Shown: positions 1 to 64,000 of the stretch, one piece after another
Layout: every line of letters begins with the position of its first letter
How positions within the stretch are numbered: the stretch's first letter is position 1
Source of the DNA: Methanorbis furvi
GTDB taxonomy: Archaea > Halobacteriota > Methanomicrobia > Methanomicrobiales > Methanocorpusculaceae
Assembly: GCF_032714615.1 (NCBI RefSeq)
Contig: NZ_JAWDKA010000004.1
Location: 1-64,000, forward strand
Direction of reading: 5' to 3'
DNA: 64,000 bases
Position numbers and translations under genes: made by a program
The notes under the pieces: model-generated
Database searches by the model: none
What the model saw: only the letters and a program-made list of their open reading frames with translations
What the model was told of the DNA's origin: nothing

Positions 1-120
1 TTATCACGAGAAAAATTATCACGAGAAAAATTATCACGAGAAAAATTATCACGAGAAAAATTATCACGAGAAAAATTATCACGAGAAAAATTATCACGAG
101 AAAAATTATCACGAGAAAAA
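1..120. repeat. 15-bp tandem repeat, eight exact copies
   Basis: The unit TTATCACGAGAAAAA occurs eight times without a mismatch; a ninth copy breaks down after its first seven bases at 121-127. The array touches the window edge, so the true copy number is unknown. There are no spacers between units, so it is a simple satellite and not a CRISPR array. It ends directly beside a half copy of the CCCACGG dispersed repeat. Confidence 0.95.
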
Positions 121-133
121 TTATCACAAAATT

Positions 134-213
134 GTAAGTTCCGTGTTGTTCACGTCTGCTCCGTGATTTTTTCTGTGAAATTTCCGTGTACTCTGTGTGT
201 TCCGTGGGCGGAG
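134..213. repeat. CCCACGG-family dispersed repeat, half copy
   Basis: The stretch contains the family landmarks TTCACGTCTGCTCCGTGAT and TTCCGTGGGCGGAGC. It matches the right half of the longer palindromic copies at 29.7, 50.4, 58.6 and 60.5 kb. It lies in the non-coding lead-in to apgM. A degenerate stretch follows it (about 225-290, CCAATAAACGAATTT) that also follows the copy at 29.9 kb, so the repeat unit probably extends beyond the palindrome. Confidence 0.75.
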
Positions 214-390
214 CTACAAAAAATGTTTAGAGTTACCAATAAACGAATTTCTCGACAAAGCTGTTCGGAGACGGTCCTGTCTCCCACGAAAAAACCGAAC
301 ACGTGAACTCCATCGATTGCCTCCCTTGAACACAAGTCTTCGACAACTCCTTTTATCAGCGTGAGAGGTCCATACTATTCAGAGAAAAAT

Positions 391-1563
391 ATGAAATATC
401 TTCTGATTCTTGGAGACGGCATGGCGGACGAACCGATTCCGGAGCTTGGTGGAAAAACTCCGCTAGAGGTTGCAAAGAAACCGAACATGGACCGTATTGC
501 CCGCGAAGGAAAATGCGGCATGATGCGTACGGTTCCGGACTCTCAGGAACCCGGTTCTGACGTTGCCAACATGTCGATCCTTGGCTATGATCCGGCAAAA
601 TACTATACCAGCCGCGGCGCTCTTGAAGCGATGAGCATGGGCGTTCCGTTTGGTCCAAACGATCTCGCCTACCGCTGCAACTTTGTGACGATTGAGAACG
701 GAAAAATGAAGGACTTCTCCGCAGGCCATATCAGCAGTGCGGAAGGAAAGGAACTGTTCGCATCGCTCTCCGAGCGGCTGAAGGATTTTGATGTGAAACT
801 GTATCCGGGAGTCTCCTATCGAAATGTTCTGATGCTGCCGAACGGTAAAGGTTCGGTAACCAAAGCACCGCACGATATCGTTGATGAAGTGATCGACCCT
901 TACCTCCCGGTCGGCGAGGATGCAGCTGTGCTCCACCGCTATATGGTGATTTCCTATGATGTGTTCGCAAACCACCCAGTCAACAAGGCGCGTATTGCCG
1001 CAGGAAAAAATCCGGCAAACATGATCTGGCCTTGGAGCGGAGGAGCAAAACCTGCGATGCCGGCATTCTCTGAGATGTTCGGCAAGAAAGGTGCGGTCAT
1101 TTCCGCGGTTGATCTTTTGTTCGGTATTGCCCGCTGTGCCGGCATGGAGATTGTAAAAGTTCCGGGCGCGACCGGCTATCTTGATACGGATTATCTGGGC
1201 AAGGCAAAGGCAGCAGTTTCGACGCTGAAAGGCGATGTCGACTTTGTCTATATGCATGTCGAGGCACCGGACGAGGCTGGGCATCTTGGATCTGTTGAAG
1301 AGAAGATTAAGGCAATCGAGCAGCTGGATGAGGCGGTCGGCTACATTCTTGACAACTTCGACGGCTGTGTGATGCTGATGCCGGATCACCCGACGCCTAT
1401 TGCGAAGAAGACGCATACAAGAGATGCAGTGCCGTTCGCGGTGCTCGGTCTTGGCGAAAAGGATTCAGTCTCGATGTATACAGAAAAAGAGGTTGCCGCG
1501 AAAGGCGGGTACGGATCGGTTCAGTCTGTGGATCTTCTTCGGATGATCTTTGCAGAAAAATAA
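391..1563 (+). CDS. apgM: 2,3-bisphosphoglycerate-independent phosphoglycerate mutase, archaeal type
   Basis: The enzyme interconverts 3- and 2-phosphoglycerate in cytoplasmic glycolysis and gluconeogenesis. It belongs to the alkaline-phosphatase superfamily and needs divalent metals. The N-terminus MKYLLILGDGMADEP carries the first metal-binding Asp. SDVANMSILGYDP contains the serine that forms the phospho-enzyme in this family, and late motifs HVEAPDEAGH and MPDHPTP supply further metal ligands. The length of about 390 residues is usual for archaeal members. An in-frame GTG lies at 361, but homology starts at the ATG at 391. The gene stands alone, rightward, and is followed by a T-rich stretch and then by the convergent end of the defence-like island. 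Confidence 0.93.
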   Translation: MKYLLILGDGMADEPIPELGGKTPLEVAKKPNMDRIAREGKCGMMRTVPDSQEPGSDVANMSILGYDPAKYYTSRGALEAMSMGVPFGPNDLAYRCNFVTIENGKMKDFSAGHISSAEGKELFASLSERLKDFDVKLYPGVSYRNVLMLPNGKGSVTKAPHDIVDEVIDPYLPVGEDAAVLHRYMVISYDVFANHPVNKARIAAGKNPANMIWPWSGGAKPAMPAFSEMFGKKGAVISAVDLLFGIARCAGMEIVKVPGATGYLDTDYLGKAKAAVSTLKGDVDFVYMHVEAPDEAGHLGSVEEKIKAIEQLDEAVGYILDNFDGCVMLMPDHPTPIAKKTHTRDAVPFAVLGLGEKDSVSMYTEKEVAAKGGYGSVQSVDLLRMIFAEK

Positions 1564-1608
1564 TTTTTTTTGATATCTGTGCAACCTTGCGGGAAAGATC
1601 GTTTGGGA

Positions 1609-2529
1609 TCAGTTTTCTGAATTTGTTTTTGGTTTGTATTTTTCTGGATGATATCCTGTCTTCTGATAGATCATCTGAATACTTTCGAACGCGTCAATGT
1701 CTTTTTGTTTTGCTTCTTGATTCAGGCAGGAGTATGGTATCATGTCGGGATGCAACATCTGTTGATCATCCCGCCTTTCATTCAGATGCCATCCGTTCGC
1801 AAGCATAACTGCCCACCAACGGTTGTGTTCGAGTTCCGCGAGGAATGAGATGCCCTCTGTCGTGAGCTGCTGCTGGAGCTGATTCCATTTCTTCGGATCT
1901 TCTCCCGGACAGATGCGATAACCAAGGATTGCAAATTTGATGAGATGATGTGCGGCCTGGCAGATGTTTTGATCCTGCTGAGTTGGTGTTAGTTCATTCC
2001 AGTGGATTGGTTTGTGGTGTTTGTGTGCGTAGCGGCTGTGTACTGCTTGTGCGATAAATTCAGTTTGGTCTGTTTCTCCAATGTCGGTAATTTCCTCGGT
2101 CAGGATAGATGTTTTTGAAGAGATGAATTTTGTTTGATCGAGATGATTTCGATCGATGATCACTGCGTATTTTGTATTTTGGATCGGGGATATAGTGAGA
2201 TCCGTCAGTTTTTTGAAGGTGATTGCTGGAAGGGGAAGGCAGGCATCTGATATGCCGGTAAGATGGCGAATTGTTTCCTGTTCTTTTTTCTGCGTGTCAG
2301 GATGGAGAATGGGAAGTCTGGCGACGATTTTATCTCGCACTGCTTCAGGTGAGTCAGCGAAGACAATTATCACAAGCGGGTGACAGAAGTGTCCGAGTTT
2401 GGTGAACACTTCTGCTGTATCGAGGATGAAACTATCATCACCTATGAGGAAGATCAGTTCAGGGAGGGAAAGGCATAGCTCGGTGATTTTTTGGGTGAGT
2501 GTCAGTGATACCGAGGTTGTTGGGTTCAT
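1609..2529 (-). CDS. RyR-domain protein with N-terminal Rossmann-like region
   Basis: The protein has 306 residues and no signal peptide or clear membrane helix. The last 100 residues carry a RyR (ryanodine-receptor repeat) domain: LEHNRWWAVMLANGWHL, then RDDQQMLHPDMIPY and a final D-E-S-I-x-M-I-Y helix. The first 150 residues alternate hydrophobic strands and helices (LIFLIGDDSF, PLVIIVFADS, YAVIIDRN), suggesting a Rossmann-like nucleotide-binding fold. The start codon overlaps the stop of the upstream gene (ATGA at 2526-2529), so translation is probably coupled. Prokaryotic RyR domains are proposed nucleotide sensors in conflict systems. The ligand here is unknown. It is the last gene of the leftward island operon. 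Confidence 0.8.
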   Translation of the reverse strand: MNPTTSVSLTLTQKITELCLSLPELIFLIGDDSFILDTAEVFTKLGHFCHPLVIIVFADSPEAVRDKIVARLPILHPDTQKKEQETIRHLTGISDACLPLPAITFKKLTDLTISPIQNTKYAVIIDRNHLDQTKFISSKTSILTEEITDIGETDQTEFIAQAVHSRYAHKHHKPIHWNELTPTQQDQNICQAAHHLIKFAILGYRICPGEDPKKWNQLQQQLTTEGISFLAELEHNRWWAVMLANGWHLNERRDDQQMLHPDMIPYSCLNQEAKQKDIDAFESIQMIYQKTGYHPEKYKPKTNSEN

Positions 2530-3974
2530 ATTCGTTTTATGGGAATGTAATCTGCGTAGCTGAAGGAAACCTGCATCTCACAGACGGCGAATCGGTCTTT
2601 GTCTTCATCTCCTTTGTCGTGGAGATCTTCAAACGGCAGCATGTTCGGGTGATGTTTTAGAGGGTCATTGCGTACTGGATTGTAGTGCCAACCTGCCAGG
2701 AGTTGTTCTGCCCACCATCGCTGGTGTTCCAGACGGGAAAGCCACTCCACATTAGATTGAAGTTCACTCTGGATTTCTGTCCATTCCACCTTTTCATATC
2801 CGTCAGGGATATTTTTTCCTTCTTTGAGTTTTTTCTCTGCGATGACTGAATAGCCAAGGAGATTGAGTTTGATGTAATTGTGATACACCTGATCCCTGTT
2901 CTGTTTTTGTTGGATCTCTGGAAGTTCATCCCATCTCTTCTTCCTACTCATTTTTAATTCTTCACGTGCTTTTTCGTCCAACGATTCTTCGTTGTCCAAA
3001 GGTTCTATGTTTGGCCCTCCTGAGGAGAAGATGTCTTTTGTGTAGTCGTGACGACTGTAGCAGGCGTCAGCTCCCTGAGCGATTATGTCAACTTTGTCGT
3101 GTGTGCTGTCTTTGTGATAGGTAAATGCAGACCAATTCGCCAGCGGCTGGATATGAGTCGGGCAGCCCGAGGGACCCGGGGTAGTTTTGCCGGAAGGATG
3201 TCTGATTATTTTGGTGTAGGCAAGACTGAGTTTGTTGTCGCGAGAGTTTCCAAAGAATGCATCAAAACCACCGAATTTTTCGTAGTAGATAGAGATGATT
3301 GGTCTTGTCGCATTTTGATCTGGGCCGGCGAGAGTATCAAATTCATGTTCAATGGAGAGAGCAGTTGATACTGTTTTGGCATCATCTCCTGTGGCGATGA
3401 TGACTGCGTCCGCTTTGTCTTCAAGAATTTTCGCTGCAAGTTTGTTGAGATTGTAGGGAAGTGCAATGTCGCATGTATGGAATGTAATATCGGGAAGCGG
3501 GAGAGTCAACGGATCGGTTTCGATGGGAGTTCCGGATTTTTTAATGGATGCTATTTCATCTTCCGCAGAGAGCATAGAGATGGATACATTGATTGGTTTT
3601 ATTTTTCGAAGAATGGGATATGCCTGATAGAGGTGTTCTTCTGCTTCCTGGTCTTTGTCGATTACATGAATGACAGCGGGTGTGTGATAGGTATATCTTT
3701 CTGTCACATTATCATGTTGAACCGAGTTTTTGAGGTGGCAGAGACGTGCAAGATCTGCAATGATCTCCTTGCCAATGTGCCCGGCACCGATTACATAGAA
3801 TACTGGTGGTGTTGTGGTGTGGTCTTCAAATCTTGGATTTTTCGCGATCAGGTTTCGTATGCCTTTTGTTACGGCACGTTGCGAGAGGTACTCATGGGAG
3901 TAACAGAAATCAAAATCGATTGGAAGCTCGATATCGGACGCCTCATTGCTGCGGATGGTGATCTTTCTATCCAT
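2526..3974 (-). CDS. Dual-Rossmann (TrkA-N-like)/RyR protein, missing its N-terminus
   Basis: From the first available ATG the product has 482 residues. It holds a TrkA-N-like Rossmann domain (FYVIGAGHIGKEIIADLA, about residues 58-75, with HVIDKD and VIIATGDD later). A RyR domain forms the end (LEHQRWWAEQLLAGWHY, then NDPLKHHPNMLPFEDL). The ATG at 3974 lies inside a longer open frame: upstream codons encode another Rossmann domain but offer no ATG, GTG or TTG before a stop at about 4480. The intact cousin at 9979-11910 has membrane helices in that position. I read this gene as 5'-truncated, although the remaining cytoplasmic part could still be made. No ribosome-binding site precedes 3974. 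It couples to the next gene by an ATGA overlap. Confidence 0.7.
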   Translation of the reverse strand: MDRKITIRSNEASDIELPIDFDFCYSHEYLSQRAVTKGIRNLIAKNPRFEDHTTTPPVFYVIGAGHIGKEIIADLARLCHLKNSVQHDNVTERYTYHTPAVIHVIDKDQEAEEHLYQAYPILRKIKPINVSISMLSAEDEIASIKKSGTPIETDPLTLPLPDITFHTCDIALPYNLNKLAAKILEDKADAVIIATGDDAKTVSTALSIEHEFDTLAGPDQNATRPIISIYYEKFGGFDAFFGNSRDNKLSLAYTKIIRHPSGKTTPGPSGCPTHIQPLANWSAFTYHKDSTHDKVDIIAQGADACYSRHDYTKDIFSSGGPNIEPLDNEESLDEKAREELKMSRKKRWDELPEIQQKQNRDQVYHNYIKLNLLGYSVIAEKKLKEGKNIPDGYEKVEWTEIQSELQSNVEWLSRLEHQRWWAEQLLAGWHYNPVRNDPLKHHPNMLPFEDLHDKGDEDKDRFAVCEMQVSFSYADYIPIKRI

Positions 3975-4479
3975 GAGCTGACGGTGGAGATCAAGGTTGT
4001 AGATGGATAGGTAGCATTTGATCCTATTCTGGGATATCTGTTCTTTGAGATAGATGTCTGTGAGAGTGTTGGCAACAGCGATGTTGCAGCCGTCACTCGG
4101 AAGGAAGCAGAATATTTTTGCGGCATGTTCGGGCCGTGCGAGCGTGAGGATGTCTGCGTCGCGTGCATCTCCGATGAAGACAGTGATTCCTTCGTCCTGG
4201 CAGGTTTTGATTGTCGGGTTGTTCGGATCTTTTTCAATGACGATAATCTTCGGAAGTTTTTGTTTGTTTCGCTCTGTTTCCCGGACTGCATCTATAATGA
4301 AGGAGGTCCCGCGGTCGCCAAGGCCGCAAATGATGGTGTGATGTTTGAATCCATGTGCCTGAAACCGATGAAGATATACTCTGATCAGGGCGAAGAGACC
4401 GACTATCGCGGTAGGTGGATGAGAGGAATATCCGTAGCATAATTGATAAATTGATGTATTGATAGATAGAGGTTACTAT
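3975..4479 (-). pseudogene. In-frame upstream remnant: first TrkA-N Rossmann domain without a start codon
   Basis: The frame of the 482-residue product stays open to a TAA at about 4480. It reads HHTIICGLGDRGTSF, then IIVIEKDPNN, GITVFIGDARDADIL and AKIFCFLPSDG, a canonical GxGxxG nucleotide-binding Rossmann domain. Before it is a short hydrophobic stretch (TAIVGLFALIRVYL) that could be the end of a membrane helix. There is no ATG, GTG or TTG in this frame. The simplest reading is loss of the promoter-proximal end with its membrane helices. A non-standard start such as CTG cannot be excluded. Confidence 0.65.
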
Positions 4480-4829
4480 TTGATGGATAATGGGGTGATG
4501 GAGAGATCTACCCCTCTTTTTTCGGTACATCGGGTGGATGTACCAAAAATATCTGCAATATGCCATTATTTTGAGATTTTAGGTAATACTCTGATGATAT
4601 TAGCATATTTTTGGATGGAGAAATAACCTTCCGAAAAAAGATCTCATCTCTATCGCCGTATAATGAGGTCGGTGGATGGCAGTTCATAGAACTGCATCCC
4701 GGACATGTTTTTTGCCGGACTTTCTTCCTTCCGACATTATCCGATAGATACTGTGCGTTCTATCGGATATTATCAGCAGGGCAGTGCTGTTTCCACCGAG
4801 ATTTTGGCCTGTTCTGATTGGAATTTTAG
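4480..4829. other. Non-coding gap beside the truncated gene
   Basis: About 350 bases separate the end of the TIR/STING-like gene from the broken end of the dual-Rossmann gene. I see no convincing reading frame, inverted repeat or transposon end. The expected missing membrane-helix coding sequence (about 400 bases by comparison with the divergent paralogue) is not recognisable. The gap has the size expected for the lost 5' end, so the sequence may have decayed beyond recognition or been replaced. Confidence 0.5.
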
Positions 4830-6017
4830 TTAGGATTCATCGAATTCTTTAACTTCCATCCGATGGATTCCACGAAGAATTCGTTGTACCTCATCCTCCT
4901 GTTTTCCGAATCTTTGCTCTTTTTCGGCGATGAGTTCTCCGGCAAGGAGTTTGTGAAGAGTAAACCGGAAGGAGTCCAGCTCTTTAGTTAGGAATCGTGT
5001 TTCCGCATGAGCGTCATGTCCTTTTTCATCAGCACTCAGATGGAGAATTTCGGTTACGGTACTATATGATGCGGTAATCGTTGAAGGAATATCTATCACG
5101 GTCATGTTTCCATCCCCGTCCATCGTATAGCGGAATTCAACACCCCGAAACTGTCCATTTTTAATATATCCACTCCTGGGTACATTTTTGGTGTAATATG
5201 CCCAGATGTTTTTACCCAGATTCGGCCCGATTGTTTTTGGAAGAAGGATTTCCATGCGTATCTTCTCCTGATCCGGATGATGAGTTTCTTTGGTCTCCTG
5301 ATCTTCAAATCCTTTGCCGATATTTTCCCAGAACCGGAGAATGAAGTTGTTGACATAGCCGTCTGCGGTGGAGACTGCAGCTCCGATTACGATAGGCGAA
5401 ATATGTCTGGCATGTTTGCTGATGTGTGCGAGAACGTCGTCGAGTTTTTTTTCCAGATCGTGAGGAATTTCATTGGAATATGTGATGTTGGTGACACCGA
5501 TTTTTCCAACCTCGATGCCGCTGAGATCTTCAGGTATGCGAATGTCATCTTCGATGAGGAGAAGGACACGGTCTGTTCCTAAGCTCATGGTACAGAGACC
5601 GGCTTCAAAGAGTACGTTATCCCGCATAATTCTCTGTCTTTCTTCGATGGTGAGTTCTTTTCCCCGGAGACTTTTGAGTGTGTCAACTCCGTCACTGAGT
5701 ATTATGGCGAAGTCGAATGTGGGAATTTTTTTGAGCAGCATGGGAAGAAGGGCGATCATGTTCGCATCACGTGCGGTGGCAAACAGTTCCCGCCAGTCGC
5801 AGGCGTTATGTCCGTTTTTCTGCAGATAGGATTTTACGATCGGAAGGTTGCCATTTTTCTCGGATTCTCCGGCTGAGAAGATAATGATGTGTTGTGGTCT
5901 GAGTTCGTTTTGTGTCATGATGTTTCCTTTGTTGGTGAGATGGGGCTGTTCTGCCTCCATGATGCGGCGTTTGTACTCCTGCTGTTTCTGATGTTCTTCT
6001 TCAAAGATGTCGGGCAT
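4830..6017 (-). CDS. TIR-like/STING-like fusion protein (putative NADase immune effector)
   Basis: The 395-residue protein has two parts. Residues about 40-200 form the TIR-like domain seen in CAP12-type nucleotide-binding proteins: HIIIFSAG, FDFAIILSDG, then RDNVLFEAGL and RVLLLIEDDIRIPEDLSG. By family comparison E138 in NVLFEAG would be the catalytic glutamate for NAD cleavage. Residues about 207-370 resemble the prokaryotic STING domain: an opening helix with DGYVNNFILRFWENI, ILLPKTI, VIDIPSTITASYSTV (compare the usual D-x-P-T-T-L), and a closing helix LTKELDSFRFTLHKLL. Bacterial TIR-STING proteins bind cyclic di-GMP, form filaments and destroy NAD. The start at 6017 has GAGG upstream; an alternative ATG at 5918 follows AAAGGAAA. 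It sits 24 bases after the STAND gene. Confidence 0.75.
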   Translation of the reverse strand: MPDIFEEEHQKQQEYKRRIMEAEQPHLTNKGNIMTQNELRPQHIIIFSAGESEKNGNLPIVKSYLQKNGHNACDWRELFATARDANMIALLPMLLKKIPTFDFAIILSDGVDTLKSLRGKELTIEERQRIMRDNVLFEAGLCTMSLGTDRVLLLIEDDIRIPEDLSGIEVGKIGVTNITYSNEIPHDLEKKLDDVLAHISKHARHISPIVIGAAVSTADGYVNNFILRFWENIGKGFEDQETKETHHPDQEKIRMEILLPKTIGPNLGKNIWAYYTKNVPRSGYIKNGQFRGVEFRYTMDGDGNMTVIDIPSTITASYSTVTEILHLSADEKGHDAHAETRFLTKELDSFRFTLHKLLAGELIAEKEQRFGKQEDEVQRILRGIHRMEVKEFDES

Positions 6018-6041
6018 GATTTTAGAATCCTCTTGATTGGA

Positions 6042-9000
6042 TCAGAAATTCTCCAATGCATTTTTTGCCATTGCATAACGCTCGTGATATACCGGATGAT
6101 CAGTATTTTGGGCGAGTAACTCCCAGATTGTTGCTGCTTGAATGAAATGTTGTTTAGCTTCTTCAATAATCTCCAAACGCAATACAACGATACCAAGATT
6201 CCAGTGGGAAACTGCCAGATCGTCATACGCTTCAAGTGTTGTGAATTGTATTGCGAGCTGTTCACGAATCTCCATCGCCTGTTGATATTTTTGTTGTGCC
6301 TCTTCGAGTTTCCCCTGGCTCTCGAAAATATTTCCGATATTGTTCAGACTGACTGAGAGATCTCTCTTTGCCTGTGGTGTTCTGAGTTGTTTTTCGAGCT
6401 GTTCACAAATTTCCATCGCCTGTTGATAGTTCTGTTGTGCTTCTTCGAGTTTCCCCTGCCTCTCGAAAATATTTCCGATATTGTTCAGACTGACTGAGAG
6501 ATCTCTCTTTGCCTCTGATGTTCTGAGTTGTTTTTCGAGCTGTTCACAAATTTCCATCGCCTGTTGATAGTTCTGTTGTGCCTCTTCGAACTTCCCCTGC
6601 CTCTCGAAAATATCTCCGACTTTTTCCAGACTGACTGAGAGATCTCTCTTTGCCTCTGGTGTTCCGAGTTGTATTGCGAGCTGTTCATCAATCTCCATCG
6701 CCTGTTGATAGTTCTGTTGTGCTTCTTCGAGTTTCCCCTGGCTCTCGAAAATATTTCCGATTTTGTTCAGACTGACTGAGAGATCTCTCTTTGCCTCTGG
6801 TGTTGTGAGTTGTATTGCGAGCTGTTCAGCAATCTCCATCATTTGTTGATAGTTCTGTTGTGCTTCTTCGAGTTTCCCCTGGCTCTCGAAAATATTTCCG
6901 ATTTTGTTCAGACTGACTGAGAGATCTCTCTTTGCCTCTGGTGTTGTGAGTTGTATTGCGAGCTGTTCACGAATCTCCATCGCCTGTTTATAGCTCTTTT
7001 GTGCCTCTTCGAACTTCCCCCGTCTGTCGAAAATATCTCCGACGTTGTCCAGACTGATTGCAAGATCTCTCTTTGCCTCTGGTGTTCCGAGTTGTATTGC
7101 GAGCTGTTCATCAATCTCCATCGCCTGTTGATAGTTCTGTTGTGCTTCTTCGAGTTTCCCCTGGCTCTCGAAAATATTTCCGATATTGTTCAGACTGACT
7201 GAGAGATCTCTCTTTGCCTCTGGTGTTCCGAGTTGTATTGCGAGCTGTTCAGCAATCTCCATCATTTGTTGATAGTTCTGTTGTGCTTCTTCGAACTTCC
7301 CCTGCCTCTCGAAAATATTTCCGATTTTGTTCAAACTGACTGAGAGATCTCTCTTTGCCTCTGGTGTTCCGAGTTGTTTTTCGAGCAGGTCAAAAATTTT
7401 CATCGCTCTTTGATATTTTTGTTGTGCTTTTTTGAGTTTCCCCTGCTTCTCGAATACTTCTCCGACTTTGTTCAGACTGACTGAGAGATCTCTCTGTGCT
7501 TCTGAATTTTCCTCCACATTTGGCAGAGCCTCCAGTCCATACCGAAGTTTATTCATCAAAAAGAGACTAATTGGCATCTCCTCTATGGAGTCTATGAACT
7601 GTTCATCTACCTGAAACAGGAAAAACTGGATGCATCCTTCTGCATATGCTCTTCCTGCAGCTTCTGCCAGGCCGCCAAACCATTCACTGCCTCCGGAAAG
7701 ACAGATGTCCCTGACTGCGGATGCGGTGATCTGCAGAACCTCAGATTCATGCCGAACATATATGTCACCAAAGTACGCAATCAAAAACTCCTGTTGATCT
7801 GCCGCGTACGCATGGTACACCATCTCGCTTATTCGAACCGGATCATCATCTTTCAGTTCTGCAAGATGTGAGAAGATCCATTGCCGATACTCCGGCAGCC
7901 GCTCTGTGTCATTTCGCAATCCCTCCCGAATACTTTTGTGCGTGAAGTTGACTCTCCCATCCCCCAGCTCCATGAAATAGATCGCAAGATATCGCTTTAA
8001 CAGCGTGAAGTCCACAGTATCCCAGACAAGATCATGCGCAGAAAAAATCTCGGCAAGATCCGTCTCCCTCAGTCCATACCGTGAGGCTGCAATCAGATCT
8101 GTGGCGGTATCGACAAGACTTGCATTAATCCGCTCTCCTGCCTCATCGATGAGTGCAACACACATCCCCTCAAGATCCTCTGGCAGTTCATGGATGATTC
8201 TGATCATGTAGTTGCTGACGGCATCATCTGGATTCATTTCCTTTTCAAGAGCGGCAATCTCTGCAAAATCCTCAGTATCAAACATTATCAGCCGCTGCAG
8301 AACCATACTCAGATACAGAATATTTCCTGTTCCGGATTTTTGCAAAAGCTCCTCAATCACCCGTTTGTCCAGCTCCTTCCGGTTTGCGAAAAGAATACCA
8401 TGAATTGCATCCCTGATATCCTGATCGCTCAACTCCGGCAGTTGCCACTCTTCCGCAGACCGCATCAACGGCAGATGCTCGGAAATTCTGTGATTCGCAA
8501 GACAGGAGATAAGAACAACTGATCCTTCCGGCAAAATTTCTGGTAAAAACTCCAGATTTCTGGCATTCTCATCCTGCAGCAGCTGGTCAAGAGCATCGAT
8601 CAAAATAACCGGTGTTTTTTTGGTCTGGAAGATGTACATACCCATCAGTTCTCCAAGCCGATCCCGCCAGTCCTTGAGTGTAGGTGTACTGTTTTTCTCA
8701 CCAGACACACTTTGGTCCAATTCTTTGGAATGTTTCTCTGTTCCAAAGTGATCTGTGATGCCAAGCATCTGTTCAAACCGGTACACCAGACTCTGTAGTA
8801 CATTCCATCCAGTTGTTGAGTATGTACTGTTCCCGCAGAAGATCGAAACAACCGCATGTTCCTTATCAGCAAACTCCCGCGAAAGCTGACACATCAGAGA
8901 ACTTTTTCCTGATCCTGCCTCCCCGCGGATGATCAGAAGAGAGGTATTTTTTTCCTCAACAAACTTCTTGCAATGCGCAACAGCTTCCTTGCGTCCTACA

Positions 9001-9839
9001 AAATGACTGCACTTCTCTGCAATAAAACACCGATCAGAGATCAGTTCCCGATCCTGCCAGGTCAGTTCTTTTGGTGACTCTCCCCACTCCTCCAATAAAA
9101 GCGTCTGCAGATCCTCTGTAATTTTTTGGGCAAATGCATCCAGTCCGGTTATTCCCTCTTCTTCATCCCATTTCACATGATACGTACAGATCCTTCCACC
9201 TTTATCCATGATGGTTTTTTTGAGTTTCTCTATCTTCTCTCGATCCTCTTTCTCCCCATAATACATTTTTTTCTGTTCTTCCGTCATCCGTCCCTCTGGA
9301 AGCGGTTTGCGAAAATAAAACAGACAGCGATCCAGTTGATCAGGATTTTCCAGTGCCCCGAATCGGATCTCAAGCTCTGTCATACTGATCTCTTCATCTA
9401 TCTCCGATGATGAAGAAAATTGTATCTTTTCTGCAGAGGTGTTGATCAGTTTTCGTTCGAATGTCGATCCATATCGATCCCCAAGAAGTACAATCATATA
9501 CGGACGGCAGCGGTTGATCTCATCAAGACATACCTTCAGAACCTTTTTTGCCCCTTCGTTCGATTCAAGATCTGTCGTGTTGACTCCCCACCGTAGATCC
9601 GTAAACCGCACCGATCCGCCGTACTTTCGGGCGAACTCATTCAGTTCCGGAACCACTCGCCTGTGCAGCACATCTCGTTCCTTCTGCATATCCTTGAACG
9701 TACTTGACACAAAAATCGATTTGCTGAATGGAAACGTGTACTCCTGGCGGATGGAACTCGCCATGGATGAAAGAAAAGAATCGGTATTTGAATTTTCTTT
9801 TGGTGTTTGTATTTTTTTGAATGTATCAAATAACTTCAT
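6042..9839 (-). CDS. STAND NTPase: DUF4062, P-loop NTPase, tetratricopeptide repeats
   Basis: This very large cytoplasmic protein (about 1265 residues) has sensor architecture. A DUF4062 domain opens it (IFVSSTFKDMQKERDVL, about residues 42-58; DLRWGVNTTD; YMIVLLGDRYGS). An NTPase follows, with Walker A GEAGSGKSS near residue 308 and Walker B-like VILIDALDQLL. A helical region comes next, and the last third is about ten TPR units of 47 residues, each beginning RDLSVSLNKIGNIF. STAND proteins typically hold ATP and oligomerise when the repeats meet a ligand. The frame also opens at a TTG (9845), but the ATG at 9839 is preferred. A TATA-like sequence about 35 bases upstream suggests a short leader. 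It heads the leftward island operon. Confidence 0.85.
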   Translation of the reverse strand: MKLFDTFKKIQTPKENSNTDSFLSSMASSIRQEYTFPFSKSIFVSSTFKDMQKERDVLHRRVVPELNEFARKYGGSVRFTDLRWGVNTTDLESNEGAKKVLKVCLDEINRCRPYMIVLLGDRYGSTFERKLINTSAEKIQFSSSSEIDEEISMTELEIRFGALENPDQLDRCLFYFRKPLPEGRMTEEQKKMYYGEKEDREKIEKLKKTIMDKGGRICTYHVKWDEEEGITGLDAFAQKITEDLQTLLLEEWGESPKELTWQDRELISDRCFIAEKCSHFVGRKEAVAHCKKFVEEKNTSLLIIRGEAGSGKSSLMCQLSREFADKEHAVVSIFCGNSTYSTTGWNVLQSLVYRFEQMLGITDHFGTEKHSKELDQSVSGEKNSTPTLKDWRDRLGELMGMYIFQTKKTPVILIDALDQLLQDENARNLEFLPEILPEGSVVLISCLANHRISEHLPLMRSAEEWQLPELSDQDIRDAIHGILFANRKELDKRVIEELLQKSGTGNILYLSMVLQRLIMFDTEDFAEIAALEKEMNPDDAVSNYMIRIIHELPEDLEGMCVALIDEAGERINASLVDTATDLIAASRYGLRETDLAEIFSAHDLVWDTVDFTLLKRYLAIYFMELGDGRVNFTHKSIREGLRNDTERLPEYRQWIFSHLAELKDDDPVRISEMVYHAYAADQQEFLIAYFGDIYVRHESEVLQITASAVRDICLSGGSEWFGGLAEAAGRAYAEGCIQFFLFQVDEQFIDSIEEMPISLFLMNKLRYGLEALPNVEENSEAQRDLSVSLNKVGEVFEKQGKLKKAQQKYQRAMKIFDLLEKQLGTPEAKRDLSVSLNKIGNIFERQGKFEEAQQNYQQMMEIAEQLAIQLGTPEAKRDLSVSLNNIGNIFESQGKLEEAQQNYQQAMEIDEQLAIQLGTPEAKRDLAISLDNVGDIFDRRGKFEEAQKSYKQAMEIREQLAIQLTTPEAKRDLSVSLNKIGNIFESQGKLEEAQQNYQQMMEIAEQLAIQLTTPEAKRDLSVSLNKIGNIFESQGKLEEAQQNYQQAMEIDEQLAIQLGTPEAKRDLSVSLEKVGDIFERQGKFEEAQQNYQQAMEICEQLEKQLRTSEAKRDLSVSLNNIGNIFERQGKLEEAQQNYQQAMEICEQLEKQLRTPQAKRDLSVSLNNIGNIFESQGKLEEAQQKYQQAMEIREQLAIQFTTLEAYDDLAVSHWNLGIVVLRLEIIEEAKQHFIQAATIWELLAQNTDHPVYHERYAMAKNALENF
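6270..7500 (-). repeat. 141-bp tandem repeats encoding the TPR units
   Basis: Inside the STAND gene a 141-bp unit recurs about nine times. Landmarks on the plus strand are CTCGAAAATATTTCCGAT and AGACTGACTGAGAGATCTCT in each unit. Units differ at only a few positions, mostly in a short stretch that alternates between AIQL and EKQL coding. Such similarity implies recent expansion or gene conversion and makes copy-number change between strains likely. Assembly collapse is also possible in short-read data. Confidence 0.9.
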
Positions 9840-9978
9840 GATCAATCATATTTCATTATGATCTTCGGCATACTTATATCTTGCATCTGTTAAATTGAGG
9901 AACAAAACAAATGTCTGCACAACTTATATCATTTACAATACCCAATTAACCAATACCAAAAACGGAGCACATACCAGA
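9840..9978. promoter_or_regulatory. Divergent promoter region of the island
   Basis: The two island transcripts start back to back here. The core ATACTTATATC (about 9870-9880) reads as a TATA box on both strands. On the minus strand, GATATAAGTATG lies about 35 bases before the STAND ATG. On the plus strand, CTTATATC lies about 100 bases before the preferred ATG at 9979. A second plus-strand candidate, AACTTATATCATTTAC, lies near 9921-9936. Shared control of the two sides is plausible. Confidence 0.45.
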
Positions 9979-11910
9979 ATGTTTTTGACCACTGCCCTTA
10001 TCCTCTCCTATGCAATCCTTGCTGCGACTCTCATCTTTCTCATTGTTTTTCGCCTGTTCCGGAAAAAATGGTACCGATCCATTCCGGTTCTCGGCATCTT
10101 CCTTGCCGGAGTTGCAGCCTACTACCCGTTAAGCCAGGAGTACAGCGTCTTCTCAACACTCGTCCATGCAATCGTTGAGTCTTGGCAGATGTTCCTCTTA
10201 GAGATCAACTACGGTGACGTCCTCTCACATCTTGCTGGAAACTCCGAAGAGCTCATCACTGGTTACGAAATTCTTCTCGCCATTCTTCATCTCCTTGCCC
10301 CTGTCTGTACTGCCGTCATCATCTTATCCGTCATCGGCGACTATCTTGCCTACGGAAAAATATGGATATTCCGATTCACCGATCGTCACATCTTCAGCGA
10401 CCTCAACGAAAAAACCCTCTCCCTCATTCGGGACATGAAAACACACAAAGTTCCAGGTAGCTACATCATCTGCGGCCTTAGCCGCAGTGAACGCGAAGAA
10501 AATCTCCTATATGAAGAAGCAAAAAAATGCGGCTGCATCATCATCGACAGATCAGTACAAAACGTACCTCCTGCACACAAAAAGAAAACCTCCTACTATC
10601 TCATCTCCTCAGACGGAAGTATCAACCTTGATCTTGCTCTCTCCCTCATGGAAAAATCTGCATCCCACAAAAATCGTGACAACATCCGCATCTATGTAAC
10701 CTCCAATGAAACCGAAGCTGAATATCTGCTCGATCAAAAAACCCAAACCCTCGGAAACAATGCAGTCTACACCCGCCACATCGACGAGCCGCAGCTCATG
10801 GCCTACGAACTTCTTTATGACAATCCACTCTACCTCGCTGTAACCGATGATTGGAAAAATGTCTCCATGCTCCTTATTGGTGCAGGATATGTCGGCCTCG
10901 AAGTTCTCAAAAGCTCTCTCTGGTGTAGTCGAACAAATGGCCAGTACACCTTCTCCGCAACCGTCGCCGACAAAAACGCTGAACGAACACATAGCCTCTT
11001 TGTCCGTGACTGCCCTGCGCTCGAACCCAACGACTACAATCTCACCTTTTTGAAAGACGATATCGATGCCGAAACCGCAGACCTCATCAACCTCCTTGAA
11101 AAAAACAAAGGCAATTATAACTACATCGTTATCGCAACCAATGACGATGAAATCAACATCCGTGCAGCCCTTGACATACAGGCATGGTACTATAAACAAA
11201 ATTATCCGGCGTACATCTCTGTTGTAATTCGTGACATCCAGAAGTACAAACTCTTGACAGAGGTCCAGAAGAAATCCCAAAACACCTCCGTCAAAATATT
11301 TCCTTTCGGCTGCAGCGAACGCATGTACTCTCATGAAAAAATCATTGAAAACAAACTCGAACAGCGTGCAGTCTGCATCAACGAAACCTATAACCTTGTA
11401 GGGAACAGCAATCCTGACAAACCTGATTATACTAAAGCGCTTGCATCCTGGAAGGAACTTCCACTTCTCAAAAAACGTTCCTCAACAGCACTCGCTGTAT
11501 TCATCAAGTACGTACTCTGGATGAGAGGATATGAAATCAGCACAACAGAAGAAAACGAAACATATCAGATAACCGATCACGAACTCGAAGAGTACTCCCA
11601 ACTTGAACATCAGCGTTGGAATGCCTATACCCTCACTGAAGGCTACTATCCCTTTGAGTACGACAAACTCATCAGTCATAAGAACAACCTCGCCCACATC
11701 AATGGTGACCTTACTAAAAAACTATACGTCAAAGATGAAAACAAACGTCTGCATGGATGTATCACTGACTGGGACACTATCTGTAAAATTGCCAAAGATG
11801 TAAATGGAAATTATGCAGAGTACGACCGAAATTTCATCCGGAGAATCCCACAGATCATCAGTGGTTACAATGGAACATTTGGCTACAAATACTATATCCG
11901 AAAAAAATAA
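9979..11910 (+). CDS. Membrane-anchored dual-Rossmann (TrkA-N-like)/RyR protein
   Basis: The protein has about 643 residues. Three hydrophobic segments open it (ALILSYAILAATLIFLIVF; SIPVLGIFLAGVAAYYPL; a stretch ending PVCTAVIILSVIGDYLAYG). Two Rossmann domains follow, SYIICGLSRSE with IIIDRS, and MLLIGAGYVGLEVLKSS with VIATNDDEINIRAA, in the tandem order seen in RCK-type regulators. A RyR domain closes it (LEHQRWNAYTLTEGYYP, LHGCITDWDTI). No potassium-channel filter motif is visible. The frame extends to a TTG at 9895, but the ATG at 9979 has GGAG 11 bases upstream and begins the first helix. It is the intact relative of the broken gene at 2526-4479. A membrane effector or transporter gated by a nucleotide is an inference. 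Confidence 0.8.
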   Translation: MFLTTALILSYAILAATLIFLIVFRLFRKKWYRSIPVLGIFLAGVAAYYPLSQEYSVFSTLVHAIVESWQMFLLEINYGDVLSHLAGNSEELITGYEILLAILHLLAPVCTAVIILSVIGDYLAYGKIWIFRFTDRHIFSDLNEKTLSLIRDMKTHKVPGSYIICGLSRSEREENLLYEEAKKCGCIIIDRSVQNVPPAHKKKTSYYLISSDGSINLDLALSLMEKSASHKNRDNIRIYVTSNETEAEYLLDQKTQTLGNNAVYTRHIDEPQLMAYELLYDNPLYLAVTDDWKNVSMLLIGAGYVGLEVLKSSLWCSRTNGQYTFSATVADKNAERTHSLFVRDCPALEPNDYNLTFLKDDIDAETADLINLLEKNKGNYNYIVIATNDDEINIRAALDIQAWYYKQNYPAYISVVIRDIQKYKLLTEVQKKSQNTSVKIFPFGCSERMYSHEKIIENKLEQRAVCINETYNLVGNSNPDKPDYTKALASWKELPLLKKRSSTALAVFIKYVLWMRGYEISTTEENETYQITDHELEEYSQLEHQRWNAYTLTEGYYPFEYDKLISHKNNLAHINGDLTKKLYVKDENKRLHGCITDWDTICKIAKDVNGNYAEYDRNFIRRIPQIISGYNGTFGYKYYIRKK

Positions 11911-12014
11911 TCTCCTTATTTTTCAAAAAAATCGCCTCACCATCCGTTCACACTGCACGAGATCAAGACCACTTCACCTCCTCAAAATGATCTTCTCCCA
12001 AAAATAATTTTTTT

Positions 12015-13229
12015 TTAATAACAGGGCTTGCCGGTCAGATACCGGTACAGCACCATGTATTTTATCGCCGAACGCGGATAATCGGACTGCACTTCAAAAT
12101 AGGTTCCGTTTTTGCAGGAAAATAAGATCTTCATCTGTAAGGAAAATGCGAATCCTGCAATCTCCTCAAACAAAAATATCCGTACCTCATCACCCTCGCC
12201 GAACTCAAACCTGTCCGTGAACAGAGCAAACCGGCCGGTCGCAAGATGCTCTGTTTCTCCATCCTTGATCTTGTACAGACGTTGATCAGCATCCGAGACG
12301 ATTGGCTCAACGGACGTTGTCTCTAAGAATGCCGGAATCTGATCCTGCAGATACCTTCTCTGCCACTTGTCCCAGTCAGCGATGTTATCAAACGGCATAG
12401 CATACTCGCAGGCGTTTTCAAACAGACCGTACTCATTGTACCGGACCGCAAACCCGCAGTCGCAGGAAAAAAGATCATCTTTGCTGTGGAGTTTCGCGAT
12501 CCCGCAACAGTGCGGGCAGACATACAGCACCGTCTCCAGATCCTCGGCAAGCCGCTCGCCATGGTAAACTGCCGGACGGATCTTTTGATCATCGAACGCG
12601 TTGACATAGAGATCACGACGAATCGCCGCATTCACCTCATCAACACTCATCTCTGCAAGCTGGTCTCTAGTGTACTCGGCAACCATCTCGCCGTGCATCG
12701 GACCTTTTCGCTTGACCGCAGCCCATCTCGGACTGCGGAGATAACCGCCGTGAATCCGGTAGGTCACAAGTCCTGCCCCGCTCTCCTTCACCAGTTTTCC
12801 TGTCGCAGGCGAGATGAATGCGGTCTCGCCATTGATGGAACGAACACCTTCAGGAGACATCCAGACATTTGCTCCTTCGGCAAGTGTGGTCTTGATCTTT
12901 TCGACGACCTCGGTTGCCGGAACACCTTTTCGTCTGATGATCGGCTTCACTGTGCCGTTTGCCAGAATTCTGAGCCAGCGTTTGCGAAACAGATGTTCGC
13001 CGGCAACAAAGTACATGTGTTTCGGACATGCAGCACCGATCAGCAGATGATCCCAGAGTGTTGTGTGATTGCAGAAGATCAGTGCAGTGCTGCTTTTTTG
13101 CACACACTTTTCGTATCGATAAGAGAGACCGAGCCGGACGACCGGAATTATGCAGAGTCTGGCTGTTTTATAGACGATTACATGCCAGAGATGATATTTC
13201 AAAACGTTGCTCACAGAAATTTCGCCCAA
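12015..13229 (-). CDS. 1-acylglycerol-3-phosphate acyltransferase-like protein with zinc ribbon
   Basis: A PlsC-type acyltransferase domain fills the first half: the catalytic H(x)4D motif appears as NHTTLWDHL and the phosphate-binding motif as SPEGVRS. A zinc-ribbon-like insert with four cysteines (YVCPHCCGIAKL then FSCDCGFAVRYNEYG) and a C-terminal domain follow, which classical PlsC enzymes lack. Archaeal membrane lipids are ether-linked, so the natural substrate is unclear. No ATG precedes the motif: the frame begins with TTG at 13229, and a GTG at 13214 is an alternative. The gene ends just after a poly-T tract and lies 72 bases downstream of the deaminase gene on the same strand. Confidence 0.78.
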   Translation of the reverse strand: MGEISVSNVLKYHLWHVIVYKTARLCIIPVVRLGLSYRYEKCVQKSSTALIFCNHTTLWDHLLIGAACPKHMYFVAGEHLFRKRWLRILANGTVKPIIRRKGVPATEVVEKIKTTLAEGANVWMSPEGVRSINGETAFISPATGKLVKESGAGLVTYRIHGGYLRSPRWAAVKRKGPMHGEMVAEYTRDQLAEMSVDEVNAAIRRDLYVNAFDDQKIRPAVYHGERLAEDLETVLYVCPHCCGIAKLHSKDDLFSCDCGFAVRYNEYGLFENACEYAMPFDNIADWDKWQRRYLQDQIPAFLETTSVEPIVSDADQRLYKIKDGETEHLATGRFALFTDRFEFGEGDEVRIFLFEEIAGFAFSLQMKILFSCKNGTYFEVQSDYPRSAIKYMVLYRYLTGKPCY

Positions 13230-13301
13230 TGGAAAATCTACAATCTGTTTGCCGTATTGGATAATTATATTACCGCTTCGGCAGGACTCAAAAAAAAAGA
13301 A

Positions 13302-14606
13302 TCAGGCGGTTGCCCGTCTGACCAGATCAAAGGCAACTCTCTCGGACTTTGCAAGAATTTCCTCAGCACCCGGAATGAATCCTTCATGCATCAAAACAGC
13401 TCCGTCGCAGATCGTTGTGTCAACCGCAAGCCCGGAGGTTGCATAGACCGCATTCGACGTCGTATTGAACGCAGGAGTTGTAGTAACTGTTTTTCCAACA
13501 AGAATGATGTCTGCGAGGAATCCCGGCGCAATCACTCCGGCATTGATGCCAAGAGCCTTTGCCCCGTTACGGGAAGCAATAGTGAGCGCTTCGCTTGCCG
13601 GCATGATGGTCGGGTCGTTCCAGAAGAACTTCTGAAGAATTGCTGCGGTTTTCATCTCGCCGAACATGTCGAGGTCATTGTTGGAAGAAGCGCCGTCAGT
13701 TCCAAGAGTCACGTTGACGCCTGCTGCTTTCAGCTCCGGGTACGGCAGGGCACGACCGACCGAGAGTTTCATGTTGCTGACCGGATTGTGAACTACAGTT
13801 ACACCGCGGTCTGCGAAGAGACGGATGTCATCCGCATCAAGCCAGCAGCAGTGAGCGGCGATGCAGCGATTCGAGAGAACACCGCAGTGGTCAAGCCACT
13901 GGGCAACACGCATGCCGTGAGCTTTGATGCAGTCAGGATTTTCATCGGTCTCGTCGACATGGATGTGGAGCGGGATGTTCTCCCGCTCGGAAAACTCGGC
14001 ACACCAGCGGAGGCCTTCTTCAGAAACGGTGTAGACTGCGTGCGGGGAGACGCCCGGGATGATGCGGGGGTTTGCACGAGCTTTGAGGGTGGCGACGGTT
14101 TTTTCCATGACCGAGCACTCCTTCTCGAACTTTTCATGGTCTCCTCCGTCGATCATGCAGTAGGATAAACATGCCCGGATGCCGGCTTCATCGACAGCTT
14201 CTGCGACATTGTTCATCATGAAGTACATGTCGTTGAAGGTGGTGGTGCCTGTTCTGATCATCTCCAGGCAGGCGAGTTTTGCTCCCCAGTAGATGTCTGA
14301 CTCTGTCAAATGGGCTTCGGTTGGCCAGATTTTGGTGGACAGCCACTCAAAGAGCGGCATGTCGTCTGAGTAGCCGCGAAGGAGACTCATGGGGGAGTGG
14401 GCATGCATGTTGACCATGCCGGGAAGGGCGGTTGCGCCGTTTCCGTCGATGATGAACTCTGCGTCATGGTCTTTGATTTTTTCTCCGACGCTTGCGATGT
14501 TTCCGGTTCCGTCAAGATAGATCTCGGCCGGTTTGCCGTCAAGGCGGATGTTTCTGATGAGGGTCTGGGTTTTGGTTCCAAAGATGTCGGGGTCTGTTTG
14601 TGTCAT
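13302..14606 (-). CDS. dadD: 5'-deoxyadenosine / S-adenosylhomocysteine / methylthioadenosine deaminase
   Basis: This amidohydrolase deaminates adenosine-type by-products of S-adenosylmethionine and radical SAM chemistry to inosine forms. Motifs are MVNMHAHSPMSLLRGYSDD (metal-binding HxH), GTTTFNDMYF, IHVDETDEN, AAHCCWLD and LGTDGASSNNDLDM, all typical of the MtaD/DadD family. The length of 434 residues is standard. Its start overlaps the stop of the phosphorylase gene by ATGA at 14603-14606, so the two form an operon in which phosphorylase is first. In methanogens that lack adenosylhomocysteine hydrolase, this enzyme feeds inosine derivatives to the phosphorylase. The symbol is chosen by family; substrate preference is not readable from sequence. 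Confidence 0.85.
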   Translation of the reverse strand: MTQTDPDIFGTKTQTLIRNIRLDGKPAEIYLDGTGNIASVGEKIKDHDAEFIIDGNGATALPGMVNMHAHSPMSLLRGYSDDMPLFEWLSTKIWPTEAHLTESDIYWGAKLACLEMIRTGTTTFNDMYFMMNNVAEAVDEAGIRACLSYCMIDGGDHEKFEKECSVMEKTVATLKARANPRIIPGVSPHAVYTVSEEGLRWCAEFSERENIPLHIHVDETDENPDCIKAHGMRVAQWLDHCGVLSNRCIAAHCCWLDADDIRLFADRGVTVVHNPVSNMKLSVGRALPYPELKAAGVNVTLGTDGASSNNDLDMFGEMKTAAILQKFFWNDPTIMPASEALTIASRNGAKALGINAGVIAPGFLADIILVGKTVTTTPAFNTTSNAVYATSGLAVDTTICDGAVLMHEGFIPGAEEILAKSERVAFDLVRRATA

Positions 14607-15274
14607 GAGAGTTTCTCCACAATGCTGGTGATGATTTTGCTGATCCGATCGCCGTTCTGTTTTGCGACGGCGACGATTTCGTCATAGTCAGGGGCATCAG
14701 CGCCGCCAATGCCGTTTGCGTAGTTGTCAACTGTGCAGAGGGCAGCTACCGGAATGCCGAGTTCGTTGGCAAGCGTGAGTTCGCTGGCAAGCGTCATGCC
14801 GACGATGTCGGTGTGCGAGGCATAACAGGCAATTTCTGCCCGGGTTTCAAATCTTGGGCCGTGCGCCTGGAAGTAGGTTCCAGAGACTGCGTCCGGAACG
14901 ATTTTGTCGAGCGCCTGCCGGAGCGTGTCGTCCACGGACGGGGGGACGTGATGAATGCTGTTGTCATGCATGGTGGGAATGTCCCAGGGGCAGAAGTAGT
15001 CGTCCGGGATGACGATTGATCCCGGGCGAATGGTTTCTTTCATGCTGCCGGTGGAACCGATCAGGATAAGCCGGTCAACACCGAGTATTTTGCAGGCTGC
15101 AAGATGCGCTTTGTGGTTGAGGTTGTGCGGCGGGGTGGTGTTCTGATGCCTTGGAACGAAGACGAAGGAGCCTGCGAGTACTTCGGTTTTTCCAAACGGT
15201 GTTGCGACTGTTTTCTTTTCGAGAGGCGGGAGTTTTGCTGCAAGGAGTGCGGTTCCTCCGATGATTCCTAACAT
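14603..15274 (-). CDS. Methylthioadenosine/methylthioinosine phosphorylase-type purine nucleoside phosphorylase
   Basis: The enzyme splits methylthio- or deoxy-nucleosides with phosphate. It opens with MLGIIGGTALL, the phosphate-binding strand of the MTAP family, and carries RHQNTTPPHNLNHKAHL, IGSTGSMKETIRPGSIVIPDDY, the residues around GTYFQAHGPRFETRAEI, and VGMTLASELTLANELGIP. The length of 223 residues is at the short end for the family. The downstream partner overlaps by four bases and is a nucleoside deaminase, so inosine-type substrates made by that enzyme are likely, as shown for methanogen MTIP. The gene starts about 115 bases from tRNA-Ala on the other strand. Confidence 0.85.
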   Translation of the reverse strand: MLGIIGGTALLAAKLPPLEKKTVATPFGKTEVLAGSFVFVPRHQNTTPPHNLNHKAHLAACKILGVDRLILIGSTGSMKETIRPGSIVIPDDYFCPWDIPTMHDNSIHHVPPSVDDTLRQALDKIVPDAVSGTYFQAHGPRFETRAEIACYASHTDIVGMTLASELTLANELGIPVAALCTVDNYANGIGGADAPDYDEIVAVAKQNGDRISKIITSIVEKLS

Positions 15275-15388
15275 TTCTGTGTACTCTTTTTTTCGGCTGA
15301 TACGATAAAGTGATGGCTCTTGCTTTTGCGGAGAAAAGCAATATCTATTTATTTGTGCTGAACGAATGTATTAAAGCACAACTTGGTT

Positions 15389-15460
15389 GGGCCGGTAGAT
15401 CAGTGGTAGATCGCGTCATTGGCATTGACGAGGCCGCGGATTCAATTTCCGCCCGGTCCA
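15389..15460 (+). tRNA. tRNA-Ala (anticodon GGC)
   Basis: The 72-base cloverleaf has acceptor GGGCCGG pairing with CCGGTCC, a D-stem GATC/GATC, anticodon stem CGTCA/TGACG around the loop TTGGCAT, and T-stem GCGGA/TCCGC around TTCAATT. The anticodon GGC reads alanine codon GCC. No intron is present and CCA is not encoded. A TATA-like CTATTTATTTG lies about 40 bases upstream and T-rich DNA follows the 3' end. Confidence 0.93.
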
Positions 15461-15515
15461 TTTTTTCTTTTGATTTTTTGTCAATCCGGATAAAATACAA
15501 GGGATGTCTACTTAT

Positions 15516-16781
15516 TCAATCTTTCAGACATCCAATCGGAACTACATATACACCATCATCACGACGGTAGGCGAACTCGCCACCTGTAAGTACAAGCAAA
15601 AATGATGGCTCATACATTTTCTCTGCATTGATTTTACTTTGCAGCTTTTGGAGATTTTTTGCAGCTTCATCGATCGAACGTGATCCGAGTTTTACCTCGA
15701 CCGCACCCCATCTACCATCCCGCAGCTGGATGATGGCATCCGCTTCCAGATCATTTCTGTCATGATAATGAAACACTTCTCCATCAATTGCTGATGCATA
15801 AATGCGGAGATCCCGTATGCACAATGATTCAAACAAAATTCCAAAGGTATTGAAATCTTCCAGAAGCCGTTTTGGGGTTGCACGCAGAACCGCTGCTGCA
15901 ATGGAAGGATCCACAAAATGCCGTTTCGACGATGTACGGATGGCTGTTCTCGATCGAAGTGCAGGACTCCACGCAGGTTGTTCTTCAATCACAAAAATAC
16001 GTTTGAGAGCATTGATATATCCTGATATGGTTTTTTCGGAGATGCTTTCTTCATCTGTGGCCATATCACTTTTTATGGTTGCTATTGTCGCCATTGTTCC
16101 TGCATTTCGGGCGAGTGAACGCAGCAATGCACGTACACGCATCGGATTTTTTTCCACACCGTCAACCTTTGAAATGTCATAGTTGATTACTGCTTCCGTG
16201 TAATCAACAGCTCGTTTCAATGCGGTTTTTTCCGAACCTGTTACCGAGGCAGGCCAACCTCCGCGGGCAATGGCGAAGGCAAGTTGTCTGATATCAAGGG
16301 AGGAGATGCCGGAAATGTTTGTATTTCCAGCAAAGAGGGAGGAGAGGGAGACAGATCCATCTGATTCACCAGATTCAAACAGGCTCATCGGACGCATGAA
16401 GATCCGAGATATTCTGCCAGTTCCGGTGTGCTGAACCAGATTGTCCTGTGGGGATGCAGAGCCTGTCAAAATAAACTGGCCTGTTTTTTGCCGTTGATCA
16501 ACTGAAAAACGAACTGCATCCCAGAGAACCGGTGCCATCTGCCATTCATCAATGAGACGCGGGGTTTCGCCCGCAAGAAGGAGTGATGGTTTGGTGTCAG
16601 CTATCTGAAGATATGAGGATGTTTTGTCAGGGTCCTGCAGGTAGAGTACGCTTGCTGCTGCATGGTTTGCGGTCCATGTTTTTCCGCACCATTTCGGCCC
16701 TTCGATAAGCACGGCTCCAGAGGTGGATAGAGCCTCTTTAAGAGTGGCATCAGCGATTCGAGGAATATATTTTGGCGTCAT
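15516..16781 (-). CDS. AAA-type ATPase with DUF4143 domain
   Basis: The protein has 421 residues. A Walker A-like GPKWCGKTWTA near residue 29 and a Walker B-like RLIDEWQMAP occur in an N-terminal P-loop domain that also carries the sensor motif FILTGSASP. A helical middle and a C-terminal DUF4143 domain follow, ending in a PD-(D/E)xK-like core with EADAIIQLRDGRWGAVEVKLG. This D-x-E-x-K pattern resembles a nuclease fold, but activity is unproven in the family. Such genes are common, highly mobile orphans in archaea and bacteria. Three direct repeats directly upstream (16802-16865) may control it. Confidence 0.85.
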   Translation of the reverse strand: MTPKYIPRIADATLKEALSTSGAVLIEGPKWCGKTWTANHAAASVLYLQDPDKTSSYLQIADTKPSLLLAGETPRLIDEWQMAPVLWDAVRFSVDQRQKTGQFILTGSASPQDNLVQHTGTGRISRIFMRPMSLFESGESDGSVSLSSLFAGNTNISGISSLDIRQLAFAIARGGWPASVTGSEKTALKRAVDYTEAVINYDISKVDGVEKNPMRVRALLRSLARNAGTMATIATIKSDMATDEESISEKTISGYINALKRIFVIEEQPAWSPALRSRTAIRTSSKRHFVDPSIAAAVLRATPKRLLEDFNTFGILFESLCIRDLRIYASAIDGEVFHYHDRNDLEADAIIQLRDGRWGAVEVKLGSRSIDEAAKNLQKLQSKINAEKMYEPSFLLVLTGGEFAYRRDDGVYVVPIGCLKD

Positions 16782-16801
16782 GAGTTTTTTTGATAGTAAT
16801 T

Positions 16802-16865
16802 ATTTCCGACTTTTGCAGTATTTCACTTCCGACTTTTGCAGTGTTTCACTTCCGACTTTTGCAAT
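16802..16865. repeat. Three direct repeats upstream of the DUF4143 gene
   Basis: The sequence TTCCGACTTTTGCA appears three times at 23- to 24-base spacing, beginning about 20 bases before the DUF4143 start codon. The first two copies share the longer form CTTTTGCAGTNTTTCACTTC. The third copy diverges after GCA. Even spacing close to two helical turns suggests protein binding, perhaps autoregulation. Repeat slippage is an alternative. Confidence 0.7.
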
Positions 16866-17054
16866 TGTTATGTGGTGGTGGATATTATATATGGATTGTG
16901 CTGCGAGATGTTTGTACCTAAAATCAGATTAATTTTAGCTCAAGACCTGCATTCAATAGAAAATGTGTCTGGCAAGAATCTCCATGCCGGAAACCTCCCG
17001 TAACCTTCATTACCTCTCCCCAACCACCAAACACAGACAAAAGGCAGACAACAC

Positions 17055-18038
17055 ATGCTTATCAAAACCCCATCCAGACTGCACATCGCCTTAATCGATC
17101 TGAACGGTTCCTACGCACGAATCGACGGAGGAATCGGGCTCACCCTCGAAAACCCCAAGTTCATCCTTGAAGCCGAACCTTCAGACGCAACTGCCATCGA
17201 GTTCGCGAAAACCATTTCTAACTGTCCGGAGAGGTCTGCCTGCATTGGAAAAGTCACCGCTGCCACAGAAAAAATCATCTCCCATTTTTCGCTTGAAGAA
17301 GGCTATCATTTCACCGTTCACCAACTCTATCCTGCCCACTCTGGTCTTGGTTCCGGTACCCAGATGTCCTTGGCCGCAGGAAAACTCATCACTGAACAGA
17401 TCGGTGAGACGATCTCCAGCGTAGAACTTGCAACCATCATCGGCCGCGGCGGAACCTCCGGTATCGGTGTTCACGCCTTCGATCACGGAGGATTCATCGC
17501 CGACGGGGGGCACAGCTGCAAGGAAAAGAAAACCTTCATGCCTTCATCCGCCTCCGACGCAAACCCGCCCCTTCTCCTCGGCCGCTACGAATTCCCTGAA
17601 GACTGGGGAGTCCTTCTCGCGATACCAAACAAAGGAGCATGCTTCAGCGGAAAAGAAGAGCTCGACATTTTTCAGACCCATTGTCCGCTTCCCAGACATG
17701 ACGTCGAACAGGTATCCCACCTCATCTTCATGAACCTCATCCCCTTCCTGCTCGAAAAAGACATCGAATCCTTTGGTCATGTTCTTGATCAGATTCAGGC
17801 AACCGGCTTCAACAAGGTCGAACTCACGCTTCAACCGCCGGAGGTCACAAATCTCATGAACGCCATGAGGGATGCAGGGGCTTTTGGTGTTGGCATCAGC
17901 TCCTTTGGCCCGGCCGTGTTCACCGTCTACGACCGGTCAAATCAGGATATTGTTGCGTCAACGCGGGAGTACCTCGGAGATGGCGGCATGGTGATCGCAA
18001 CCAAAGCCCAGAATCATGGGGCAGAAATTTTCAGATAA
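17055..18038 (+). CDS. mptG: Beta-ribofuranosylaminobenzene 5'-phosphate synthase
   Basis: The enzyme condenses a 4-hydroxybenzoate or p-aminobenzoate substrate with phosphoribosyl pyrophosphate, an early step in making tetrahydromethanopterin, the C1 carrier of methanogenesis. It is a GHMP-kinase-fold protein. MLIKTPSRLHIALIDLNGS and the glycine-rich HSGLGSGTQMSLAAGKLI are family hallmarks, followed by GRGGTSGIGVHAFDHGGFI. The length of 327 residues is normal. The gene is a single rightward unit with no ribosome-binding site close to its ATG. This gene is one of the best indicators that the host is a methanogen or related methanopterin user. Confidence 0.9.
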   Translation: MLIKTPSRLHIALIDLNGSYARIDGGIGLTLENPKFILEAEPSDATAIEFAKTISNCPERSACIGKVTAATEKIISHFSLEEGYHFTVHQLYPAHSGLGSGTQMSLAAGKLITEQIGETISSVELATIIGRGGTSGIGVHAFDHGGFIADGGHSCKEKKTFMPSSASDANPPLLLGRYEFPEDWGVLLAIPNKGACFSGKEELDIFQTHCPLPRHDVEQVSHLIFMNLIPFLLEKDIESFGHVLDQIQATGFNKVELTLQPPEVTNLMNAMRDAGAFGVGISSFGPAVFTVYDRSNQDIVASTREYLGDGGMVIATKAQNHGAEIFR

Positions 18039-18198
18039 GGCCAAACATTATTCAATGCGTGTATGATTTTTTTCGATGGTTTTGTTTGGGGTAACCACGC
18101 CAAAGAATTTCAAAAAATGATTTTTTTTGTGGAACAAATAATTCGTGTTCCCTCCTTCAGTGACATCACGAAAATATTTCTGCGAAATTTTTTTTGAA

Positions 18199-18296
18199 TA
18201 GGACTTACGCGGTGATGAGTTTCATCGTTTGAGATTTTTCTGTCCTTGGCCTCACTCGGATTATTCTAAGAAAAATCATACCGTGTAACTCCTATT
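18199..18296. repeat. Short element with ATAGGA...TCCTAT terminal inverted repeats
   Basis: The ends ATAGGACTTACGCGGT (18199-18214) and ACCGTGTAACTCCTAT (about 18281-18296) are inverted copies with two mismatches. They match the ends of the larger element at 63061-63652. The 98-base interior is not coding. This looks like a miniature inverted-repeat element. The rest of the interval from 18039 to 18381 holds only T-rich DNA. Confidence 0.65.
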
Positions 18297-18381
18297 TGAA
18301 AAAATTCCTGGATGAAACCAATGAAATTTTTTGTGAGAGTACAGTGTTTCAAAAAATCGAATGACTTCTCTTGAAAAAAAA

Positions 18382-19038
18382 TTATTCTGCATCCAAAATT
18401 TCCGGATGGTTGGCTGCAAGGATCATAAGAAAAATTCCGGCAACAGTACAGACAACTGCTCCAAGGCACCGGAGCATAAATCCAACACCTGCACCGGAAT
18501 AAAAGTTCGCGAAACCCAAAAGACCGCAAGTCAAAGCAGCAAGAAGAATGAGAGGAGAGATTACGCCAAAAAATCTGGGAAGCCCGGGAGATTTTACGAT
18601 AGGAATGGTGAACCAGACAGGAATGAAGAGGAGGAGGACGAACGGAAGAAAGACGTAGACTATTGTTGATACGATGCCGGAGAGATTGGGAAGAATGAAG
18701 CCGTAGCCGGTAATGCTGCACAGTACGAAATAGATCGCGAGGGCGATTGAGGAAACTGCGGCAAGCATGTATTTTTTCGCAGGCTTTGCGACTCGGACAT
18801 ATCTTACTGCACCGTCAGCAGGAAGAACAAGGAAGAGCAGTACTACAATGAAGGCCGGGATGCTGAAGAGCAGCGAGCCGAAGAGGACTGAGTACTCCAG
18901 TACAATAGTAGGGATTTTAAAAAATGCCGTGGCGAGGTAGTGAAGGACGAGTGCGAGAAGCGGGATGAAGTAGATGAGGGAGAGCTCCAGTACGGCGAGG
19001 CGGGCTGATTCGGTGCCGGTGCTTTTTTTGGTGTTCAT
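18382..19038 (-). CDS. Polytopic membrane protein, paralogue of the next gene
   Basis: About 218 residues with six or so hydrophobic segments, for example LALVLHYLATAFF, PAFIVVLLFLVLP, YMLAAVSSIALAIYFVLCS and FLPFVLLLFIPVWFTIPI. The order and the signature FIPVWFTIP match the neighbouring upstream gene, so the two are tandem duplicates. I chose the ATG at 19038 because AAAGGAC precedes it by six bases; a longer frame to 19134 would run into the upstream gene. No family is recognised. The duplicate pair is likely transcribed together from the promoter at about 19765. Confidence 0.75.
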   Translation of the reverse strand: MNTKKSTGTESARLAVLELSLIYFIPLLALVLHYLATAFFKIPTIVLEYSVLFGSLLFSIPAFIVVLLFLVLPADGAVRYVRVAKPAKKYMLAAVSSIALAIYFVLCSITGYGFILPNLSGIVSTIVYVFLPFVLLLFIPVWFTIPIVKSPGLPRFFGVISPLILLAALTCGLLGFANFYSGAGVGFMLRCLGAVVCTVAGIFLMILAANHPEILDAE

Positions 19039-19084
19039 ACAGTAGTCCTTTTGATGAAATGGGTTGGGTGGGTGATCAGAAATA

Positions 19085-19696
19085 TTATTTGATGTCCGGG
19101 TGAGTGATGCCGCGATAGAGGAGAAGGATGCCAAGGATGATACTTACGATTACTGTTGCTCCGAAAAAGATCGGCATTACGAGCGGGGAATAGGCAGGAG
19201 AGATTGCACCGACCGGACAATCTGGGCGCTGGAAGTAGAAGTAGATGAAGAACAGGGCCAGAATTGGTGCAAGGACTGCAAGTATCTGTGGAATGCGGAG
19301 CGGCTCGTCTGCATGCGGGATGGTAAACCATGCGGGAATGAGGATGAGGAGGAAAATCGGGAGGAGGAAGAAGAGGAAAATCTGTACACTGCCATTAATG
19401 CCCGAGGGTGTGAAGCCGCTTGCGAGGGTGAAGAAAATGAAAACGACAGCAAATACTGCTGATGCAACTGCGAGAAGGATGAATCGGTTGTCCGGGTTGG
19501 CGATTTGTACGTAGAGAAGTGTGCCTATTCCTGGGAGAAGGAGAAACAATGCTACGATGATGAAGAGGAGGTAGGCGAGGGCAGGGATTTCACGGAACGG
19601 GATTATGTGTCCCATAAGGAGCATGGTTATGAGCGGTAGAAAGTAGAGAAGCGAGAGAAAGACTACACTCAGTTTGGCGGTTTGGGTTTGATTCAT
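19085..19696 (-). CDS. Polytopic membrane protein under the CATCACACTTTGGTCA-type promoter
   Basis: 203 residues with about six membrane segments (VVFLSLLYFLPLITMLLMG, LAYLLFIIVALFLLLPGIG, FILLAVASAVFAVVFIFFTLA, IFLFFLLPIFLLILIPAWF, and a C-terminal pair). It is paralogous to the gene at 18382-19038. No catalytic motif is visible and the function is unknown. Its promoter carries the 18-bp motif shared with the winged-helix regulators at 23.7-26.8 kb, which places it in a possible common regulon. Confidence 0.78.
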   Translation of the reverse strand: MNQTQTAKLSVVFLSLLYFLPLITMLLMGHIIPFREIPALAYLLFIIVALFLLLPGIGTLLYVQIANPDNRFILLAVASAVFAVVFIFFTLASGFTPSGINGSVQIFLFFLLPIFLLILIPAWFTIPHADEPLRIPQILAVLAPILALFFIYFYFQRPDCPVGAISPAYSPLVMPIFFGATVIVSIILGILLLYRGITHPDIK

Positions 19697-19759
19697 GATA
19701 AGTTTGGATGTTGTTTGTTTTCGGGTGACTGACGGTTAATGGAATATTGTTCTGAGTGG

Positions 19760-19790
19760 TATATAATTACATTGACCAAAGTGTGATGGG
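19760..19790 (-). promoter_or_regulatory. Regulon motif plus TATA box for the membrane-protein pair
   Basis: Read on the minus strand, CCCATCACACTTTGGTCA (19773-19790) is followed at once by a TATA-like AATTATATAC. The start codon at 19696 is about 65 bases downstream. The motif is identical over all 18 positions to the copy at 24629-24646. Confidence 0.7.
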
Positions 19791-19919
19791 ATGAAAATGG
19801 AGTTTGTGTTGTCATCACATTCAGAATATTACAGAAATCATGGCAGCGAAGACTTCGTCTGAGGTGTGAGATACCTGCCACAATGTATTTGATTTCAGCG
19901 ATCTATAGATAAGATCACC

Positions 19920-20165
19920 ATGACTGAGGCAGTCACCATTACCCTTCCACCGGAAATTGTGCGGAAATTAGACGAGCTCAAGTTAGAAAAGGATTCCAGC
20001 TATGAGGATGTCATCTCACGAGTCCTTGAGTACTTTATGGATGCAGACAACTATGTCACTGAAGAGGAACGGCAGGAGATCCTTGCAGCATTGGCAGATG
20101 TTGAAGCGGGGAATTACTATACTTCTGAAGAAGTTGACGCGATGCTTCAGGCTAAAATCGAGTGA
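19920..20165 (+). CDS. Antitoxin-like small protein
   Basis: 81 residues. The start MTEAVTITLPPEIVRKLDELK looks like the strand-helix of ribbon-helix-helix DNA-binding antitoxins, and the acidic C-terminal half (EEERQEILAALADVEAGNYYTSEEVDAML) resembles the toxin-binding tail of RelB/ParD-type proteins. Its stop overlaps the toxin start by four bases (GTGA at 20162-20165), so the pair is co-translated. By analogy it would neutralise the toxin and repress the shared promoter. Confidence 0.78.
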   Translation: MTEAVTITLPPEIVRKLDELKLEKDSSYEDVISRVLEYFMDADNYVTEEERQEILAALADVEAGNYYTSEEVDAMLQAKIE

Positions 20166-20422
20166 GATTTGTGTATCGTCTCATTTATACATCCCAAGCG
20201 GTAAAATATCTGGACAGTCTTGAGATATCTACTGCATTTCGGATCCGGGATAAAATCAAGAGTATTCTTATGGAACCTTGGCGATATACTGAACCTCTGG
20301 TCGACATGGACGGGATGCGTAAACTCAGGGTCGGTGATTATCGGGTAGTTCTCTCCATAGATCGTGAACAGGTGATAGTTACTATCGTCAATATCGGTCA
20401 CCGAAAAAATATCTATAAGTGA
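20162..20422 (+). CDS. RelE/ParE-family toxin
   Basis: 86 residues beginning at GTG. The pattern VYRLIYTSQAVKYLDSLEI, then RDKIKSILMEPWRYTEPL and KLRVGDYRVVLSIDREQVIVTIVNIGHRKNIYK, is the RelE/ParE fold with its typical LRVGDYRVV strand and final GHRKxIY. RelE members cleave mRNA on ribosomes and ParE members poison gyrase; the closing arginine and tyrosine favour the RelE branch, although the sequence does not decide it. It lies directly after its antitoxin. Confidence 0.85.
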   Translation: MRFVYRLIYTSQAVKYLDSLEISTAFRIRDKIKSILMEPWRYTEPLVDMDGMRKLRVGDYRVVLSIDREQVIVTIVNIGHRKNIYK

Positions 20423-20495
20423 ATTATTTTTATTTTTGACAGGACTTACGTGAAGTGGTGCTGCAAAAAGATCTTGTTCTTTTTTCTGAAAAAAA

Positions 20496-22052
20496 TTATG
20501 GAGTCAGGCTCTGGAACATGACGGCGAAACGTGTGATGAGGACAGCAAGAAGGAAGTAGCCGCTGAGTACCTGAGCTGCGAGAAGGAGTCTGCTTGGCCC
20601 TTCGAGTTGATCGTAGAGACTGCCAAAACCGAAGGTGGCAAGAATGGTGTCGGCAAAAAGTTCCGGGTTGCATATGTTTGCAACGATGGTATCAACGAGG
20701 AGTTCCAAACTACCTATGTTTGTAAGGATAGCACCAGTAAGGAGTTCCAAACTACCTATGTTTGTAAGGATGGCACCAGCGAGGAGTGCCAGACTGACGA
20801 TATTTGTAAAGATAGCACCAACGAGGATCAGATTACCTATATTTGCAAGGATAGCATCAATGAGAGGCGCTAGACTATCCATGTTTGTATTGACGGCAAT
20901 GACACAAGAATAGATGAAAAAAGCCATTATGATCAAAAAAACGAATGCTTTTATGCAACGGGTGGAAATGGTTCCATAGTCTGAAAGCCACCAGAAGAGA
21001 CGGGTGGGCCACTCCAGAATTGCATGTTCATCATACCACTCTTCCCACTGTTTTTTTCTGATATTGCATTGCAATCGAGTTAATGTACGTGGGTCTATAC
21101 GCGTACAGGAAATAGATGTTGAAGTAAAATCGGTGTCCGTATCATAGGTACAATCCATAAAGTGAGTATTTCCATCCAAACATGCATCACGAAAAGACGC
21201 TCCTTGTAATTTTGCTTTTTTAAAATCTACACCTTGTAAGTGAGCTCCATCAAAACAGGCATTTCTCAAATCTGCTTTACTCATGTCCGCTCCATCAAGA
21301 TAGGCTCCCTCCAGATGTGCACCCCTCAGATCCGCTCTCCAAAATCGTGACTCTTCCAGATGTGCGTTCTCCAAATGCGCATCCATCATATCTGCTTTAG
21401 GAAACTGCGCTTTTTTCAGATAAGCTCCCTTCATGTTCACAGATTTCAATTTACCTCCATTAAACTTTGCCTCGTTCAATAGACCATTATCAACATGCGC
21501 TCCCTCCAAATGCGCTCCCTCCAAATGTGCTCCCGTTAAATCAGCTTTTTCCAAATATGCTCCATTCAAATGGGCATCCTTCAGATATACATTTCTTAAT
21601 TGTGCTTTGTTCAATTTTGCAGATTCCAGATGGACATTATACAATTTTCCGTCAGTCACTTTCGCACTATACATTTCCACATTTTCAAGATGTGCACCAT
21701 TTAGAACAATATTGTCCAGATATGCATTATTTAATTTTGCCCCCTCTAAACAAGTTTTTTTAAGTGTTGCACCCTCAAGATGAATTCCCTCCAAATATGA
21801 ATTTTTTAGATCTACTTCACTCATCACTGCCTTTTCGAGATGTGCATTATTCAGATGAATTTCTCTGAGGGAGGACCCTTTTTTTAAAAAAAGTCCCTGC
21901 AGATATAATATTCCACCTTCATTATTACTATCAGCTTCTTGATACTTTCTATACCATTCATTCCACTCCGATGTGTCACCCCCCACAATCAAAGTCCTAA
22001 ATAATCCATAGCACTTATTATCGAATTTTAGTTTCTTATCGTAATCGTTCAC
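20496..22052 (-). CDS. Pentapeptide-repeat protein with C-terminal membrane region
   Basis: 518 residues, starting at GTG. The N-terminus (EWNEWYRKYQEAD) matches that of the smaller pentapeptide protein at 49.3 kb. Residues about 60-310 are a run of pentapeptides of the A(D/H)LxG type (AHLEGAHLEGA, ADLTGAHL), predicted to form a right-handed beta helix. The tail has a membrane helix (FVFLIIMAFFIYSCVIAV), then a striking series of hydrophobic repeats (LTNIGSLELLTGAI), and a final helix. The repeats are also visible as 60-bp DNA repeats. Function is unknown; this family includes ion-channel-like and scaffold proteins. Confidence 0.82.
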   Translation of the reverse strand: MNDYDKKLKFDNKCYGLFRTLIVGGDTSEWNEWYRKYQEADSNNEGGILYLQGLFLKKGSSLREIHLNNAHLEKAVMSEVDLKNSYLEGIHLEGATLKKTCLEGAKLNNAYLDNIVLNGAHLENVEMYSAKVTDGKLYNVHLESAKLNKAQLRNVYLKDAHLNGAYLEKADLTGAHLEGAHLEGAHVDNGLLNEAKFNGGKLKSVNMKGAYLKKAQFPKADMMDAHLENAHLEESRFWRADLRGAHLEGAYLDGADMSKADLRNACFDGAHLQGVDFKKAKLQGASFRDACLDGNTHFMDCTYDTDTDFTSTSISCTRIDPRTLTRLQCNIRKKQWEEWYDEHAILEWPTRLFWWLSDYGTISTRCIKAFVFLIIMAFFIYSCVIAVNTNMDSLAPLIDAILANIGNLILVGAIFTNIVSLALLAGAILTNIGSLELLTGAILTNIGSLELLVDTIVANICNPELFADTILATFGFGSLYDQLEGPSRLLLAAQVLSGYFLLAVLITRFAVMFQSLTP

Positions 22053-22304
22053 ACATCAATATATCAACCACATGAAAAATAAAGTTGACGGTCAACAAAA
22101 CTATCCACAACATTATCACCCATTCACACACCATCAATCCGCATAAGCACAGCAAACCGCCATCCCGAGACAGACTACACCCCGCTATCCACCAAAACCC
22201 TTACTCAAACACCCAAAAAATCACATACCACCACCGCAAAACCACTTCTAAGAAATACAACCAAACCCTTCATCACGAAAAAAATAAAAAAAATTGATCA
22301 GAGT
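22053..22304. other. G-poor, AC-rich intergenic stretch
   Basis: About 250 bases upstream of the pentapeptide gene are rich in A and C on the plus strand, with few G. A 70-codon open frame exists but its composition (His, Thr, Asn, Lys, Pro) is that expected from AC-rich DNA. I see no promoter motif or repeat other than AT-rich DNA at 22070-22085 that could serve the leftward gene. Confidence 0.5.
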
Positions 22305-23309
22305 TCAGGGATCCCAGGGAGTAAACATACCAGTCGTACTGCCCAGCCGATAATATTTCCCATCGATCTCGATGAAGGCAGGGTTGGCAAAAGTTCCGCT
22401 GAACTTCGAGGAGACATGCTGTAAATAGAAATCCTCGGAGTACGTTTTCTGACTGAGTCTGACCTTTCCTTTCGGATTTTTCATGAGTCCACGCAGTTCA
22501 GGAACCTTCAGAAAATCTTCTTCGGTAAACTGAACAATGGTTGAGCCGGGATCCTTTTCCATTCCATTGGAGTTCACAAGATAAAGTTCCCAGTAGTACT
22601 CAGGCTGGTAGTTCGGATCATCATCGTATTTTTGTCTTTCTTCCATGACCCATTTGACCCAGGGGTCATTGGCAAACTCAGGATCCTGCATGCGTTCATC
22701 CCATCCGGGCTGACGAACGGCAACATGCAGCGGGTGAGTGGTGTTTTCGGTGAAACTCCTGCTCTGAATAGGAGTGAGTTCAATTGAGGAGGAGTTCCAG
22801 AGGAAGTCGGTTTGTACGAGATTGCCGGGACCAAAGGTTATCCAGAAGTCAGAGGCTGCATCACTCATGGTGATTCTTCCTCGGTAGGTAACAATCGAGG
22901 GATCATGGCCGAAACTTTCTTTCTTGAGAATGCGGTGATAGGGTTCTCCGTAGATGGTGAAGTCCAGAGCGATGACCTCGTCAAAGGATGCGACCGGTTT
23001 GTCGAAGGTGAGGAATACAACATCCTTTGCTCCTTCAGGCATGGTGACCCGACCATACTCTTTGGTGAAATCCCAGCTGTCAGTATTCATAGAGGGAAGG
23101 ATGGTGGTGTGACCGTCAATTGCAAAGGGGACCTGGGAAATATCAGGAACGAGATTTCCTGAAGGGGTCGGGGTAGGAGATGTGGTTGAAAACCCGGGCT
23201 GTGAAGCCGGGCTTTGATCCAACAGCCAGACGCAGGCGATACAACAAGCGGCAACCAGAATAACAATGACAATTATGAGGAGGGTGGAGGATTTTTTTGA
23301 AGATGTCAT
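22305..23309 (-). CDS. Membrane-anchored surface protein of unknown function
   Basis: 334 residues. A single N-terminal hydrophobic segment (LLIIVIVILVAACCIACVWLL) acts as signal or anchor, followed by a Ser/Thr/Pro-rich linker (PGFSTTSPTPTPSG). The rest is a beta-rich, tryptophan-containing domain with no recognised catalytic motif. The adjacent cysteines in the hydrophobic segment could be a lipobox, but a lysine-rich start fits either. Its promoter, about 175 bases upstream, carries the regulon motif facing the first winged-helix regulator gene. Confidence 0.75.
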   Translation of the reverse strand: MTSSKKSSTLLIIVIVILVAACCIACVWLLDQSPASQPGFSTTSPTPTPSGNLVPDISQVPFAIDGHTTILPSMNTDSWDFTKEYGRVTMPEGAKDVVFLTFDKPVASFDEVIALDFTIYGEPYHRILKKESFGHDPSIVTYRGRITMSDAASDFWITFGPGNLVQTDFLWNSSSIELTPIQSRSFTENTTHPLHVAVRQPGWDERMQDPEFANDPWVKWVMEERQKYDDDPNYQPEYYWELYLVNSNGMEKDPGSTIVQFTEEDFLKVPELRGLMKNPKGKVRLSQKTYSEDFYLQHVSSKFSGTFANPAFIEIDGKYYRLGSTTGMFTPWDP

Positions 23310-23475
23310 GTTTCCTCCGAGATATTACACGGTCTGCATGGTATGTATCCAAGAGCATTGATCGTTTTGCTACTGAGAGTGTTTGATACCTGTTTCATGT
23401 TCTTTCATGACTCCAAAAATCCGTGAACCAGCTTGAAGAATGATCCCGGATTTGCCACTTGAATCTATGACGAGT

Positions 23476-23598
23476 CATTCATTATAAATAATCTGACCAA
23501 AGTGTGATGGGTTTGATGTGTACTTGATCATGATGAGATCATGAATATGGAATTTTATCCAACCTATCACACTTTGGTCAGACTATTTATAATGAATG
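23476..23598. promoter_or_regulatory. Divergent promoter with two mirror-image regulon motifs
   Basis: Two 36-bp arms, 23476-23511 and 23563-23598, are near-perfect inverted copies. Each holds a TATA box (TATTTATAATGAATG when read outward) and the 18-bp motif CC(C/T)ATCACACTTTGGTCA on its gene-distal side. The left arm drives the surface-protein gene leftward and the right arm drives the first regulator rightward. About 50 bases separate the arms. Confidence 0.75.
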
Positions 23599-23732
23599 AG
23601 GGTAAAATATCTTCGCATAAGATATATTCAGACCGTGCCGATAATCATCATTTACTCAGAGAATCGGATACCGTTTGAAATTCTGACAGAAAAACAAAGT
23701 TTTGTTTAGAGGATCTTTTGAGGCTGCTAAAT

Positions 23733-24593
23733 ATGGTACGAGAACAGTTGCGGGAAGTCGGCATTATCGCACTGGTAATATTGATTCTCTTCAGCGCAGT
23801 GGTTGTTCTGTTCTTTGCAGAGGGCGGAGAGATTCGCGGGATCAATCACGATCCAAATGGTCCGGCAAAACCATTAGTACATAGTAAATATGTGATTGAA
23901 GTGGTCGAGGAGGAGATTGTTCCGATTTACGACGGAAGAGAGATCAAAACTGTCGAGTTATGGGAATTGCCGCCAAAAGAGATCATCAGGCATCTCATAG
24001 CAGCCCCCACAGCCTACATCCCACCAATTACCGGACAACTCATTACCTTCTTCATCTCTGCTCTTGGTTTTGGTTTCGCCTTCCTCTACCTCCAAGACAC
24101 CGGCAGAAAAAATCAAAACGAAATCAATCGTCCGGAAAAAATTCTTGCCTATATCACGAAAAATCCCGGAGAGTCCATGCAGCAGATAGCTGCCGGAACA
24201 GAGATTCCCCGCAGCAGTCTTCGCTATCATGTTAATAAGATGCAGAAAGCAGGACAGATTTCACAGAAAGAGTACTGCGGCAACCCGCATTATTTTTCTC
24301 TGGAAAAATCCTATTCGGCAACCGAACGGCTGGTACTTGCGGTGTTCTCCCGGGAGAATGAAAAGCAGGTACTCGTGGAGCTGCTCAAACATCCTGAGAG
24401 TACCAGGCAGGATCTCGCAGAACGCCTGCATATGAGTGAGATCACAGTTCACTGGTACCTCCACAGGCTGGATGCCGCAGAGCTGCTGATGGTTCATGCT
24501 GAGGGAGGCAGGAACCACTACCAGTTGACAGGGGAAGCGGAAAAAGCATGCGGAAAATTTCTTGAGATGGAAGCCGCAGCTCAGGCCAAGTGA
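23733..24593 (+). CDS. Membrane-anchored double winged-helix regulator, copy 1
   Basis: 286 residues. An N-terminal helix (VILILFSAVVVLFFAEG) and a second helix (LITFFISALGFGFAFLYL) bracket a roughly 85-residue outer loop. The cytoplasmic part has two winged-helix domains: one with ESMQQIAAGTEIPRSSLRYHV and one with STRQDLAERLHMSEITVHW. The topology suggests a sensor that couples an envelope signal to transcription. I chose the ATG at 23733 because it aligns with copies 2 and 3; the frame opens at a TTG at 23718. It is the most divergent of the three copies. Its own promoter carries the shared motif, suggesting autoregulation. Confidence 0.85.
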   Translation: MVREQLREVGIIALVILILFSAVVVLFFAEGGEIRGINHDPNGPAKPLVHSKYVIEVVEEEIVPIYDGREIKTVELWELPPKEIIRHLIAAPTAYIPPITGQLITFFISALGFGFAFLYLQDTGRKNQNEINRPEKILAYITKNPGESMQQIAAGTEIPRSSLRYHVNKMQKAGQISQKEYCGNPHYFSLEKSYSATERLVLAVFSRENEKQVLVELLKHPESTRQDLAERLHMSEITVHWYLHRLDAAELLMVHAEGGRNHYQLTGEAEKACGKFLEMEAAAQAK

Positions 24594-24623
24594 ATTGCAA
24601 ATATATTATAACAGAAAAATTCT

Positions 24624-24794
24624 GCCAACCCATCACACTTTGGTCAGACGATTTATAATGAATCGGGAGAAAATATTTTCGCACGAGGTACGTTCAATCA
24701 ATATTGATTGCAGAAAGTTTTCAGGGATGTGATGTGATCGATGCACATGGGCAGACAGGCGGACGAACATTTTGATCATTAACAGCTACTAAAA
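24624..24794. repeat. Leader duplicated before copies 2 and 3
   Basis: The 171 bases before copy 2 recur almost unchanged before copy 3 (25734-25904): the same motif, TATA box, GCACGAGGTACGTTCAATC and GATGTGATCGATGCACATGG blocks. The duplication therefore included promoter, leader and gene. Few substitutions separate the copies, so the event is recent. Confidence 0.9.
24629..24660 (+). promoter_or_regulatory. Regulon motif plus TATA box for regulator copy 2
   Basis: CCCATCACACTTTGGTCA (24629-24646) is followed by GACGATTTATAATG, with TTTATAAT acting as the TATA box. The start codon is about 140 bases downstream, so a leader of over 100 bases is expected. Confidence 0.72.
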
Positions 24795-25655
24795 ATGGAA
24801 AAAGAACAGCTGCGGGAAATTGGTATTATCATACTTGCAATACTGATTCTCTTCAGCGCAGCGGTTGTTCTTTTTTTTGCTGAGGGTGGAGAGATTTACG
24901 GATTGAATCATGATCCAAATGGTCCGGCAAAACCATTAGTACACAGTAAATATGTCATTGAGGTGGTTGACGAGGAGATCGTTCCTATCTATGACGGAAA
25001 AGAGATCAAAAAAGTAGAGTTGTGGCAGTTGCCTCTTCGAGATATTCTTGCAGATGTGATAACTACTCCAATGGCGTACATTCCCCCTATCACAACACGG
25101 CTCATCACCCTCTTCATCTCTTCCCTCGGTCTTGCATTCATCATCCTCTTCCATCGGGAAACCAGGAAAAAAGATCAGCAGGATAGTGAACGTCCGGAAA
25201 AAATTCTCACCTACATCACCGAAAACCCCGGGCAGTCCATACAACAGATCGCCAACGGAACAAATATTCCCCGCAGCAGTCTCCGTCATCATCTCAGAAC
25301 AACACGGATGAAGAGTCAGATCCTAGAGTTCAGGTACTCCAAAAACCCGCACTATTTTTCCAAGAAAAAATCCTACACTGACATTGAGAAGCTGGTGCTT
25401 GCCGTACTCTCCCGCGAAAGCGAGAAGGCGGTGTTCGTTGAACTGTTCAACAATCCGAAAAGCACCAAGCAGGATCTCGCAGAGCATCTAAATGTCAGCG
25501 AAAGTGCAGCGCACTGGCATCTCAAGAGGCTGAATGCCGCAAAACTGCTGGTGGTCGAAACTGACGGAAAACAGATTCGTTATCGACTGACCGAGGAAGC
25601 GGAGAAAACATACAGGAAATTTCTTCAGATGGAAGAAGCCGCACGGGCAGGATAA
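24795..25655 (+). CDS. Membrane-anchored double winged-helix regulator, copy 2
   Basis: 286 residues with the same plan as copy 1: helix IGIIILAILILFSAAVVLFF, outer loop with IYDGKEIKKVELWQLP, helix LITLFISSLGLAFIILF, then two winged-helix domains (QSIQQIANGTNIPRSSLRHHL and STKQDLAEHLNVSESAAHW). The cytoplasmic half is nearly identical to copy 3, while the outer loop differs more. That pattern suggests that the sensed signals could have diverged while the DNA target stayed shared. Confidence 0.87.
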   Translation: MEKEQLREIGIIILAILILFSAAVVLFFAEGGEIYGLNHDPNGPAKPLVHSKYVIEVVDEEIVPIYDGKEIKKVELWQLPLRDILADVITTPMAYIPPITTRLITLFISSLGLAFIILFHRETRKKDQQDSERPEKILTYITENPGQSIQQIANGTNIPRSSLRHHLRTTRMKSQILEFRYSKNPHYFSKKKSYTDIEKLVLAVLSRESEKAVFVELFNNPKSTKQDLAEHLNVSESAAHWHLKRLNAAKLLVVETDGKQIRYRLTEEAEKTYRKFLQMEEAARAG

Positions 25656-25738
25656 ATTGCAAACACATTTTCATTGGGAAAATAATGTTGGCCGAAGTAC
25701 ACAAGATGAAAACATAATCATCAGAAAAATTTTGCCAA

Positions 25739-25770
25739 CCCATCACATTTTGGTCAGACGATTTATAATG
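25739..25770 (+). promoter_or_regulatory. Regulon motif plus TATA box for regulator copy 3
   Basis: CCCATCACATTTTGGTCA (25739-25756) differs from the copy-2 motif by one base. The same GACGATTTATAATG follows, and the start codon at 25905 is about 140 bases downstream. Confidence 0.72.
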
Positions 25771-25904
25771 AATCGGGAGAAAATATTTTCGCACGAGGTA
25801 CGTTCAATCAATATTGATTGCAGAAAGTTTTCAGGGATGTGATGTGATCGATGCACATGGGCAGACAGGCAGACGAACATTTTGATCATTAAGAGCTACT
25901 AAAA

Positions 25905-26765
25905 ATGGATAGAGAACAGCTGCGGGAAATCGGCATTATCATACTTGCAATACTGATTCTCTTCAGCGCAGCAGTTGTTCTTTTTTTTGCTGAGGGTGGA
26001 GAAATTCGCGGCATCAATCATGATCCGAACAATTCCAAAACATCCTTGGATCCCCAAGGGATTGTTTTTGAAGTGGTTGATGAAGAGATTGTTCCCATTT
26101 ATGACGGAACAGAGATTAAAACCATCGAACTATGGCAGATGCCTCCAAAGGAAATTCTCAGAAGACTCATTGTGTTTCCCATGGGATACATCCCCCCAAT
26201 TACAGGACAACTCATCACCTTCTTCGTCTCTGCTCTCGGACTTGCATTCATCATCCTCTATCATCGTGAAACCAGGAAAAAAGATCAGCAGGATAGTGAA
26301 CGTCCGGAAAAAATTCTCACCTACATCACTGAAAACCCCGGTCAGTCCATACAGCAGATCGCCAACGGAACAAATATTCCCCGCAGCAGTCTCCGTCATC
26401 ATCTCAGAACAACACGGATGAAGAGTCAGATCCTAGAGTTCAGGTACTCCAAAAACCCGCACTATTTTTCCAAGAAAAAATCCTACACCGACATTGAGAA
26501 GCTGGTGCTTGCCGTACTCTCCCGCGAAAGCGAGAAGACGGCGTTCGTTGAACTGTTCAACAATCCGAAAAGCACCAAACAGGATCTCGCAGAGCATCTA
26601 AATGTCAGCGAAAGTGCAGCGCACTGGCATCTCAAGAGGCTGAATGCCGCAGAACTGCTGGTGGTCGAAACTGACAGAGGTCAGAACCGCTACCGTTTGT
26701 CCGTGGACGCGGAAAAAACATACAGGAAATTCCTTCAGATGGAAGAAGTCGTCCGTGCCGAGTAA
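25905..26765 (+). CDS. Membrane-anchored double winged-helix regulator, copy 3
   Basis: 286 residues and the same two-helix, double winged-helix architecture as copies 1 and 2. The outer loop carries NNSKTSLDPQGIVFEVVDEE, different from the NGPAKPLVHSKYVIE form shared by copies 1 and 2. The second membrane region (ITGQLITFFVSALGLAFIIL) is closer to copy 1, while the winged-helix half is nearly identical to copy 2. This mosaic pattern points to gene conversion within the array. Confidence 0.87.
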   Translation: MDREQLREIGIIILAILILFSAAVVLFFAEGGEIRGINHDPNNSKTSLDPQGIVFEVVDEEIVPIYDGTEIKTIELWQMPPKEILRRLIVFPMGYIPPITGQLITFFVSALGLAFIILYHRETRKKDQQDSERPEKILTYITENPGQSIQQIANGTNIPRSSLRHHLRTTRMKSQILEFRYSKNPHYFSKKKSYTDIEKLVLAVLSRESEKTAFVELFNNPKSTKQDLAEHLNVSESAAHWHLKRLNAAELLVVETDRGQNRYRLSVDAEKTYRKFLQMEEVVRAE

Positions 26766-27059
26766 AACGGTAGCCGGCATGCGGTTACAGAAAAATCTGA
26801 TGAATTATTACTCGAATGAAAAACAAATCCTGGAGAATCAATTTTGCGAAAAAGTGTAGCCGATGTAGCCGGAAAATCAGTACTGTTCTCTTGAGAAAAT
26901 ATTTACTGAAAACCACAATAACAAAATACCTGCTACACAAAATGCAACTCGCCGAAAACTGAATTATTTTTGAAATAAGGGGTTGGAACCATCCTGATTT
27001 GTAGCCTCATGTATCGACTACATCGGTTTCAGTTACGCGATGCTGGAAAAAAAATTTTA

Positions 27060-27560
27060 GTTCTTTTTTGAAAAATGCAAGTTGGTGAGTGGTGAGTGTG
27101 GCCTCGTGAGAAAAAAACGCCACGGATTCACACAGATATTTAATTTGCCAATCGTCATTATCTTGCGTTCGGTCGGGACTCCGGCTAATCGCCTCCGTCC
27201 ATTTCGACCTCACTGGATAATGGCTGGCAAATTTTTTTTGGTTTTTTGTTGAGTGATAGTGGGAACGATGAGAAAAAACAATGATGGATTCACACTGATT
27301 GCATTTTTTAGAAAATGTGAGCGGGTGGGGGGTGAATGAATATGATGAGAAAAAACCACACTCACCACTCCAACAAAAAAACGATGAAAATTTGCCAGCT
27401 GTTATCCAGTGAGGGCGAAATGGACGGAGGCGATTAGCCGGAGTCCCGCCCGAACGCAAGATAACAGCGATTGGCAAATTTGGAAATCTGCGAAAATCTG
27501 CGGTTGGTTTATCCTGTGCGTCCACACTCACCACTTACCCGCTTACGTTTTCCAGAAAAA
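27060..27560. repeat. Inverted pair of TTTGCCA-ended repeat units with flanks
   Basis: Two units of about 90 bases (27143-27232 and 27391-27479) are inverted copies of each other. Each has its own ends, TTTGCCA...TTATC and GATAA...TGGCAAA, around the core CGGAGGCGATTAGCCGGAGT (right unit). Flanks with GTGGTGAGTGTGG and CACACTCACCACT also mirror each other. The same arrangement recurs at 63.1-63.6 kb. The rest of the 26766-27576 gap holds no gene. Confidence 0.85.
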
Positions 27561-27576
27561 ATATCCACCACTAACC

Positions 27577-29589
27577 TCACCGCTTCGCAACCAACTCCCT
27601 CAGCTCCTCTACGCTCCCGACCGGAGCAGAACACATCCCGTCACAACAGAAGTACAGCATCACCCCACTCTCAGGAACCGGATACGCAGCAGTAAACGAC
27701 GCAACCTCCGCAAGAACATCAGCAGAAGACGCCCTCTTCAAGAGAACAGCAGCATGCGACGCTTCAGAAAACTCCAACACATCCCGTAAAACCTCATCTT
27801 CAGCAGAACAGCACACAACCTCGCCCGCAGGATACAACATCTCAAGCATCGCAAGAAGCAAAAGACAGTACCCGGCAGGATACCGCTCCGCAACTCCCGC
27901 AGCAAACGAAAGCTGACGCTCCGCAATCTCCTGCCATCGTACATCACCAGTCAGACGGAAAAGCCTCACAAACACCAGAGCCGCCGCAGAATTTCCCGAA
28001 GGCATTGCCCCATCATACACCTCCTTCGGCCGCCCGATCAACTGCTCGGCATCAGACGCATACAAAAACAGACCGCCGTTCTCCTCATCAGAAAACAGCT
28101 CAACCATTTTTTCCGCCAGACGAACAGCATCCAAAAGACACGAAGCATCAAAATTCGCCGCATACAACTCAAGAAGCGACCAGGAGTAAAACGCATAATC
28201 AGAAAGTTGGCCCAAAACAGCCGCCTCACCATCCCGGTACCGGACAAACAAACGCCCGTCAGCATCCCGCAGATATTGATCAACAAACTCACGGCAGCGA
28301 ACGGCTGCCGCAAGATACTCCTCGTTTCCAAAAACCCGGTAACCTTTCGCAAACGCAGAAATCATCAGAGCATTCCATGACGTCAGCACCTTATCATCAG
28401 TCAACAGTTTCGAACGGTCTCTCCGATAATCGTACATTCGCTCGCGAAGCAGCGCCATATGCGGAGTTTGCTTCGCAAACTCCGCATTCCCCAAAAGATT
28501 TGGCACACTCTTCCCCTCAACCATCCCGTGCTCCAAAATCCCAAACCAATCGCAGAACTCAGATCCGTCCTTCGGACCCAGAACATCCAGAACCTCAGAG
28601 CGGGAAAACAGATAGAACCTCCCCTCAACCCCCTCACTATCCGCGTCCTGCCCGCAGAAAAATCCTCCTTCAGGACTCTGAAGCTCCCGCAGAACATACG
28701 AAAAAATTCCAATCCCAACATTCTTGAAAAAAGAATTCTTCGTCAGACGAAACATCTCCGCGTACGAATACGCAAGAAGAGCATTATCATACAACATCTT
28801 CTCAAAATGCGGAACAAGCCAGGACCCATCCGTCGAGTAGCGCGAAAACCCTCCGCCAACCTGATCACAAATCCCTCCGCGGGCCATCTGCGTCAGCGTC
28901 TTCTCAGCCATCGATCTTGCAAACGCATCATGCTCAACCTCAAAATACCGCATCAGAAACAACAGATTATGCGGCATCGGAAACTTCGGAGCCGGACCAA
29001 AACCCCCGTTCCCGGAATCAAAACTCTGCCGGAACTGTCCAACCGCAGACCGCAGAAGACTCCTGTTCACAGCTCCCGGGCGGCCGGCGGCCACCTTTGC
29101 AGCAAACGCTGCAACCTCATCAGCCGCAGAAAGAATCTGATCGCGGTCCTTTTTCCACAGCCCGAGCACCTCAGGCAGAAATTCCAGAAGTCCGGGCTTC
29201 CCGAACTTCGCATGCTTCGGCAGATAAGTTCCGGCAAAAAACGGCTTCTGATCAGCAGTCATCAGAACTGTCAGCGGCCAGCCGCCCGAACCCGTCATTG
29301 CCTGGCACACATTCATATATACTGCATCAATATCAGGCCGCTCCTCACGATCCACTTTGATCGAAACAAACCCCTCATTCAAAACCGCAGCAACCTCACA
29401 GTCCTCAAACGACTCACTCTCCATCACATGACACCAGTGGCAGGTCGAGTAGCCGATGCTCAGAAGGATTGGCTTTCCTTCTGCCGCAGCCTTCGCAAAA
29501 GCCTCCGGTCCCCACGGATACCAGTCTACCGGGTTGGTGGCATGCTGCAAAAGATACGGAGATTTTTCTTGGGAGAGATGATTGGGCAT
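27577..29589 (-). CDS. Thioredoxin-domain protein of the YyaL/SSP411 (DUF255) family
   Basis: 670 residues, the normal length of the family. It begins with [21 protein letters not shown] and the thioredoxin-like motif [16 protein letters not shown] (CxxC near residue 50), then [15 protein letters not shown]. The long remainder resembles an alpha/alpha toroid of the N-acylglucosamine epimerase or glycosidase type ([27 protein letters not shown]). The biochemical function is not established. The gene is an isolated leftward unit between repeats. Confidence 0.9.
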
Positions 29590-29667
29590 GATGAGGGACC
29601 TTTGTTCAACAGTTAGCGAAAAACAGAGAAAAATGTATCAGTGGCGGCATGATTTTTTTATGTATGA

Positions 29668-29940
29668 ACCGCCCACGGAAAAACGGAACACACAGAATAT
29701 CACGGAAAAAAACATCACGGAGCAGACGTGAACATCACGGAATTTGAAAGTAATTCAGTTTCATGATGTTTTCGTCTCATAGTGATGTTTTTTTCTGTGA
29801 AGTTCTCTGTCTTCTTTGGGCTATTCAGGCGAACATCACAAAATTCGAAAATTCATTTCCGTGATGTTCATGTCTGCTCCGTGATGTTTTTCCGTGTAAT
29901 TTCGTGTGTTCCGTTTTTCCGTGGGCGGAGCAACAAACAA
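29668..29940. repeat. CCCACGG-family repeat, long copy
   Basis: It opens with CCGCCCACGGAAAAACGGAA and closes with GTTTTTCCGTGGGCGGAGC, inverted copies. Inside are two opposed copies of the central block ATCACGGAGCAGACGTGAAC / GTTCATGTCTGCTCCGTGAT, separated by further degenerate copies. It fills the space between the YyaL gene and the following membrane protein. This is the longest family member in the window and appears partly duplicated. Confidence 0.8.
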
Positions 29941-30070
29941 TGCCGGACATTGTTTGCCAATAAACGAATTTATGGGCAAAGCCGATTTTTTCGCAAGAAA
30001 GAGAGACACAATAATTCAAGATCAGGATTCAGGATATTTTTATATAGAAACAGGTAAATTTTCATGTATT

Positions 30071-31129
30071 ATGAATGAAATTGAAAAAACCGAGATCAGA
30101 AATTACCTGTCAGCAGCAGGATTTCTCCTCATCGCAACGTACCTGCTCTATCTTGCGGTGTCTCTTGGACTGAATCTTCTCACCAGTCCGGGAATACTCA
30201 GTGCAGGTTTGGCCCTGCCGTTGATCATCCTCGGAGTTCTCCTGCTTGTTATGCGAAACCGGGATCTGACCGCCATCACATTTCTGATGTTCGGACTCAA
30301 TCTCGGCATTCTGTATCTCAGGCCTGAGAAGGTCTTCCCTGACAACGGAATTTTGACGGTCGGAGTCTTCTTTTTGATTCTTGCAGCAGTTCTCTTAACC
30401 AGCACGGAAAAGAAAAAGTATCTGCTGTTCCTGTTACCACTGTTTATCGGTCTGGAACTTATCGGAGGAGGACTCGGAATAAAATCGCTCGCAATCTTCA
30501 CCGCCGCAATTGGCGGTCTTCTTGCACTCTACTTTGCCCTTGCCGTGTCTGCTGAGCGGTGCAATCTGCCGTGCGGCACTCTGCTGAAGTCTGATGCCCA
30601 GACTGATTTCAAAGTAAGCGGAGCAGTGCTTGGCTATCTTATCTTCGGGCTGCTTCTTGCAGTGGACGTGGTCTATTACTTCACCAACAGTGTCGGAACC
30701 CCGCTCGAAAATGTTGTCGCCGTAAAAATGATGGGCGGCATCATGCTCTGTCTTGTCGCGGTCCTTCTCTGGACGCTCGGTAGGATGAAGTACACACCGG
30801 CCATGTTTTTCCTGATGGGAGTGTTCTTCTTCCTCGGCAGTCAGATTGCAAATGTTACCGTCGCAGGAGATGCTTTTGTTGTGAGCGAAGCATTCTATCT
30901 GATCGCTGTCATGATGGCGGTAGTAGGCATCATCACTCTGCTGAAAACCGAGTCGAGAGTTCTTCCTGCGGTTATGATTTTGGTAACTGCCGTGTCCTAC
31001 GCACTGATTGGTGTGTTTGTTGTGTCGCTCTCTCCGATTCAGGGAGTTGTTGCTCTGATTCCAACACTCATTGCGATATATCTCGCGTTTGCGGTGTTCA
31101 GCCAGAGTAAGAAACTTCCGCTGTTCTGA
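30071..31129 (+). CDS. Polytopic membrane protein of unknown family
   Basis: About 352 residues with ten to twelve hydrophobic segments (FLLIATYLLYLAVSLGLNLL, LPLIILGVLLLVMRN, VGVFFLILAAVLLTS, FYLIAVMMAVVGIITLL, and others). A short loop carries CNLPCGTLL. The ATG at 30071 follows a TATA-like TTTTTATATAG by about 25 bases, so the mRNA is nearly leaderless. The reading frame extends further upstream into the repeat at 29.9 kb, but that part is not membrane-like and is not supported. No transporter signature is recognised. Confidence 0.78.
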   Translation: MNEIEKTEIRNYLSAAGFLLIATYLLYLAVSLGLNLLTSPGILSAGLALPLIILGVLLLVMRNRDLTAITFLMFGLNLGILYLRPEKVFPDNGILTVGVFFLILAAVLLTSTEKKKYLLFLLPLFIGLELIGGGLGIKSLAIFTAAIGGLLALYFALAVSAERCNLPCGTLLKSDAQTDFKVSGAVLGYLIFGLLLAVDVVYYFTNSVGTPLENVVAVKMMGGIMLCLVAVLLWTLGRMKYTPAMFFLMGVFFFLGSQIANVTVAGDAFVVSEAFYLIAVMMAVVGIITLLKTESRVLPAVMILVTAVSYALIGVFVVSLSPIQGVVALIPTLIAIYLAFAVFSQSKKLPLF

Positions 31130-31216
31130 AAGGAACAGCCACTTTTTTTGTGAAACGCGAAGCGGTGAGCAGGCCGAAGGCATGCGATTCGCGTTTCCTA
31201 TTCAAAATATTTTTTT

Positions 31217-32431
31217 TCACACACCTGACCGTCTTCCGCGGAAAAGTCCCGCAGTAACCCAGTACACAACACCGATAACCACACCCACAACACCGATCGC
31301 AAGGAACAGACCCTGATAGGTTCCGGTCAGCGCCAGAAGCTCGGCTCCGACAAACGACGACGCGAACACACCAAAGTAGACCGCCACAATCTGGCCTCCC
31401 ATGATCTTGCCCAGATACTTTTGCGGCGTAACCGAAGACAGCCACATCGCCCCGGTCGGTGTTCCAAGACCAAGACCAAAACCCACAATAGCCGCACCAA
31501 GCGCAATGATTGGCACACTAACTGCAGTCCCGATCACAAACAAACCCAGTCCCTCCATCAGAAACATCAGTGAAAACATCTGAAGAGACGTAAACCGTCG
31601 TGCAAACCGCCAGAACGAGTAGCTCGAAACCGCACTGAAGAGAGCACAAAGACCAAGAACCAGACCGCAGACCGTTGTCGAAACATCCGCTACCTGCGTC
31701 AGCAGATACGCAATCTTCGACGAAACCAGATACATCATGATCAGCGAAAGAAACAGCGTCACGTACACAATCAGCACCGGCTTGATATCAAGCTTCGTCG
31801 GCCTGCTGCTTTTGATATTCAGGCCATCATCATACACAGACTCCGTCTCCTCCTCACGCTTCGGCTCCTTGATGAAAAAGAACACCAGAGGGATCACCAG
31901 AATGCCGAACAGATAGATCAGGAACGGTTCGCGCCAGGAGATCTCAGCAAGAATGCCGCTGCCTGTCTGCATCACAAGCCCCCCCACTCCCATCGCCGCA
32001 GACATGTATCCCAAATAGCGTGCACGGGTAGGGCCATTATAGTACTCGGTCAGAAGCGTCGTGACCGTCGGCATGAGTCCTGCAAGGCCAATGCCAAGCC
32101 ACATCCGCCAGAAGATAATTGCCGTAACCGAGTCAAGGAAAAATCCGGAAACTCCCGCAAACCCGAACAGGGCAAGGCTCACCAGAAGGACCTTCTTGCG
32201 CCCGTACTTGTCAGAGATGGCACCGACAAGAAATCCCGACAGAGCGGTCGCAAGAGGAGGAAGGGTGATGATAAACGAGATCATCGTCTCCGACACATCA
32301 GGAAACGCGGCACTGATCAAAGGAAGTGCCGGAGCCACCGCAGCAGTCCCGAGAAGGGCCGGCATCGCTGCAAGCAACAGAACAATGAGCGTCCATTTTC
32401 CCGGGACAAATGGTTTGTCGGAGCCAAACAT
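31217..32431 (-). CDS. Major facilitator superfamily transporter
   Basis: 404 residues with twelve predicted helices. The loop 2-3 signature GAISDKYGRKKVLLVSL and the helix 4-5 region of MFS carriers are clear, and a central charged loop (IKEPKREEETESVYDD) divides the two halves. The substrate cannot be told from sequence; the family includes drug, sugar and organic-acid porters. It is a single leftward gene converging on the membrane protein at 30.1 kb. Confidence 0.88.
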   Translation of the reverse strand: MFGSDKPFVPGKWTLIVLLLAAMPALLGTAAVAPALPLISAAFPDVSETMISFIITLPPLATALSGFLVGAISDKYGRKKVLLVSLALFGFAGVSGFFLDSVTAIIFWRMWLGIGLAGLMPTVTTLLTEYYNGPTRARYLGYMSAAMGVGGLVMQTGSGILAEISWREPFLIYLFGILVIPLVFFFIKEPKREEETESVYDDGLNIKSSRPTKLDIKPVLIVYVTLFLSLIMMYLVSSKIAYLLTQVADVSTTVCGLVLGLCALFSAVSSYSFWRFARRFTSLQMFSLMFLMEGLGLFVIGTAVSVPIIALGAAIVGFGLGLGTPTGAMWLSSVTPQKYLGKIMGGQIVAVYFGVFASSFVGAELLALTGTYQGLFLAIGVVGVVIGVVYWVTAGLFRGRRSGV

Positions 32432-32490
32432 GTGCAGAGAGATTCACACTGTAAATATATCAATATGATGCAGCTTAGTGAGTCGTGTTT

Positions 32491-32519
32491 TGCTGCCGCC
32501 CACGGAAATTTCACAGAAA
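32491..32519. repeat. CCCACGG-family remnant
   Basis: CTGCCGCCCACGGAAATTTC followed by ACAGAAAAA matches the left end of the long family copies. Only about 30 bases remain, lying against the 3' end of truD. Confidence 0.6.
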
Positions 32520-32526
32520 AAATAGT

Positions 32527-33798
32527 TCAGACCATCTGTTCAGGCGAGCCCTGCATGTACTCGCGGCAGACGGTTGTTGCATAATGGCCGGGCGGAAGCG
32601 TAAACATCAGCGTGACATCACTTCCTGCGACCGAGTACTCGATCTCGGTGCGGAGCGTAATTTTTCTGTGAGCTCCGTCGAAGTTTGTTCCGGTAAATGC
32701 AGCAGCGTCGGCAAAACTCTGCATCGTGACGCCATCTGCTTTCATCAGCGAAAACATTTCTTCTTCCATTGGTCCCGGAGTCACGGGAAGTGTTGAGCCC
32801 GGCATCCATGCGGCGACCGCACACCGTCCGCGTTTCATATGCTGACGGGCGGTTGCGATATTTTTCTCAGTCACGGTATCGATGCGGTCGTTGGTGAAGA
32901 TGAGATGTTCGCCTACCGCCGCGTCTTCGAGGGGCACGCCTCTCGCACAACGGGCTGAGAGTGCAGAGTTGAAGAGCCAGGACTGGTACGCGGAGACAAA
33001 CATCGAGAGAAGTTTGGGCGGCATCGCCTGAAGTGCACGGCCGTAGTCGCCCGGCTGCTTCATGAGCGAGTCAAGCATGATGCGTTCGTAGGAGAGCTGG
33101 ACCGGAAGGTCATGAAGAGCTGCTTTTGCATCGCCGGTCTCGGCGAAGGCACGCCGTGCGGCTTTGACTTCGTCGGACTCTCGCGGGAACACGTCGCCGA
33201 CGTACATTTTCACCGCTTCCTCGTACTCGCCGCGGAGAATGTGGAGGCCGACGCGGTGGGTGACCGGCTTTAGTGCGCCGAATCGCTGGATTCCATAGTA
33301 GTTGGGGATGCCGGACTCAAGGATGTCTTTGGTGATCGATTCAACGCGGGCGGTGAGGTCTTCTGCTTCGCAGCCGCGAAGGGTTATGGTGAAGCGGTTT
33401 CCTTCAAGACTGCCAAGGCCGAGGGAGAACTGATGACGGGTGATTGGTTCAAGCGTGATGTCTTTGATGGCAACTTTGGCGAGGTCTTCTTCGGTGACGT
33501 CATAAAGGGAGATGTACTGGGTGGTGACTGCGTTGCGGTCTTTGGTCCCTCCCCATGCAAGCCGCTTCGGACTGATCCCGAGGCGTTTGGTGATCTCCCG
33601 CATGGTATGCTGGTGTTCCCAGGATCGTTTGGTAAGTTTTACGATGAGGTAGGGGCCGGTGCCGGTAAATTTGACCGGCAGTTCTTCGACGATGAAGTCT
33701 TCGGGGCTGTTTCTGAGAACGCCGCCGATGCCTTTGGCGTCGGTTGCGTAATAATTCATGCCGAGGGACTGTTCGAGTGGGTAGGCGGATGGTTTCAT
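32527..33798 (-). CDS. truD: tRNA pseudouridine(13) synthase TruD
   Basis: This enzyme isomerises uridine 13 (and in archaea often other positions) of tRNA to pseudouridine. The catalytic motif GGTKDRNAVTTQY carries the conserved Asp. FIVEELP, LTKRSWEHQHTMREI and GIQRFGALKPVTHRVG are TruD hallmarks. At 423 residues it includes the archaeal insert domain. It starts five bases after the stop of the peptidyl-tRNA hydrolase gene, so the two form an operon for tRNA handling. Confidence 0.92.
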   Translation of the reverse strand: MKPSAYPLEQSLGMNYYATDAKGIGGVLRNSPEDFIVEELPVKFTGTGPYLIVKLTKRSWEHQHTMREITKRLGISPKRLAWGGTKDRNAVTTQYISLYDVTEEDLAKVAIKDITLEPITRHQFSLGLGSLEGNRFTITLRGCEAEDLTARVESITKDILESGIPNYYGIQRFGALKPVTHRVGLHILRGEYEEAVKMYVGDVFPRESDEVKAARRAFAETGDAKAALHDLPVQLSYERIMLDSLMKQPGDYGRALQAMPPKLLSMFVSAYQSWLFNSALSARCARGVPLEDAAVGEHLIFTNDRIDTVTEKNIATARQHMKRGRCAVAAWMPGSTLPVTPGPMEEEMFSLMKADGVTMQSFADAAAFTGTNFDGAHRKITLRTEIEYSVAGSDVTLMFTLPPGHYATTVCREYMQGSPEQMV

Positions 33799-33803
33799 GA
33801 TTG

Positions 33804-34169
33804 TTAGAGAAGCGGGAGACCGCCGGTGATTTTGTCGATGAGTTCAGCTTTGGCAGGGCCGATGCCAAGAGCGGTGACGGTTCCGGGCGGTATTTCGGTG
33901 TAGCCTGCGTCGATGATTAAGGAGACGGGGAGTCCCTGTATTTCAGCGGTTGCTTTGAGTTCGTAGAGTGCCCGTTCACTCACCGCTTTGAGTGCTACTT
34001 TTTTCTGGCCTTCCCGCATCCATGCTTTTTTGTCAAGGAGTGAGGCTTTTTCAAAGGCTCCTATTGAGGCATGGGCTGCCTGGGCACACATTTTGCCGCA
34101 GCTGAGTTTGAGGTCGGTTCTGAGGATGAGGCATTGTTTGTATTTGAAGACTTCTTCGCCGCCGGTCAT
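33804..34169 (-). CDS. pth2: Peptidyl-tRNA hydrolase, archaeal/eukaryotic type
   Basis: Pth2 releases tRNA from stalled peptidyl-tRNA. The core YKQCLILRTDLKLSCGKMCA, AQAAHASIGAF, GQKKVALKA, LIIDAGYTEIPPGTVTALGIGP is diagnostic. From ATG 34169 the protein has about 121 residues, the normal size. A longer frame to 34238 adds a proline-rich stretch that homologues lack and would overlap the divergent promoter motif at 34235. It is the first gene of the pth2-truD operon. Confidence 0.9.
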   Translation of the reverse strand: MTGGEEVFKYKQCLILRTDLKLSCGKMCAQAAHASIGAFEKASLLDKKAWMREGQKKVALKAVSERALYELKATAEIQGLPVSLIIDAGYTEIPPGTVTALGIGPAKAELIDKITGGLPLL

Positions 34170-34234
34170 TGCTGGGATTGTATTGGACGGGAGGGAGGAT
34201 AAAGAGAGTGGGAATGGGGGATGGACAAAAGTAA

Positions 34235-34262
34235 CCAATCATACTTTGGTCAATCTCTTTAT
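34235..34262 (+). promoter_or_regulatory. Regulon motif plus TATA-like box for the 34.3-kb gene
   Basis: CCAATCATACTTTGGTCA (34235-34252) matches the consensus CCCATCACACTTTGGTCA at 16 of 18 positions. ATCTCTTTATCATG follows with a weak TATA box at the same spacing as in other copies. The preferred start codon is 47 bases downstream of the motif. Confidence 0.6.
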
Positions 34263-34298
34263 CATGTCTTACGGAAAAAAAATACTACTAAGATACCC

Positions 34299-34787
34299 AT
34301 GTCCCGCAGTACCGTCGCAATGACTGTTGTCACTCTCATCTGTTTTTCTGTTGCGATCATTTTCCTCGGACTTGCCACGTTGTACACGGAACCTGACGGA
34401 CTCAGTGTTGTCTCTCACGGTCTTCGCATTTCACCGGAAAATTCTGCTGAGCTGAAAGAAAAACTGGAGATACTTGCCGGAGAAAATTATCAGTACTGGC
34501 TTGCTACCGATTACTATGATGGTGTCCGCGGTAAATTATTTGGAACGGTAGTCACGATAAACTATCCAACACCTATCGACATAACGTGGACGGAGTATAC
34601 TGCGGACTCCGATCCGGAGATGATTCCCGTTACCGTGAGTAAGATCATCGCAATCATCCCTGACAACTCAGATGAGTGTCGTCTTATTGTGTATCGTCCG
34701 GCTCCCGAAACCGAACACTCCAATCCAAGTGTCTATGTGTTTCGCATGCTGCCTGATCAGGCAAACGAACTGCTGAAACTGATCTGA
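34299..34787 (+). CDS. Membrane-anchored small protein in the putative regulon
   Basis: About 162 residues with one N-terminal membrane helix (VAMTVVTLICFSVAIIFLGLATLY) and an outer domain of mixed strands (IDITWTEYTADSDPEM, CRLIVYRPAPE). The frame is open to 34221, but that start lies upstream of the promoter motif and TATA box, so ATG 34299 is preferred. No family is recognised. Its promoter links it to the winged-helix regulators and the surface protein at 22.3 kb. Confidence 0.72.
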   Translation: MSRSTVAMTVVTLICFSVAIIFLGLATLYTEPDGLSVVSHGLRISPENSAELKEKLEILAGENYQYWLATDYYDGVRGKLFGTVVTINYPTPIDITWTEYTADSDPEMIPVTVSKIIAIIPDNSDECRLIVYRPAPETEHSNPSVYVFRMLPDQANELLKLI

Positions 34788-34816
34788 CTTGAACCAGTTC
34801 AACAAAAGTAATTTTT

Positions 34817-35725
34817 TTATTCCAAATGTTCCAGCTTCTCAATCAGCGTACACGCCGCACACAACCTGTTCTGCGTCGGCTCGCCGCATCGCTCGCAGAC
34901 ACCCATCTCCGTCACCTCGCCCTGTGCAGTCCCGAGTTTTGCAATCAGTCTCTCCTGACCTGACACAATATTAAATAGAGTTCCCGGATACTTATGCTCC
35001 AGAATGCCGAGTTCGGTCCGCACATCAGCCCGGAGGGCATACTTTGTGTACGGACACTCAGGCAAAGGTGTAAGCAAACGATTCACAATCCCGTAAGCAA
35101 CCGTCGCCCGTTCCGTGCAGCGGCAGAGCGGCTTGATTCTTGGAATAAACAGATCGCCTGCATTCGTATGATAATTCTCAGCAACTCTCCTGATATCACC
35201 ACGCAGATAATTCATCAGAACAGACTGCGCCTCATCATCCATACAGTGGCCGGTCGCAATCAGACTCGCCCCCGCATCGCGGGCAGCAGCATTCAACGCC
35301 CGCCGCCGAAGCGTCCCGCAGACCGAACATGCCCGTTCCGGCGCAGACACTAAAAGATCATCCAGCGTTTTTCCACAGACATCAACAAACGAAACAATCC
35401 GGTGCTCAACACCAAGCCGCTTCACCAGTGAAACGGCTGCCGAAATCGTATCATCGCGATAATTCGCAATCCCCTCATCCACCGTAATCGCCACAAACTC
35501 TGCATCAAGATTCAGCTTTGCAAGAACAGTCAGAAGAACAGTACTATCCTTCCCGCCCGAAAGCCCGACCGCCACCCGGGAACCGGAAGGGATCATCGCA
35601 TACTTTTCAATCGCATCCCGAACGCCCTCTTCATACCATGCCGAAAAATGATCCCCGCACAAAACCGCTCCGCTCGCAGGATCACGCCAGACAGCCTTTG
35701 ATGCGCAGAGATCACAGACCGCCAC
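34817..35725 (-). CDS. ncsA: tRNA 2-thiolation enzyme, NcsA/TtuA/Ctu1 family
   Basis: A PP-loop ATPase that adenylates a tRNA wobble uridine (or position 54 in TtuA) before sulfur insertion. It has an N-terminal zinc-finger pair (CDLCASKAVW...CGDH), the PP-loop SGGKDSTVLL near residue 55, a conserved CSVCG that with ATGHCMDDEAQ marks the catalytic core, and a C-terminal zinc finger (CERCGEPTQNRLCAAC). The length of 302 residues is typical. It begins three bases after the ubiquitin-like sulfur-carrier gene, which is its likely sulfur donor. Confidence 0.9.
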   Translation of the reverse strand: MAVCDLCASKAVWRDPASGAVLCGDHFSAWYEEGVRDAIEKYAMIPSGSRVAVGLSGGKDSTVLLTVLAKLNLDAEFVAITVDEGIANYRDDTISAAVSLVKRLGVEHRIVSFVDVCGKTLDDLLVSAPERACSVCGTLRRRALNAAARDAGASLIATGHCMDDEAQSVLMNYLRGDIRRVAENYHTNAGDLFIPRIKPLCRCTERATVAYGIVNRLLTPLPECPYTKYALRADVRTELGILEHKYPGTLFNIVSGQERLIAKLGTAQGEVTEMGVCERCGEPTQNRLCAACTLIEKLEHLE

Positions 35726-35728
35726 TAC

Positions 35729-35920
35729 TCATCCTCCATGTACTATAGATGTGGTCTCAAGTATCTGATCTTCTGCGACGAAGTCGTCAGCAAGAAGAAG
35801 CTCGCCTTCAGAGGTCACTAAAATCTCATATGGATTCAAACCAAGACCTGCTAAAATCTCCTCAACCGTTCCTGCCTTAGCATCAGCGACCGAACCGTTC
35901 GGGAGATGTACCCTAACCAT
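35729..35920 (-). CDS. Ubiquitin-like small archaeal modifier / sulfur carrier
   Basis: 63 residues with a beta-grasp pattern (MVRVHLPNGSVADAKAGTVEEI... ILVTSEGELLLADDFV) ending in the diagnostic diglycine (SIVHGG). Such SAMP2/Urm1/TtuB-type proteins are thiocarboxylated at the C-terminal Gly by an E1-like enzyme and donate sulfur to tRNA thiolases; some are also attached to proteins. The ATG at 35920 is chosen; a TTG six bases upstream is less likely. A TATA-like TTTATTTTC lies about 30 bases before the start, suggesting a leaderless mRNA. It is first in an operon with ncsA. Confidence 0.87.
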   Translation of the reverse strand: MVRVHLPNGSVADAKAGTVEEILAGLGLNPYEILVTSEGELLLADDFVAEDQILETTSIVHGG

Positions 35921-36015
35921 GAACAAAAGTATTGGCTTTGTGAAAATAAAGTCATCACCCCCTACAGTGCTATATCCCGCAACTCTTTATCACCAGCAGT
36001 AAAAGTACTATCGCA

Positions 36016-38817
36016 ATGAAAAACCTGACCATAAAGGGTGCCCGCCAGCACAATCTGCAAAATATCACCCTTGAACTCCCGCGTGACAAACTCGTCGTCG
36101 TCACCGGAGTTTCAGGATCCGGCAAATCCACCCTTGCCTTTGACACCATCTACGCCGAAGGCCAGCGGAGATATGTTGAATCCCTCTCATCCTACGCCCG
36201 CCAGTTCCTTGGCATCATGAACAAACCGGATGTTGACAGCATCGAAGGACTCTCCCCCGCAATATCCATCGAACAAAAAACCACCTCCAAAAATCCCCGG
36301 TCGACGGTTGGAACGGTCACTGAGATCTACGACTATCTGCGTCTCCTCTACGCAAGAGTTGGTGTTCCCTACTGCCCGAAACATCAGGTAAAAATTCAGT
36401 CGCGAACGCCTGAACAGATCGCAGACGCAATCACCGCAGAGTTTCCCGCAGGCTCGATGATTACTATCTTCGCGCCGATCATCCGCAAGAAAAAGGGAAC
36501 CTACGAACAACTCTTCCGCGACCTCAATGCCGACGGGTTCACCAGAGTTCGGGTCGACGAAGAAATTTTCCGAACTGATGACGAGATCAAACTCGCCAGA
36601 TACGTCATGCACAACATCGACATCGTGGTCGACCGGCTCGACCCTGCCGACCGCAGCCGGCTTGTCGAAGCAATCGAGTCAGCACTCAAACGTGCAGAAG
36701 ACGGACTCGTCTACGCTGCCGGAGCTGAAGGACCGGACGCAGTTTACTCCGCAAGAATGGCGTGTCCAATCTGCGGCCTCTCCTTTGAAGAGCTTCAGCC
36801 CAGAATGTTCTCTTTCAACAGCCCATTCGGCGCATGCCCGACCTGTAACGGCCTTGGCATCCAGATGAAGTTCGACCCTGAACTGATCATCCCTGACAAA
36901 ACCAAATCCATCGCTGACGGAGCGGTTGCAATTTACCGAAACTTCCTTGACGGCTACCGTGTCCAGTATCTGGACGCAGTAGCCAAACATCTCGGCTTCA
37001 CCATGATGACCCCGATCGAGGAACTGACCGAGAAACAGTACAACGGTCTCATGTACGGAACAGACGACACCCTGAAGTTTGTCATGTCCTCGAAAAATGC
37101 CGAGTGGTCGCATAACGGCCAGTGGGAAGGACTGCTTCCCCAGACCGAACGGCTCTACCGCGAAACAAAGTCCGAGTACCGCAAAGAGGAACTCGAAAAG
37201 TTCATGCGTGTCCTTCCCTGTCCCGAGTGTCACGGCAGAAGACTCAAAGATCATGTGCTTGCCGTAAAGATCAATGACAAATCGATTGCCGACGTTGCCG
37301 ACCTCTCGATCGATGACGCACTCGTGTTTTTCAACACTCTGCCCTTGACGGAAAAGGAGGAGGAGATCGCAAAGCTGATCCTTCGTGAGATCAACTCACG
37401 GCTCTCGTTCCTCCAGCAGGTCGGCCTCGGCTACCTGACGCTCTCCCGCAACGCTGGCAGTCTTTCCGGCGGCGAGGCACAGCGTATCCGTCTCGCGACC
37501 CAGATCGGATCGAATCTGATGGGTGTGCTCTACATTCTTGATGAGCCTTCGATTGGTCTTCACCAGCGTGACAACCAGAAGCTGATCGGAACCCTGCAAC
37601 ATCTCCGTGATATCGGCAACACGCTGATTGTGGTGGAGCATGATGAGGACACGATTCGTGCTGCCGATTATGTGGTGGATATCGGTCCCGGAGCCGGAGT
37701 TCACGGCGGTCACGTTGTGGCAGAAGGAACTCCTGACCAGATTGCAGCAGCGCCCGAATCGATCACCGGCCAGTATCTGTCAGGCAGACAGGTGATTCCG
37801 GTGCCGGAAACCCGAAGGCCTGCGAAAAAGTTCATCAGAATCAACGGGTGCACAGAAAACAATCTGAAAAATATCGATGCGAAAATTCCGATGGGAACCC
37901 TGACGGTTGTCACGGGAGTTTCCGGCTCCGGCAAGTCGACGCTGATTTACGACACGCTCTATCAGGCGCTGATGAAGGAGATCTATAAATCCCGCGTGAC
38001 GCCCGGGAGTTACAAGGATCTGATCTTCGAGTCCGAGATCGATAAGGTGATTGTGATTGATCAGTCTCCGATCGGACGAACACCGAGATCGAATCCGGCA
38101 ACTTACACGAAGGTGTTTGATGACATCCGTAAACTTTTCGCTGAGACGAAGGAGGCGAAGCTTCGCGGTTACGATCCGGGACGGTTTTCGTTCAATCTGA
38201 AAGGCGGACGATGCGAGGCATGTTCGGGCGACGGAGTTATCAAGATCGAGATGAATTTCCTGCCTGATGTTTACATCGAGTGCGAGGAGTGTAAGGGAAC
38301 CCGCTACAATGCAGAGACGCTTGAGGTGAAGTACAAGGGCAAGTCGATCTCCGATGTGCTGAACATGAGTGTGGACGAGGCGTTGGAGCTGTTTGCGAAT
38401 GTGCCAAACATTCGTGCAAAAATTGAGACGCTGGCTGATGTTGGTCTCGGCTACATTAAGCTCGGTCAGAGTTCGACGACTTTGTCAGGGGGCGAGGCAC
38501 AGAGAATCAAGCTGACGAGGGAACTTGCGAAGCGTGCGACCGGAAAGACGGTGTATCTCTTGGATGAGCCGACTACCGGTCTGCACTTCCATGATGTGAA
38601 GAAGCTGATCGGTGTTCTTGACAGTCTTGTTGCGAAGGGCAATACGGTTGTGGTGATCGAGCATAATCTGGATGTGATCAAGTGTGCGGATTATGTTATC
38701 GATCTTGGACCGGAGGGCGGTAATGCGGGCGGAAAGATCATTGCGGAGGGAACGCCTGAGGATGTGGCGAAGGTGAAGAAGAGTTATACCGGACAGTTTT
38801 TGAAAAAGATGCTGTGA
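36016..38817 (+). CDS. uvrA: Excinuclease ABC subunit A
   Basis: UvrA scans DNA for lesions and loads UvrB in nucleotide excision repair. The 933-residue protein has two ABC modules: Walker [11 protein letters not shown] near residues 32 and 633, signature motifs [12 protein letters not shown] and [12 protein letters not shown], and Walker [12 protein letters not shown] and [11 protein letters not shown]. Zinc modules are [10 protein letters not shown]...CPTC and [10 protein letters not shown]...CEEC. Archaeal uvrABC genes were probably acquired from bacteria and are common in methanogens. uvrB and uvrC are not in the window. Confidence 0.97.
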
Positions 38818-38857
38818 TCCTGCACTGGGGGATAATCCCTTACGTTTTTTTTGTTTA

Positions 38858-39883
38858 TTATCTATGATACTTTTCCTCTTGTTCCATGAGGAGGTCGAAG
38901 TCTGATTTGTAGAGTTTGTCCTGCGTGATGCGATACTTTTCGTACTCAGACTCGGCGTGTTCTTTTGCAATCTCTGCGGAGATGGTTCCTGAATTTTTCA
39001 GGATGTTTCGATCATCTGCAAGGAGAAATTTATCGATCCGTTCCGCCCAGTCCTGCATGGTCATGGGTATGCGTTTTTTTGCTCTGGCTTCGGCGAGGTC
39101 AAGGAATGCACTGACAATCCGTGACAGGTCGCTGAGCTCTTCTGTGTTGAGATAATTTTTGGCAATAATGACATCGCTTTTGAGAATTTTTCCATCAGGC
39201 GAGTTTTTCCATGAGGTCAGTCCCATACATGGTTTTTCAGCCGAAGCACGGGTATAAATTATTTCAGGGGCGGTCTTTTGGGTTACTGCGTAGTGCATGG
39301 CGTTTTGTACTTTGGCGAAAAACTGTTTGGTAAGGGTTGAGTCTTTGTCATAATCGATTGCAGTCGCGTAGAGGTCAGTGATCTTTTGGTAGAATCTTCG
39401 CTCGCTGATACGGATTTCCCGGATCTCTTCGAGAAGTTCTTCGAAGTAGTCTTCGCCAAGGAGTCCTCCATTCTCCATGCGTTTTTTGTCGATGATGTAG
39501 CCTTTGATGGTGTATTGTTTGAGGACTCCTGTCGCCCAGCGGCGGAACTGGGTTGCCCGCACAGAGTTTACGCGGTAACCAACAGAGATGACGGCGTCCA
39601 AATTATAATGAATGATGTCCCGGGTTACCTGACGATCCCCCTCGGTTTGAACTACTCGAAAATTTCGAGTAGTTCGATCTTCGAGCAGCTCGCCGTTTTG
39701 GTAGATGAGGGTCAGATGTTCGCTGAGGGTAGATTTACTGACGTCGAATAGCTGTGAAATTGCTTTCTGCGTGAGCCAGAGTGTTCCGTTTTCGTAGCGG
39801 ACTTCGATGCCGTCGGCTTCATTGTGGAGAGAGAAGATGAGGTACTCGGCGGTACTGCTGGTGAGGTAGAGATTTTTTGTCAT
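38858..39883 (-). CDS. RhuM-family protein
   Basis: 341 residues. The N-terminal half is the conserved RhuM region: YENGTLWLTQKAISQLFDVS resembles a helix-turn-helix, followed by STLSEHLTLIYQNGEL, TRDIIHYNLDAVISVGYRVNS and ATQFRRWATGVLKQYTIKGY. The C-terminal half resembles Fic/DOC-type helices with QKTAPEIIYTRASAEKP, although no canonical HxFx(D/E)GN motif is seen. The family is mobile and was named from a pathogenicity island; its activity is unknown. Two 27-nt perfect palindromes, one upstream and one inside the gene, may be binding sites for its own regulation. The gene is flanked by a non-coding 300-base stretch upstream. Confidence 0.85.
   Translation of the reverse strand: MTKNLYLTSSTAEYLIFSLHNEADGIEVRYENGTLWLTQKAISQLFDVSKSTLSEHLTLIYQNGELLEDRTTRNFRVVQTEGDRQVTRDIIHYNLDAVISVGYRVNSVRATQFRRWATGVLKQYTIKGYIIDKKRMENGGLLGEDYFEELLEEIREIRISERRFYQKITDLYATAIDYDKDSTLTKQFFAKVQNAMHYAVTQKTAPEIIYTRASAEKPCMGLTSWKNSPDGKILKSDVIIAKNYLNTEELSDLSRIVSAFLDLAEARAKKRIPMTMQDWAERIDKFLLADDRNILKNSGTISAEIAKEHAESEYEKYRITQDKLYKSDFDLLMEQEEKYHR
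39649..39675. repeat. 27-nt perfect palindrome inside the RhuM gene
   Basis: Arms GAACTACTCGAAA and TTTCGAGTAGTTC flank a single central A. It lies in the codons for RTTRNFRVVQ. Its size, symmetry and core (ACT..TCG.AA.TT..CGA..AGT) match the palindrome upstream of the start codon. Confidence 0.8.
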
Positions 39884-39896
39884 GATTGTGGCCGGG

Positions 39897-39923
39897 CAAC
39901 TGTTCGGAATTTCCGAACAGTTG
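39897..39923. promoter_or_regulatory. 27-nt perfect palindrome upstream of the RhuM gene (operator candidate)
   Basis: Arms CAACTGTTCGGAA and TTCCGAACAGTTG flank a central T, beginning 14 bases before the start codon. The position fits an operator over the transcription start or a hairpin in the leader. The rest of the 39924-40179 gap is AT-rich with no recognised gene. Confidence 0.7.
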
Positions 39924-40179
39924 GAATGGAAGAGGTCGAAGATTTTTCTGGAGGAGATGCCTCATGTTCTTCTTATTCATCTAATATATTTTTCAGACAC
40001 AAATAGCTATCCCCCGTAATTCAATTTAATACAGGTAATATTCTAAAAATAAACAAATTAACTACGAATCTCAGTAATACTGTTTTTCGGTCTAACTCTG
40101 ATATAGTAACGTACGTCAACCTGTGACAAGATAAATTCCCACTACTTTTATCCTCTCCCGTGTCCCATACAAAGTAGGT

Positions 40180-40473
40180 ATGTACGAGGGAACGGATGTT
40201 GGAACGAGCAGCTGGATAATTTTTGCGGTGGTCATTATCGGCTGCCTCATCCTGATTGCAGTAATCTCCCGCATCGAAACAAAATACAACAAACGATTCG
40301 TGAGCAAGCGTCAGGAAATAATTCTTGAGAATGCAAGTGAACGTGCGCAGGAAATGTTTTCCGAGGAAGAGCAGCCAGAGTTTGTCGTAGGACAGGTGTA
40401 TCAGATGGAAGACGGAACACTTGCAAAGTATGCGGCCGACAAAAAATTTTACAAAATCAAAATGGAAAAATAA
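40180..40473 (+). CDS. Small membrane protein
   Basis: 97 residues. One N-terminal membrane helix (WIIFAVVIIGCLILIAVIS) is followed by a basic, then acidic cytoplasmic tail (FVSKRQEIILENASERAQEMFSEEEQ) and a short beta-rich end. No family is recognised. A TATA-like TACTTTTATCC lies about 30 bases upstream and a T-run follows the stop codon, so it looks like an independent transcription unit. Confidence 0.7.
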   Translation: MYEGTDVGTSSWIIFAVVIIGCLILIAVISRIETKYNKRFVSKRQEIILENASERAQEMFSEEEQPEFVVGQVYQMEDGTLAKYAADKKFYKIKMEK

Positions 40474-40484
40474 TTTTTTTCACA

Positions 40485-40742
40485 TCACGAAATAATATTT
40501 CCAATACTTGCGTACCCGTCGCCCCGCTCTTCAGCACAACCAACCGCAGACGCCTTCGTCACATCGATCTCTTTCGTTGTCCGCTCCCGCAGACAAAACG
40601 CAAGAGCCGGCGAACGTTCCGCAACACCCGCAATCACAAAGTAGCGGGAGTGCAGACAGAACCTGCACTTCTCCGGCGTTACTGATGTACCATCAGTACA
40701 CCGAAGTTTTCCCTGCTGAACAGAAATCTCATTCACCGTCAT
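40485..40742 (-). CDS. Small cysteine-containing protein, coupled to the Cys-cluster gene
   Basis: About 85 residues from an ATG at 40742, which overlaps the end of the preceding gene by 14 bases. The pattern CTDGTSVTPEKCRFCLHSRYFVIAG with four cysteines suggests metal binding or a small treble-clef-like fold. The end (GCAEERGDGYASIGNIIS) is not diagnostic. Co-translation with the CxxCxxCC protein suggests a shared role. No family is recognised. Confidence 0.6.
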   Translation of the reverse strand: MTVNEISVQQGKLRCTDGTSVTPEKCRFCLHSRYFVIAGVAERSPALAFCLRERTTKEIDVTKASAVGCAEERGDGYASIGNIIS

Positions 40743-41211
40743 AAAACAACACCGAGTATCCATGACCGCGGAGGAGAGCGGTGATCTCTTCGCGTGACCG
40801 ATCTGGTTGCTTTTGCACACCATCAAGCCAGATATTTTTCAGATCCTCATCCTGCGTCACCAGCGAAACCTTGCCTTTGACGCGGGCGACCTCCTCACCA
40901 TTTTTGCTGATGCGTGCAGCACAGCAGTGATAATCCTTACAAATGAAAAGCCTGCCCGGATGCACCGTACAGACATACTTGCCGTCCGCACGTTTGCGAA
41001 CAAAAAAACAGGCTGAACGATGTTCATCCTGAATTGAGTGATCACTGTCAAAAATGTCGCGGTACTCAGGCGTGACGAGGACAGCTTTTGTCTCACCCAC
41101 CACTTCATTTTTGATATAAAATCCGTACTTGGAGATCTGGCGGTCCATCCTGACAATCTCACCGATCCCCAGGCAGCACAGTCCACACTGCGTACACTCA
41201 AAACAGCTCAT
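40729..41211 (-). CDS. YkgJ-family cysteine-cluster protein
   Basis: 160 residues. The N-terminal CTQCGLCCLGIG is the CxxCxxCC motif of the YkgJ/UPF0153 family, thought to chelate zinc or iron. CTVHPGRLFICKDYHCCAAR supplies additional ligands in the middle, and the C-terminus is helical and charged. The role is unknown. It precedes, and overlaps, the small cysteine protein at 40485. Confidence 0.82.
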   Translation of the reverse strand: MSCFECTQCGLCCLGIGEIVRMDRQISKYGFYIKNEVVGETKAVLVTPEYRDIFDSDHSIQDEHRSACFFVRKRADGKYVCTVHPGRLFICKDYHCCAARISKNGEEVARVKGKVSLVTQDEDLKNIWLDGVQKQPDRSREEITALLRGHGYSVLFYDGE

Positions 41212-41263
41212 GGTACTAGTATCATCGACGTTTCAGCGTAATTAAAGTATGAGTTGGGTCATT

Positions 41264-41941
41264 TCAGACCCGGTGCATCTCAAACGGTATATCCATATTC
41301 AAAATCTCTGACTCCACCACACCAAGCTTCTTCGGATTGAGAGTCATGGTGAGGACTTCGCCGTCAAGTGAAAACTCAAGGGTCTTATCGCCGTACGTCC
41401 CAAGATACTTTCCGTTACCGAGATTTTCCCAGATGAAGTTCGCATCAAATATTTCGTCACGGCCTGCTCCCTGGAAATCGCCAGCGGCAGAACCTGAGTA
41501 ATCGTCACGGAATGTCGCCGTCGCAGAGCCGTGAGCACTTACAAAAACAATTTTCATGGTTTTCTCTCCGGCCCAGTTACCGAGAATAGGATCACCTGTA
41601 GCAGGAGCTTTGGCAGGTGCTGCGGCAACCGTCTGGGAAACGGTGGGGCTCGTACTCTGTGCTGCTGTGGTCGCGGTCGGCTGGGCGAGCGTTTGTACAG
41701 TTTCCGTCGCTCCAAGCGTGGTGGCTGCCGGCACTGCTGATGTGGTCGAAGCAACCGATGGCGCTGTTGTCGGTACCGGAGATGTCATCATTTCCGGTGT
41801 CTGGGTAACTGTTTCGTTGTCCGGATCTGCGATTGTCTGATAGCTCTGCAATGCAGAAATTCCCGAGGAGACAATAAGCAGCACTCCCACACAAATCACT
41901 GCAAGAATTAGAATCGTTCCAAGTTTTGTATTATCTGCCAT
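41264..41941 (-). CDS. Membrane-anchored surface protein with Thr/Ala/Pro-rich stalk
   Basis: About 225 residues from ATG 41941. An N-terminal membrane helix (LGTILILAVICVGVLLIVSSGI) is followed by a long low-complexity stalk rich in Thr, Ala, Ser and Pro (about residues 40-125), likely glycosylated. A C-terminal beta-rich domain follows (ILGNWAGEKTMKIVFVSAHG, FIWENLGNGKYLGTYGDKTL), similar to lipocalin-like or DUF-type sandwich domains. The longer frame to 42022 would overlap the RNase P RNA and is rejected. Confidence 0.75.
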   Translation of the reverse strand: MADNTKLGTILILAVICVGVLLIVSSGISALQSYQTIADPDNETVTQTPEMMTSPVPTTAPSVASTTSAVPAATTLGATETVQTLAQPTATTAAQSTSPTVSQTVAAAPAKAPATGDPILGNWAGEKTMKIVFVSAHGSATATFRDDYSGSAAGDFQGAGRDEIFDANFIWENLGNGKYLGTYGDKTLEFSLDGEVLTMTLNPKKLGVVESEILNMDIPFEMHRV

Positions 41942-41981
41942 ATATTCACCACACTTACACGGAAAAACAGTTACGAAAAAC

Positions 41982-42299
41982 GTGAGTCGGAGTGATAAGC
42001 CTCCTCCTGTTCGTTGCGGCATTCGGCTAAGCGTCGTACCCGGACCATGGCGTTCAGGCGCCGCACGAAGGTCCTGTTCCGACTTGCACCCGCAGGGATT
42101 CGCCGTTCCATCGATCCCTCTACATCAGCGCTCGACGGGTTAGGTGCCGTCTCATTACTCCGCAGAGGACGTGTCGTTTCTGTTCCAGAGCCGTGACTCT
42201 CGCCACCCGTGCTTGCACACGGCTGCGTTACCTGAATGGTGGGAGGACTTTCCTCAGCAATCCCGAAATGATCACCGTCGGCCGCATGCTCCCTCTCAC
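41982..42299 (-). ncRNA. rnpB: RNase P RNA
   Basis: The minus strand shows the conserved core of the ribozyme that trims 5' leaders of pre-tRNAs. GCTGAGGAAAGTCCTCCCACC-type sequence lies near the 5' end (GAGGAAAGTCC), ACAGAAACGAC follows in the middle, then GGGATCGATGGAACGGCGAA and GGGTGCAAGTCGG, and GGAGGAGGCTTAT near the 3' end. The two ends pair as GTGAG...GGAG with CTCC...CTCAC to form P1. About 318 bases is normal for archaeal type A. A TATA-like AATATAATT lies just upstream (42306-42314). Ends are set by P1 and may be off by a few bases. Confidence 0.92.
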
Positions 42300-42406
42300 G
42301 TGAGAATTATATTGGAGTTCGCGGATTATGAATATGTCTGACGATGGGGAAACAATATTTTTTTGAGAGTAATGGTATTCGTACCATTTCAGAAAATTTC
42401 GCCGAT

Positions 42407-42967
42407 TTACTTTTCACGAAATATCTGGCCTTCAAACAAAAATATATTGCACGAGCTCTCACGCCATGCCGACTGCGGAAGGCCGGCCTTGATGCAGGTC
42501 TGGCTGAGAAACTCTGCCGGCGTCCAGCCGTACTCGGTTGCAACCTGCGGCAGAAGAAGTCCGCTTCTGCTGCCGGCTTTTGCAATCAGTCCGTGACGTC
42601 CGACCTCCACATGGTCGGGACGCTCAGCAGGACTACAGATCAAAGCTTCGGGCGGTGTCAGCACAGTTACTTCGATGCTGATATCTGCAAGCTCTGCTGG
42701 CGAGACCGGCCGGAACCTTGGGTCCCGGACGGCTGCAGAAACCGCCGCATCCTCCAGAGCTTCGGAGAGCGGCATCACAGGATAAGGAATCCCAATGCAC
42801 CCTCGAAGATCGCCGAACTCACTCAGCGTTACAAACACTCCGCGCTTTGCTGAAAATGCCGGAGGGTATGCAATCTCTTCCACCGGTTTTCGCTTCACAA
42901 CCCCCTCGACAAGCGTTCTTGCCCGGGAAAGGGCGAGCTCTCCGTCCTCGTCAGTTAGCAGGTTCAT
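42407..42967 (-). CDS. AMMECR1-domain protein
   Basis: About 186 residues. MNLLTDEDGELALSRARTLVE, then AKRGVFVTLSEFGDLRGCIGI with the near-invariant LRGCIG, AVSAAVRDPRFRPVSPAEL, and HGLIAKAGSRSGLLLPQVA identify the family, conserved in archaea and eukaryotes but without an assigned activity. A catalytic cysteine in LRGCIG has been suggested. ATG 42967 gives the best match at the N-terminus; ATGs at 42976 and 42997 are alternatives. A linked gene for its usual partner (MEMO1-like) is not in the window. Confidence 0.88.
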   Translation of the reverse strand: MNLLTDEDGELALSRARTLVEGVVKRKPVEEIAYPPAFSAKRGVFVTLSEFGDLRGCIGIPYPVMPLSEALEDAAVSAAVRDPRFRPVSPAELADISIEVTVLTPPEALICSPAERPDHVEVGRHGLIAKAGSRSGLLLPQVATEYGWTPAEFLSQTCIKAGLPQSAWRESSCNIFLFEGQIFREK

Positions 42968-43039
42968 GATACTCATATTGTTCGGATGGGTTATCAATTC
43001 GCGTTCCCGGGTGTTTGATCTTTTTTCATGAGAATTTTG

Positions 43040-43579
43040 TCACCGATCAAAGTACGGACTTTTCCCCGTGACCGAGAGGGGAATTGCATACGCAATCGTT
43101 GAGTGGGGGAGATGGCCGAGGGCAAGAGCCGCACAACCTGCAGAGTACATGATGCGGTTGTCGACGTTGAGGATTGATGCGGTTTTGACCGCAGAGCCTA
43201 CGGCTATACCGAGGTCGGATGATCTGATGGCACAGACCGGACCTTTGAAGAGGGTGTCGGTTGGTGCGATGGCTATAGCAGATTTCATTTCCGCACAGGT
43301 TGCGTGACCGCATGCTCCGCAGTTGAGACCGAGCGTGGAAAATCCGTCCGCACCGATCACGAGACAGGTTTCGCTGTTCCGAATGTTTCCAGCATCACGG
43401 AGAAAAAATTTCATGCCGGTTGTTGCTGCGATTGATTCCATTTCAACGGCGAGGGCTTCAAGCTGATCATGTTTGAGAATTTTTATTTCGATGACGTCAG
43501 AGCCTTTGCCTTTGGGGGCTGTCCGTGCAGATATTGCCATGAGTTCTGCAGCGGTTGTGAGTGCTGAAGAAAATTCCAT
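43040..43579 (-). CDS. DUF2148 ferredoxin-domain protein
   Basis: 179 residues. LNCGACGHATCAEM resembles the cluster-binding CGxCG motif of the family; other cysteines occur at SETCLVIG and GPVCAIRSSDLGIAVGSA. The C-terminus has the conserved RIMYSAGCAALALG. The activity is unknown; an iron-sulfur role is inferred from cysteine spacing. Homologues are common in methanogens and anaerobic bacteria. It is a leftward gene between AMMECR1 and xerA. Confidence 0.82.
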   Translation of the reverse strand: MEFSSALTTAAELMAISARTAPKGKGSDVIEIKILKHDQLEALAVEMESIAATTGMKFFLRDAGNIRNSETCLVIGADGFSTLGLNCGACGHATCAEMKSAIAIAPTDTLFKGPVCAIRSSDLGIAVGSAVKTASILNVDNRIMYSAGCAALALGHLPHSTIAYAIPLSVTGKSPYFDR

Positions 43580-43695
43580 GATGATGTGTATTGCAGTAGC
43601 CGGTTATCTTTGTTCTGATATCACCAAAAATCAATATAGCATCATTTGGTTTATTCCATCTGCGTGCGAAGTACTTCGATTGAAAAAGTGGAGGG

Positions 43696-44613
43696 TTACT
43701 CTCCACCCGAGGCGAGTGGGAAGTAGTTCTGGTATGCTTTTCTGCGTTCGTCAAGGTCGGTGTGGATGTATATTTCGGTGGTCTGAATGGAGTTGTGGCC
43801 GAGGTTTTCCTGAACGACACGGAGGTTATGAGATCGTTTGTAGAGTTCGCTGGCGTAACTGTGCCGGATTTTGTGCGGCGTTATGCCTGCGGGAGCGTAG
43901 AGGTTGAAGATGTGCTGAACGGTGCGGGGAGAGATTGCAGCCCCGCGGTTGCCGAGAAATACCGGGCCTTCGATTCTTTCGCCCAGATGTTCTCTGATCA
44001 TTGCAAGGGTGTCAGGGTCGCAGAAGACGATTCTGATTTTGCCGCCCTTACCTCTGACGCGGATGGTCTGTTCGTCGAAGTTGATGTGTTCGGCACGAAG
44101 GCCGCAAAGTTCGGAGACACGCATGCCGGTTGCGTAGATGGTTCTGATTAAGAGTGCGTCGCGGGGATTTTCAAGGGAGGCGATGAAGGTCATGACTTCT
44201 TTATGCCGGAGATATTTGAGTTCGCGGTCTTTGATTTTGGGCCGTTCGACGCGATCCATGGGGTTTGCGTCAACGATGTTCTGGGAGATTAAGTGACGGT
44301 AGAAGGAGCTGAGGGCTGAGTCGTACTGGTGCAGGCTTGCCGGGCTGAGGTGGCGTTCGTTGCGGATGATGGTGAAAAAGTCGCTGATTTCGTAGGCGTC
44401 AGCGTCGATGTCAGCACCCATGCCGCTGTTCAAAAGTGCGGCGAGGTTTTCCGGGATTTCTCCGTCATGGTCGAGGAGGTAGGTTTTGTAACGGGCGAAG
44501 AGTTTGAGGACGCGACCGTAGGCTTCTATGGTATTCTCAGAGTAGTTTTTGGTTTCGATGCTGCTGAGGTAACGAGGTATCCAGATGCTGAAGGTTCGTT
44601 TTGGCGGGGCCAT
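43696..44613 (-). CDS. xerA: Tyrosine recombinase XerA
   Basis: 305 residues with all catalytic residues: Arg in ATGMRVSELCGL, Lys in RVRGKGGKIRIV, HKIRHSYASEL (His-x-x-Arg), His in VQENLGHNSIQTTEIY and the nucleophile Tyr in IYIHTD. The N-terminal half (YSENTIEAYGRVLKLFARY) is the SAM-like core-binding domain. Archaeal XerA resolves chromosome dimers at a dif site without a partner. The site at 44654-44681, about 40 bases before the start codon, is a candidate. A phage or integrated-element integrase is less likely because no element surrounds it. Confidence 0.9.
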   Translation of the reverse strand: MAPPKRTFSIWIPRYLSSIETKNYSENTIEAYGRVLKLFARYKTYLLDHDGEIPENLAALLNSGMGADIDADAYEISDFFTIIRNERHLSPASLHQYDSALSSFYRHLISQNIVDANPMDRVERPKIKDRELKYLRHKEVMTFIASLENPRDALLIRTIYATGMRVSELCGLRAEHINFDEQTIRVRGKGGKIRIVFCDPDTLAMIREHLGERIEGPVFLGNRGAAISPRTVQHIFNLYAPAGITPHKIRHSYASELYKRSHNLRVVQENLGHNSIQTTEIYIHTDLDERRKAYQNYFPLASGGE

Positions 44614-44653
44614 GATGCACTCAATCAGGTATTTGGTCTGTATGCAGATAATG

Positions 44654-44681
44654 TTTGCGCATAATAGACATTATGCGCAAT
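44654..44681. promoter_or_regulatory. dif-like site or operator next to xerA
   Basis: Two 11-bp arms, TTTGCGCATAA and TTATGCGCAAT, flank the 6-bp spacer TAGACA, the 11-6-11 layout of Xer recombination sites. The symmetrical core is TTGCGCATAAT / ATTATGCGCAA. It could also be a xerA operator because it lies in the promoter area. The stretch from 44700 to 45236 that follows holds no gene I can support. Confidence 0.55.
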
Positions 44682-45236
44682 ATTTCAGGGGTTTTTGAGG
44701 GTTTGAAACGACGACAAATTGGACGTTAAATGAAGAATTGGTCGTTTTTATTGGGTTTTTGGATTTTCGTTTCCGAGGTGATTTCAGTGCCCGGAAAATA
44801 TTCTGATGAGATCCTGCTGAGATGAAAAAACAGGGTTTTGAGGCTGACGTGATCAGATATGATGAATCACCTTGGCAGGAGAGTGAAGTGGGCTTGAATG
44901 CCGTTTATGAAGGCTGGATTTTTCGGGTGCCGGGGAAAAATTCGTATAGGTTTCTTCGATGACGGATATTGTGATGTTGAAGATAAAAAAATCTTGAGAG
45001 AGAAAATTGCTGTTGGGTAATTGGGTGCGGCGAAAATCATCAGAGCCGTGAAACTATTTCGTCATAATTTTTTCTGAGAGATACTGCGATTGAGGGCAGG
45101 TGGTAGAATGAAGATCTGATATGCCGAAATGAGATAGAAGTTACGCGGTGTGATTCAGGTACATGCGGTTGTGTGAAGTAAACACGAATTACACGAATCG
45201 CATGCCACTTCGCGGCCTGCTGGACTCTCACAAAAA

Positions 45237-45835
45237 GATTTAGTCCGTTATTTTTCTGAAAAATGTAAATGGGTTAGTGGTGAGTTGGCATGATGAGAAA
45301 AAGAAACCGCAAATCCACGCAAATGCGGCACGGCGCAGACGTGCTCAGCTAAGCGAGCCCAAAGGGCTTGCCGCTCTCGCCCTTCGGGCTCCGCAAATCG
45401 CATTTGCGAACCGTCGCTCTCCTTCCCGCCCAGAGCTGGGCGGGTGGAGCACCTAATCGGTGACGCGACTGCAAATGCTGGACGGCGCCTGTCGGGCGCC
45501 GCCATGGGTTGAATGGATCGCATCTGAAGTGTGGGACAATCTGAAAGTTTTCAACTCAATGACATTTCACGCAGTTATACACCATGAATATTATCGATAA
45601 ACAATAGGCGGCGCCCGACAGGCGCCGTCCAGCGTTTGCCGGAGCGGTTGCGATAGCAACGAGCCCGCCGGAATCCGGCGGGATGAGAGCGACGAAATAG
45701 CAAACGCGATTTGCGGAGCGAGCATCAGCGAGCGAGATTTGCGTGGATTTGCGGTTTCTTTTTCTCATCATGCCAACTCACCACTGACCCACTTACTTTT
45801 TTCAGAAAAAAAACGGACTAAATCTTTTCCACAGC
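45237..45835. repeat. Large inverted repeat with GC-rich inner palindromes
   Basis: Outer arms of about 80 bases (around 45237-45320 and 45745-45835) are inverted copies: GGTGAGTTGGCATGATGAGA on the left and TCTCATCATGCCAACTCACC on the right. The interior has GC-rich palindromes (CGGCGCCTGTCGGGCGCCG; its inverted copy near 45610; CCGCCCAGAGCTGGGCGG near 45427; CCGCCGGAATCCGGCGG near 45664). The arm ends resemble the flanks at 27.1 and 63.6 kb. No transposase is encoded. Confidence 0.82.
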
Positions 45836-46002
45836 ATCCCATATCACCTCCTAAAATATTCCAAAGAAACCAAAAACAAAAAACATCATCCACCAGACCA
45901 ACCTCACCCGCACATGAAATAAACCACATGATGCTATACAACATTTTCGCACAAAAATAACTCCCAAACCCTCAATACCAATCAACTCCCAATACACTCA
46001 CA

Positions 46003-46587
46003 ATGGACTCTGACCCGTACCCGACTATCCCTGATGAAGAAGACCGGACAGAAGAGATCAACAAATATCAGAAATTCAAAAAAGTTGACGGAGCCACCTA
46101 CCGCAAAGTCAACGTATTCCTTCGCAAACGCACCTACATCACCGCACGCGAATGGGCAATCGCCCGCCTCTGCTCAGACTTCAAAACACCCTACGGCGCA
46201 GAAATGACCTTCATCGGCCAGCACCTCCCCGAACTCGTCCCCTTCATGGAGGAACCCTACAGCCCGCAGGCAGTCAACCAGGCAAGAAACGCATTCAAAC
46301 GAAAGGTACGAAAATCCGGAGCAACCTTCTTCTATGGAGCCATGTGCGGATTCTTCACCCTCGACGAACTCGACGACATCCTCTTTGAATCCAGCGAGAT
46401 CGCCAGATTCCTGCTCGAGATCGAAGGAACCTCACTCTCCATCGACGACGAACTCGACATCGAAGACAAAATCACCGAGATCATGCGAAAACTCGGTGAG
46501 TCTGCAAACGTCCTCCTCAACAGCCGCAAAGGATCAACCGTCGACGAAGACGAAGACGATGATGATGACGACGACGATGAAGAATAA
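46003..46587 (+). CDS. DUF5806-like archaeal protein with acidic tail
   Basis: 194 residues, soluble. The central block YRKVNVFLRKRTYITAREWA, IARLCSDFKTPYGAEMTFIG, LPELVPFMEEPYSPQAVNQA and GATFFYGAMCGFFTLDELDD is strongly conserved between haloarchaea and Methanomicrobia. The C-terminus is a run of Asp and Glu. The function is unknown. A TATA-like sequence and a T-rich region separate it from the following mutase gene, and 62 bases lie between them. Confidence 0.75.
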   Translation: MDSDPYPTIPDEEDRTEEINKYQKFKKVDGATYRKVNVFLRKRTYITAREWAIARLCSDFKTPYGAEMTFIGQHLPELVPFMEEPYSPQAVNQARNAFKRKVRKSGATFFYGAMCGFFTLDELDDILFESSEIARFLLEIEGTSLSIDDELDIEDKITEIMRKLGESANVLLNSRKGSTVDEDEDDDDDDDDEE

Positions 46588-46649
46588 CCCACTCTCTTTT
46601 CGACACGTATAATCTACACACCCGCCAATACTAATCCAAGGAAATTGGT

Positions 46650-48026
46650 ATGGCACTCGCAAAACTCGAAAAACAGTACTTCGGCACTAACGGCGTCCGC
46701 GGCGTAACCGGAATCGACATGACCCCGACGCTCGCACTCGAAATCGCAGAAGCGTTTGGCACCATGCTTGGCCCCGGAAAAACCGTCGGCCTCGGCCGTG
46801 ACACCCGCACCTCAGGACCTGCACTCGCCGCAGCAGTTCGGGCAGGCCTTCTCACCTGCGGCTGCAATGTCATCGACTTTGACATCGTCCCAACGCCTTG
46901 CCTCCAGTACCTCGTCCTCGACCACCACCTCGACGGAGGCGTCATGATAACAGCCTCCCACAACCCGCCCGAGTACAACGGCATCAAAATCGTCGAAGCT
47001 GACGGCACCGAGATGGGCGACGAGCGAACCATCCAGCTTGAACAGACCATGATTCACAAACAGTTCGTTGCCGCGCCCTGGAATAAACTCGGCTCACTCT
47101 CGGTCGAACCTGACGCACGTGAACTCTATATTAGTGCAATTGTCTCCCAGTTCCCCAAAGACTGCGGACGAGGCATCACCATTGCTGTTGATCCCGGAAA
47201 CGGACCGGCAGGCGCAACCACTCCGGAAATTCTCCGAAGACTCGGCTGCACCGTTCACGTCATCAACGAACCCTTCGACGGAAACTTTCCGGGACGGCTG
47301 CCCGAACCAACCGCCGAAGGACTCAAGGAACTCTCAGAACTTGTGGTCAAAACAGGAGCCGCGTTTGGCGTCTCCCATGACGGAGACGCGGATCGCGCCA
47401 TCTTCGTTGATGAACACGGCGTCTTCATGGACGGAAACATCACGTTCGGTCTTGTTGCCTCCTACTTCTGCCGAAAAAATCCAGGGGGCGTTGTCGTCAC
47501 TCCGGTCAGCACCTCAGGCGTCGTCGAAGCAGTCGCAAAAACCTGCGGCTGTAGTACCAGCTATACGGTTGTCGGCAGCATTTACGCAGCGCGTACCATG
47601 CGTGCACTCATCGAAGAGGGACAGCCGGTCATCATCGGCGGCGAAGGAAACGGCGGTATCATCTATCCGAACCATCAGTTCTGTCGTGATGGCGCAATGA
47701 CTGCGGCAACGATGCTTGACCTTGTTGCCGAACGAAAACAGCCGCTCTCATCACTCATCACAGAGCTGCCGGTCTTCACGATGTATCAGGAGAAAAGAAA
47801 AACCAAACGTGCCGCAGAGATAACTGAACACATGAAAAAATACTTCGCAAACTGTCCGATTGACTCACGCGACGGCATCCGCATTACCCGCGGCGGCGCA
47901 TGGGCATTGATTCGTCCGTCAGGAACCGAACCACTCGTTCGCGTCTATACCGAGTCCAAAGATCCTGTGGAAGCAAAGCAGCTCATGGATGAAATACTTG
48001 GAGAGATCTCCGGTTATCTCGAATAA
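46650..48026 (+). CDS. glmM: Phosphoglucosamine / phosphomannomutase family enzyme
   Basis: An alpha-D-phosphohexomutase of 458 residues. The phosphoserine loop is ITASHNPPEYNGIKI, the metal-binding loop is SHDGDADRAIFVD, the sugar-binding loop is GGEGNGGIIYPNHQF, and the phosphate-binding loop is RPSGTEPLVRVYTE. Archaeal members of this branch make glucosamine-1-phosphate for UDP-sugar synthesis, but phosphomannomutase activity cannot be excluded. It starts with GGAAATTGGT just upstream, giving a usable ribosome-binding site. Confidence 0.9.
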   Translation: MALAKLEKQYFGTNGVRGVTGIDMTPTLALEIAEAFGTMLGPGKTVGLGRDTRTSGPALAAAVRAGLLTCGCNVIDFDIVPTPCLQYLVLDHHLDGGVMITASHNPPEYNGIKIVEADGTEMGDERTIQLEQTMIHKQFVAAPWNKLGSLSVEPDARELYISAIVSQFPKDCGRGITIAVDPGNGPAGATTPEILRRLGCTVHVINEPFDGNFPGRLPEPTAEGLKELSELVVKTGAAFGVSHDGDADRAIFVDEHGVFMDGNITFGLVASYFCRKNPGGVVVTPVSTSGVVEAVAKTCGCSTSYTVVGSIYAARTMRALIEEGQPVIIGGEGNGGIIYPNHQFCRDGAMTAATMLDLVAERKQPLSSLITELPVFTMYQEKRKTKRAAEITEHMKKYFANCPIDSRDGIRITRGGAWALIRPSGTEPLVRVYTESKDPVEAKQLMDEILGEISGYLE

Positions 48027-48129
48027 CTTTTTTTTTCAATCAGAGAGGAGTTCATTTCTGTGAACGGTTCGGAATACTCATGCAGCGCTAACAATACTAC
48101 TAATACCAAAAAACGCAAAAGAGATAGCT

Positions 48130-48930
48130 ATGAAGATTATGGGATGTTCTGACAGAACTGTCAGACTCACCGCAGTGCTTGTCCTCCTCTGTGTCGCATT
48201 CTGTATGAGTGCAGGATGCATCGGCGTGGCAAACCCGACGCCCAATCAGGCCATGGTCCGGGAAAATCTCATATTTATGGACCCTGACTATGTGGACGCG
48301 GAGTTTATCTGGAGTCTCCTGCTGAGTCCGAATGCATATGATGCGGAACTTGTTGCTGCTGTTGACAAATATATGCCGATAGAAAATCCGGTGATTGAGC
48401 TGGGTGCAGGAGTTGGTGTTCTGTCAACGTACGTGAATGATCGTCTGATACTGCCGGTAAACCAGATCTCGGTAGAGCCGAACCCGTATCTGCAACCATC
48501 TCTGAGCCAGACCAGAGATGCCAACATGGCAGGGTTTACGATTGTGCCAAAAGCGGTTGCGTATGGTTCGCAGAATGTAACCTTCGCGGTAGGTTCCAAT
48601 ATTGTCAAAAACCGGATTACGGACAACTCGATCTTTGTGGAGACGGTGACTGTTCCCACAACGACAGTTCAGCAGCTGGCATCCGATGCAAGGTTCTCAA
48701 ATAACATCACCCTTATCATGAATATTGTTGGATACGAACATGATGTTGGACAACGAGAGCCGGAGTTCCTGAAAAATAATGTTTCAACGATTATTTCTGC
48801 TGTGTATACGGTAGGGAAAAATACTCCTGATACGTTTTCCGAGCGGATGAAGTATCTTGGTTTCACGGAAATGAGCAGGGCAAATGATGAGGTGGGCGGC
48901 TATACGGCGATGACATTCCAGAAGCTATAA
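48130..48930 (+). CDS. Lipoprotein with FkbM-like methyltransferase-type domain
   Basis: 266 residues. The signal segment LTAVLVLLCVAFCMSAGC ends in a lipobox-like SAGC, so the protein is probably exported and lipid-anchored. The mature part reads NPVIELGAGVGVLSTYVNDR, a class I methyltransferase glycine-rich loop, then QISVEPNPYLQPSL, AVAYGSQNVTFAVG and TTVQQLASD, the succession typical of the FkbM family. S-adenosylmethionine is not expected outside the cell, so a non-catalytic or sugar-binding role is possible. No obvious operon partner is present. Confidence 0.72.
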   Translation: MKIMGCSDRTVRLTAVLVLLCVAFCMSAGCIGVANPTPNQAMVRENLIFMDPDYVDAEFIWSLLLSPNAYDAELVAAVDKYMPIENPVIELGAGVGVLSTYVNDRLILPVNQISVEPNPYLQPSLSQTRDANMAGFTIVPKAVAYGSQNVTFAVGSNIVKNRITDNSIFVETVTVPTTTVQQLASDARFSNNITLIMNIVGYEHDVGQREPEFLKNNVSTIISAVYTVGKNTPDTFSERMKYLGFTEMSRANDEVGGYTAMTFQKL

Positions 48931-49061
48931 TATTTTTTTTATTCGCGTTTCGAAATATTCGTTACCGCGTAATTTCTATCTAAGTTATTTTCAGCAGAAA
49001 TTTTTTTCAGAAAATATTTTGAATCGAAAACATTTTTTTTCAAAAGAGTTTTTTCAAAACG

Positions 49062-49239
49062 TGGGGTCGGTGAGATTTGAACTCACGATCGACGGGTCTC
49101 TCCGACAAGCGAACATGTGGAGAACAAATTTTGCATCAGTGCTCCAACGGGTCATCATCTATCAATCAGTAGACCCGATAGTTCATCATACGCTAAGACC
49201 GCTGGAGCCCATCGCCATTCCGGACTAGGCCACGACCCC
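49062..49239 (-). tRNA. tRNA-Trp (anticodon CCA) with a 104-base intron
   Basis: Exon 1 (49202-49239) gives acceptor GGGGTCG, D-arm GCC...GGC, anticodon stem ATGGG and loop CTCCAG. Exon 2 (49062-49097) gives A, CCCGT, variable CGATC, T-stem GTGAG/CTCAC around TTCAAAT, and acceptor CGACCCC plus A. The intron lies after the base following the anticodon, the standard archaeal position cut by the splicing endonuclease. The anticodon reads tryptophan codon TGG. No CCA is encoded. Confidence 0.93.
49098..49201 (-). ncRNA. Box C/D guide RNA inside the tRNA-Trp intron
   Basis: The intron reads C box ATGATGA, D' box CTGA, C' box ATGATGA, D box CTGA, in the right order. The guide before D (TTGGAGCA) pairs with the anticodon loop GCTCCA so that the fifth base before D faces C34. 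The guide before D' (CGGGTCTA) pairs with AGACCCG so that its fifth base faces C39. It should direct 2'-O-methylation of these two tRNA positions, as established for haloarchaeal pre-tRNA-Trp. Confidence 0.88.
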
Positions 49240-49291
49240 CATCGTTTGCGTAATTAATGTCTATGTCTACTCATTTAAGGATTACTATTTT

Positions 49292-49843
49292 TCAAGAAAA
49301 GACAGCGCCGAAACGATCAGCACCGGAAAAGTCCGCGCCCTCGCATTCGGCAAGCCTCGCATACATACCAGAGAGATCAGCATTACGAAAATCCGCATCC
49401 GCAAAAACCGCACGCTGGGCATAACAGCGGCGAAGGTTTGCGGAGGTAAAATCTGCTCCGGTAAAGTCGCCGCCCGACAGATTTGCCAGAGAGAGATCTG
49501 CTTCATGGAAAACCGCAAACGCCGCAAAAACTCCTGACATATCTGCGGAAGAAAGATCTGCGCCGGAAAAGTTCGCTTCATCAAGTGAAGTACCGCAAAG
49601 ATCAGCTCCCGCAAGAGAGGCCCCCGCAAAAACTGCCGCAGTCAGATCAAAGTTTCTGAGGCATGCGCCGGAAAGATCTGCACCGGTAAAGTCCTGACCA
49701 AGCAGGATCATGATTCCCTCATCAGACTCGCGAAGATATTTTGTGTACCAGCTGTTCCACTCAGTGTAGTCATTGTTTTCGACTGCCTGAAAGAAAAGCT
49801 GGTGTGCGTTCAACGAAGTCCACCACCGAAGATGACCGCACAA
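49292..49843 (-). CDS. Pentapeptide-repeat protein
   Basis: 183 residues. After the N-terminal NDYTEWNSWYTKYLRESDEG, which matches the start of the larger protein at 20.5-22.1 kb, the rest is pentapeptide repeats of the A(D/N)(L/F)xx type (FTGADLSGACL, ANFSGADLSSADMSG, FTGADFTSANL). It probably folds as a right-handed beta helix without the membrane tail of its relative. It overlaps the end of the upstream small membrane gene by 34 bases, so the two are probably co-transcribed. The role is unknown. Confidence 0.82.
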   Translation of the reverse strand: MCGHLRWWTSLNAHQLFFQAVENNDYTEWNSWYTKYLRESDEGIMILLGQDFTGADLSGACLRNFDLTAAVFAGASLAGADLCGTSLDEANFSGADLSSADMSGVFAAFAVFHEADLSLANLSGGDFTGADFTSANLRRCYAQRAVFADADFRNADLSGMYARLAECEGADFSGADRFGAVFS

Positions 49844-50124
49844 AGAAACACGGCAGCAAGGATGATGAAGATGAGAAGAAAAAGAATGTCATGCTTTCCG
49901 TCTCTGGCATCTTCAGGAAGAGGAGGAGTCCGTACTTTTTCCTCATGCTGCTCGATGTAAGGATGGTCCAGTTCAAGTTGTTCAAACTCCGCATGCTCTT
50001 CTTGCGTAAAGTCAGGATCAAGTTCGAGCCCTGCAGAAGTATCAGGATGGGGACGATTCAAAGTACTGAATATGTGCGAGCCAACAGGTCTAAAAGGTTT
50101 GGCAGAGGGATAATTTCGGAACAT
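49810..50124 (-). CDS. Small tail-anchored membrane protein
   Basis: 104 residues: a polar, acidic N-terminal part (LELDPDFTQEEHAEFEQLEL) and one C-terminal membrane helix (ILFLLIFIILAAVFLCAVIF). The shape suggests a tail-anchored or stator-like protein. The overlap with the pentapeptide gene downstream suggests that the two work together, perhaps with this protein docking its partner at the membrane. No family is recognised. Confidence 0.65.
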   Translation of the reverse strand: MFRNYPSAKPFRPVGSHIFSTLNRPHPDTSAGLELDPDFTQEEHAEFEQLELDHPYIEQHEEKVRTPPLPEDARDGKHDILFLLIFIILAAVFLCAVIFGGGLR

Positions 50125-50205
50125 CCGAAACTTCCGAAACAGTTTTGGGAGAGATATTTGGCGACCTAAGCGTCAAGTATAGTATGGAGTTTTACACTCC
50201 ATGCC

Positions 50206-50382
50206 ATGTATGATCAAGTGAACAAATTCCCTTCACGGGACTACAAGGAGGATACCATTGACCTGGATTCGCTAACAGTTGATAAACCAGCCACTATTCG
50301 GATATAACCTCATCCTGCAGTTGCAGGTTACTACGAATGTCCATTCCTATACAATAGTATCTCGGTGAAGGCTGAGAGCTAA
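50206..50382 (+). pseudogene. Short reading frame interrupted by an in-frame TAA
   Basis: From ATG 50206 the frame reads 33 codons (MYDQVNKFPSRDYKEDTIDL and on to ATIRI), then TAA at 50305-50307, then continues in the same frame for 24 codons (PHPAVAGYYECPFLYNSISV and on) to TAA at 50380-50382. The composition of both parts looks protein-like. It may be a decayed small gene. No family is recognised, and chance is possible at this length. Confidence 0.3.
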
Positions 50383-50413
50383 TTTCTTTTCTCTTGCGGT
50401 TTCGCGTTTTTAT

Positions 50414-50632
50414 GTATTGCTCCGCCCACGGAAAAACGGAGTACACGGAAATTTCACGGAAAAAATATCACGGAGCAGACGTGAACATCACGGAAATATT
50501 TCTGATACCTCGTATCAAATACTCCCACTACGAAAAAATTGTTTTCAAATTCTGTGATGTTCACGTCTGCTCCGTGATGTTTTTTTTCAGTGTAATTCCG
50601 TGTGTTCTGTTTTTCCGTGGGCGACTCAGAGA
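50414..50632. repeat. CCCACGG-family repeat
   Basis: Ends CTCCGCCCACGGAAAAACGG and GTTTTTCCGTGGGCG are inverted copies. The centre has the opposed blocks CACGGAGCAGACGTGAACAT and GATGTTCACGTCTGCTCCGT, separated by about 70 bases. The element sits in the gap before the oxidoreductase operon. Confidence 0.85.
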
Positions 50633-50756
50633 TTCAGAAGCCAGAACACCCAAAAACCCATGGACAAGAGAGACTCAGAATCAGTCACAGAATTAAAGTT
50701 GTCCAAGAACCAATAAGTACCCGTATATTCTCAAGCCAGTAGCGGAGTGAACAAAT

Positions 50757-51605
50757 TTGTACGAGATAGTGAAAGCACACCCCTTGTCCGAGGCGGTTTT
50801 TGAAATGTGGATTCGTGCACCGCAGGTTGCACGCAATGCACAGGCAGGACAGTTTTGTATCATTCACCCCGACAAAGCAGGCGAACGCGTGCCCCTGACA
50901 ATCTCAGGAACCGACGGCGACTTAATCCGTCTCTCGTTCATGGCAGTTGGCACGACAACAAAACTGCTTGCATCCCTTTCTGCGGGCGACTGCCTGCGTG
51001 ACGTGGTAGGTCCCCTTGGCATGCCAAGCGATATTGCACAAGGTCCTGAGACCGTAGTCGTTGTTGGCGGCGGCGTTGGCGTTGCCTGTACGCCGATTAT
51101 TGCCCAGGCAGCAAAAGATGCCGGCAACCATGTCATCGGCATTATCGGTGCAAGAAACAAGAGTCTGTTAATTCTTGAGGATGAGATGCGGGCAATCTGC
51201 GACGAACTGTTCGTCACAACCGATGACGGATCGTATGGCATCAAAGGATTTGCAAGCGGCCCTCTTCAGACCCTATGCGAAAACGGAAGAAAAATCGACA
51301 AGGTCTGGATTATCGGCCCCGGCATGATGATGAAGGTAACAAGCGGCGTTACCAAACCGTTCGGCATCAAGACCTATGTTTCGCTGAATCCGGTTATGGT
51401 GGACGGCACAGGAATGTGTGGATCTTGCCGGGTTACCGTTGGCGGCAAGATGAAGTTTGCCTGTGTTGACGGCCCTGAGTTTGATGCCCATCAGGTTGAC
51501 TGGGACGATCTTCTGGCACGTCAGCGGATGTATGTTCCTGAGGAGAAGCAGTCGGTCGAGTACCGCGAAGCACATCACGAGTGCAGATGCAGGAAGGTGG
51601 CGTAA
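50757..51605 (+). CDS. NfnA/SudB-type NAD(P)H:ferredoxin oxidoreductase small subunit
   Basis: 282 residues, ferredoxin-reductase fold. An FAD region (QAGQFCIIHPDKAGERVPLT) and an NAD(P) region (VVVVGGGVGVACTPIIAQAA) are followed by a C-terminal [2Fe-2S] motif (DGTGMCGSCRVTVGGKMKFACVDGPEFD). This is the small subunit of NfnAB (electron-bifurcating transhydrogenase) or sulfide dehydrogenase SudBA; the DHOD electron-transfer subunit is related. It starts at TTG, supported by GGAGTGA eight bases upstream. The large subunit begins on the next base after its stop. Confidence 0.85.
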   Translation: MYEIVKAHPLSEAVFEMWIRAPQVARNAQAGQFCIIHPDKAGERVPLTISGTDGDLIRLSFMAVGTTTKLLASLSAGDCLRDVVGPLGMPSDIAQGPETVVVVGGGVGVACTPIIAQAAKDAGNHVIGIIGARNKSLLILEDEMRAICDELFVTTDDGSYGIKGFASGPLQTLCENGRKIDKVWIIGPGMMMKVTSGVTKPFGIKTYVSLNPVMVDGTGMCGSCRVTVGGKMKFACVDGPEFDAHQVDWDDLLARQRMYVPEEKQSVEYREAHHECRCRKVA

Positions 51606-52961
51606 ATGGACAGAGATGCAAATCTTCGCGTAGCAGACTTCGCCGAAGTGGATCTCGGATTCACGGAGGCCGAGGTTATAGCAGAAGCCGCCCGGTGTAT
51701 TCAGTGTAAAAAGCCGAAGTGTGTGGGCGGATGTCCGGTGGGAATTGACATTCCGGCATTTATTCGTGCATGCGAGATGGGTGAATTCCGCGAGGCTGCC
51801 AGAATCATCAAGAAGGACAATATGCTGCCTGCCATCTGCGGACGCGTGTGTCCGCAGGAAACCCAGTGTCAGGGCGAGTGTGTGCTCGGCAATAAGGATA
51901 CGCCGATTTCGATCGGCCACCTCGAGCGGTTCGTCGCCGACTGGGAGCGGGCGAATGGTATTGAAACACCGGTCCGCCTTCCACCGACCGGCAAGCGTGT
52001 TGCGGTTGTGGGTTCAGGACCGGCCGGTCTTTCAGCAGCCGCGGAGCTTGCACGGTTCGGCCACTCGGTGACTTTGTTTGAGGCGCTGCATGAGGCCGGC
52101 GGAGTTTTGATGTATGGTATTCCGGCGTTTCGTCTGCCAAAGGATATCGTGCAGGCCGAGATTGATCAGGTGAAGAAGCTTGGTGCTGAGATCAAGACGA
52201 ATCATGTTGTCGGCCGGAGTGTTCCTGTTGAGGAGCTGCTCGGCTACGATGCGGTTTTCCTTGGAACAGGAGCCGGGCTGCCGTACTTCATGAACCTCCC
52301 GGGAGAAAATCTCTGCGGCGTCTATTCGGCGAACGAGTTCCTGACACGGGTGAATCTGATGGGTGCTGCAAGTTTCCCGGCAAATGATACGCCGGTGAAG
52401 TTCGGGAAGCGGGTTGTGGTGATTGGCGGCGGAAATGTTGCTATGGACGCAGCCCGTGTTGCCCGAAGGATGGGAGCGGCAGTGACGCTGATGTACCGCC
52501 GCGGAGAAGCTGATATGCCGGCGAGACTGGATGAGGTCCGCCATGCGAAGGAGGAGGGCGTGGAGTTTATGTGCTGCACGAATCCTGTCCGGTTCGTGGA
52601 AGGCGAGAACCGATCGGTCAAAGGCGTTGAGGCGATCAGGATGGAACTCGGTAGTCCGGGAGATGACGGTCGTAGTTCGTTTGAACCGATTGAGGGAAGC
52701 AACTTTGTGGTGGAGGCGGATGTGGTGGTCGAGGCTATCGGTCAGGGACCAAATCCGCTGCTGCTGCGGATGCTGCCGGATCTTGCACGCAACCAGAATG
52801 GAAGTGTTGCGGTGAACTGTCTTGGCCAGACTTCGATTCCAACGGTTTACGCCGGAGGAGATGTTGCAACAGGAGCTGCAACGGTGATTCTTGCGATGGG
52901 TACGGCAAAGGATGCGGCCCGTGCGATTGATAAGATGCTGCGGAAAGTTCCCCAGTTCTGA
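51606..52961 (+). CDS. NfnB/SudA-type oxidoreductase large subunit (GltD-like)
   Basis: 451 residues. The N-terminal iron-sulfur domain has CIQCKKPKCVGGCPVGIDIP and CGRVCPQETQCQGECVLG. An FAD Rossmann motif (RVAVVGSGPAGLSAAAELAR) and an NADPH Rossmann motif (RVVVIGGGNVAMDAARVARRMG) follow, and the family end GDVATGAATVILAMGTAKDAA is present. It resembles the small subunit of glutamate synthase, but the adjacent ferredoxin-reductase-type gene marks it as NfnB or SudA. Exchange of electrons between NAD(P)H and ferredoxin is the expected role. Cofactor use in this methanogen is not established. Confidence 0.87.
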   Translation: MDRDANLRVADFAEVDLGFTEAEVIAEAARCIQCKKPKCVGGCPVGIDIPAFIRACEMGEFREAARIIKKDNMLPAICGRVCPQETQCQGECVLGNKDTPISIGHLERFVADWERANGIETPVRLPPTGKRVAVVGSGPAGLSAAAELARFGHSVTLFEALHEAGGVLMYGIPAFRLPKDIVQAEIDQVKKLGAEIKTNHVVGRSVPVEELLGYDAVFLGTGAGLPYFMNLPGENLCGVYSANEFLTRVNLMGAASFPANDTPVKFGKRVVVIGGGNVAMDAARVARRMGAAVTLMYRRGEADMPARLDEVRHAKEEGVEFMCCTNPVRFVEGENRSVKGVEAIRMELGSPGDDGRSSFEPIEGSNFVVEADVVVEAIGQGPNPLLLRMLPDLARNQNGSVAVNCLGQTSIPTVYAGGDVATGAATVILAMGTAKDAARAIDKMLRKVPQF

Positions 52962-52999
52962 AGAGTGCTGATAGGCATTCTCGGAAATTTTTTTTTGGC

Positions 53000-53155
53000 G
53001 GTGGCTTTGTTCGTAAATTTATTTTTTGGCAAACACTGTTCGGTATTGTTCGTTGCTCCGCCCACGGAAAATCTGAAAACACGGAGCTTCACGGAAAAAA
53101 AACATCACGGAGCAGACGTGAACAACACGGAAATGAATTGGTTTCGGATTCTGTG
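53000..53155. repeat. CCCACGG-family repeat with extended left part
   Basis: GCTCCGCCCACGGAAAATCT and CATCACGGAGCAGACGTGAA mark a left half copy. The sequence before it (GTTCGTAAATTTATT, GGCAAACACTGTTCGG) matches, inverted, the part that follows the right end of the 29.9-kb copy. The family unit is therefore longer than the palindrome. The right half of the palindrome is absent. Confidence 0.75.
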
Positions 53156-53191
53156 ATGGCAGTGACGAAATAGGTCATCAACTGAATTCTT

Positions 53192-53453
53192 GCTGACGTC
53201 AGATGTCAGACTTCAGATGTCAGATATCACATCGGTTTTATGAAAAGATATAACTGGAAAATTTTTGCATCTCCTCTCTTCATCGAAGATGAGTGAGAGA
53301 GAATATCTCCTCTTGTGGTATAGTTATGACATTGAGTATATAAATAGAATCACTTTGTCTCGATTTTTGGCAAGGGAATTTTTTCGGGGATGATCTTTTT
53401 TTTCAAAAACATAGGTGATATCTGACATCTGATATCTGACGTCTGACGTCAGT
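53192..53453. repeat. Inverted repeat with TGACGTCAGA-rich arms
   Basis: Arms at 53192-53230 and 53415-53453 match with few differences: the right arm reads GTGATATCTGACATCTGATA and continues TCTGACGTCTGACGTCAG. Each arm has internal TCTGACATC/TCTGACGTC repeats. About 185 AT-rich bases lie between them. A miniature element or a long hairpin is possible. AT-rich direct repeats (ATAATGATAAT) fill 53480-53525 just before the next gene. Confidence 0.75.
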
Positions 53454-53535
53454 GAGAAAGCACCACAGCCAAACATTATTATTCAAATAATGATAATCTA
53501 AATAATGATAATTCAAATAATCATTTTCAAAAGAT

Positions 53536-54936
53536 ATGAACTTCATTGGCAGAACACAGGAACTCGCAGCGCTTGAGGAAAACTACCAGAGAAACGCAGG
53601 TTTCGTTGTAATTTACGGTCGGAGACGTGTTGGAAAAACAACCCTCATCACCGAGTTTATCAAAAACAAATCCGCTCTCTACTACCTTGCAACCGAAGAG
53701 CGAGAGCCGCAGAACATGCAGAACTTCCAGCAGCAGCTTGCCGCATTCACAAACAAAGACTACCTGCGTGCGACTCCGATCACCGACTGGACAGCACTGC
53801 TCTCCCTCTTTGCCGAACACAACCCGGGCGAGAAAAAAATTCTCATCATCGACGAGTTCCAGTACCTCACCGAAATCAACCCGGCATTTCCCTCGATCCT
53901 TCAAAAAATCTGGGACGAAACACTCTCACGCCACAATATCATGGTTATCCTCTGCGGATCGTACATCAGCATGATGAAAACCCATGCTCTCTCATACGAA
54001 AGCCCGCTTTACGGAAGAAGGACAGCACAGATACGCCTGCAACCACTCACCTTCACCGAACTCGCCGCATACTATACCGACAAACCGTTCAGCGAACTCG
54101 TCACTCTCTACGCTATAACCGGCGGCGTTCCCAAATATCTGGAGTTCTTCGACAACGATGCAGACCTCTTCGAAAACATCAGCCGCCACATCCTCAACAA
54201 AAACGGCTACCTCTACGAAGAGCCGCTCTTCCTCCTCGAAAAAGAGGTGGACACCTCGATCACCTACTTCTCCATACTCAAAGCCATCGCCGCAGGAAAA
54301 ACCCGGCTTTCCGAACTCGCCGCAGCTCTTGAGATGAAAACAACCACGCTTGTTCCTTACCTCACCACCTTAATCGACCTCCACCTCATCGAACGCCGCG
54401 TTCCGGTAACAGAACAGACACCCGAACACAGCAAGAAAGGCAGGTATCACATTCAGGACAGCTTCCTCAGGTTCTGGTTTCTGTTCGTTTCCCCAAACAA
54501 AAGCGAACTGGAGATTGGAAAAACCGATGTCGTTCTCGAACGCATCAAACCGCATTTCATCGACCGGTTCGCAAGTTTCGTCTATGAAGATGTCTGTCGA
54601 GAATTTTTCTGGGATTTATGTGCCAGCAAAAAAATTTCCTTCGAGCCCGCACGTGTCGGTTCCTTCTGGGGAAAAGGAGATATTGAGATCGATGTTGCGG
54701 CAGTGAACCGTTCAGAAAAAAAATTGTTCGCCGGAGAATGCAAATTTTATTCCGGCGAAAAAGTCGTTGACATGAGTGTCTATGCAGATCTACAAAAGAA
54801 ATGCCGGACACAGGAGCTTGCCGGATATGAAATAGTCTACGGACTCTTTTCAGTCACCGGTTTTGATCAGCGGCTCAAAGAACTCGCAAAAAATAATCCT
54901 GATCTGTATCTTATCAACGAAAAAAAAGTGGAATGA
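53536..54936 (+). CDS. Archaeal AAA-type ATPase with DUF234 C-terminal domain
   Basis: 466 residues. FIGRTQELAALEENY and Walker A YGRRRVGKTTLITEF near residue 30, Walker B ILIIDEFQYLTE, and sensor-type VILCGSYISMM identify the archaeal ATPase family. A winged-helix region follows (LSELAAALEMKTTTLVPYL), and the C-terminal DUF234 domain carries a PD-(D/E)xK-like core (EIDVAAVNRSEKKLFAGECKF). A nuclease-like role is inferred from this pattern. The gene ends back to back with the Hsp20-like gene without a gap. Confidence 0.87.
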   Translation: MNFIGRTQELAALEENYQRNAGFVVIYGRRRVGKTTLITEFIKNKSALYYLATEEREPQNMQNFQQQLAAFTNKDYLRATPITDWTALLSLFAEHNPGEKKILIIDEFQYLTEINPAFPSILQKIWDETLSRHNIMVILCGSYISMMKTHALSYESPLYGRRTAQIRLQPLTFTELAAYYTDKPFSELVTLYAITGGVPKYLEFFDNDADLFENISRHILNKNGYLYEEPLFLLEKEVDTSITYFSILKAIAAGKTRLSELAAALEMKTTTLVPYLTTLIDLHLIERRVPVTEQTPEHSKKGRYHIQDSFLRFWFLFVSPNKSELEIGKTDVVLERIKPHFIDRFASFVYEDVCREFFWDLCASKKISFEPARVGSFWGKGDIEIDVAAVNRSEKKLFAGECKFYSGEKVVDMSVYADLQKKCRTQELAGYEIVYGLFSVTGFDQRLKELAKNNPDLYLINEKKVE

Positions 54937-55359
54937 TTACTCTTCCATCTTCGGAAGAATTTTCTTGAAACAGACGATCTCAAGCACACCATTATGCAGA
55001 TGCGTCTCGGTCAGCGCCGGATCGATTGGCGGCACCGGAATCACCGCCGAGTACTCCCGCCGCTCGCCTGCATTCAGCTGCAGTTTTCCATCCTGATACG
55101 CGATGAAGAAATCATCCGGACAGGCATGCGGCAGCTCGGTCTGAATAATAACCGTCCCTTCATCCTCAAACACCTCGATAGGAATCGTCTTTGGCTGAGG
55201 ATTGATCGGGGCAAGATGAATCGTGCCCCCGTTCAACACAAACTTCACTCCCATGATCGGCGGGAGCTTCTCCTCGCCATCGCCCGAAACATGAGCAGTG
55301 ATAATCTGATGGATAATATCCATCAGATCTTTGTAGGCATCATCCGGTGACTCTGGCAT
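54937..55359 (-). CDS. Hsp20/alpha-crystallin-like protein
   Basis: 140 residues. The centre has the beta-sandwich pattern of small heat-shock proteins: IEVFEDEGTVIIQTELP, DDFFIAYQDGKLQLNAG, REYSAVIPVPPIDPALTETH and HNGVLEIVCFKK. The usual I-x-I/V tail is missing; the end is KILPKMEE. Location just after the Cdc48 gene on the same strand, with 48 bases between them, suggests a linked role in protein quality control. Confidence 0.72.
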   Translation of the reverse strand: MPESPDDAYKDLMDIIHQIITAHVSGDGEEKLPPIMGVKFVLNGGTIHLAPINPQPKTIPIEVFEDEGTVIIQTELPHACPDDFFIAYQDGKLQLNAGERREYSAVIPVPPIDPALTETHLHNGVLEIVCFKKILPKMEE

Positions 55360-55407
55360 TCTCTTTCACATCCGAAAACCGGGGCTGGGGGGTGACCCCC
55401 ACCAGCT

Positions 55408-57876
<2,469 letters not shown>

Positions 57877-57956
57877 TTATTGCTTACTATGCGTAAGCGT
57901 TAAGTCATATTTAAAGTATTCGTGCGGGCAAAGACATTGAGGCAGTAAAAAGAGAT

Positions 57957-58553
57957 TTATAGAACCACATTACGCGAACGTTTCGGGCGCGCGGGATTGC
58001 AGGTGATAATTCCGTTTTCGGTGACAATCCAGTCCATTTTCCGGTCGTAGGGTTCTGCCGGAATCCGGTCAGCTTCCTGACAGGCATAGGCGAGACCGAT
58101 GCGGGGGATGTCAGGATATGCGTCGAAGAATCTGTCATAGTATCCTGCACCGTATCCGATGCGGTTGCCGGAGCGGTCAAAACTGATCAGGGGCAGGAGG
58201 GCGATCTCGATTTTGTCGATGTCTGCCGGAATTTCTGCGGAGAGGGGTTCAGGCACCTGAAAAGTTCCCGGTTCAAGGTCTGCGACTGAGGTAAGGTAGG
58301 AGAGGCGGAGTGTTCGTGTTTCTGTCTGAATGATCGGAACGATAACAGTTTTTCCTTCGTCAAGAAGGCAGTTGATGATGACAAGCGATTCGACCTCAGG
58401 TTCTTTGGAGACATAAGCGAAGACTGTTTTATAGGGCTTGAGGAATTTTCTGAGATGCTCGGTGATGTAGTAGCTCTTTTCGCGGCGTTCTTCAAGCGTC
58501 AAAGCATCGCGAACGGATCTGAGGTGTTCCCGTATCTCTGCTTTGCTGGGCAT
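57957..58553 (-). CDS. 5-formyltetrahydrofolate cyclo-ligase family protein
   Basis: About 198 residues from the ATG at 58553. SKAEIREHLRSVRDALTLEE, VFAYVSKEPEVESLVIINCL, IALLPLISFDRSGNRIGYGA and GAGYYDRFFDAYP define the family, which converts 5-formyl-THF to methenyl-THF with ATP. In an organism using methanopterin the physiological substrate may differ; a role in folate-analogue or thiamine repair is possible. A longer frame to 58661 reaches into the CCCACGG repeat and is not supported. Confidence 0.85.
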   Translation of the reverse strand: MPSKAEIREHLRSVRDALTLEERREKSYYITEHLRKFLKPYKTVFAYVSKEPEVESLVIINCLLDEGKTVIVPIIQTETRTLRLSYLTSVADLEPGTFQVPEPLSAEIPADIDKIEIALLPLISFDRSGNRIGYGAGYYDRFFDAYPDIPRIGLAYACQEADRIPAEPYDRKMDWIVTENGIITCNPARPKRSRNVVL

Positions 58554-58616
58554 AGTTGAGTTATCAGCGTGGGAATGGATAAACATTCGGGTTGTGTAGG
58601 TATTGCCCATTAATTC

Positions 58617-58785
58617 CTGCCTCCCACGGAAAAGCGGAAAACACAGAAATAAAAATATCACGGAGCAGACGTGAACATCACAGAAATGAATTATTTTCGA
58701 ATTCCGTGTTGTTCACGTCTACTCCGTGATGTTTTTTTTTCGGTAAAGTTTCCGTGTGCTCCGTTTTTCCGTGGGCTGAAATTTT
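58617..58785. repeat. CCCACGG-family repeat
   Basis: The ends CCTCCCACGGAAAAGCGGAA and CTCCGTTTTTCCGTGGG are inverted copies. The core blocks ATCACGGAGCAGACGTGAAC and GTGTTGTTCACGTCTACTCC are about 30 bases apart. It occupies the divergent intergenic region between the cyclo-ligase and the radical SAM gene. Confidence 0.85.
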
Positions 58786-58928
58786 AGAATGATGCATTTC
58801 GGTATTGTTTCGGTCTGTCAAATTTTTTCAGAAGGGAGTTCATGAAGCACTGCTTATCACTTCCAAAAGAGCACTTTCAGTACGCGCGGTCCTGGGTTTA
58901 AATCCCCTCATGCCGATCATAATGTGTA

Positions 58929-59969
58929 ATGTCGGAGCTGATGCAGAAAATCGAACGGGCGACAAGTTCAACCTTCTTCGACCAGACCGGTCGCAATGAG
59001 GGGTCCAGCAAATGCTGCAAAATCATGCGGATTCTGCTTGAGGGAACCTGTTCGTTTGACTGTGCCTACTGCGGCGTCTGTGGTAAAAAAACCGGCGTCA
59101 GCTTTACTCCAAAAGAACTTGCCCACGGATATCTTACTCTGCATCGACAAGGACGCGTCGGCGGTCTTTTGCTCAGTACCGGAATTCCCCGGGGCGATGT
59201 GGATCTTGGTATGGAAAAGCTGACCGAGACTGCACGCCTGATTCGTTCCGCCGGGTATCGCGGGTATCTGCATCTGAAGGTTCTTCCGGGAGCGTCCCGC
59301 ACCGACATTGCCGAACTTGCAAAGTATGCAACTCGCTTAAGCATCAATCTGGAAGCGCCGAACTCCTCCTATCTCGCAGAGATTGCAACGGTGAAAAATT
59401 ATCGATCTGATCTCCTTACCCGCCATCAGTGGCTTGCGGAGATTATGCCGGACCGCCACTCAACCCAGTTTGTGGTGGGAGCTGCGGGAGAGAGTGACAA
59501 GGATATCTTCGACACTGTTGCGACGTCCTATGAAAAGTATCATCCTGCAAGGGTTTACTACTCGGCATTTTATGCAATTTCCAATACACCCCTGGAAAAG
59601 CATGAGAATACGCCGGTGTGGCGGGCAAACCGCTGGTATCAGATGGATGCTCTTCTCCGGCTGTATGGCTACAGCCGCGGGGAGCTGACTCCCGCATTTG
59701 ATGAGGAGGGGATGCTGTTGAACACCGATCCGAAAGTTCTTCTCGCACAAAATCTCCCTCTTCTCAATCCGGACACGGCAGAGAAGTCCGAGCTGCTTCG
59801 GGTGCCCGGTATCGGTGCGGTCAGCGCTGAGGCGATTGTACAGACAAGAAAAGTGCAGAGTGTCAGAAACACATCAGCCCTTCGGGGCTGTGGTGTGGTG
59901 ATGAAACGGGCACTGCCGTATCTGTCACTTGGAACAACACGCCAGACGACTTTTTCGTCCTGGTGCTGA
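58929..59969 (+). CDS. Radical SAM protein with C-terminal helix-hairpin-helix
   Basis: 346 residues. The radical SAM motif is GTCSFDCAYCGVCG (Cx3Cx2C) near residue 42. The barrel contains LLLSTGIPRGDVDLGMEKL, YLHLKVLPGASRTDIAEL and RLSINLEAPNSSYLAEI. A C-terminal helix-hairpin-helix (LLRVPGIGAVSAEAIVQTR) suggests DNA binding. The sequence resembles the family annotated as putative DNA modification or repair radical SAM proteins, whose substrate is unknown. The usual small partner gene (DUF4130-type) is not adjacent. A GyrI-like gene follows at 22 bases. Confidence 0.83.
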   Translation: MSELMQKIERATSSTFFDQTGRNEGSSKCCKIMRILLEGTCSFDCAYCGVCGKKTGVSFTPKELAHGYLTLHRQGRVGGLLLSTGIPRGDVDLGMEKLTETARLIRSAGYRGYLHLKVLPGASRTDIAELAKYATRLSINLEAPNSSYLAEIATVKNYRSDLLTRHQWLAEIMPDRHSTQFVVGAAGESDKDIFDTVATSYEKYHPARVYYSAFYAISNTPLEKHENTPVWRANRWYQMDALLRLYGYSRGELTPAFDEEGMLLNTDPKVLLAQNLPLLNPDTAEKSELLRVPGIGAVSAEAIVQTRKVQSVRNTSALRGCGVVMKRALPYLSLGTTRQTTFSSWC

Positions 59970-59991
59970 AAAAATATACTGAGGTATTTAC

Positions 59992-60468
59992 ATGAATTAT
60001 ACTGCAGAAGTAAAGGATCTCCCCTGCTGTACGATCTACTATAAACAAGGGATGATCAGATCCTTTGAGGAAATTCCTGAGTTTGTTCTCGGGTCAGCCG
60101 AGGAATGCCGGAAGGTAAATCCGGATCTCCGCTGTAATGAGTACGGCTATACCGCTTATCTGGAACCCTGCGATGTGCTGCCGGAGAAGGAGATCATGAT
60201 CGAGTACGGTCAGGCGGTGGAGGCGGTAGGAAAAGAAACCGAAACCATCCGATTCAGAGAGCTGGAGGCGGTTCCTGCTGTTTGTGTTCTGCACAAGGGA
60301 GATTATTCAAGTCTTGGCGATGCATATGCGTTCGCCTTTGCCTGGGCTGACGAACATGGTTATGAACTTGCGGCCCCGCCAAGAGAACAGTACATTCACG
60401 GTGTCTGGGACAGAGAAAATCCTGATGAGTGGGAGACCGAGGTTCAGATTCCGGTGAAAAAACTGTAG
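59992..60468 (+). CDS. GyrI-like small-molecule-binding protein
   Basis: 158 residues with the duplicated beta-alpha-beta-beta pattern of the GyrI/AraC effector-binding superfamily: CCTIYYKQGMIRSFEEIPEF, GYTAYLEPCDVLPEKEIMIE, VPAVCVLHKGDYSSLGDAYA and the end VWDRENPDEWETEVQIPVKK. The conserved Glu in the end motif (ETEVQIPV) is typical. No DNA-binding domain is attached, so it may bind or detoxify a ligand. It follows the radical SAM gene closely. Confidence 0.82.
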   Translation: MNYTAEVKDLPCCTIYYKQGMIRSFEEIPEFVLGSAEECRKVNPDLRCNEYGYTAYLEPCDVLPEKEIMIEYGQAVEAVGKETETIRFRELEAVPAVCVLHKGDYSSLGDAYAFAFAWADEHGYELAAPPREQYIHGVWDRENPDEWETEVQIPVKKL

Positions 60469-60506
60469 AGTTTTTTTCATATTACTTTTTTGAATATTAC
60501 GTTCTG

Positions 60507-60668
60507 CCTCCCACGGAAAAACGGAAAACACGGAAATATCACGGAAAAAACATCACGGAGCAGACGTGAACATCACGGAACATGAAAATAATTAATTTCT
60601 GTGATGTTCACGTCTGCTCTGTGATGTTTTTCTGTGATATTTCCGTGTTTTCCGTTTTTCCGTGGGCG
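60507..60668. repeat. CCCACGG-family repeat
   Basis: Ends CTCCCACGGAAAAACGGAAA and TTTTCCGTGGGCGAC are inverted copies. The core ATCACGGAGCAGACGTGAAC is separated from its inverse by about 35 bases, so the whole could form one long hairpin. It lies between two convergent genes, where a hairpin might act as a bidirectional terminator. Confidence 0.85.
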
Positions 60669-60697
60669 ACTAAACAAAAAAATATTTTCAAAAAAAA

Positions 60698-62014
60698 TTA
60701 CTGAAGTTTGGCAAGGACGCGGTCCTTCTTTTCCCGTGCTGCAACAGCCGCCCGATCAATACCTTTCTTCATCTCCTCAAAGTCGCGGCCTGACCGGTCG
60801 ACAACTTTTTTCAGCGGAGTGTAGGGAGCCTCGCGGAACTTTGGCAGAAACTCTCCTTCAACACCGTTTCTGATGAGGCGAGACACACCGGGTCCCTCGC
60901 GGACAAATCCTATTCTTTCCATCCGAACACCTGCCTTTCCAACGGTTGCAATAATTTCATCCGCATACTCTGGCGGCGCCACAACTAACAGAGCATCCAG
61001 ACTCACGCCAAGATAATCGATGCCGAGCTTGTCAAGAAGAGCCAGAACCTTCGGGGCGACAAGACCGCGAAGCGGAGCATCATCCACAACAACCGTACAG
61101 CTCGCCGTCTCTGCCATCTCAAACACATCGCCGCGAAGACCGCCGTTGGTCACATCGGTCATCGCATGAATCCGGGAAAACACCGGCGATCTGATCAGAG
61201 CATCGCAGGCTTTGAGGAAATGCAGATTGATCGTCTCCTCCACAACCTCAGCATTGCCTGAGTAAATCGCCGCGGTCGCAATCGTCCCGCCGCCCGAGCC
61301 GGTCGTCATCAGCAGCACGTCTCCGGGAGCTGTCGACTTTCTGGCAGTCACGTGATCGGCTACCCCTACCACACCCACACAGCCGGTCATCCGGTCACCT
61401 ATCACCATATCCCCGCCAATGCGAAGTGTGGACCCCGCAATCAGAGGGACATTCAGGGCATCCGCTACCGTAGTGATTCCTGCCGTGTAGTCAAATAATT
61501 TCGCCACATCGCCGTCATCAGCGATGTGAACATCGGAGATGAGGCCTACCGGCCTTGCTCCCATCACATACACATCGCGAAGCGTCGCACGGGTTGCATG
61601 AAATCCGGCAAGGAACGGAAAGTCAGACAGCCGCGAGTGCATGCCGTCAACCGTTGTGATAACATACGTCCCATTCGCCCGGACAACGCCGCCGTCATCC
61701 ATCTGGTCCACGCCAACATCAGCCGAAGTCTTGCCGATCACCTCGGCAATTTTTCTATGAGCGTAAAAATCCCCGGACCCACGTGAACCGACACCGAACT
61801 CTCCCATGGTCACGCCGGCGTGTTCATAGGAAAACAGATCGCCGGTCAGCCCTTCGGTTATCTTCACTTCGTCGATGACCGCACTGGCAAACTCGGCAGC
61901 GTAATCTGCATCGATATTTTTTATTTCAAGAATGCGTTCCTGCAGCAGTTTCAGAACCTCTTCTTCAGAGATCCCCTTATGCAGACTGCGGCGGACATAT
62001 CCTTCAACATCCAT
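60698..62014 (-). CDS. PurM/HypE-like ATP-binding protein (AIR synthase-related)
   Basis: About 438 residues. An N-terminal helical extension (EGYVRRSLHKGISEEEVLKL) precedes the AIR-synthase fold: GEFGVGSRGSGDFYAHRKIA, DQMDDGGVVRANGTYVITTVDGMHS (ATP-binding Asp), LRDVYVMGARPVGLISDVHI, GSTLRIGGDMVIGDRMTGCV and TDVTNGGLRGDVFEMA. The fold uses ATP to activate an amide or carboxyl oxygen. Related methanogen proteins include methanogenesis marker 2 and HypE, but the substrate is unknown. ATG 62014 is chosen; a longer frame to 62140 overlaps the divergent thiD gene. Confidence 0.82.
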   Translation of the reverse strand: MDVEGYVRRSLHKGISEEEVLKLLQERILEIKNIDADYAAEFASAVIDEVKITEGLTGDLFSYEHAGVTMGEFGVGSRGSGDFYAHRKIAEVIGKTSADVGVDQMDDGGVVRANGTYVITTVDGMHSRLSDFPFLAGFHATRATLRDVYVMGARPVGLISDVHIADDGDVAKLFDYTAGITTVADALNVPLIAGSTLRIGGDMVIGDRMTGCVGVVGVADHVTARKSTAPGDVLLMTTGSGGGTIATAAIYSGNAEVVEETINLHFLKACDALIRSPVFSRIHAMTDVTNGGLRGDVFEMAETASCTVVVDDAPLRGLVAPKVLALLDKLGIDYLGVSLDALLVVAPPEYADEIIATVGKAGVRMERIGFVREGPGVSRLIRNGVEGEFLPKFREAPYTPLKKVVDRSGRDFEEMKKGIDRAAVAAREKKDRVLAKLQ

Positions 62015-62101
62015 ATGATACTTGCGAGATAACAGCCTATAAAGATAGTCAATTGGAAGGATGCGAGAACTCTTATGTTCCAGCATACAAAGGATATCAG
62101 T

Positions 62102-62968
62102 ATGAGATATATGCCGGATACACCGGAAAAAAATCCGCAAAAGTCTGCCGGGGATCCGCTCAAGGGAGTGGCGTTTGCTGTATCCGTTGCCGGTTCTGAC
62201 CCGTCAGCAGGTGCCGGACTGCAGGTTGATCTGAAGACGATGACGGCATGCGGTGTTTGGGGAATGACAGTCGTTGCTGCTCTTACCGCGCAGAATGCAA
62301 ACCATGTGACAAGCACAGCGTCTGTTGAGCCTGAGTTTATCGGACAACAGATAGCAGCTCTTGAGGAGGATTTTCCGATCGGCTGCTACAAGACAGGGAT
62401 GCTGAAGAATGCGGAGACGGTTCGTGCTGTTGCGAGATCTCTGCCGGAGGATCGGGAGCTTGTTATTGATCCGGTCCTTCTTGCGACCCGCGAGTACCGG
62501 CTGCTGGATGAAGGAGGAGAACGTGAACTTGTCGAGTCGCTGATTCCCCGTGCGAGTGTGGTTACGCCGAATCTGCCGGAGGCAAAGGTTCTCTCAGGTA
62601 TCGATATTGTCGATGCCGCATCGATGGAGGAGGCAGCAAGCTGGTTCCTGGATCTCGGGGCAAAGTCTGTTGTCATCAAGGGAGGGCATGCAGATTTCCG
62701 CAAGGCAACGGATGTGTTTGCGGATAAAAACGGAACAGTGCTTCTCCACGGCAATGTGTATCCGCTTGAGGATGTTCACGGTTCGGGCTGCTGTTTTGCA
62801 TCAGCCATTGCATCCCATATCGCCCTCGGCTATCCGGTCAGGGAGGCATGTGCGGAGGCGAAGCTCTTTGTGGATGGAGCAATCCGTTATGCAGTTGAGT
62901 ATGCTCCGGGAAGATTCACGATGAATCCCGGATGGCAGCAGCATACAAGCTACGGTAAAAAATTCTAA
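62102..62968 (+). CDS. thiD: Hydroxymethylpyrimidine/phosphomethylpyrimidine kinase
   Basis: ThiD phosphorylates HMP and HMP-P in thiamine synthesis. The protein shows FAVSVAGSDPSAGAGLQVDL, KTMTACGVWGMTVVAALTAQ, VVTPNLPEAKVLSGI, KSVVIKGGH and the anion-hole EDVHGSGCCFASAIASHIAL of the ribokinase-like fold. ATG 62102 is supported by AAAGGA seven bases upstream; the ATG at 62075 is less likely. No ThiE domain is fused. It is divergent from the PurM-like gene. Confidence 0.9.
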   Translation: MRYMPDTPEKNPQKSAGDPLKGVAFAVSVAGSDPSAGAGLQVDLKTMTACGVWGMTVVAALTAQNANHVTSTASVEPEFIGQQIAALEEDFPIGCYKTGMLKNAETVRAVARSLPEDRELVIDPVLLATREYRLLDEGGERELVESLIPRASVVTPNLPEAKVLSGIDIVDAASMEEAASWFLDLGAKSVVIKGGHADFRKATDVFADKNGTVLLHGNVYPLEDVHGSGCCFASAIASHIALGYPVREACAEAKLFVDGAIRYAVEYAPGRFTMNPGWQQHTSYGKKF

Positions 62969-63060
62969 ACGCGAATAGCGCGAATAGCGCGAATAGCATG
63001 CCTGCGGCCTGCTCACCGCATCGCGGAATAAAAAATCGCCAATGGCGATTTTTTTTTATA

Positions 63061-63652
63061 ATAGGAGTTACGCGGTGTACTGTTGAGTAATGAAGTGTTG
63101 CCTCGCGAGAAAAAAACCGCCACGGATTCACACGGATTCCAAATTTGCCAATCGTCATTATCTTGCGTTCGGTCGGGACTCCGGCTAATCGCCTCCGTCC
63201 TTTTCGACCTCACTGGATAATGACTGGCAAATTTTTTCGGTTTTTTGTTGAGTGGTACATGTGGCTTTATTTGAAAAAAAAATCAATTGCAGATTCACAG
63301 AGATTGTATTTTCGGAAGAGTGGGCGTGAGTGAAGTAAGAAAAAATCACACTCGCCACTTCAACAAAAAACCGAAAAAAATTTGCCAGCTGTTATCCAGT
63401 GAGGGCGAAAAGGACGGAGGCGATTGTCCACGTGCTACGCACGTGAGACGTCTCACGAGGTCATAGACCTCGTGGACATTAGCCGGAGTCCCGACCGAAC
63501 GCAAGATAACAGCGATTGGCAAATTAAACATCTGTGTGAATCCGTGGCGGTTTTTTTTTCTCGTAGTTCCCACTCACCACTAACCCGATCAACATTTTTC
63601 AGAAAAAAAAAACGGATAAGTTTTCCTTGACATCACACCGCGTAACTCCTAT
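63061..63652. mobile_element. Non-autonomous element with 18-bp terminal inverted repeats
   Basis: The ends ATAGGAGTTACGCGGTGT (63061-63078) and ACACCGCGTAACTCCTAT (63635-63652) are perfect inverted copies, extended by an AT-rich stretch on both sides. Inside are two inverted TTTGCCA units (63144-63231 and 63381-63523) and the GTGGTGAGT-type flanks. No transposase frame is present. Sequence between 62969 and 63060 includes small direct repeats (GCGAATAGC three times) and a short hairpin AAAAATCGCCAATGGCGATT. Confidence 0.78.
63426..63477. repeat. 52-bp palindromic insertion inside a TTTGCCA unit
   Basis: Compared with the unit at 27391-27479, 52 bases interrupt the right-hand unit after CGATT, and ATT is repeated at the far side (63423-63425 and 63478-63480). 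The insertion begins GTCCACG and ends CGTGGAC. Its interior is made of smaller palindromes: CACGTGCTACGCACGTG, GAGACGTCTC and CACGAGGTCATAGACCTCGTG. Confidence 0.85.
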
Positions 63653-63714
63653 AATAAATAAAATTACATTTTTCAATACCACTGTGGACCCCGAGGCGCG
63701 AAGCGCCGAGTGCG

Positions 63715-63796
63715 TCGGAATTTTCGATTTCTGTGGGGCTTTCCCCTGCCGCGTTCGCGGCAGGAAAAGCCCCACATTAGAAATCGGAAATTCCGA
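63715..63796. other. Long hairpin, about 80 bases
   Basis: GTGGGGCTTTCCCCTGCCGC and GCGGCAGGAAAAGCCCCAC face each other across a four-base loop, and outer arms TCGGAATTTTCGATTTCT and AGAAATCGGAAATTCCGA continue the pairing. A smaller GGCGCGAAGCGCC hairpin precedes it at about 63694. It lies about 40 bases before the aldolase start and could be an insertion or a leader structure. Confidence 0.75.
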
Positions 63797-63836
63797 CTCG
63801 CAACCTTAACAATCTCAGAAGCCAACATATACGATA

Positions 63837-64000
63837 ATGACTGATGTGAAGGTTCCTCTGGACGTCCCCGAATGTATGCGGGACCAGTATATTGCAAACT
63901 ACAATATGATCACCGCAGGATCCGGCCGGCTCATGCTGTTTGCCGGCGATCAAAAGATCGAACACTTAAACGATGACTTCTGCGGCGACGGAATCCCCGC
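63837..64000 (+). CDS. Class I fructose-bisphosphate aldolase-type enzyme, 5' part only
   Basis: Only the first 54 codons are in the window. The sequence MTDVKVPLDVPECMRDQYIA, then AGSGRLMLFAGDQKIEHLND and DFCGDGIP matches the N-terminus of archaeal DhnA/class I aldolases annotated as fructose-bisphosphate aldolase or aldolase used in aromatic precursor synthesis in methanogens. Asp in FAGDQKIEHL is conserved. The catalytic lysine would lie beyond the edge. The start at ATG 63837 has no strong ribosome-binding site. Confidence 0.75.
   Translation, partial: MTDVKVPLDVPECMRDQYIANYNMITAGSGRLMLFAGDQKIEHLNDDFCGDGIP

Follow-up and report, generated by a model that had tools for sequence, protein, structure and literature searches.

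A probable dif site adjoining xerA in Methanorbis furvi and other Methanomicrobiales, and the polar 21-bp motif that brackets it

A 28-bp palindrome encoded next to the gene for the tyrosine recombinase XerA of Methanorbis furvi is very probably the chromosomal dif site of this archaeal enzyme, as judged from comparative sequence data. It occupies positions 44654-44681 of the window (the whole stretch of DNA that was analysed, 64,000 nucleotides) and reads TTTGCGCATAA-TAGACA-TTATGCGCAAT. The site, its copy number, its conservation, the paired changes in its arms, its likeness to bacterial dif, and its linkage to xerA were all computed directly. The features of this locus are the following:

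44654..44664, plus strand: xerA-proximal dif arm TTTGCGCATAA, near-invariant in 21 congeners
44665..44670, plus strand: central 6-bp spacer TAGACA (TGTCTA on the xerA strand), with fixed T..A edges
44671..44681, plus strand: xerA-distal dif arm TTATGCGCAAT, recognised by congener conservation and arm covariation
43696..44613, minus strand: xerA, a 305-aa tyrosine recombinase, assigned by NF040815, the nearest solved chains, and Pfam Phage_integrase

The site and the recombinase gene

The 11-6-11 architecture claimed in the preliminary description was borne out, with arms at 44654-44664 and 44671-44681 and a spacer at 44665-44670. The outermost base pair of the 28-mer is mismatched, and a strict reading gives a perfect 11-4-11 palindrome (44655-44680), equivalent to this site in the customary 28-bp dif frame. 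The claim that an intact XerA gene lies beside it also held (43696-44613, 305 aa), and only the distance needed correction, from 41 bases to 40 bp between the site and the ATG at 44613 on the minus strand. The xerA product reaches 246.6 bits with the NCBIfam model NF040815 (recomb_XerA_Arch), above its cut-off of 220, and the solved chains nearest to it include the XerA proteins of Pyrococcus abyssi and Thermoplasma acidophilum. The catalytic half of XerA shows long runs of invariant columns across Methanomicrobiales.

When up to 3 mismatches are allowed, the window contains the 28-mer once (expected 0.00); it is also present once in the 1.85-Mb genome (26 contigs, ~96% complete), which agrees with the single copy expected in the preliminary description; it is also single-copy in nearly all relatives. 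At 3 mismatches the genome yielded further matches only to an unrelated palindrome family (TTGCCCATAAATTCGTTTATTGGCAA type), in five copies. This interspersed 26-bp element is found at 29954-29979 of the window and on C1, C4, and C10 of G000, and the nearest relative carries three copies of it. Since inverted repeats of this kind are common (a stretch of 3.9 kb contained two 11-6-11 repeats with no more than 1 mismatch), it is conservation, rather than the palindrome itself, that argues against a chance origin.

Conservation in Methanomicrobiales and the function of the site

By comparison with named relatives, the window genome was placed in Methanocorpusculum (Methanomicrobiales). In the 21 Methanocorpusculum loci checked, the arms hold 1.90 bits per column versus 0.73 and 0.67 in the flanks, the inner spacer bases hold 0.90 bits per column, and the spacer is always 6 bp long. 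All congeners whose assemblies cover xerA and the region 5' of it have the site, which is also found throughout the order. Neither multiple copies nor loss in relatives retaining XerA, the two outcomes that had been named beforehand as contrary to a dif site, were encountered. Nearly all of the 80 named Methanomicrobiales loci hold a dif-like 28-mer at a fixed position before xerA, with the gene-proximal arm nearly always intact and directly followed by a TATA-like stretch.

Changes in one arm are matched by changes in the other. Among 40 Methanomicrobiales sites, picked as distinct and well-formed (a choice that favours pairing, and so flatters the paired percentage and, to a lesser extent, the double changes), 34 double-change cells were counted versus 14.3 +/- 2.4 in shuffled data, a value that none of 500 shuffles equalled. 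The covariation was lost in every slid register of these sites. The paired arms include CATAA/TTATG together with CAGAA/TTCTG, TTGCGC/GCGCAA together with TTTCGC/GCGAAA, and TTGCGG/CCGCAA in Methanoculleus. This pattern is what a single protein binding both arms would select.

The inner four bases of the spacer are variable, and can be found in either orientation among sister species. Three well-supported sister pairs differ in the orientation of an otherwise identical spacer, while their arms are unchanged: TGTCTA/TAGACA, which distinguishes the window genome from G019, and TACATA/TATGTA, seen twice. These cases show that the direction of the spacer is independent of its flanks. Since hairpins are known to undergo small inversions by mutation, the flips need not reflect XerA activity. 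Opposite orientations among sister species were recorded at 44665-44670 of the window and in loci L003, L010, L011, L020, and L021.

The site also resembles bacterial dif. Compared with the dif sequence of Escherichia coli, GGTGCGCATAATGTATATTATGTTAAAT (PMC3025954), the 28-mer is identical at 21/28 positions, the best match on its 202-kb contig, and the site of a congener is identical at 22/28, the best in 1.2 Mb. Both elements share the TGCGCATAAT..ATTATG core and a 6-bp spacer. In contrast, the arms of E. coli dif differ from each other (one for XerC and one for XerD), whereas those of the window are near-perfect mirror images, as for one enzyme. Matches to the bacterial consensus have been reported at 14/28 positions for Pyrococcus sites and 18/28 for that of T. 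kodakaraensis (PMC2958812).

From these features, we infer that XerA binds and cuts this site, resolves chromosome dimers through it, and regulates its own gene. XerA monomers would occupy both arms of the 28-mer and cleave where these meet the 6-bp spacer, and recombination between the two copies of the site in a chromosome dimer would yield monomers, with xerA and dif acting as one linked module. XerA bound to the gene-proximal arm would probably repress xerA as well, because this arm abuts the xerA promoter.

It is unlikely that the palindrome is solely an operator of xerA, recognised by XerA or by another dimeric regulator, with the true dif located elsewhere. The location of the site directly before the TATA-like stretch at the start of xerA, which is found order-wide, would fit an operator, as would the better preservation of the proximal arm in many genomes. 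Several Methanoregulaceae, among others, have a degenerate distal arm (5/11 mismatches), and in loci L248 and L307 this arm is worse still and barely recognisable, so the element may act there more as a half-site operator. Methanocalculus bears on both readings, as its full, intact palindrome lies 0.6-1.3 kb upstream of xerA and a lone half-site remains at the promoter. This arrangement, which makes autoregulation of xerA likely, can be read as the separation of two functions: recombination would need a whole site anywhere, and the half-site would serve xerA control. An operator alone would not explain a complete palindrome at that distance. No Rfam family was found between dif and xerA in this genus. 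The likeness of the 28-mer to bacterial dif also speaks against a mere operator, as does the fact that the window genome holds no second site (up to 3 mismatches) besides the unrelated palindrome family. On the other side, three Methanoregulaceae own a second dif-like site, located between tRNA-Leu and trkH:

L143:5001, L144:5001, and L145:5001 (genomes G037, G052, and G057): second dif-like site, with a left flank conserved over ~50 bp, TCATATATGGCA...TATAA

This element may be another site for XerA or else a promoter, and it is a possible competing dif in that family.

Two other explanations are very improbable. The first is that the palindrome forms an RNA hairpin in the xerA leader (an attenuator or stability element). 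The fold is strong (z = -5.3, folded as single-stranded DNA) and the covariation of the arms would suit it, but the arms resemble dif and hardly vary in primary sequence, the site persists far from xerA in Methanocalculus, and its position ahead of the TATA-like box in relatives means that it is probably not transcribed with xerA. The second, just as hard to sustain, is that the palindrome serves an integrated element with a XerA-like integrase as its attachment site: a tyrosine recombinase next to its own site is the usual integrase layout, but this one keeps the same place throughout the order and belongs to the NCBIfam XerA family, not to an integrase family, and a search of 2.9 million viral contigs for both types of site returned no copy of either arm type. 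So far, no mobile relative with both the 28-mer and this gene has come to light.

Chromosomal position and comparison with known dif systems

A position near a skew switch, proposed in the preliminary description as a check, was found in one closed congener and not in a second one. In the former (G015, chromosome of 1805 kb), orc1 is at 0.6 kb and the site at 770 kb. The GC skew of this genome is too weak to place the terminus, and AT skew served instead: its cumulative curve forms a V whose best-fitting break falls at 805 kb (5-95% bootstrap range, 745-925 kb), 35 kb away from the site, and none of 2000 permutations fitted equally well (66% of the chromosome sampled). In the latter (G017), the site lies at 40% of the chromosome length, and the irregular, noisy skew has no clear switch at the site. 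The skew of the 202-kb contig of the window likewise lacks a clean switch. Elsewhere among the closed genomes, the distance from orc1 to the site or to xerA amounts to ~25-47% of the circle, except in the Methanomicrobiales outlier G058, in which the site is ~12% of the chromosome from the main orc1. Thermococcal dif sites are also off the antipode, at 122-142 degrees, not exactly opposite oriC (PMC2958812). With a clear switch in one genome and irregular profiles in others, a terminus position of the site is supported rather than proven.

The XerA/dif system of Thermococcales shares with the present one a 28-bp 11-6-11 site in one copy, the use of XerA alone, and a partial likeness to bacterial dif (PMC2958812). 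However, dif does not adjoin xerA in Thermococcales, whereas in the window they are 40 bp apart, and the conserved flanks of the thermococcal site are contiguous with dif, in contrast to the bracketing motif described below, located ~1 kb away (PMC2958812). The predicted dif sites of Sulfolobales are likewise close to xerA, although that order belongs to the Crenarchaeota, which are contrasted with the Euryarchaeota in the same study (PMC2958812); the present case is euryarchaeal.

Single recombinases genetically linked to their dif sites, as here, are known from the difSL/xerS system of streptococci and the difH/xerH system of epsilon-proteobacteria (PMC2731167). Linkage of this kind was found at 40 bp from xerA in the window, in a like manner at nearly all of the 80 loci, and at 0.6-1.3 kb in Methanocalculus. 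Contrary to the present case, those systems are bacterial and hold other recombinase families and site sequences (PMC2731167), and the arms of the window site are more similar to E. coli dif. Membership of the window recombinase in the XerS/XerH family was rejected, as its product scores above the XerA cut-off and gives 105 bits with the XerS model, below the cut-off of 267. The dif-xerA locus would work like a module of the difSL/xerS type without being a member of it. As far as could be found in the literature, a dif site linked to xerA had not been described before for Euryarchaeota.

A 21-bp polar motif and the DUF5806 gene

The comparison of loci brought to light a 21-bp motif, ATAAACCATATGATGCTATAT, which is an imperfect dyad. 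In the window, its two copies are ~1.0 and 1.2 kb from dif, and one of them precedes a highly conserved gene:

43634..43654, minus strand: motif copy ATAAACCAAATGATGCTATAT, beyond the 3' end of xerA
45919..45939, plus strand: motif copy ATAAACCACATGATGCTATAC, on the opposite side of dif
46003..46587, plus strand: DUF5806 gene (PF19122; Pfam 231.8 bits)

A non-coding element of ~600 bp (45233-45828) is inserted between dif and the right copy; its terminal inverted repeats, 92 bp long, are 96% complementary, and it contains internal hairpins.

In 41 related genomes searched with up to 2 mismatches, the motif was found only within 19 kb of dif (median 1.0 kb) wherever dif could be placed, and a reversed control pattern gave no match in the same genomes. 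All 63 placeable copies, from 36 genomes, point outward from dif, although these genomes are related and the copies are not 63 independent events. In 24 genomes the motif flanks dif on both sides. The plus copy of Methanocalculus is located between dif and xerA, which means that dif, and not xerA, is the element bracketed by the pair. Motif-like sequences in distant members of the phylum have no adjoining dif-like palindrome of the window type.

The DUF5806 gene is linked to the dif-xerA locus in most Methanomicrobiales, and one motif copy usually precedes it, on either side of the locus depending on the genus. In the sampled loci, 38 ORFs adjacent to the motif form a single family, DUF5806. 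This linkage suggests that DUF5806 belongs to the dif-xerA module, and the position of its gene makes the protein a candidate for binding the motif. The family is widespread in the phylum, and in the genomes examined from another family (f7) it shows neither an adjoining motif nor linkage to the dif locus, so a general link between DUF5806 and the motif is unsupported outside Methanomicrobiales. No NCBIfam model matched DUF5806 and no solved relative was found; its AlphaFold model is poor (mean pLDDT 59), and a fold search with it gave no significant match.

A role as a shared promoter or operator is possible for the motif, as both copies in the window are 54-63 bp before an ORF. However, conservation is limited to the 21 bp on the DUF5806 side and on the other side alike (1.74 and 1.66 bits inside, 0.1-0.2 outside), the genes past the second copy vary between genera, and the location of the Methanocalculus copy between dif and xerA also speaks against a promoter. 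A chromosome-wide word of the KOPS type was also considered, as the polarity switches at dif (63/63), and was rejected since the copies are few and local. Alternatively, the motif could act at the terminus, for instance as a fork barrier or as a binding site for a resolving factor, and a polar pair on either side of dif may be compared with a fork-trap layout like that of Tus/Ter. It is possible, although we put this forward only tentatively, that the pair is a terminus element and not a promoter. A protein bound to both outward-pointing copies would then keep fork arrest, looping, or a translocase within the 2-3 kb that surround dif, and Methanomicrobiales would possess a compact terminus module of the form motif-dif-xerA-motif. 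This pair is more surprising than dif itself, and is the least explained part of the locus; as far as found in the literature, a dif site bracketed by such motifs has not been described in archaea.

Sites of the dif type are known in few archaea, and those of Euryarchaeota have been described as unlinked to xerA. With an order-wide set of sites, anchored by alignment, chromosome dimer resolution becomes directly testable in methanogens. Archaea have no FtsK homologue (PMC8371274), and for the placement and timing of Xer recombination without it, the motif pair and the DUF5806 gene are concrete candidates.
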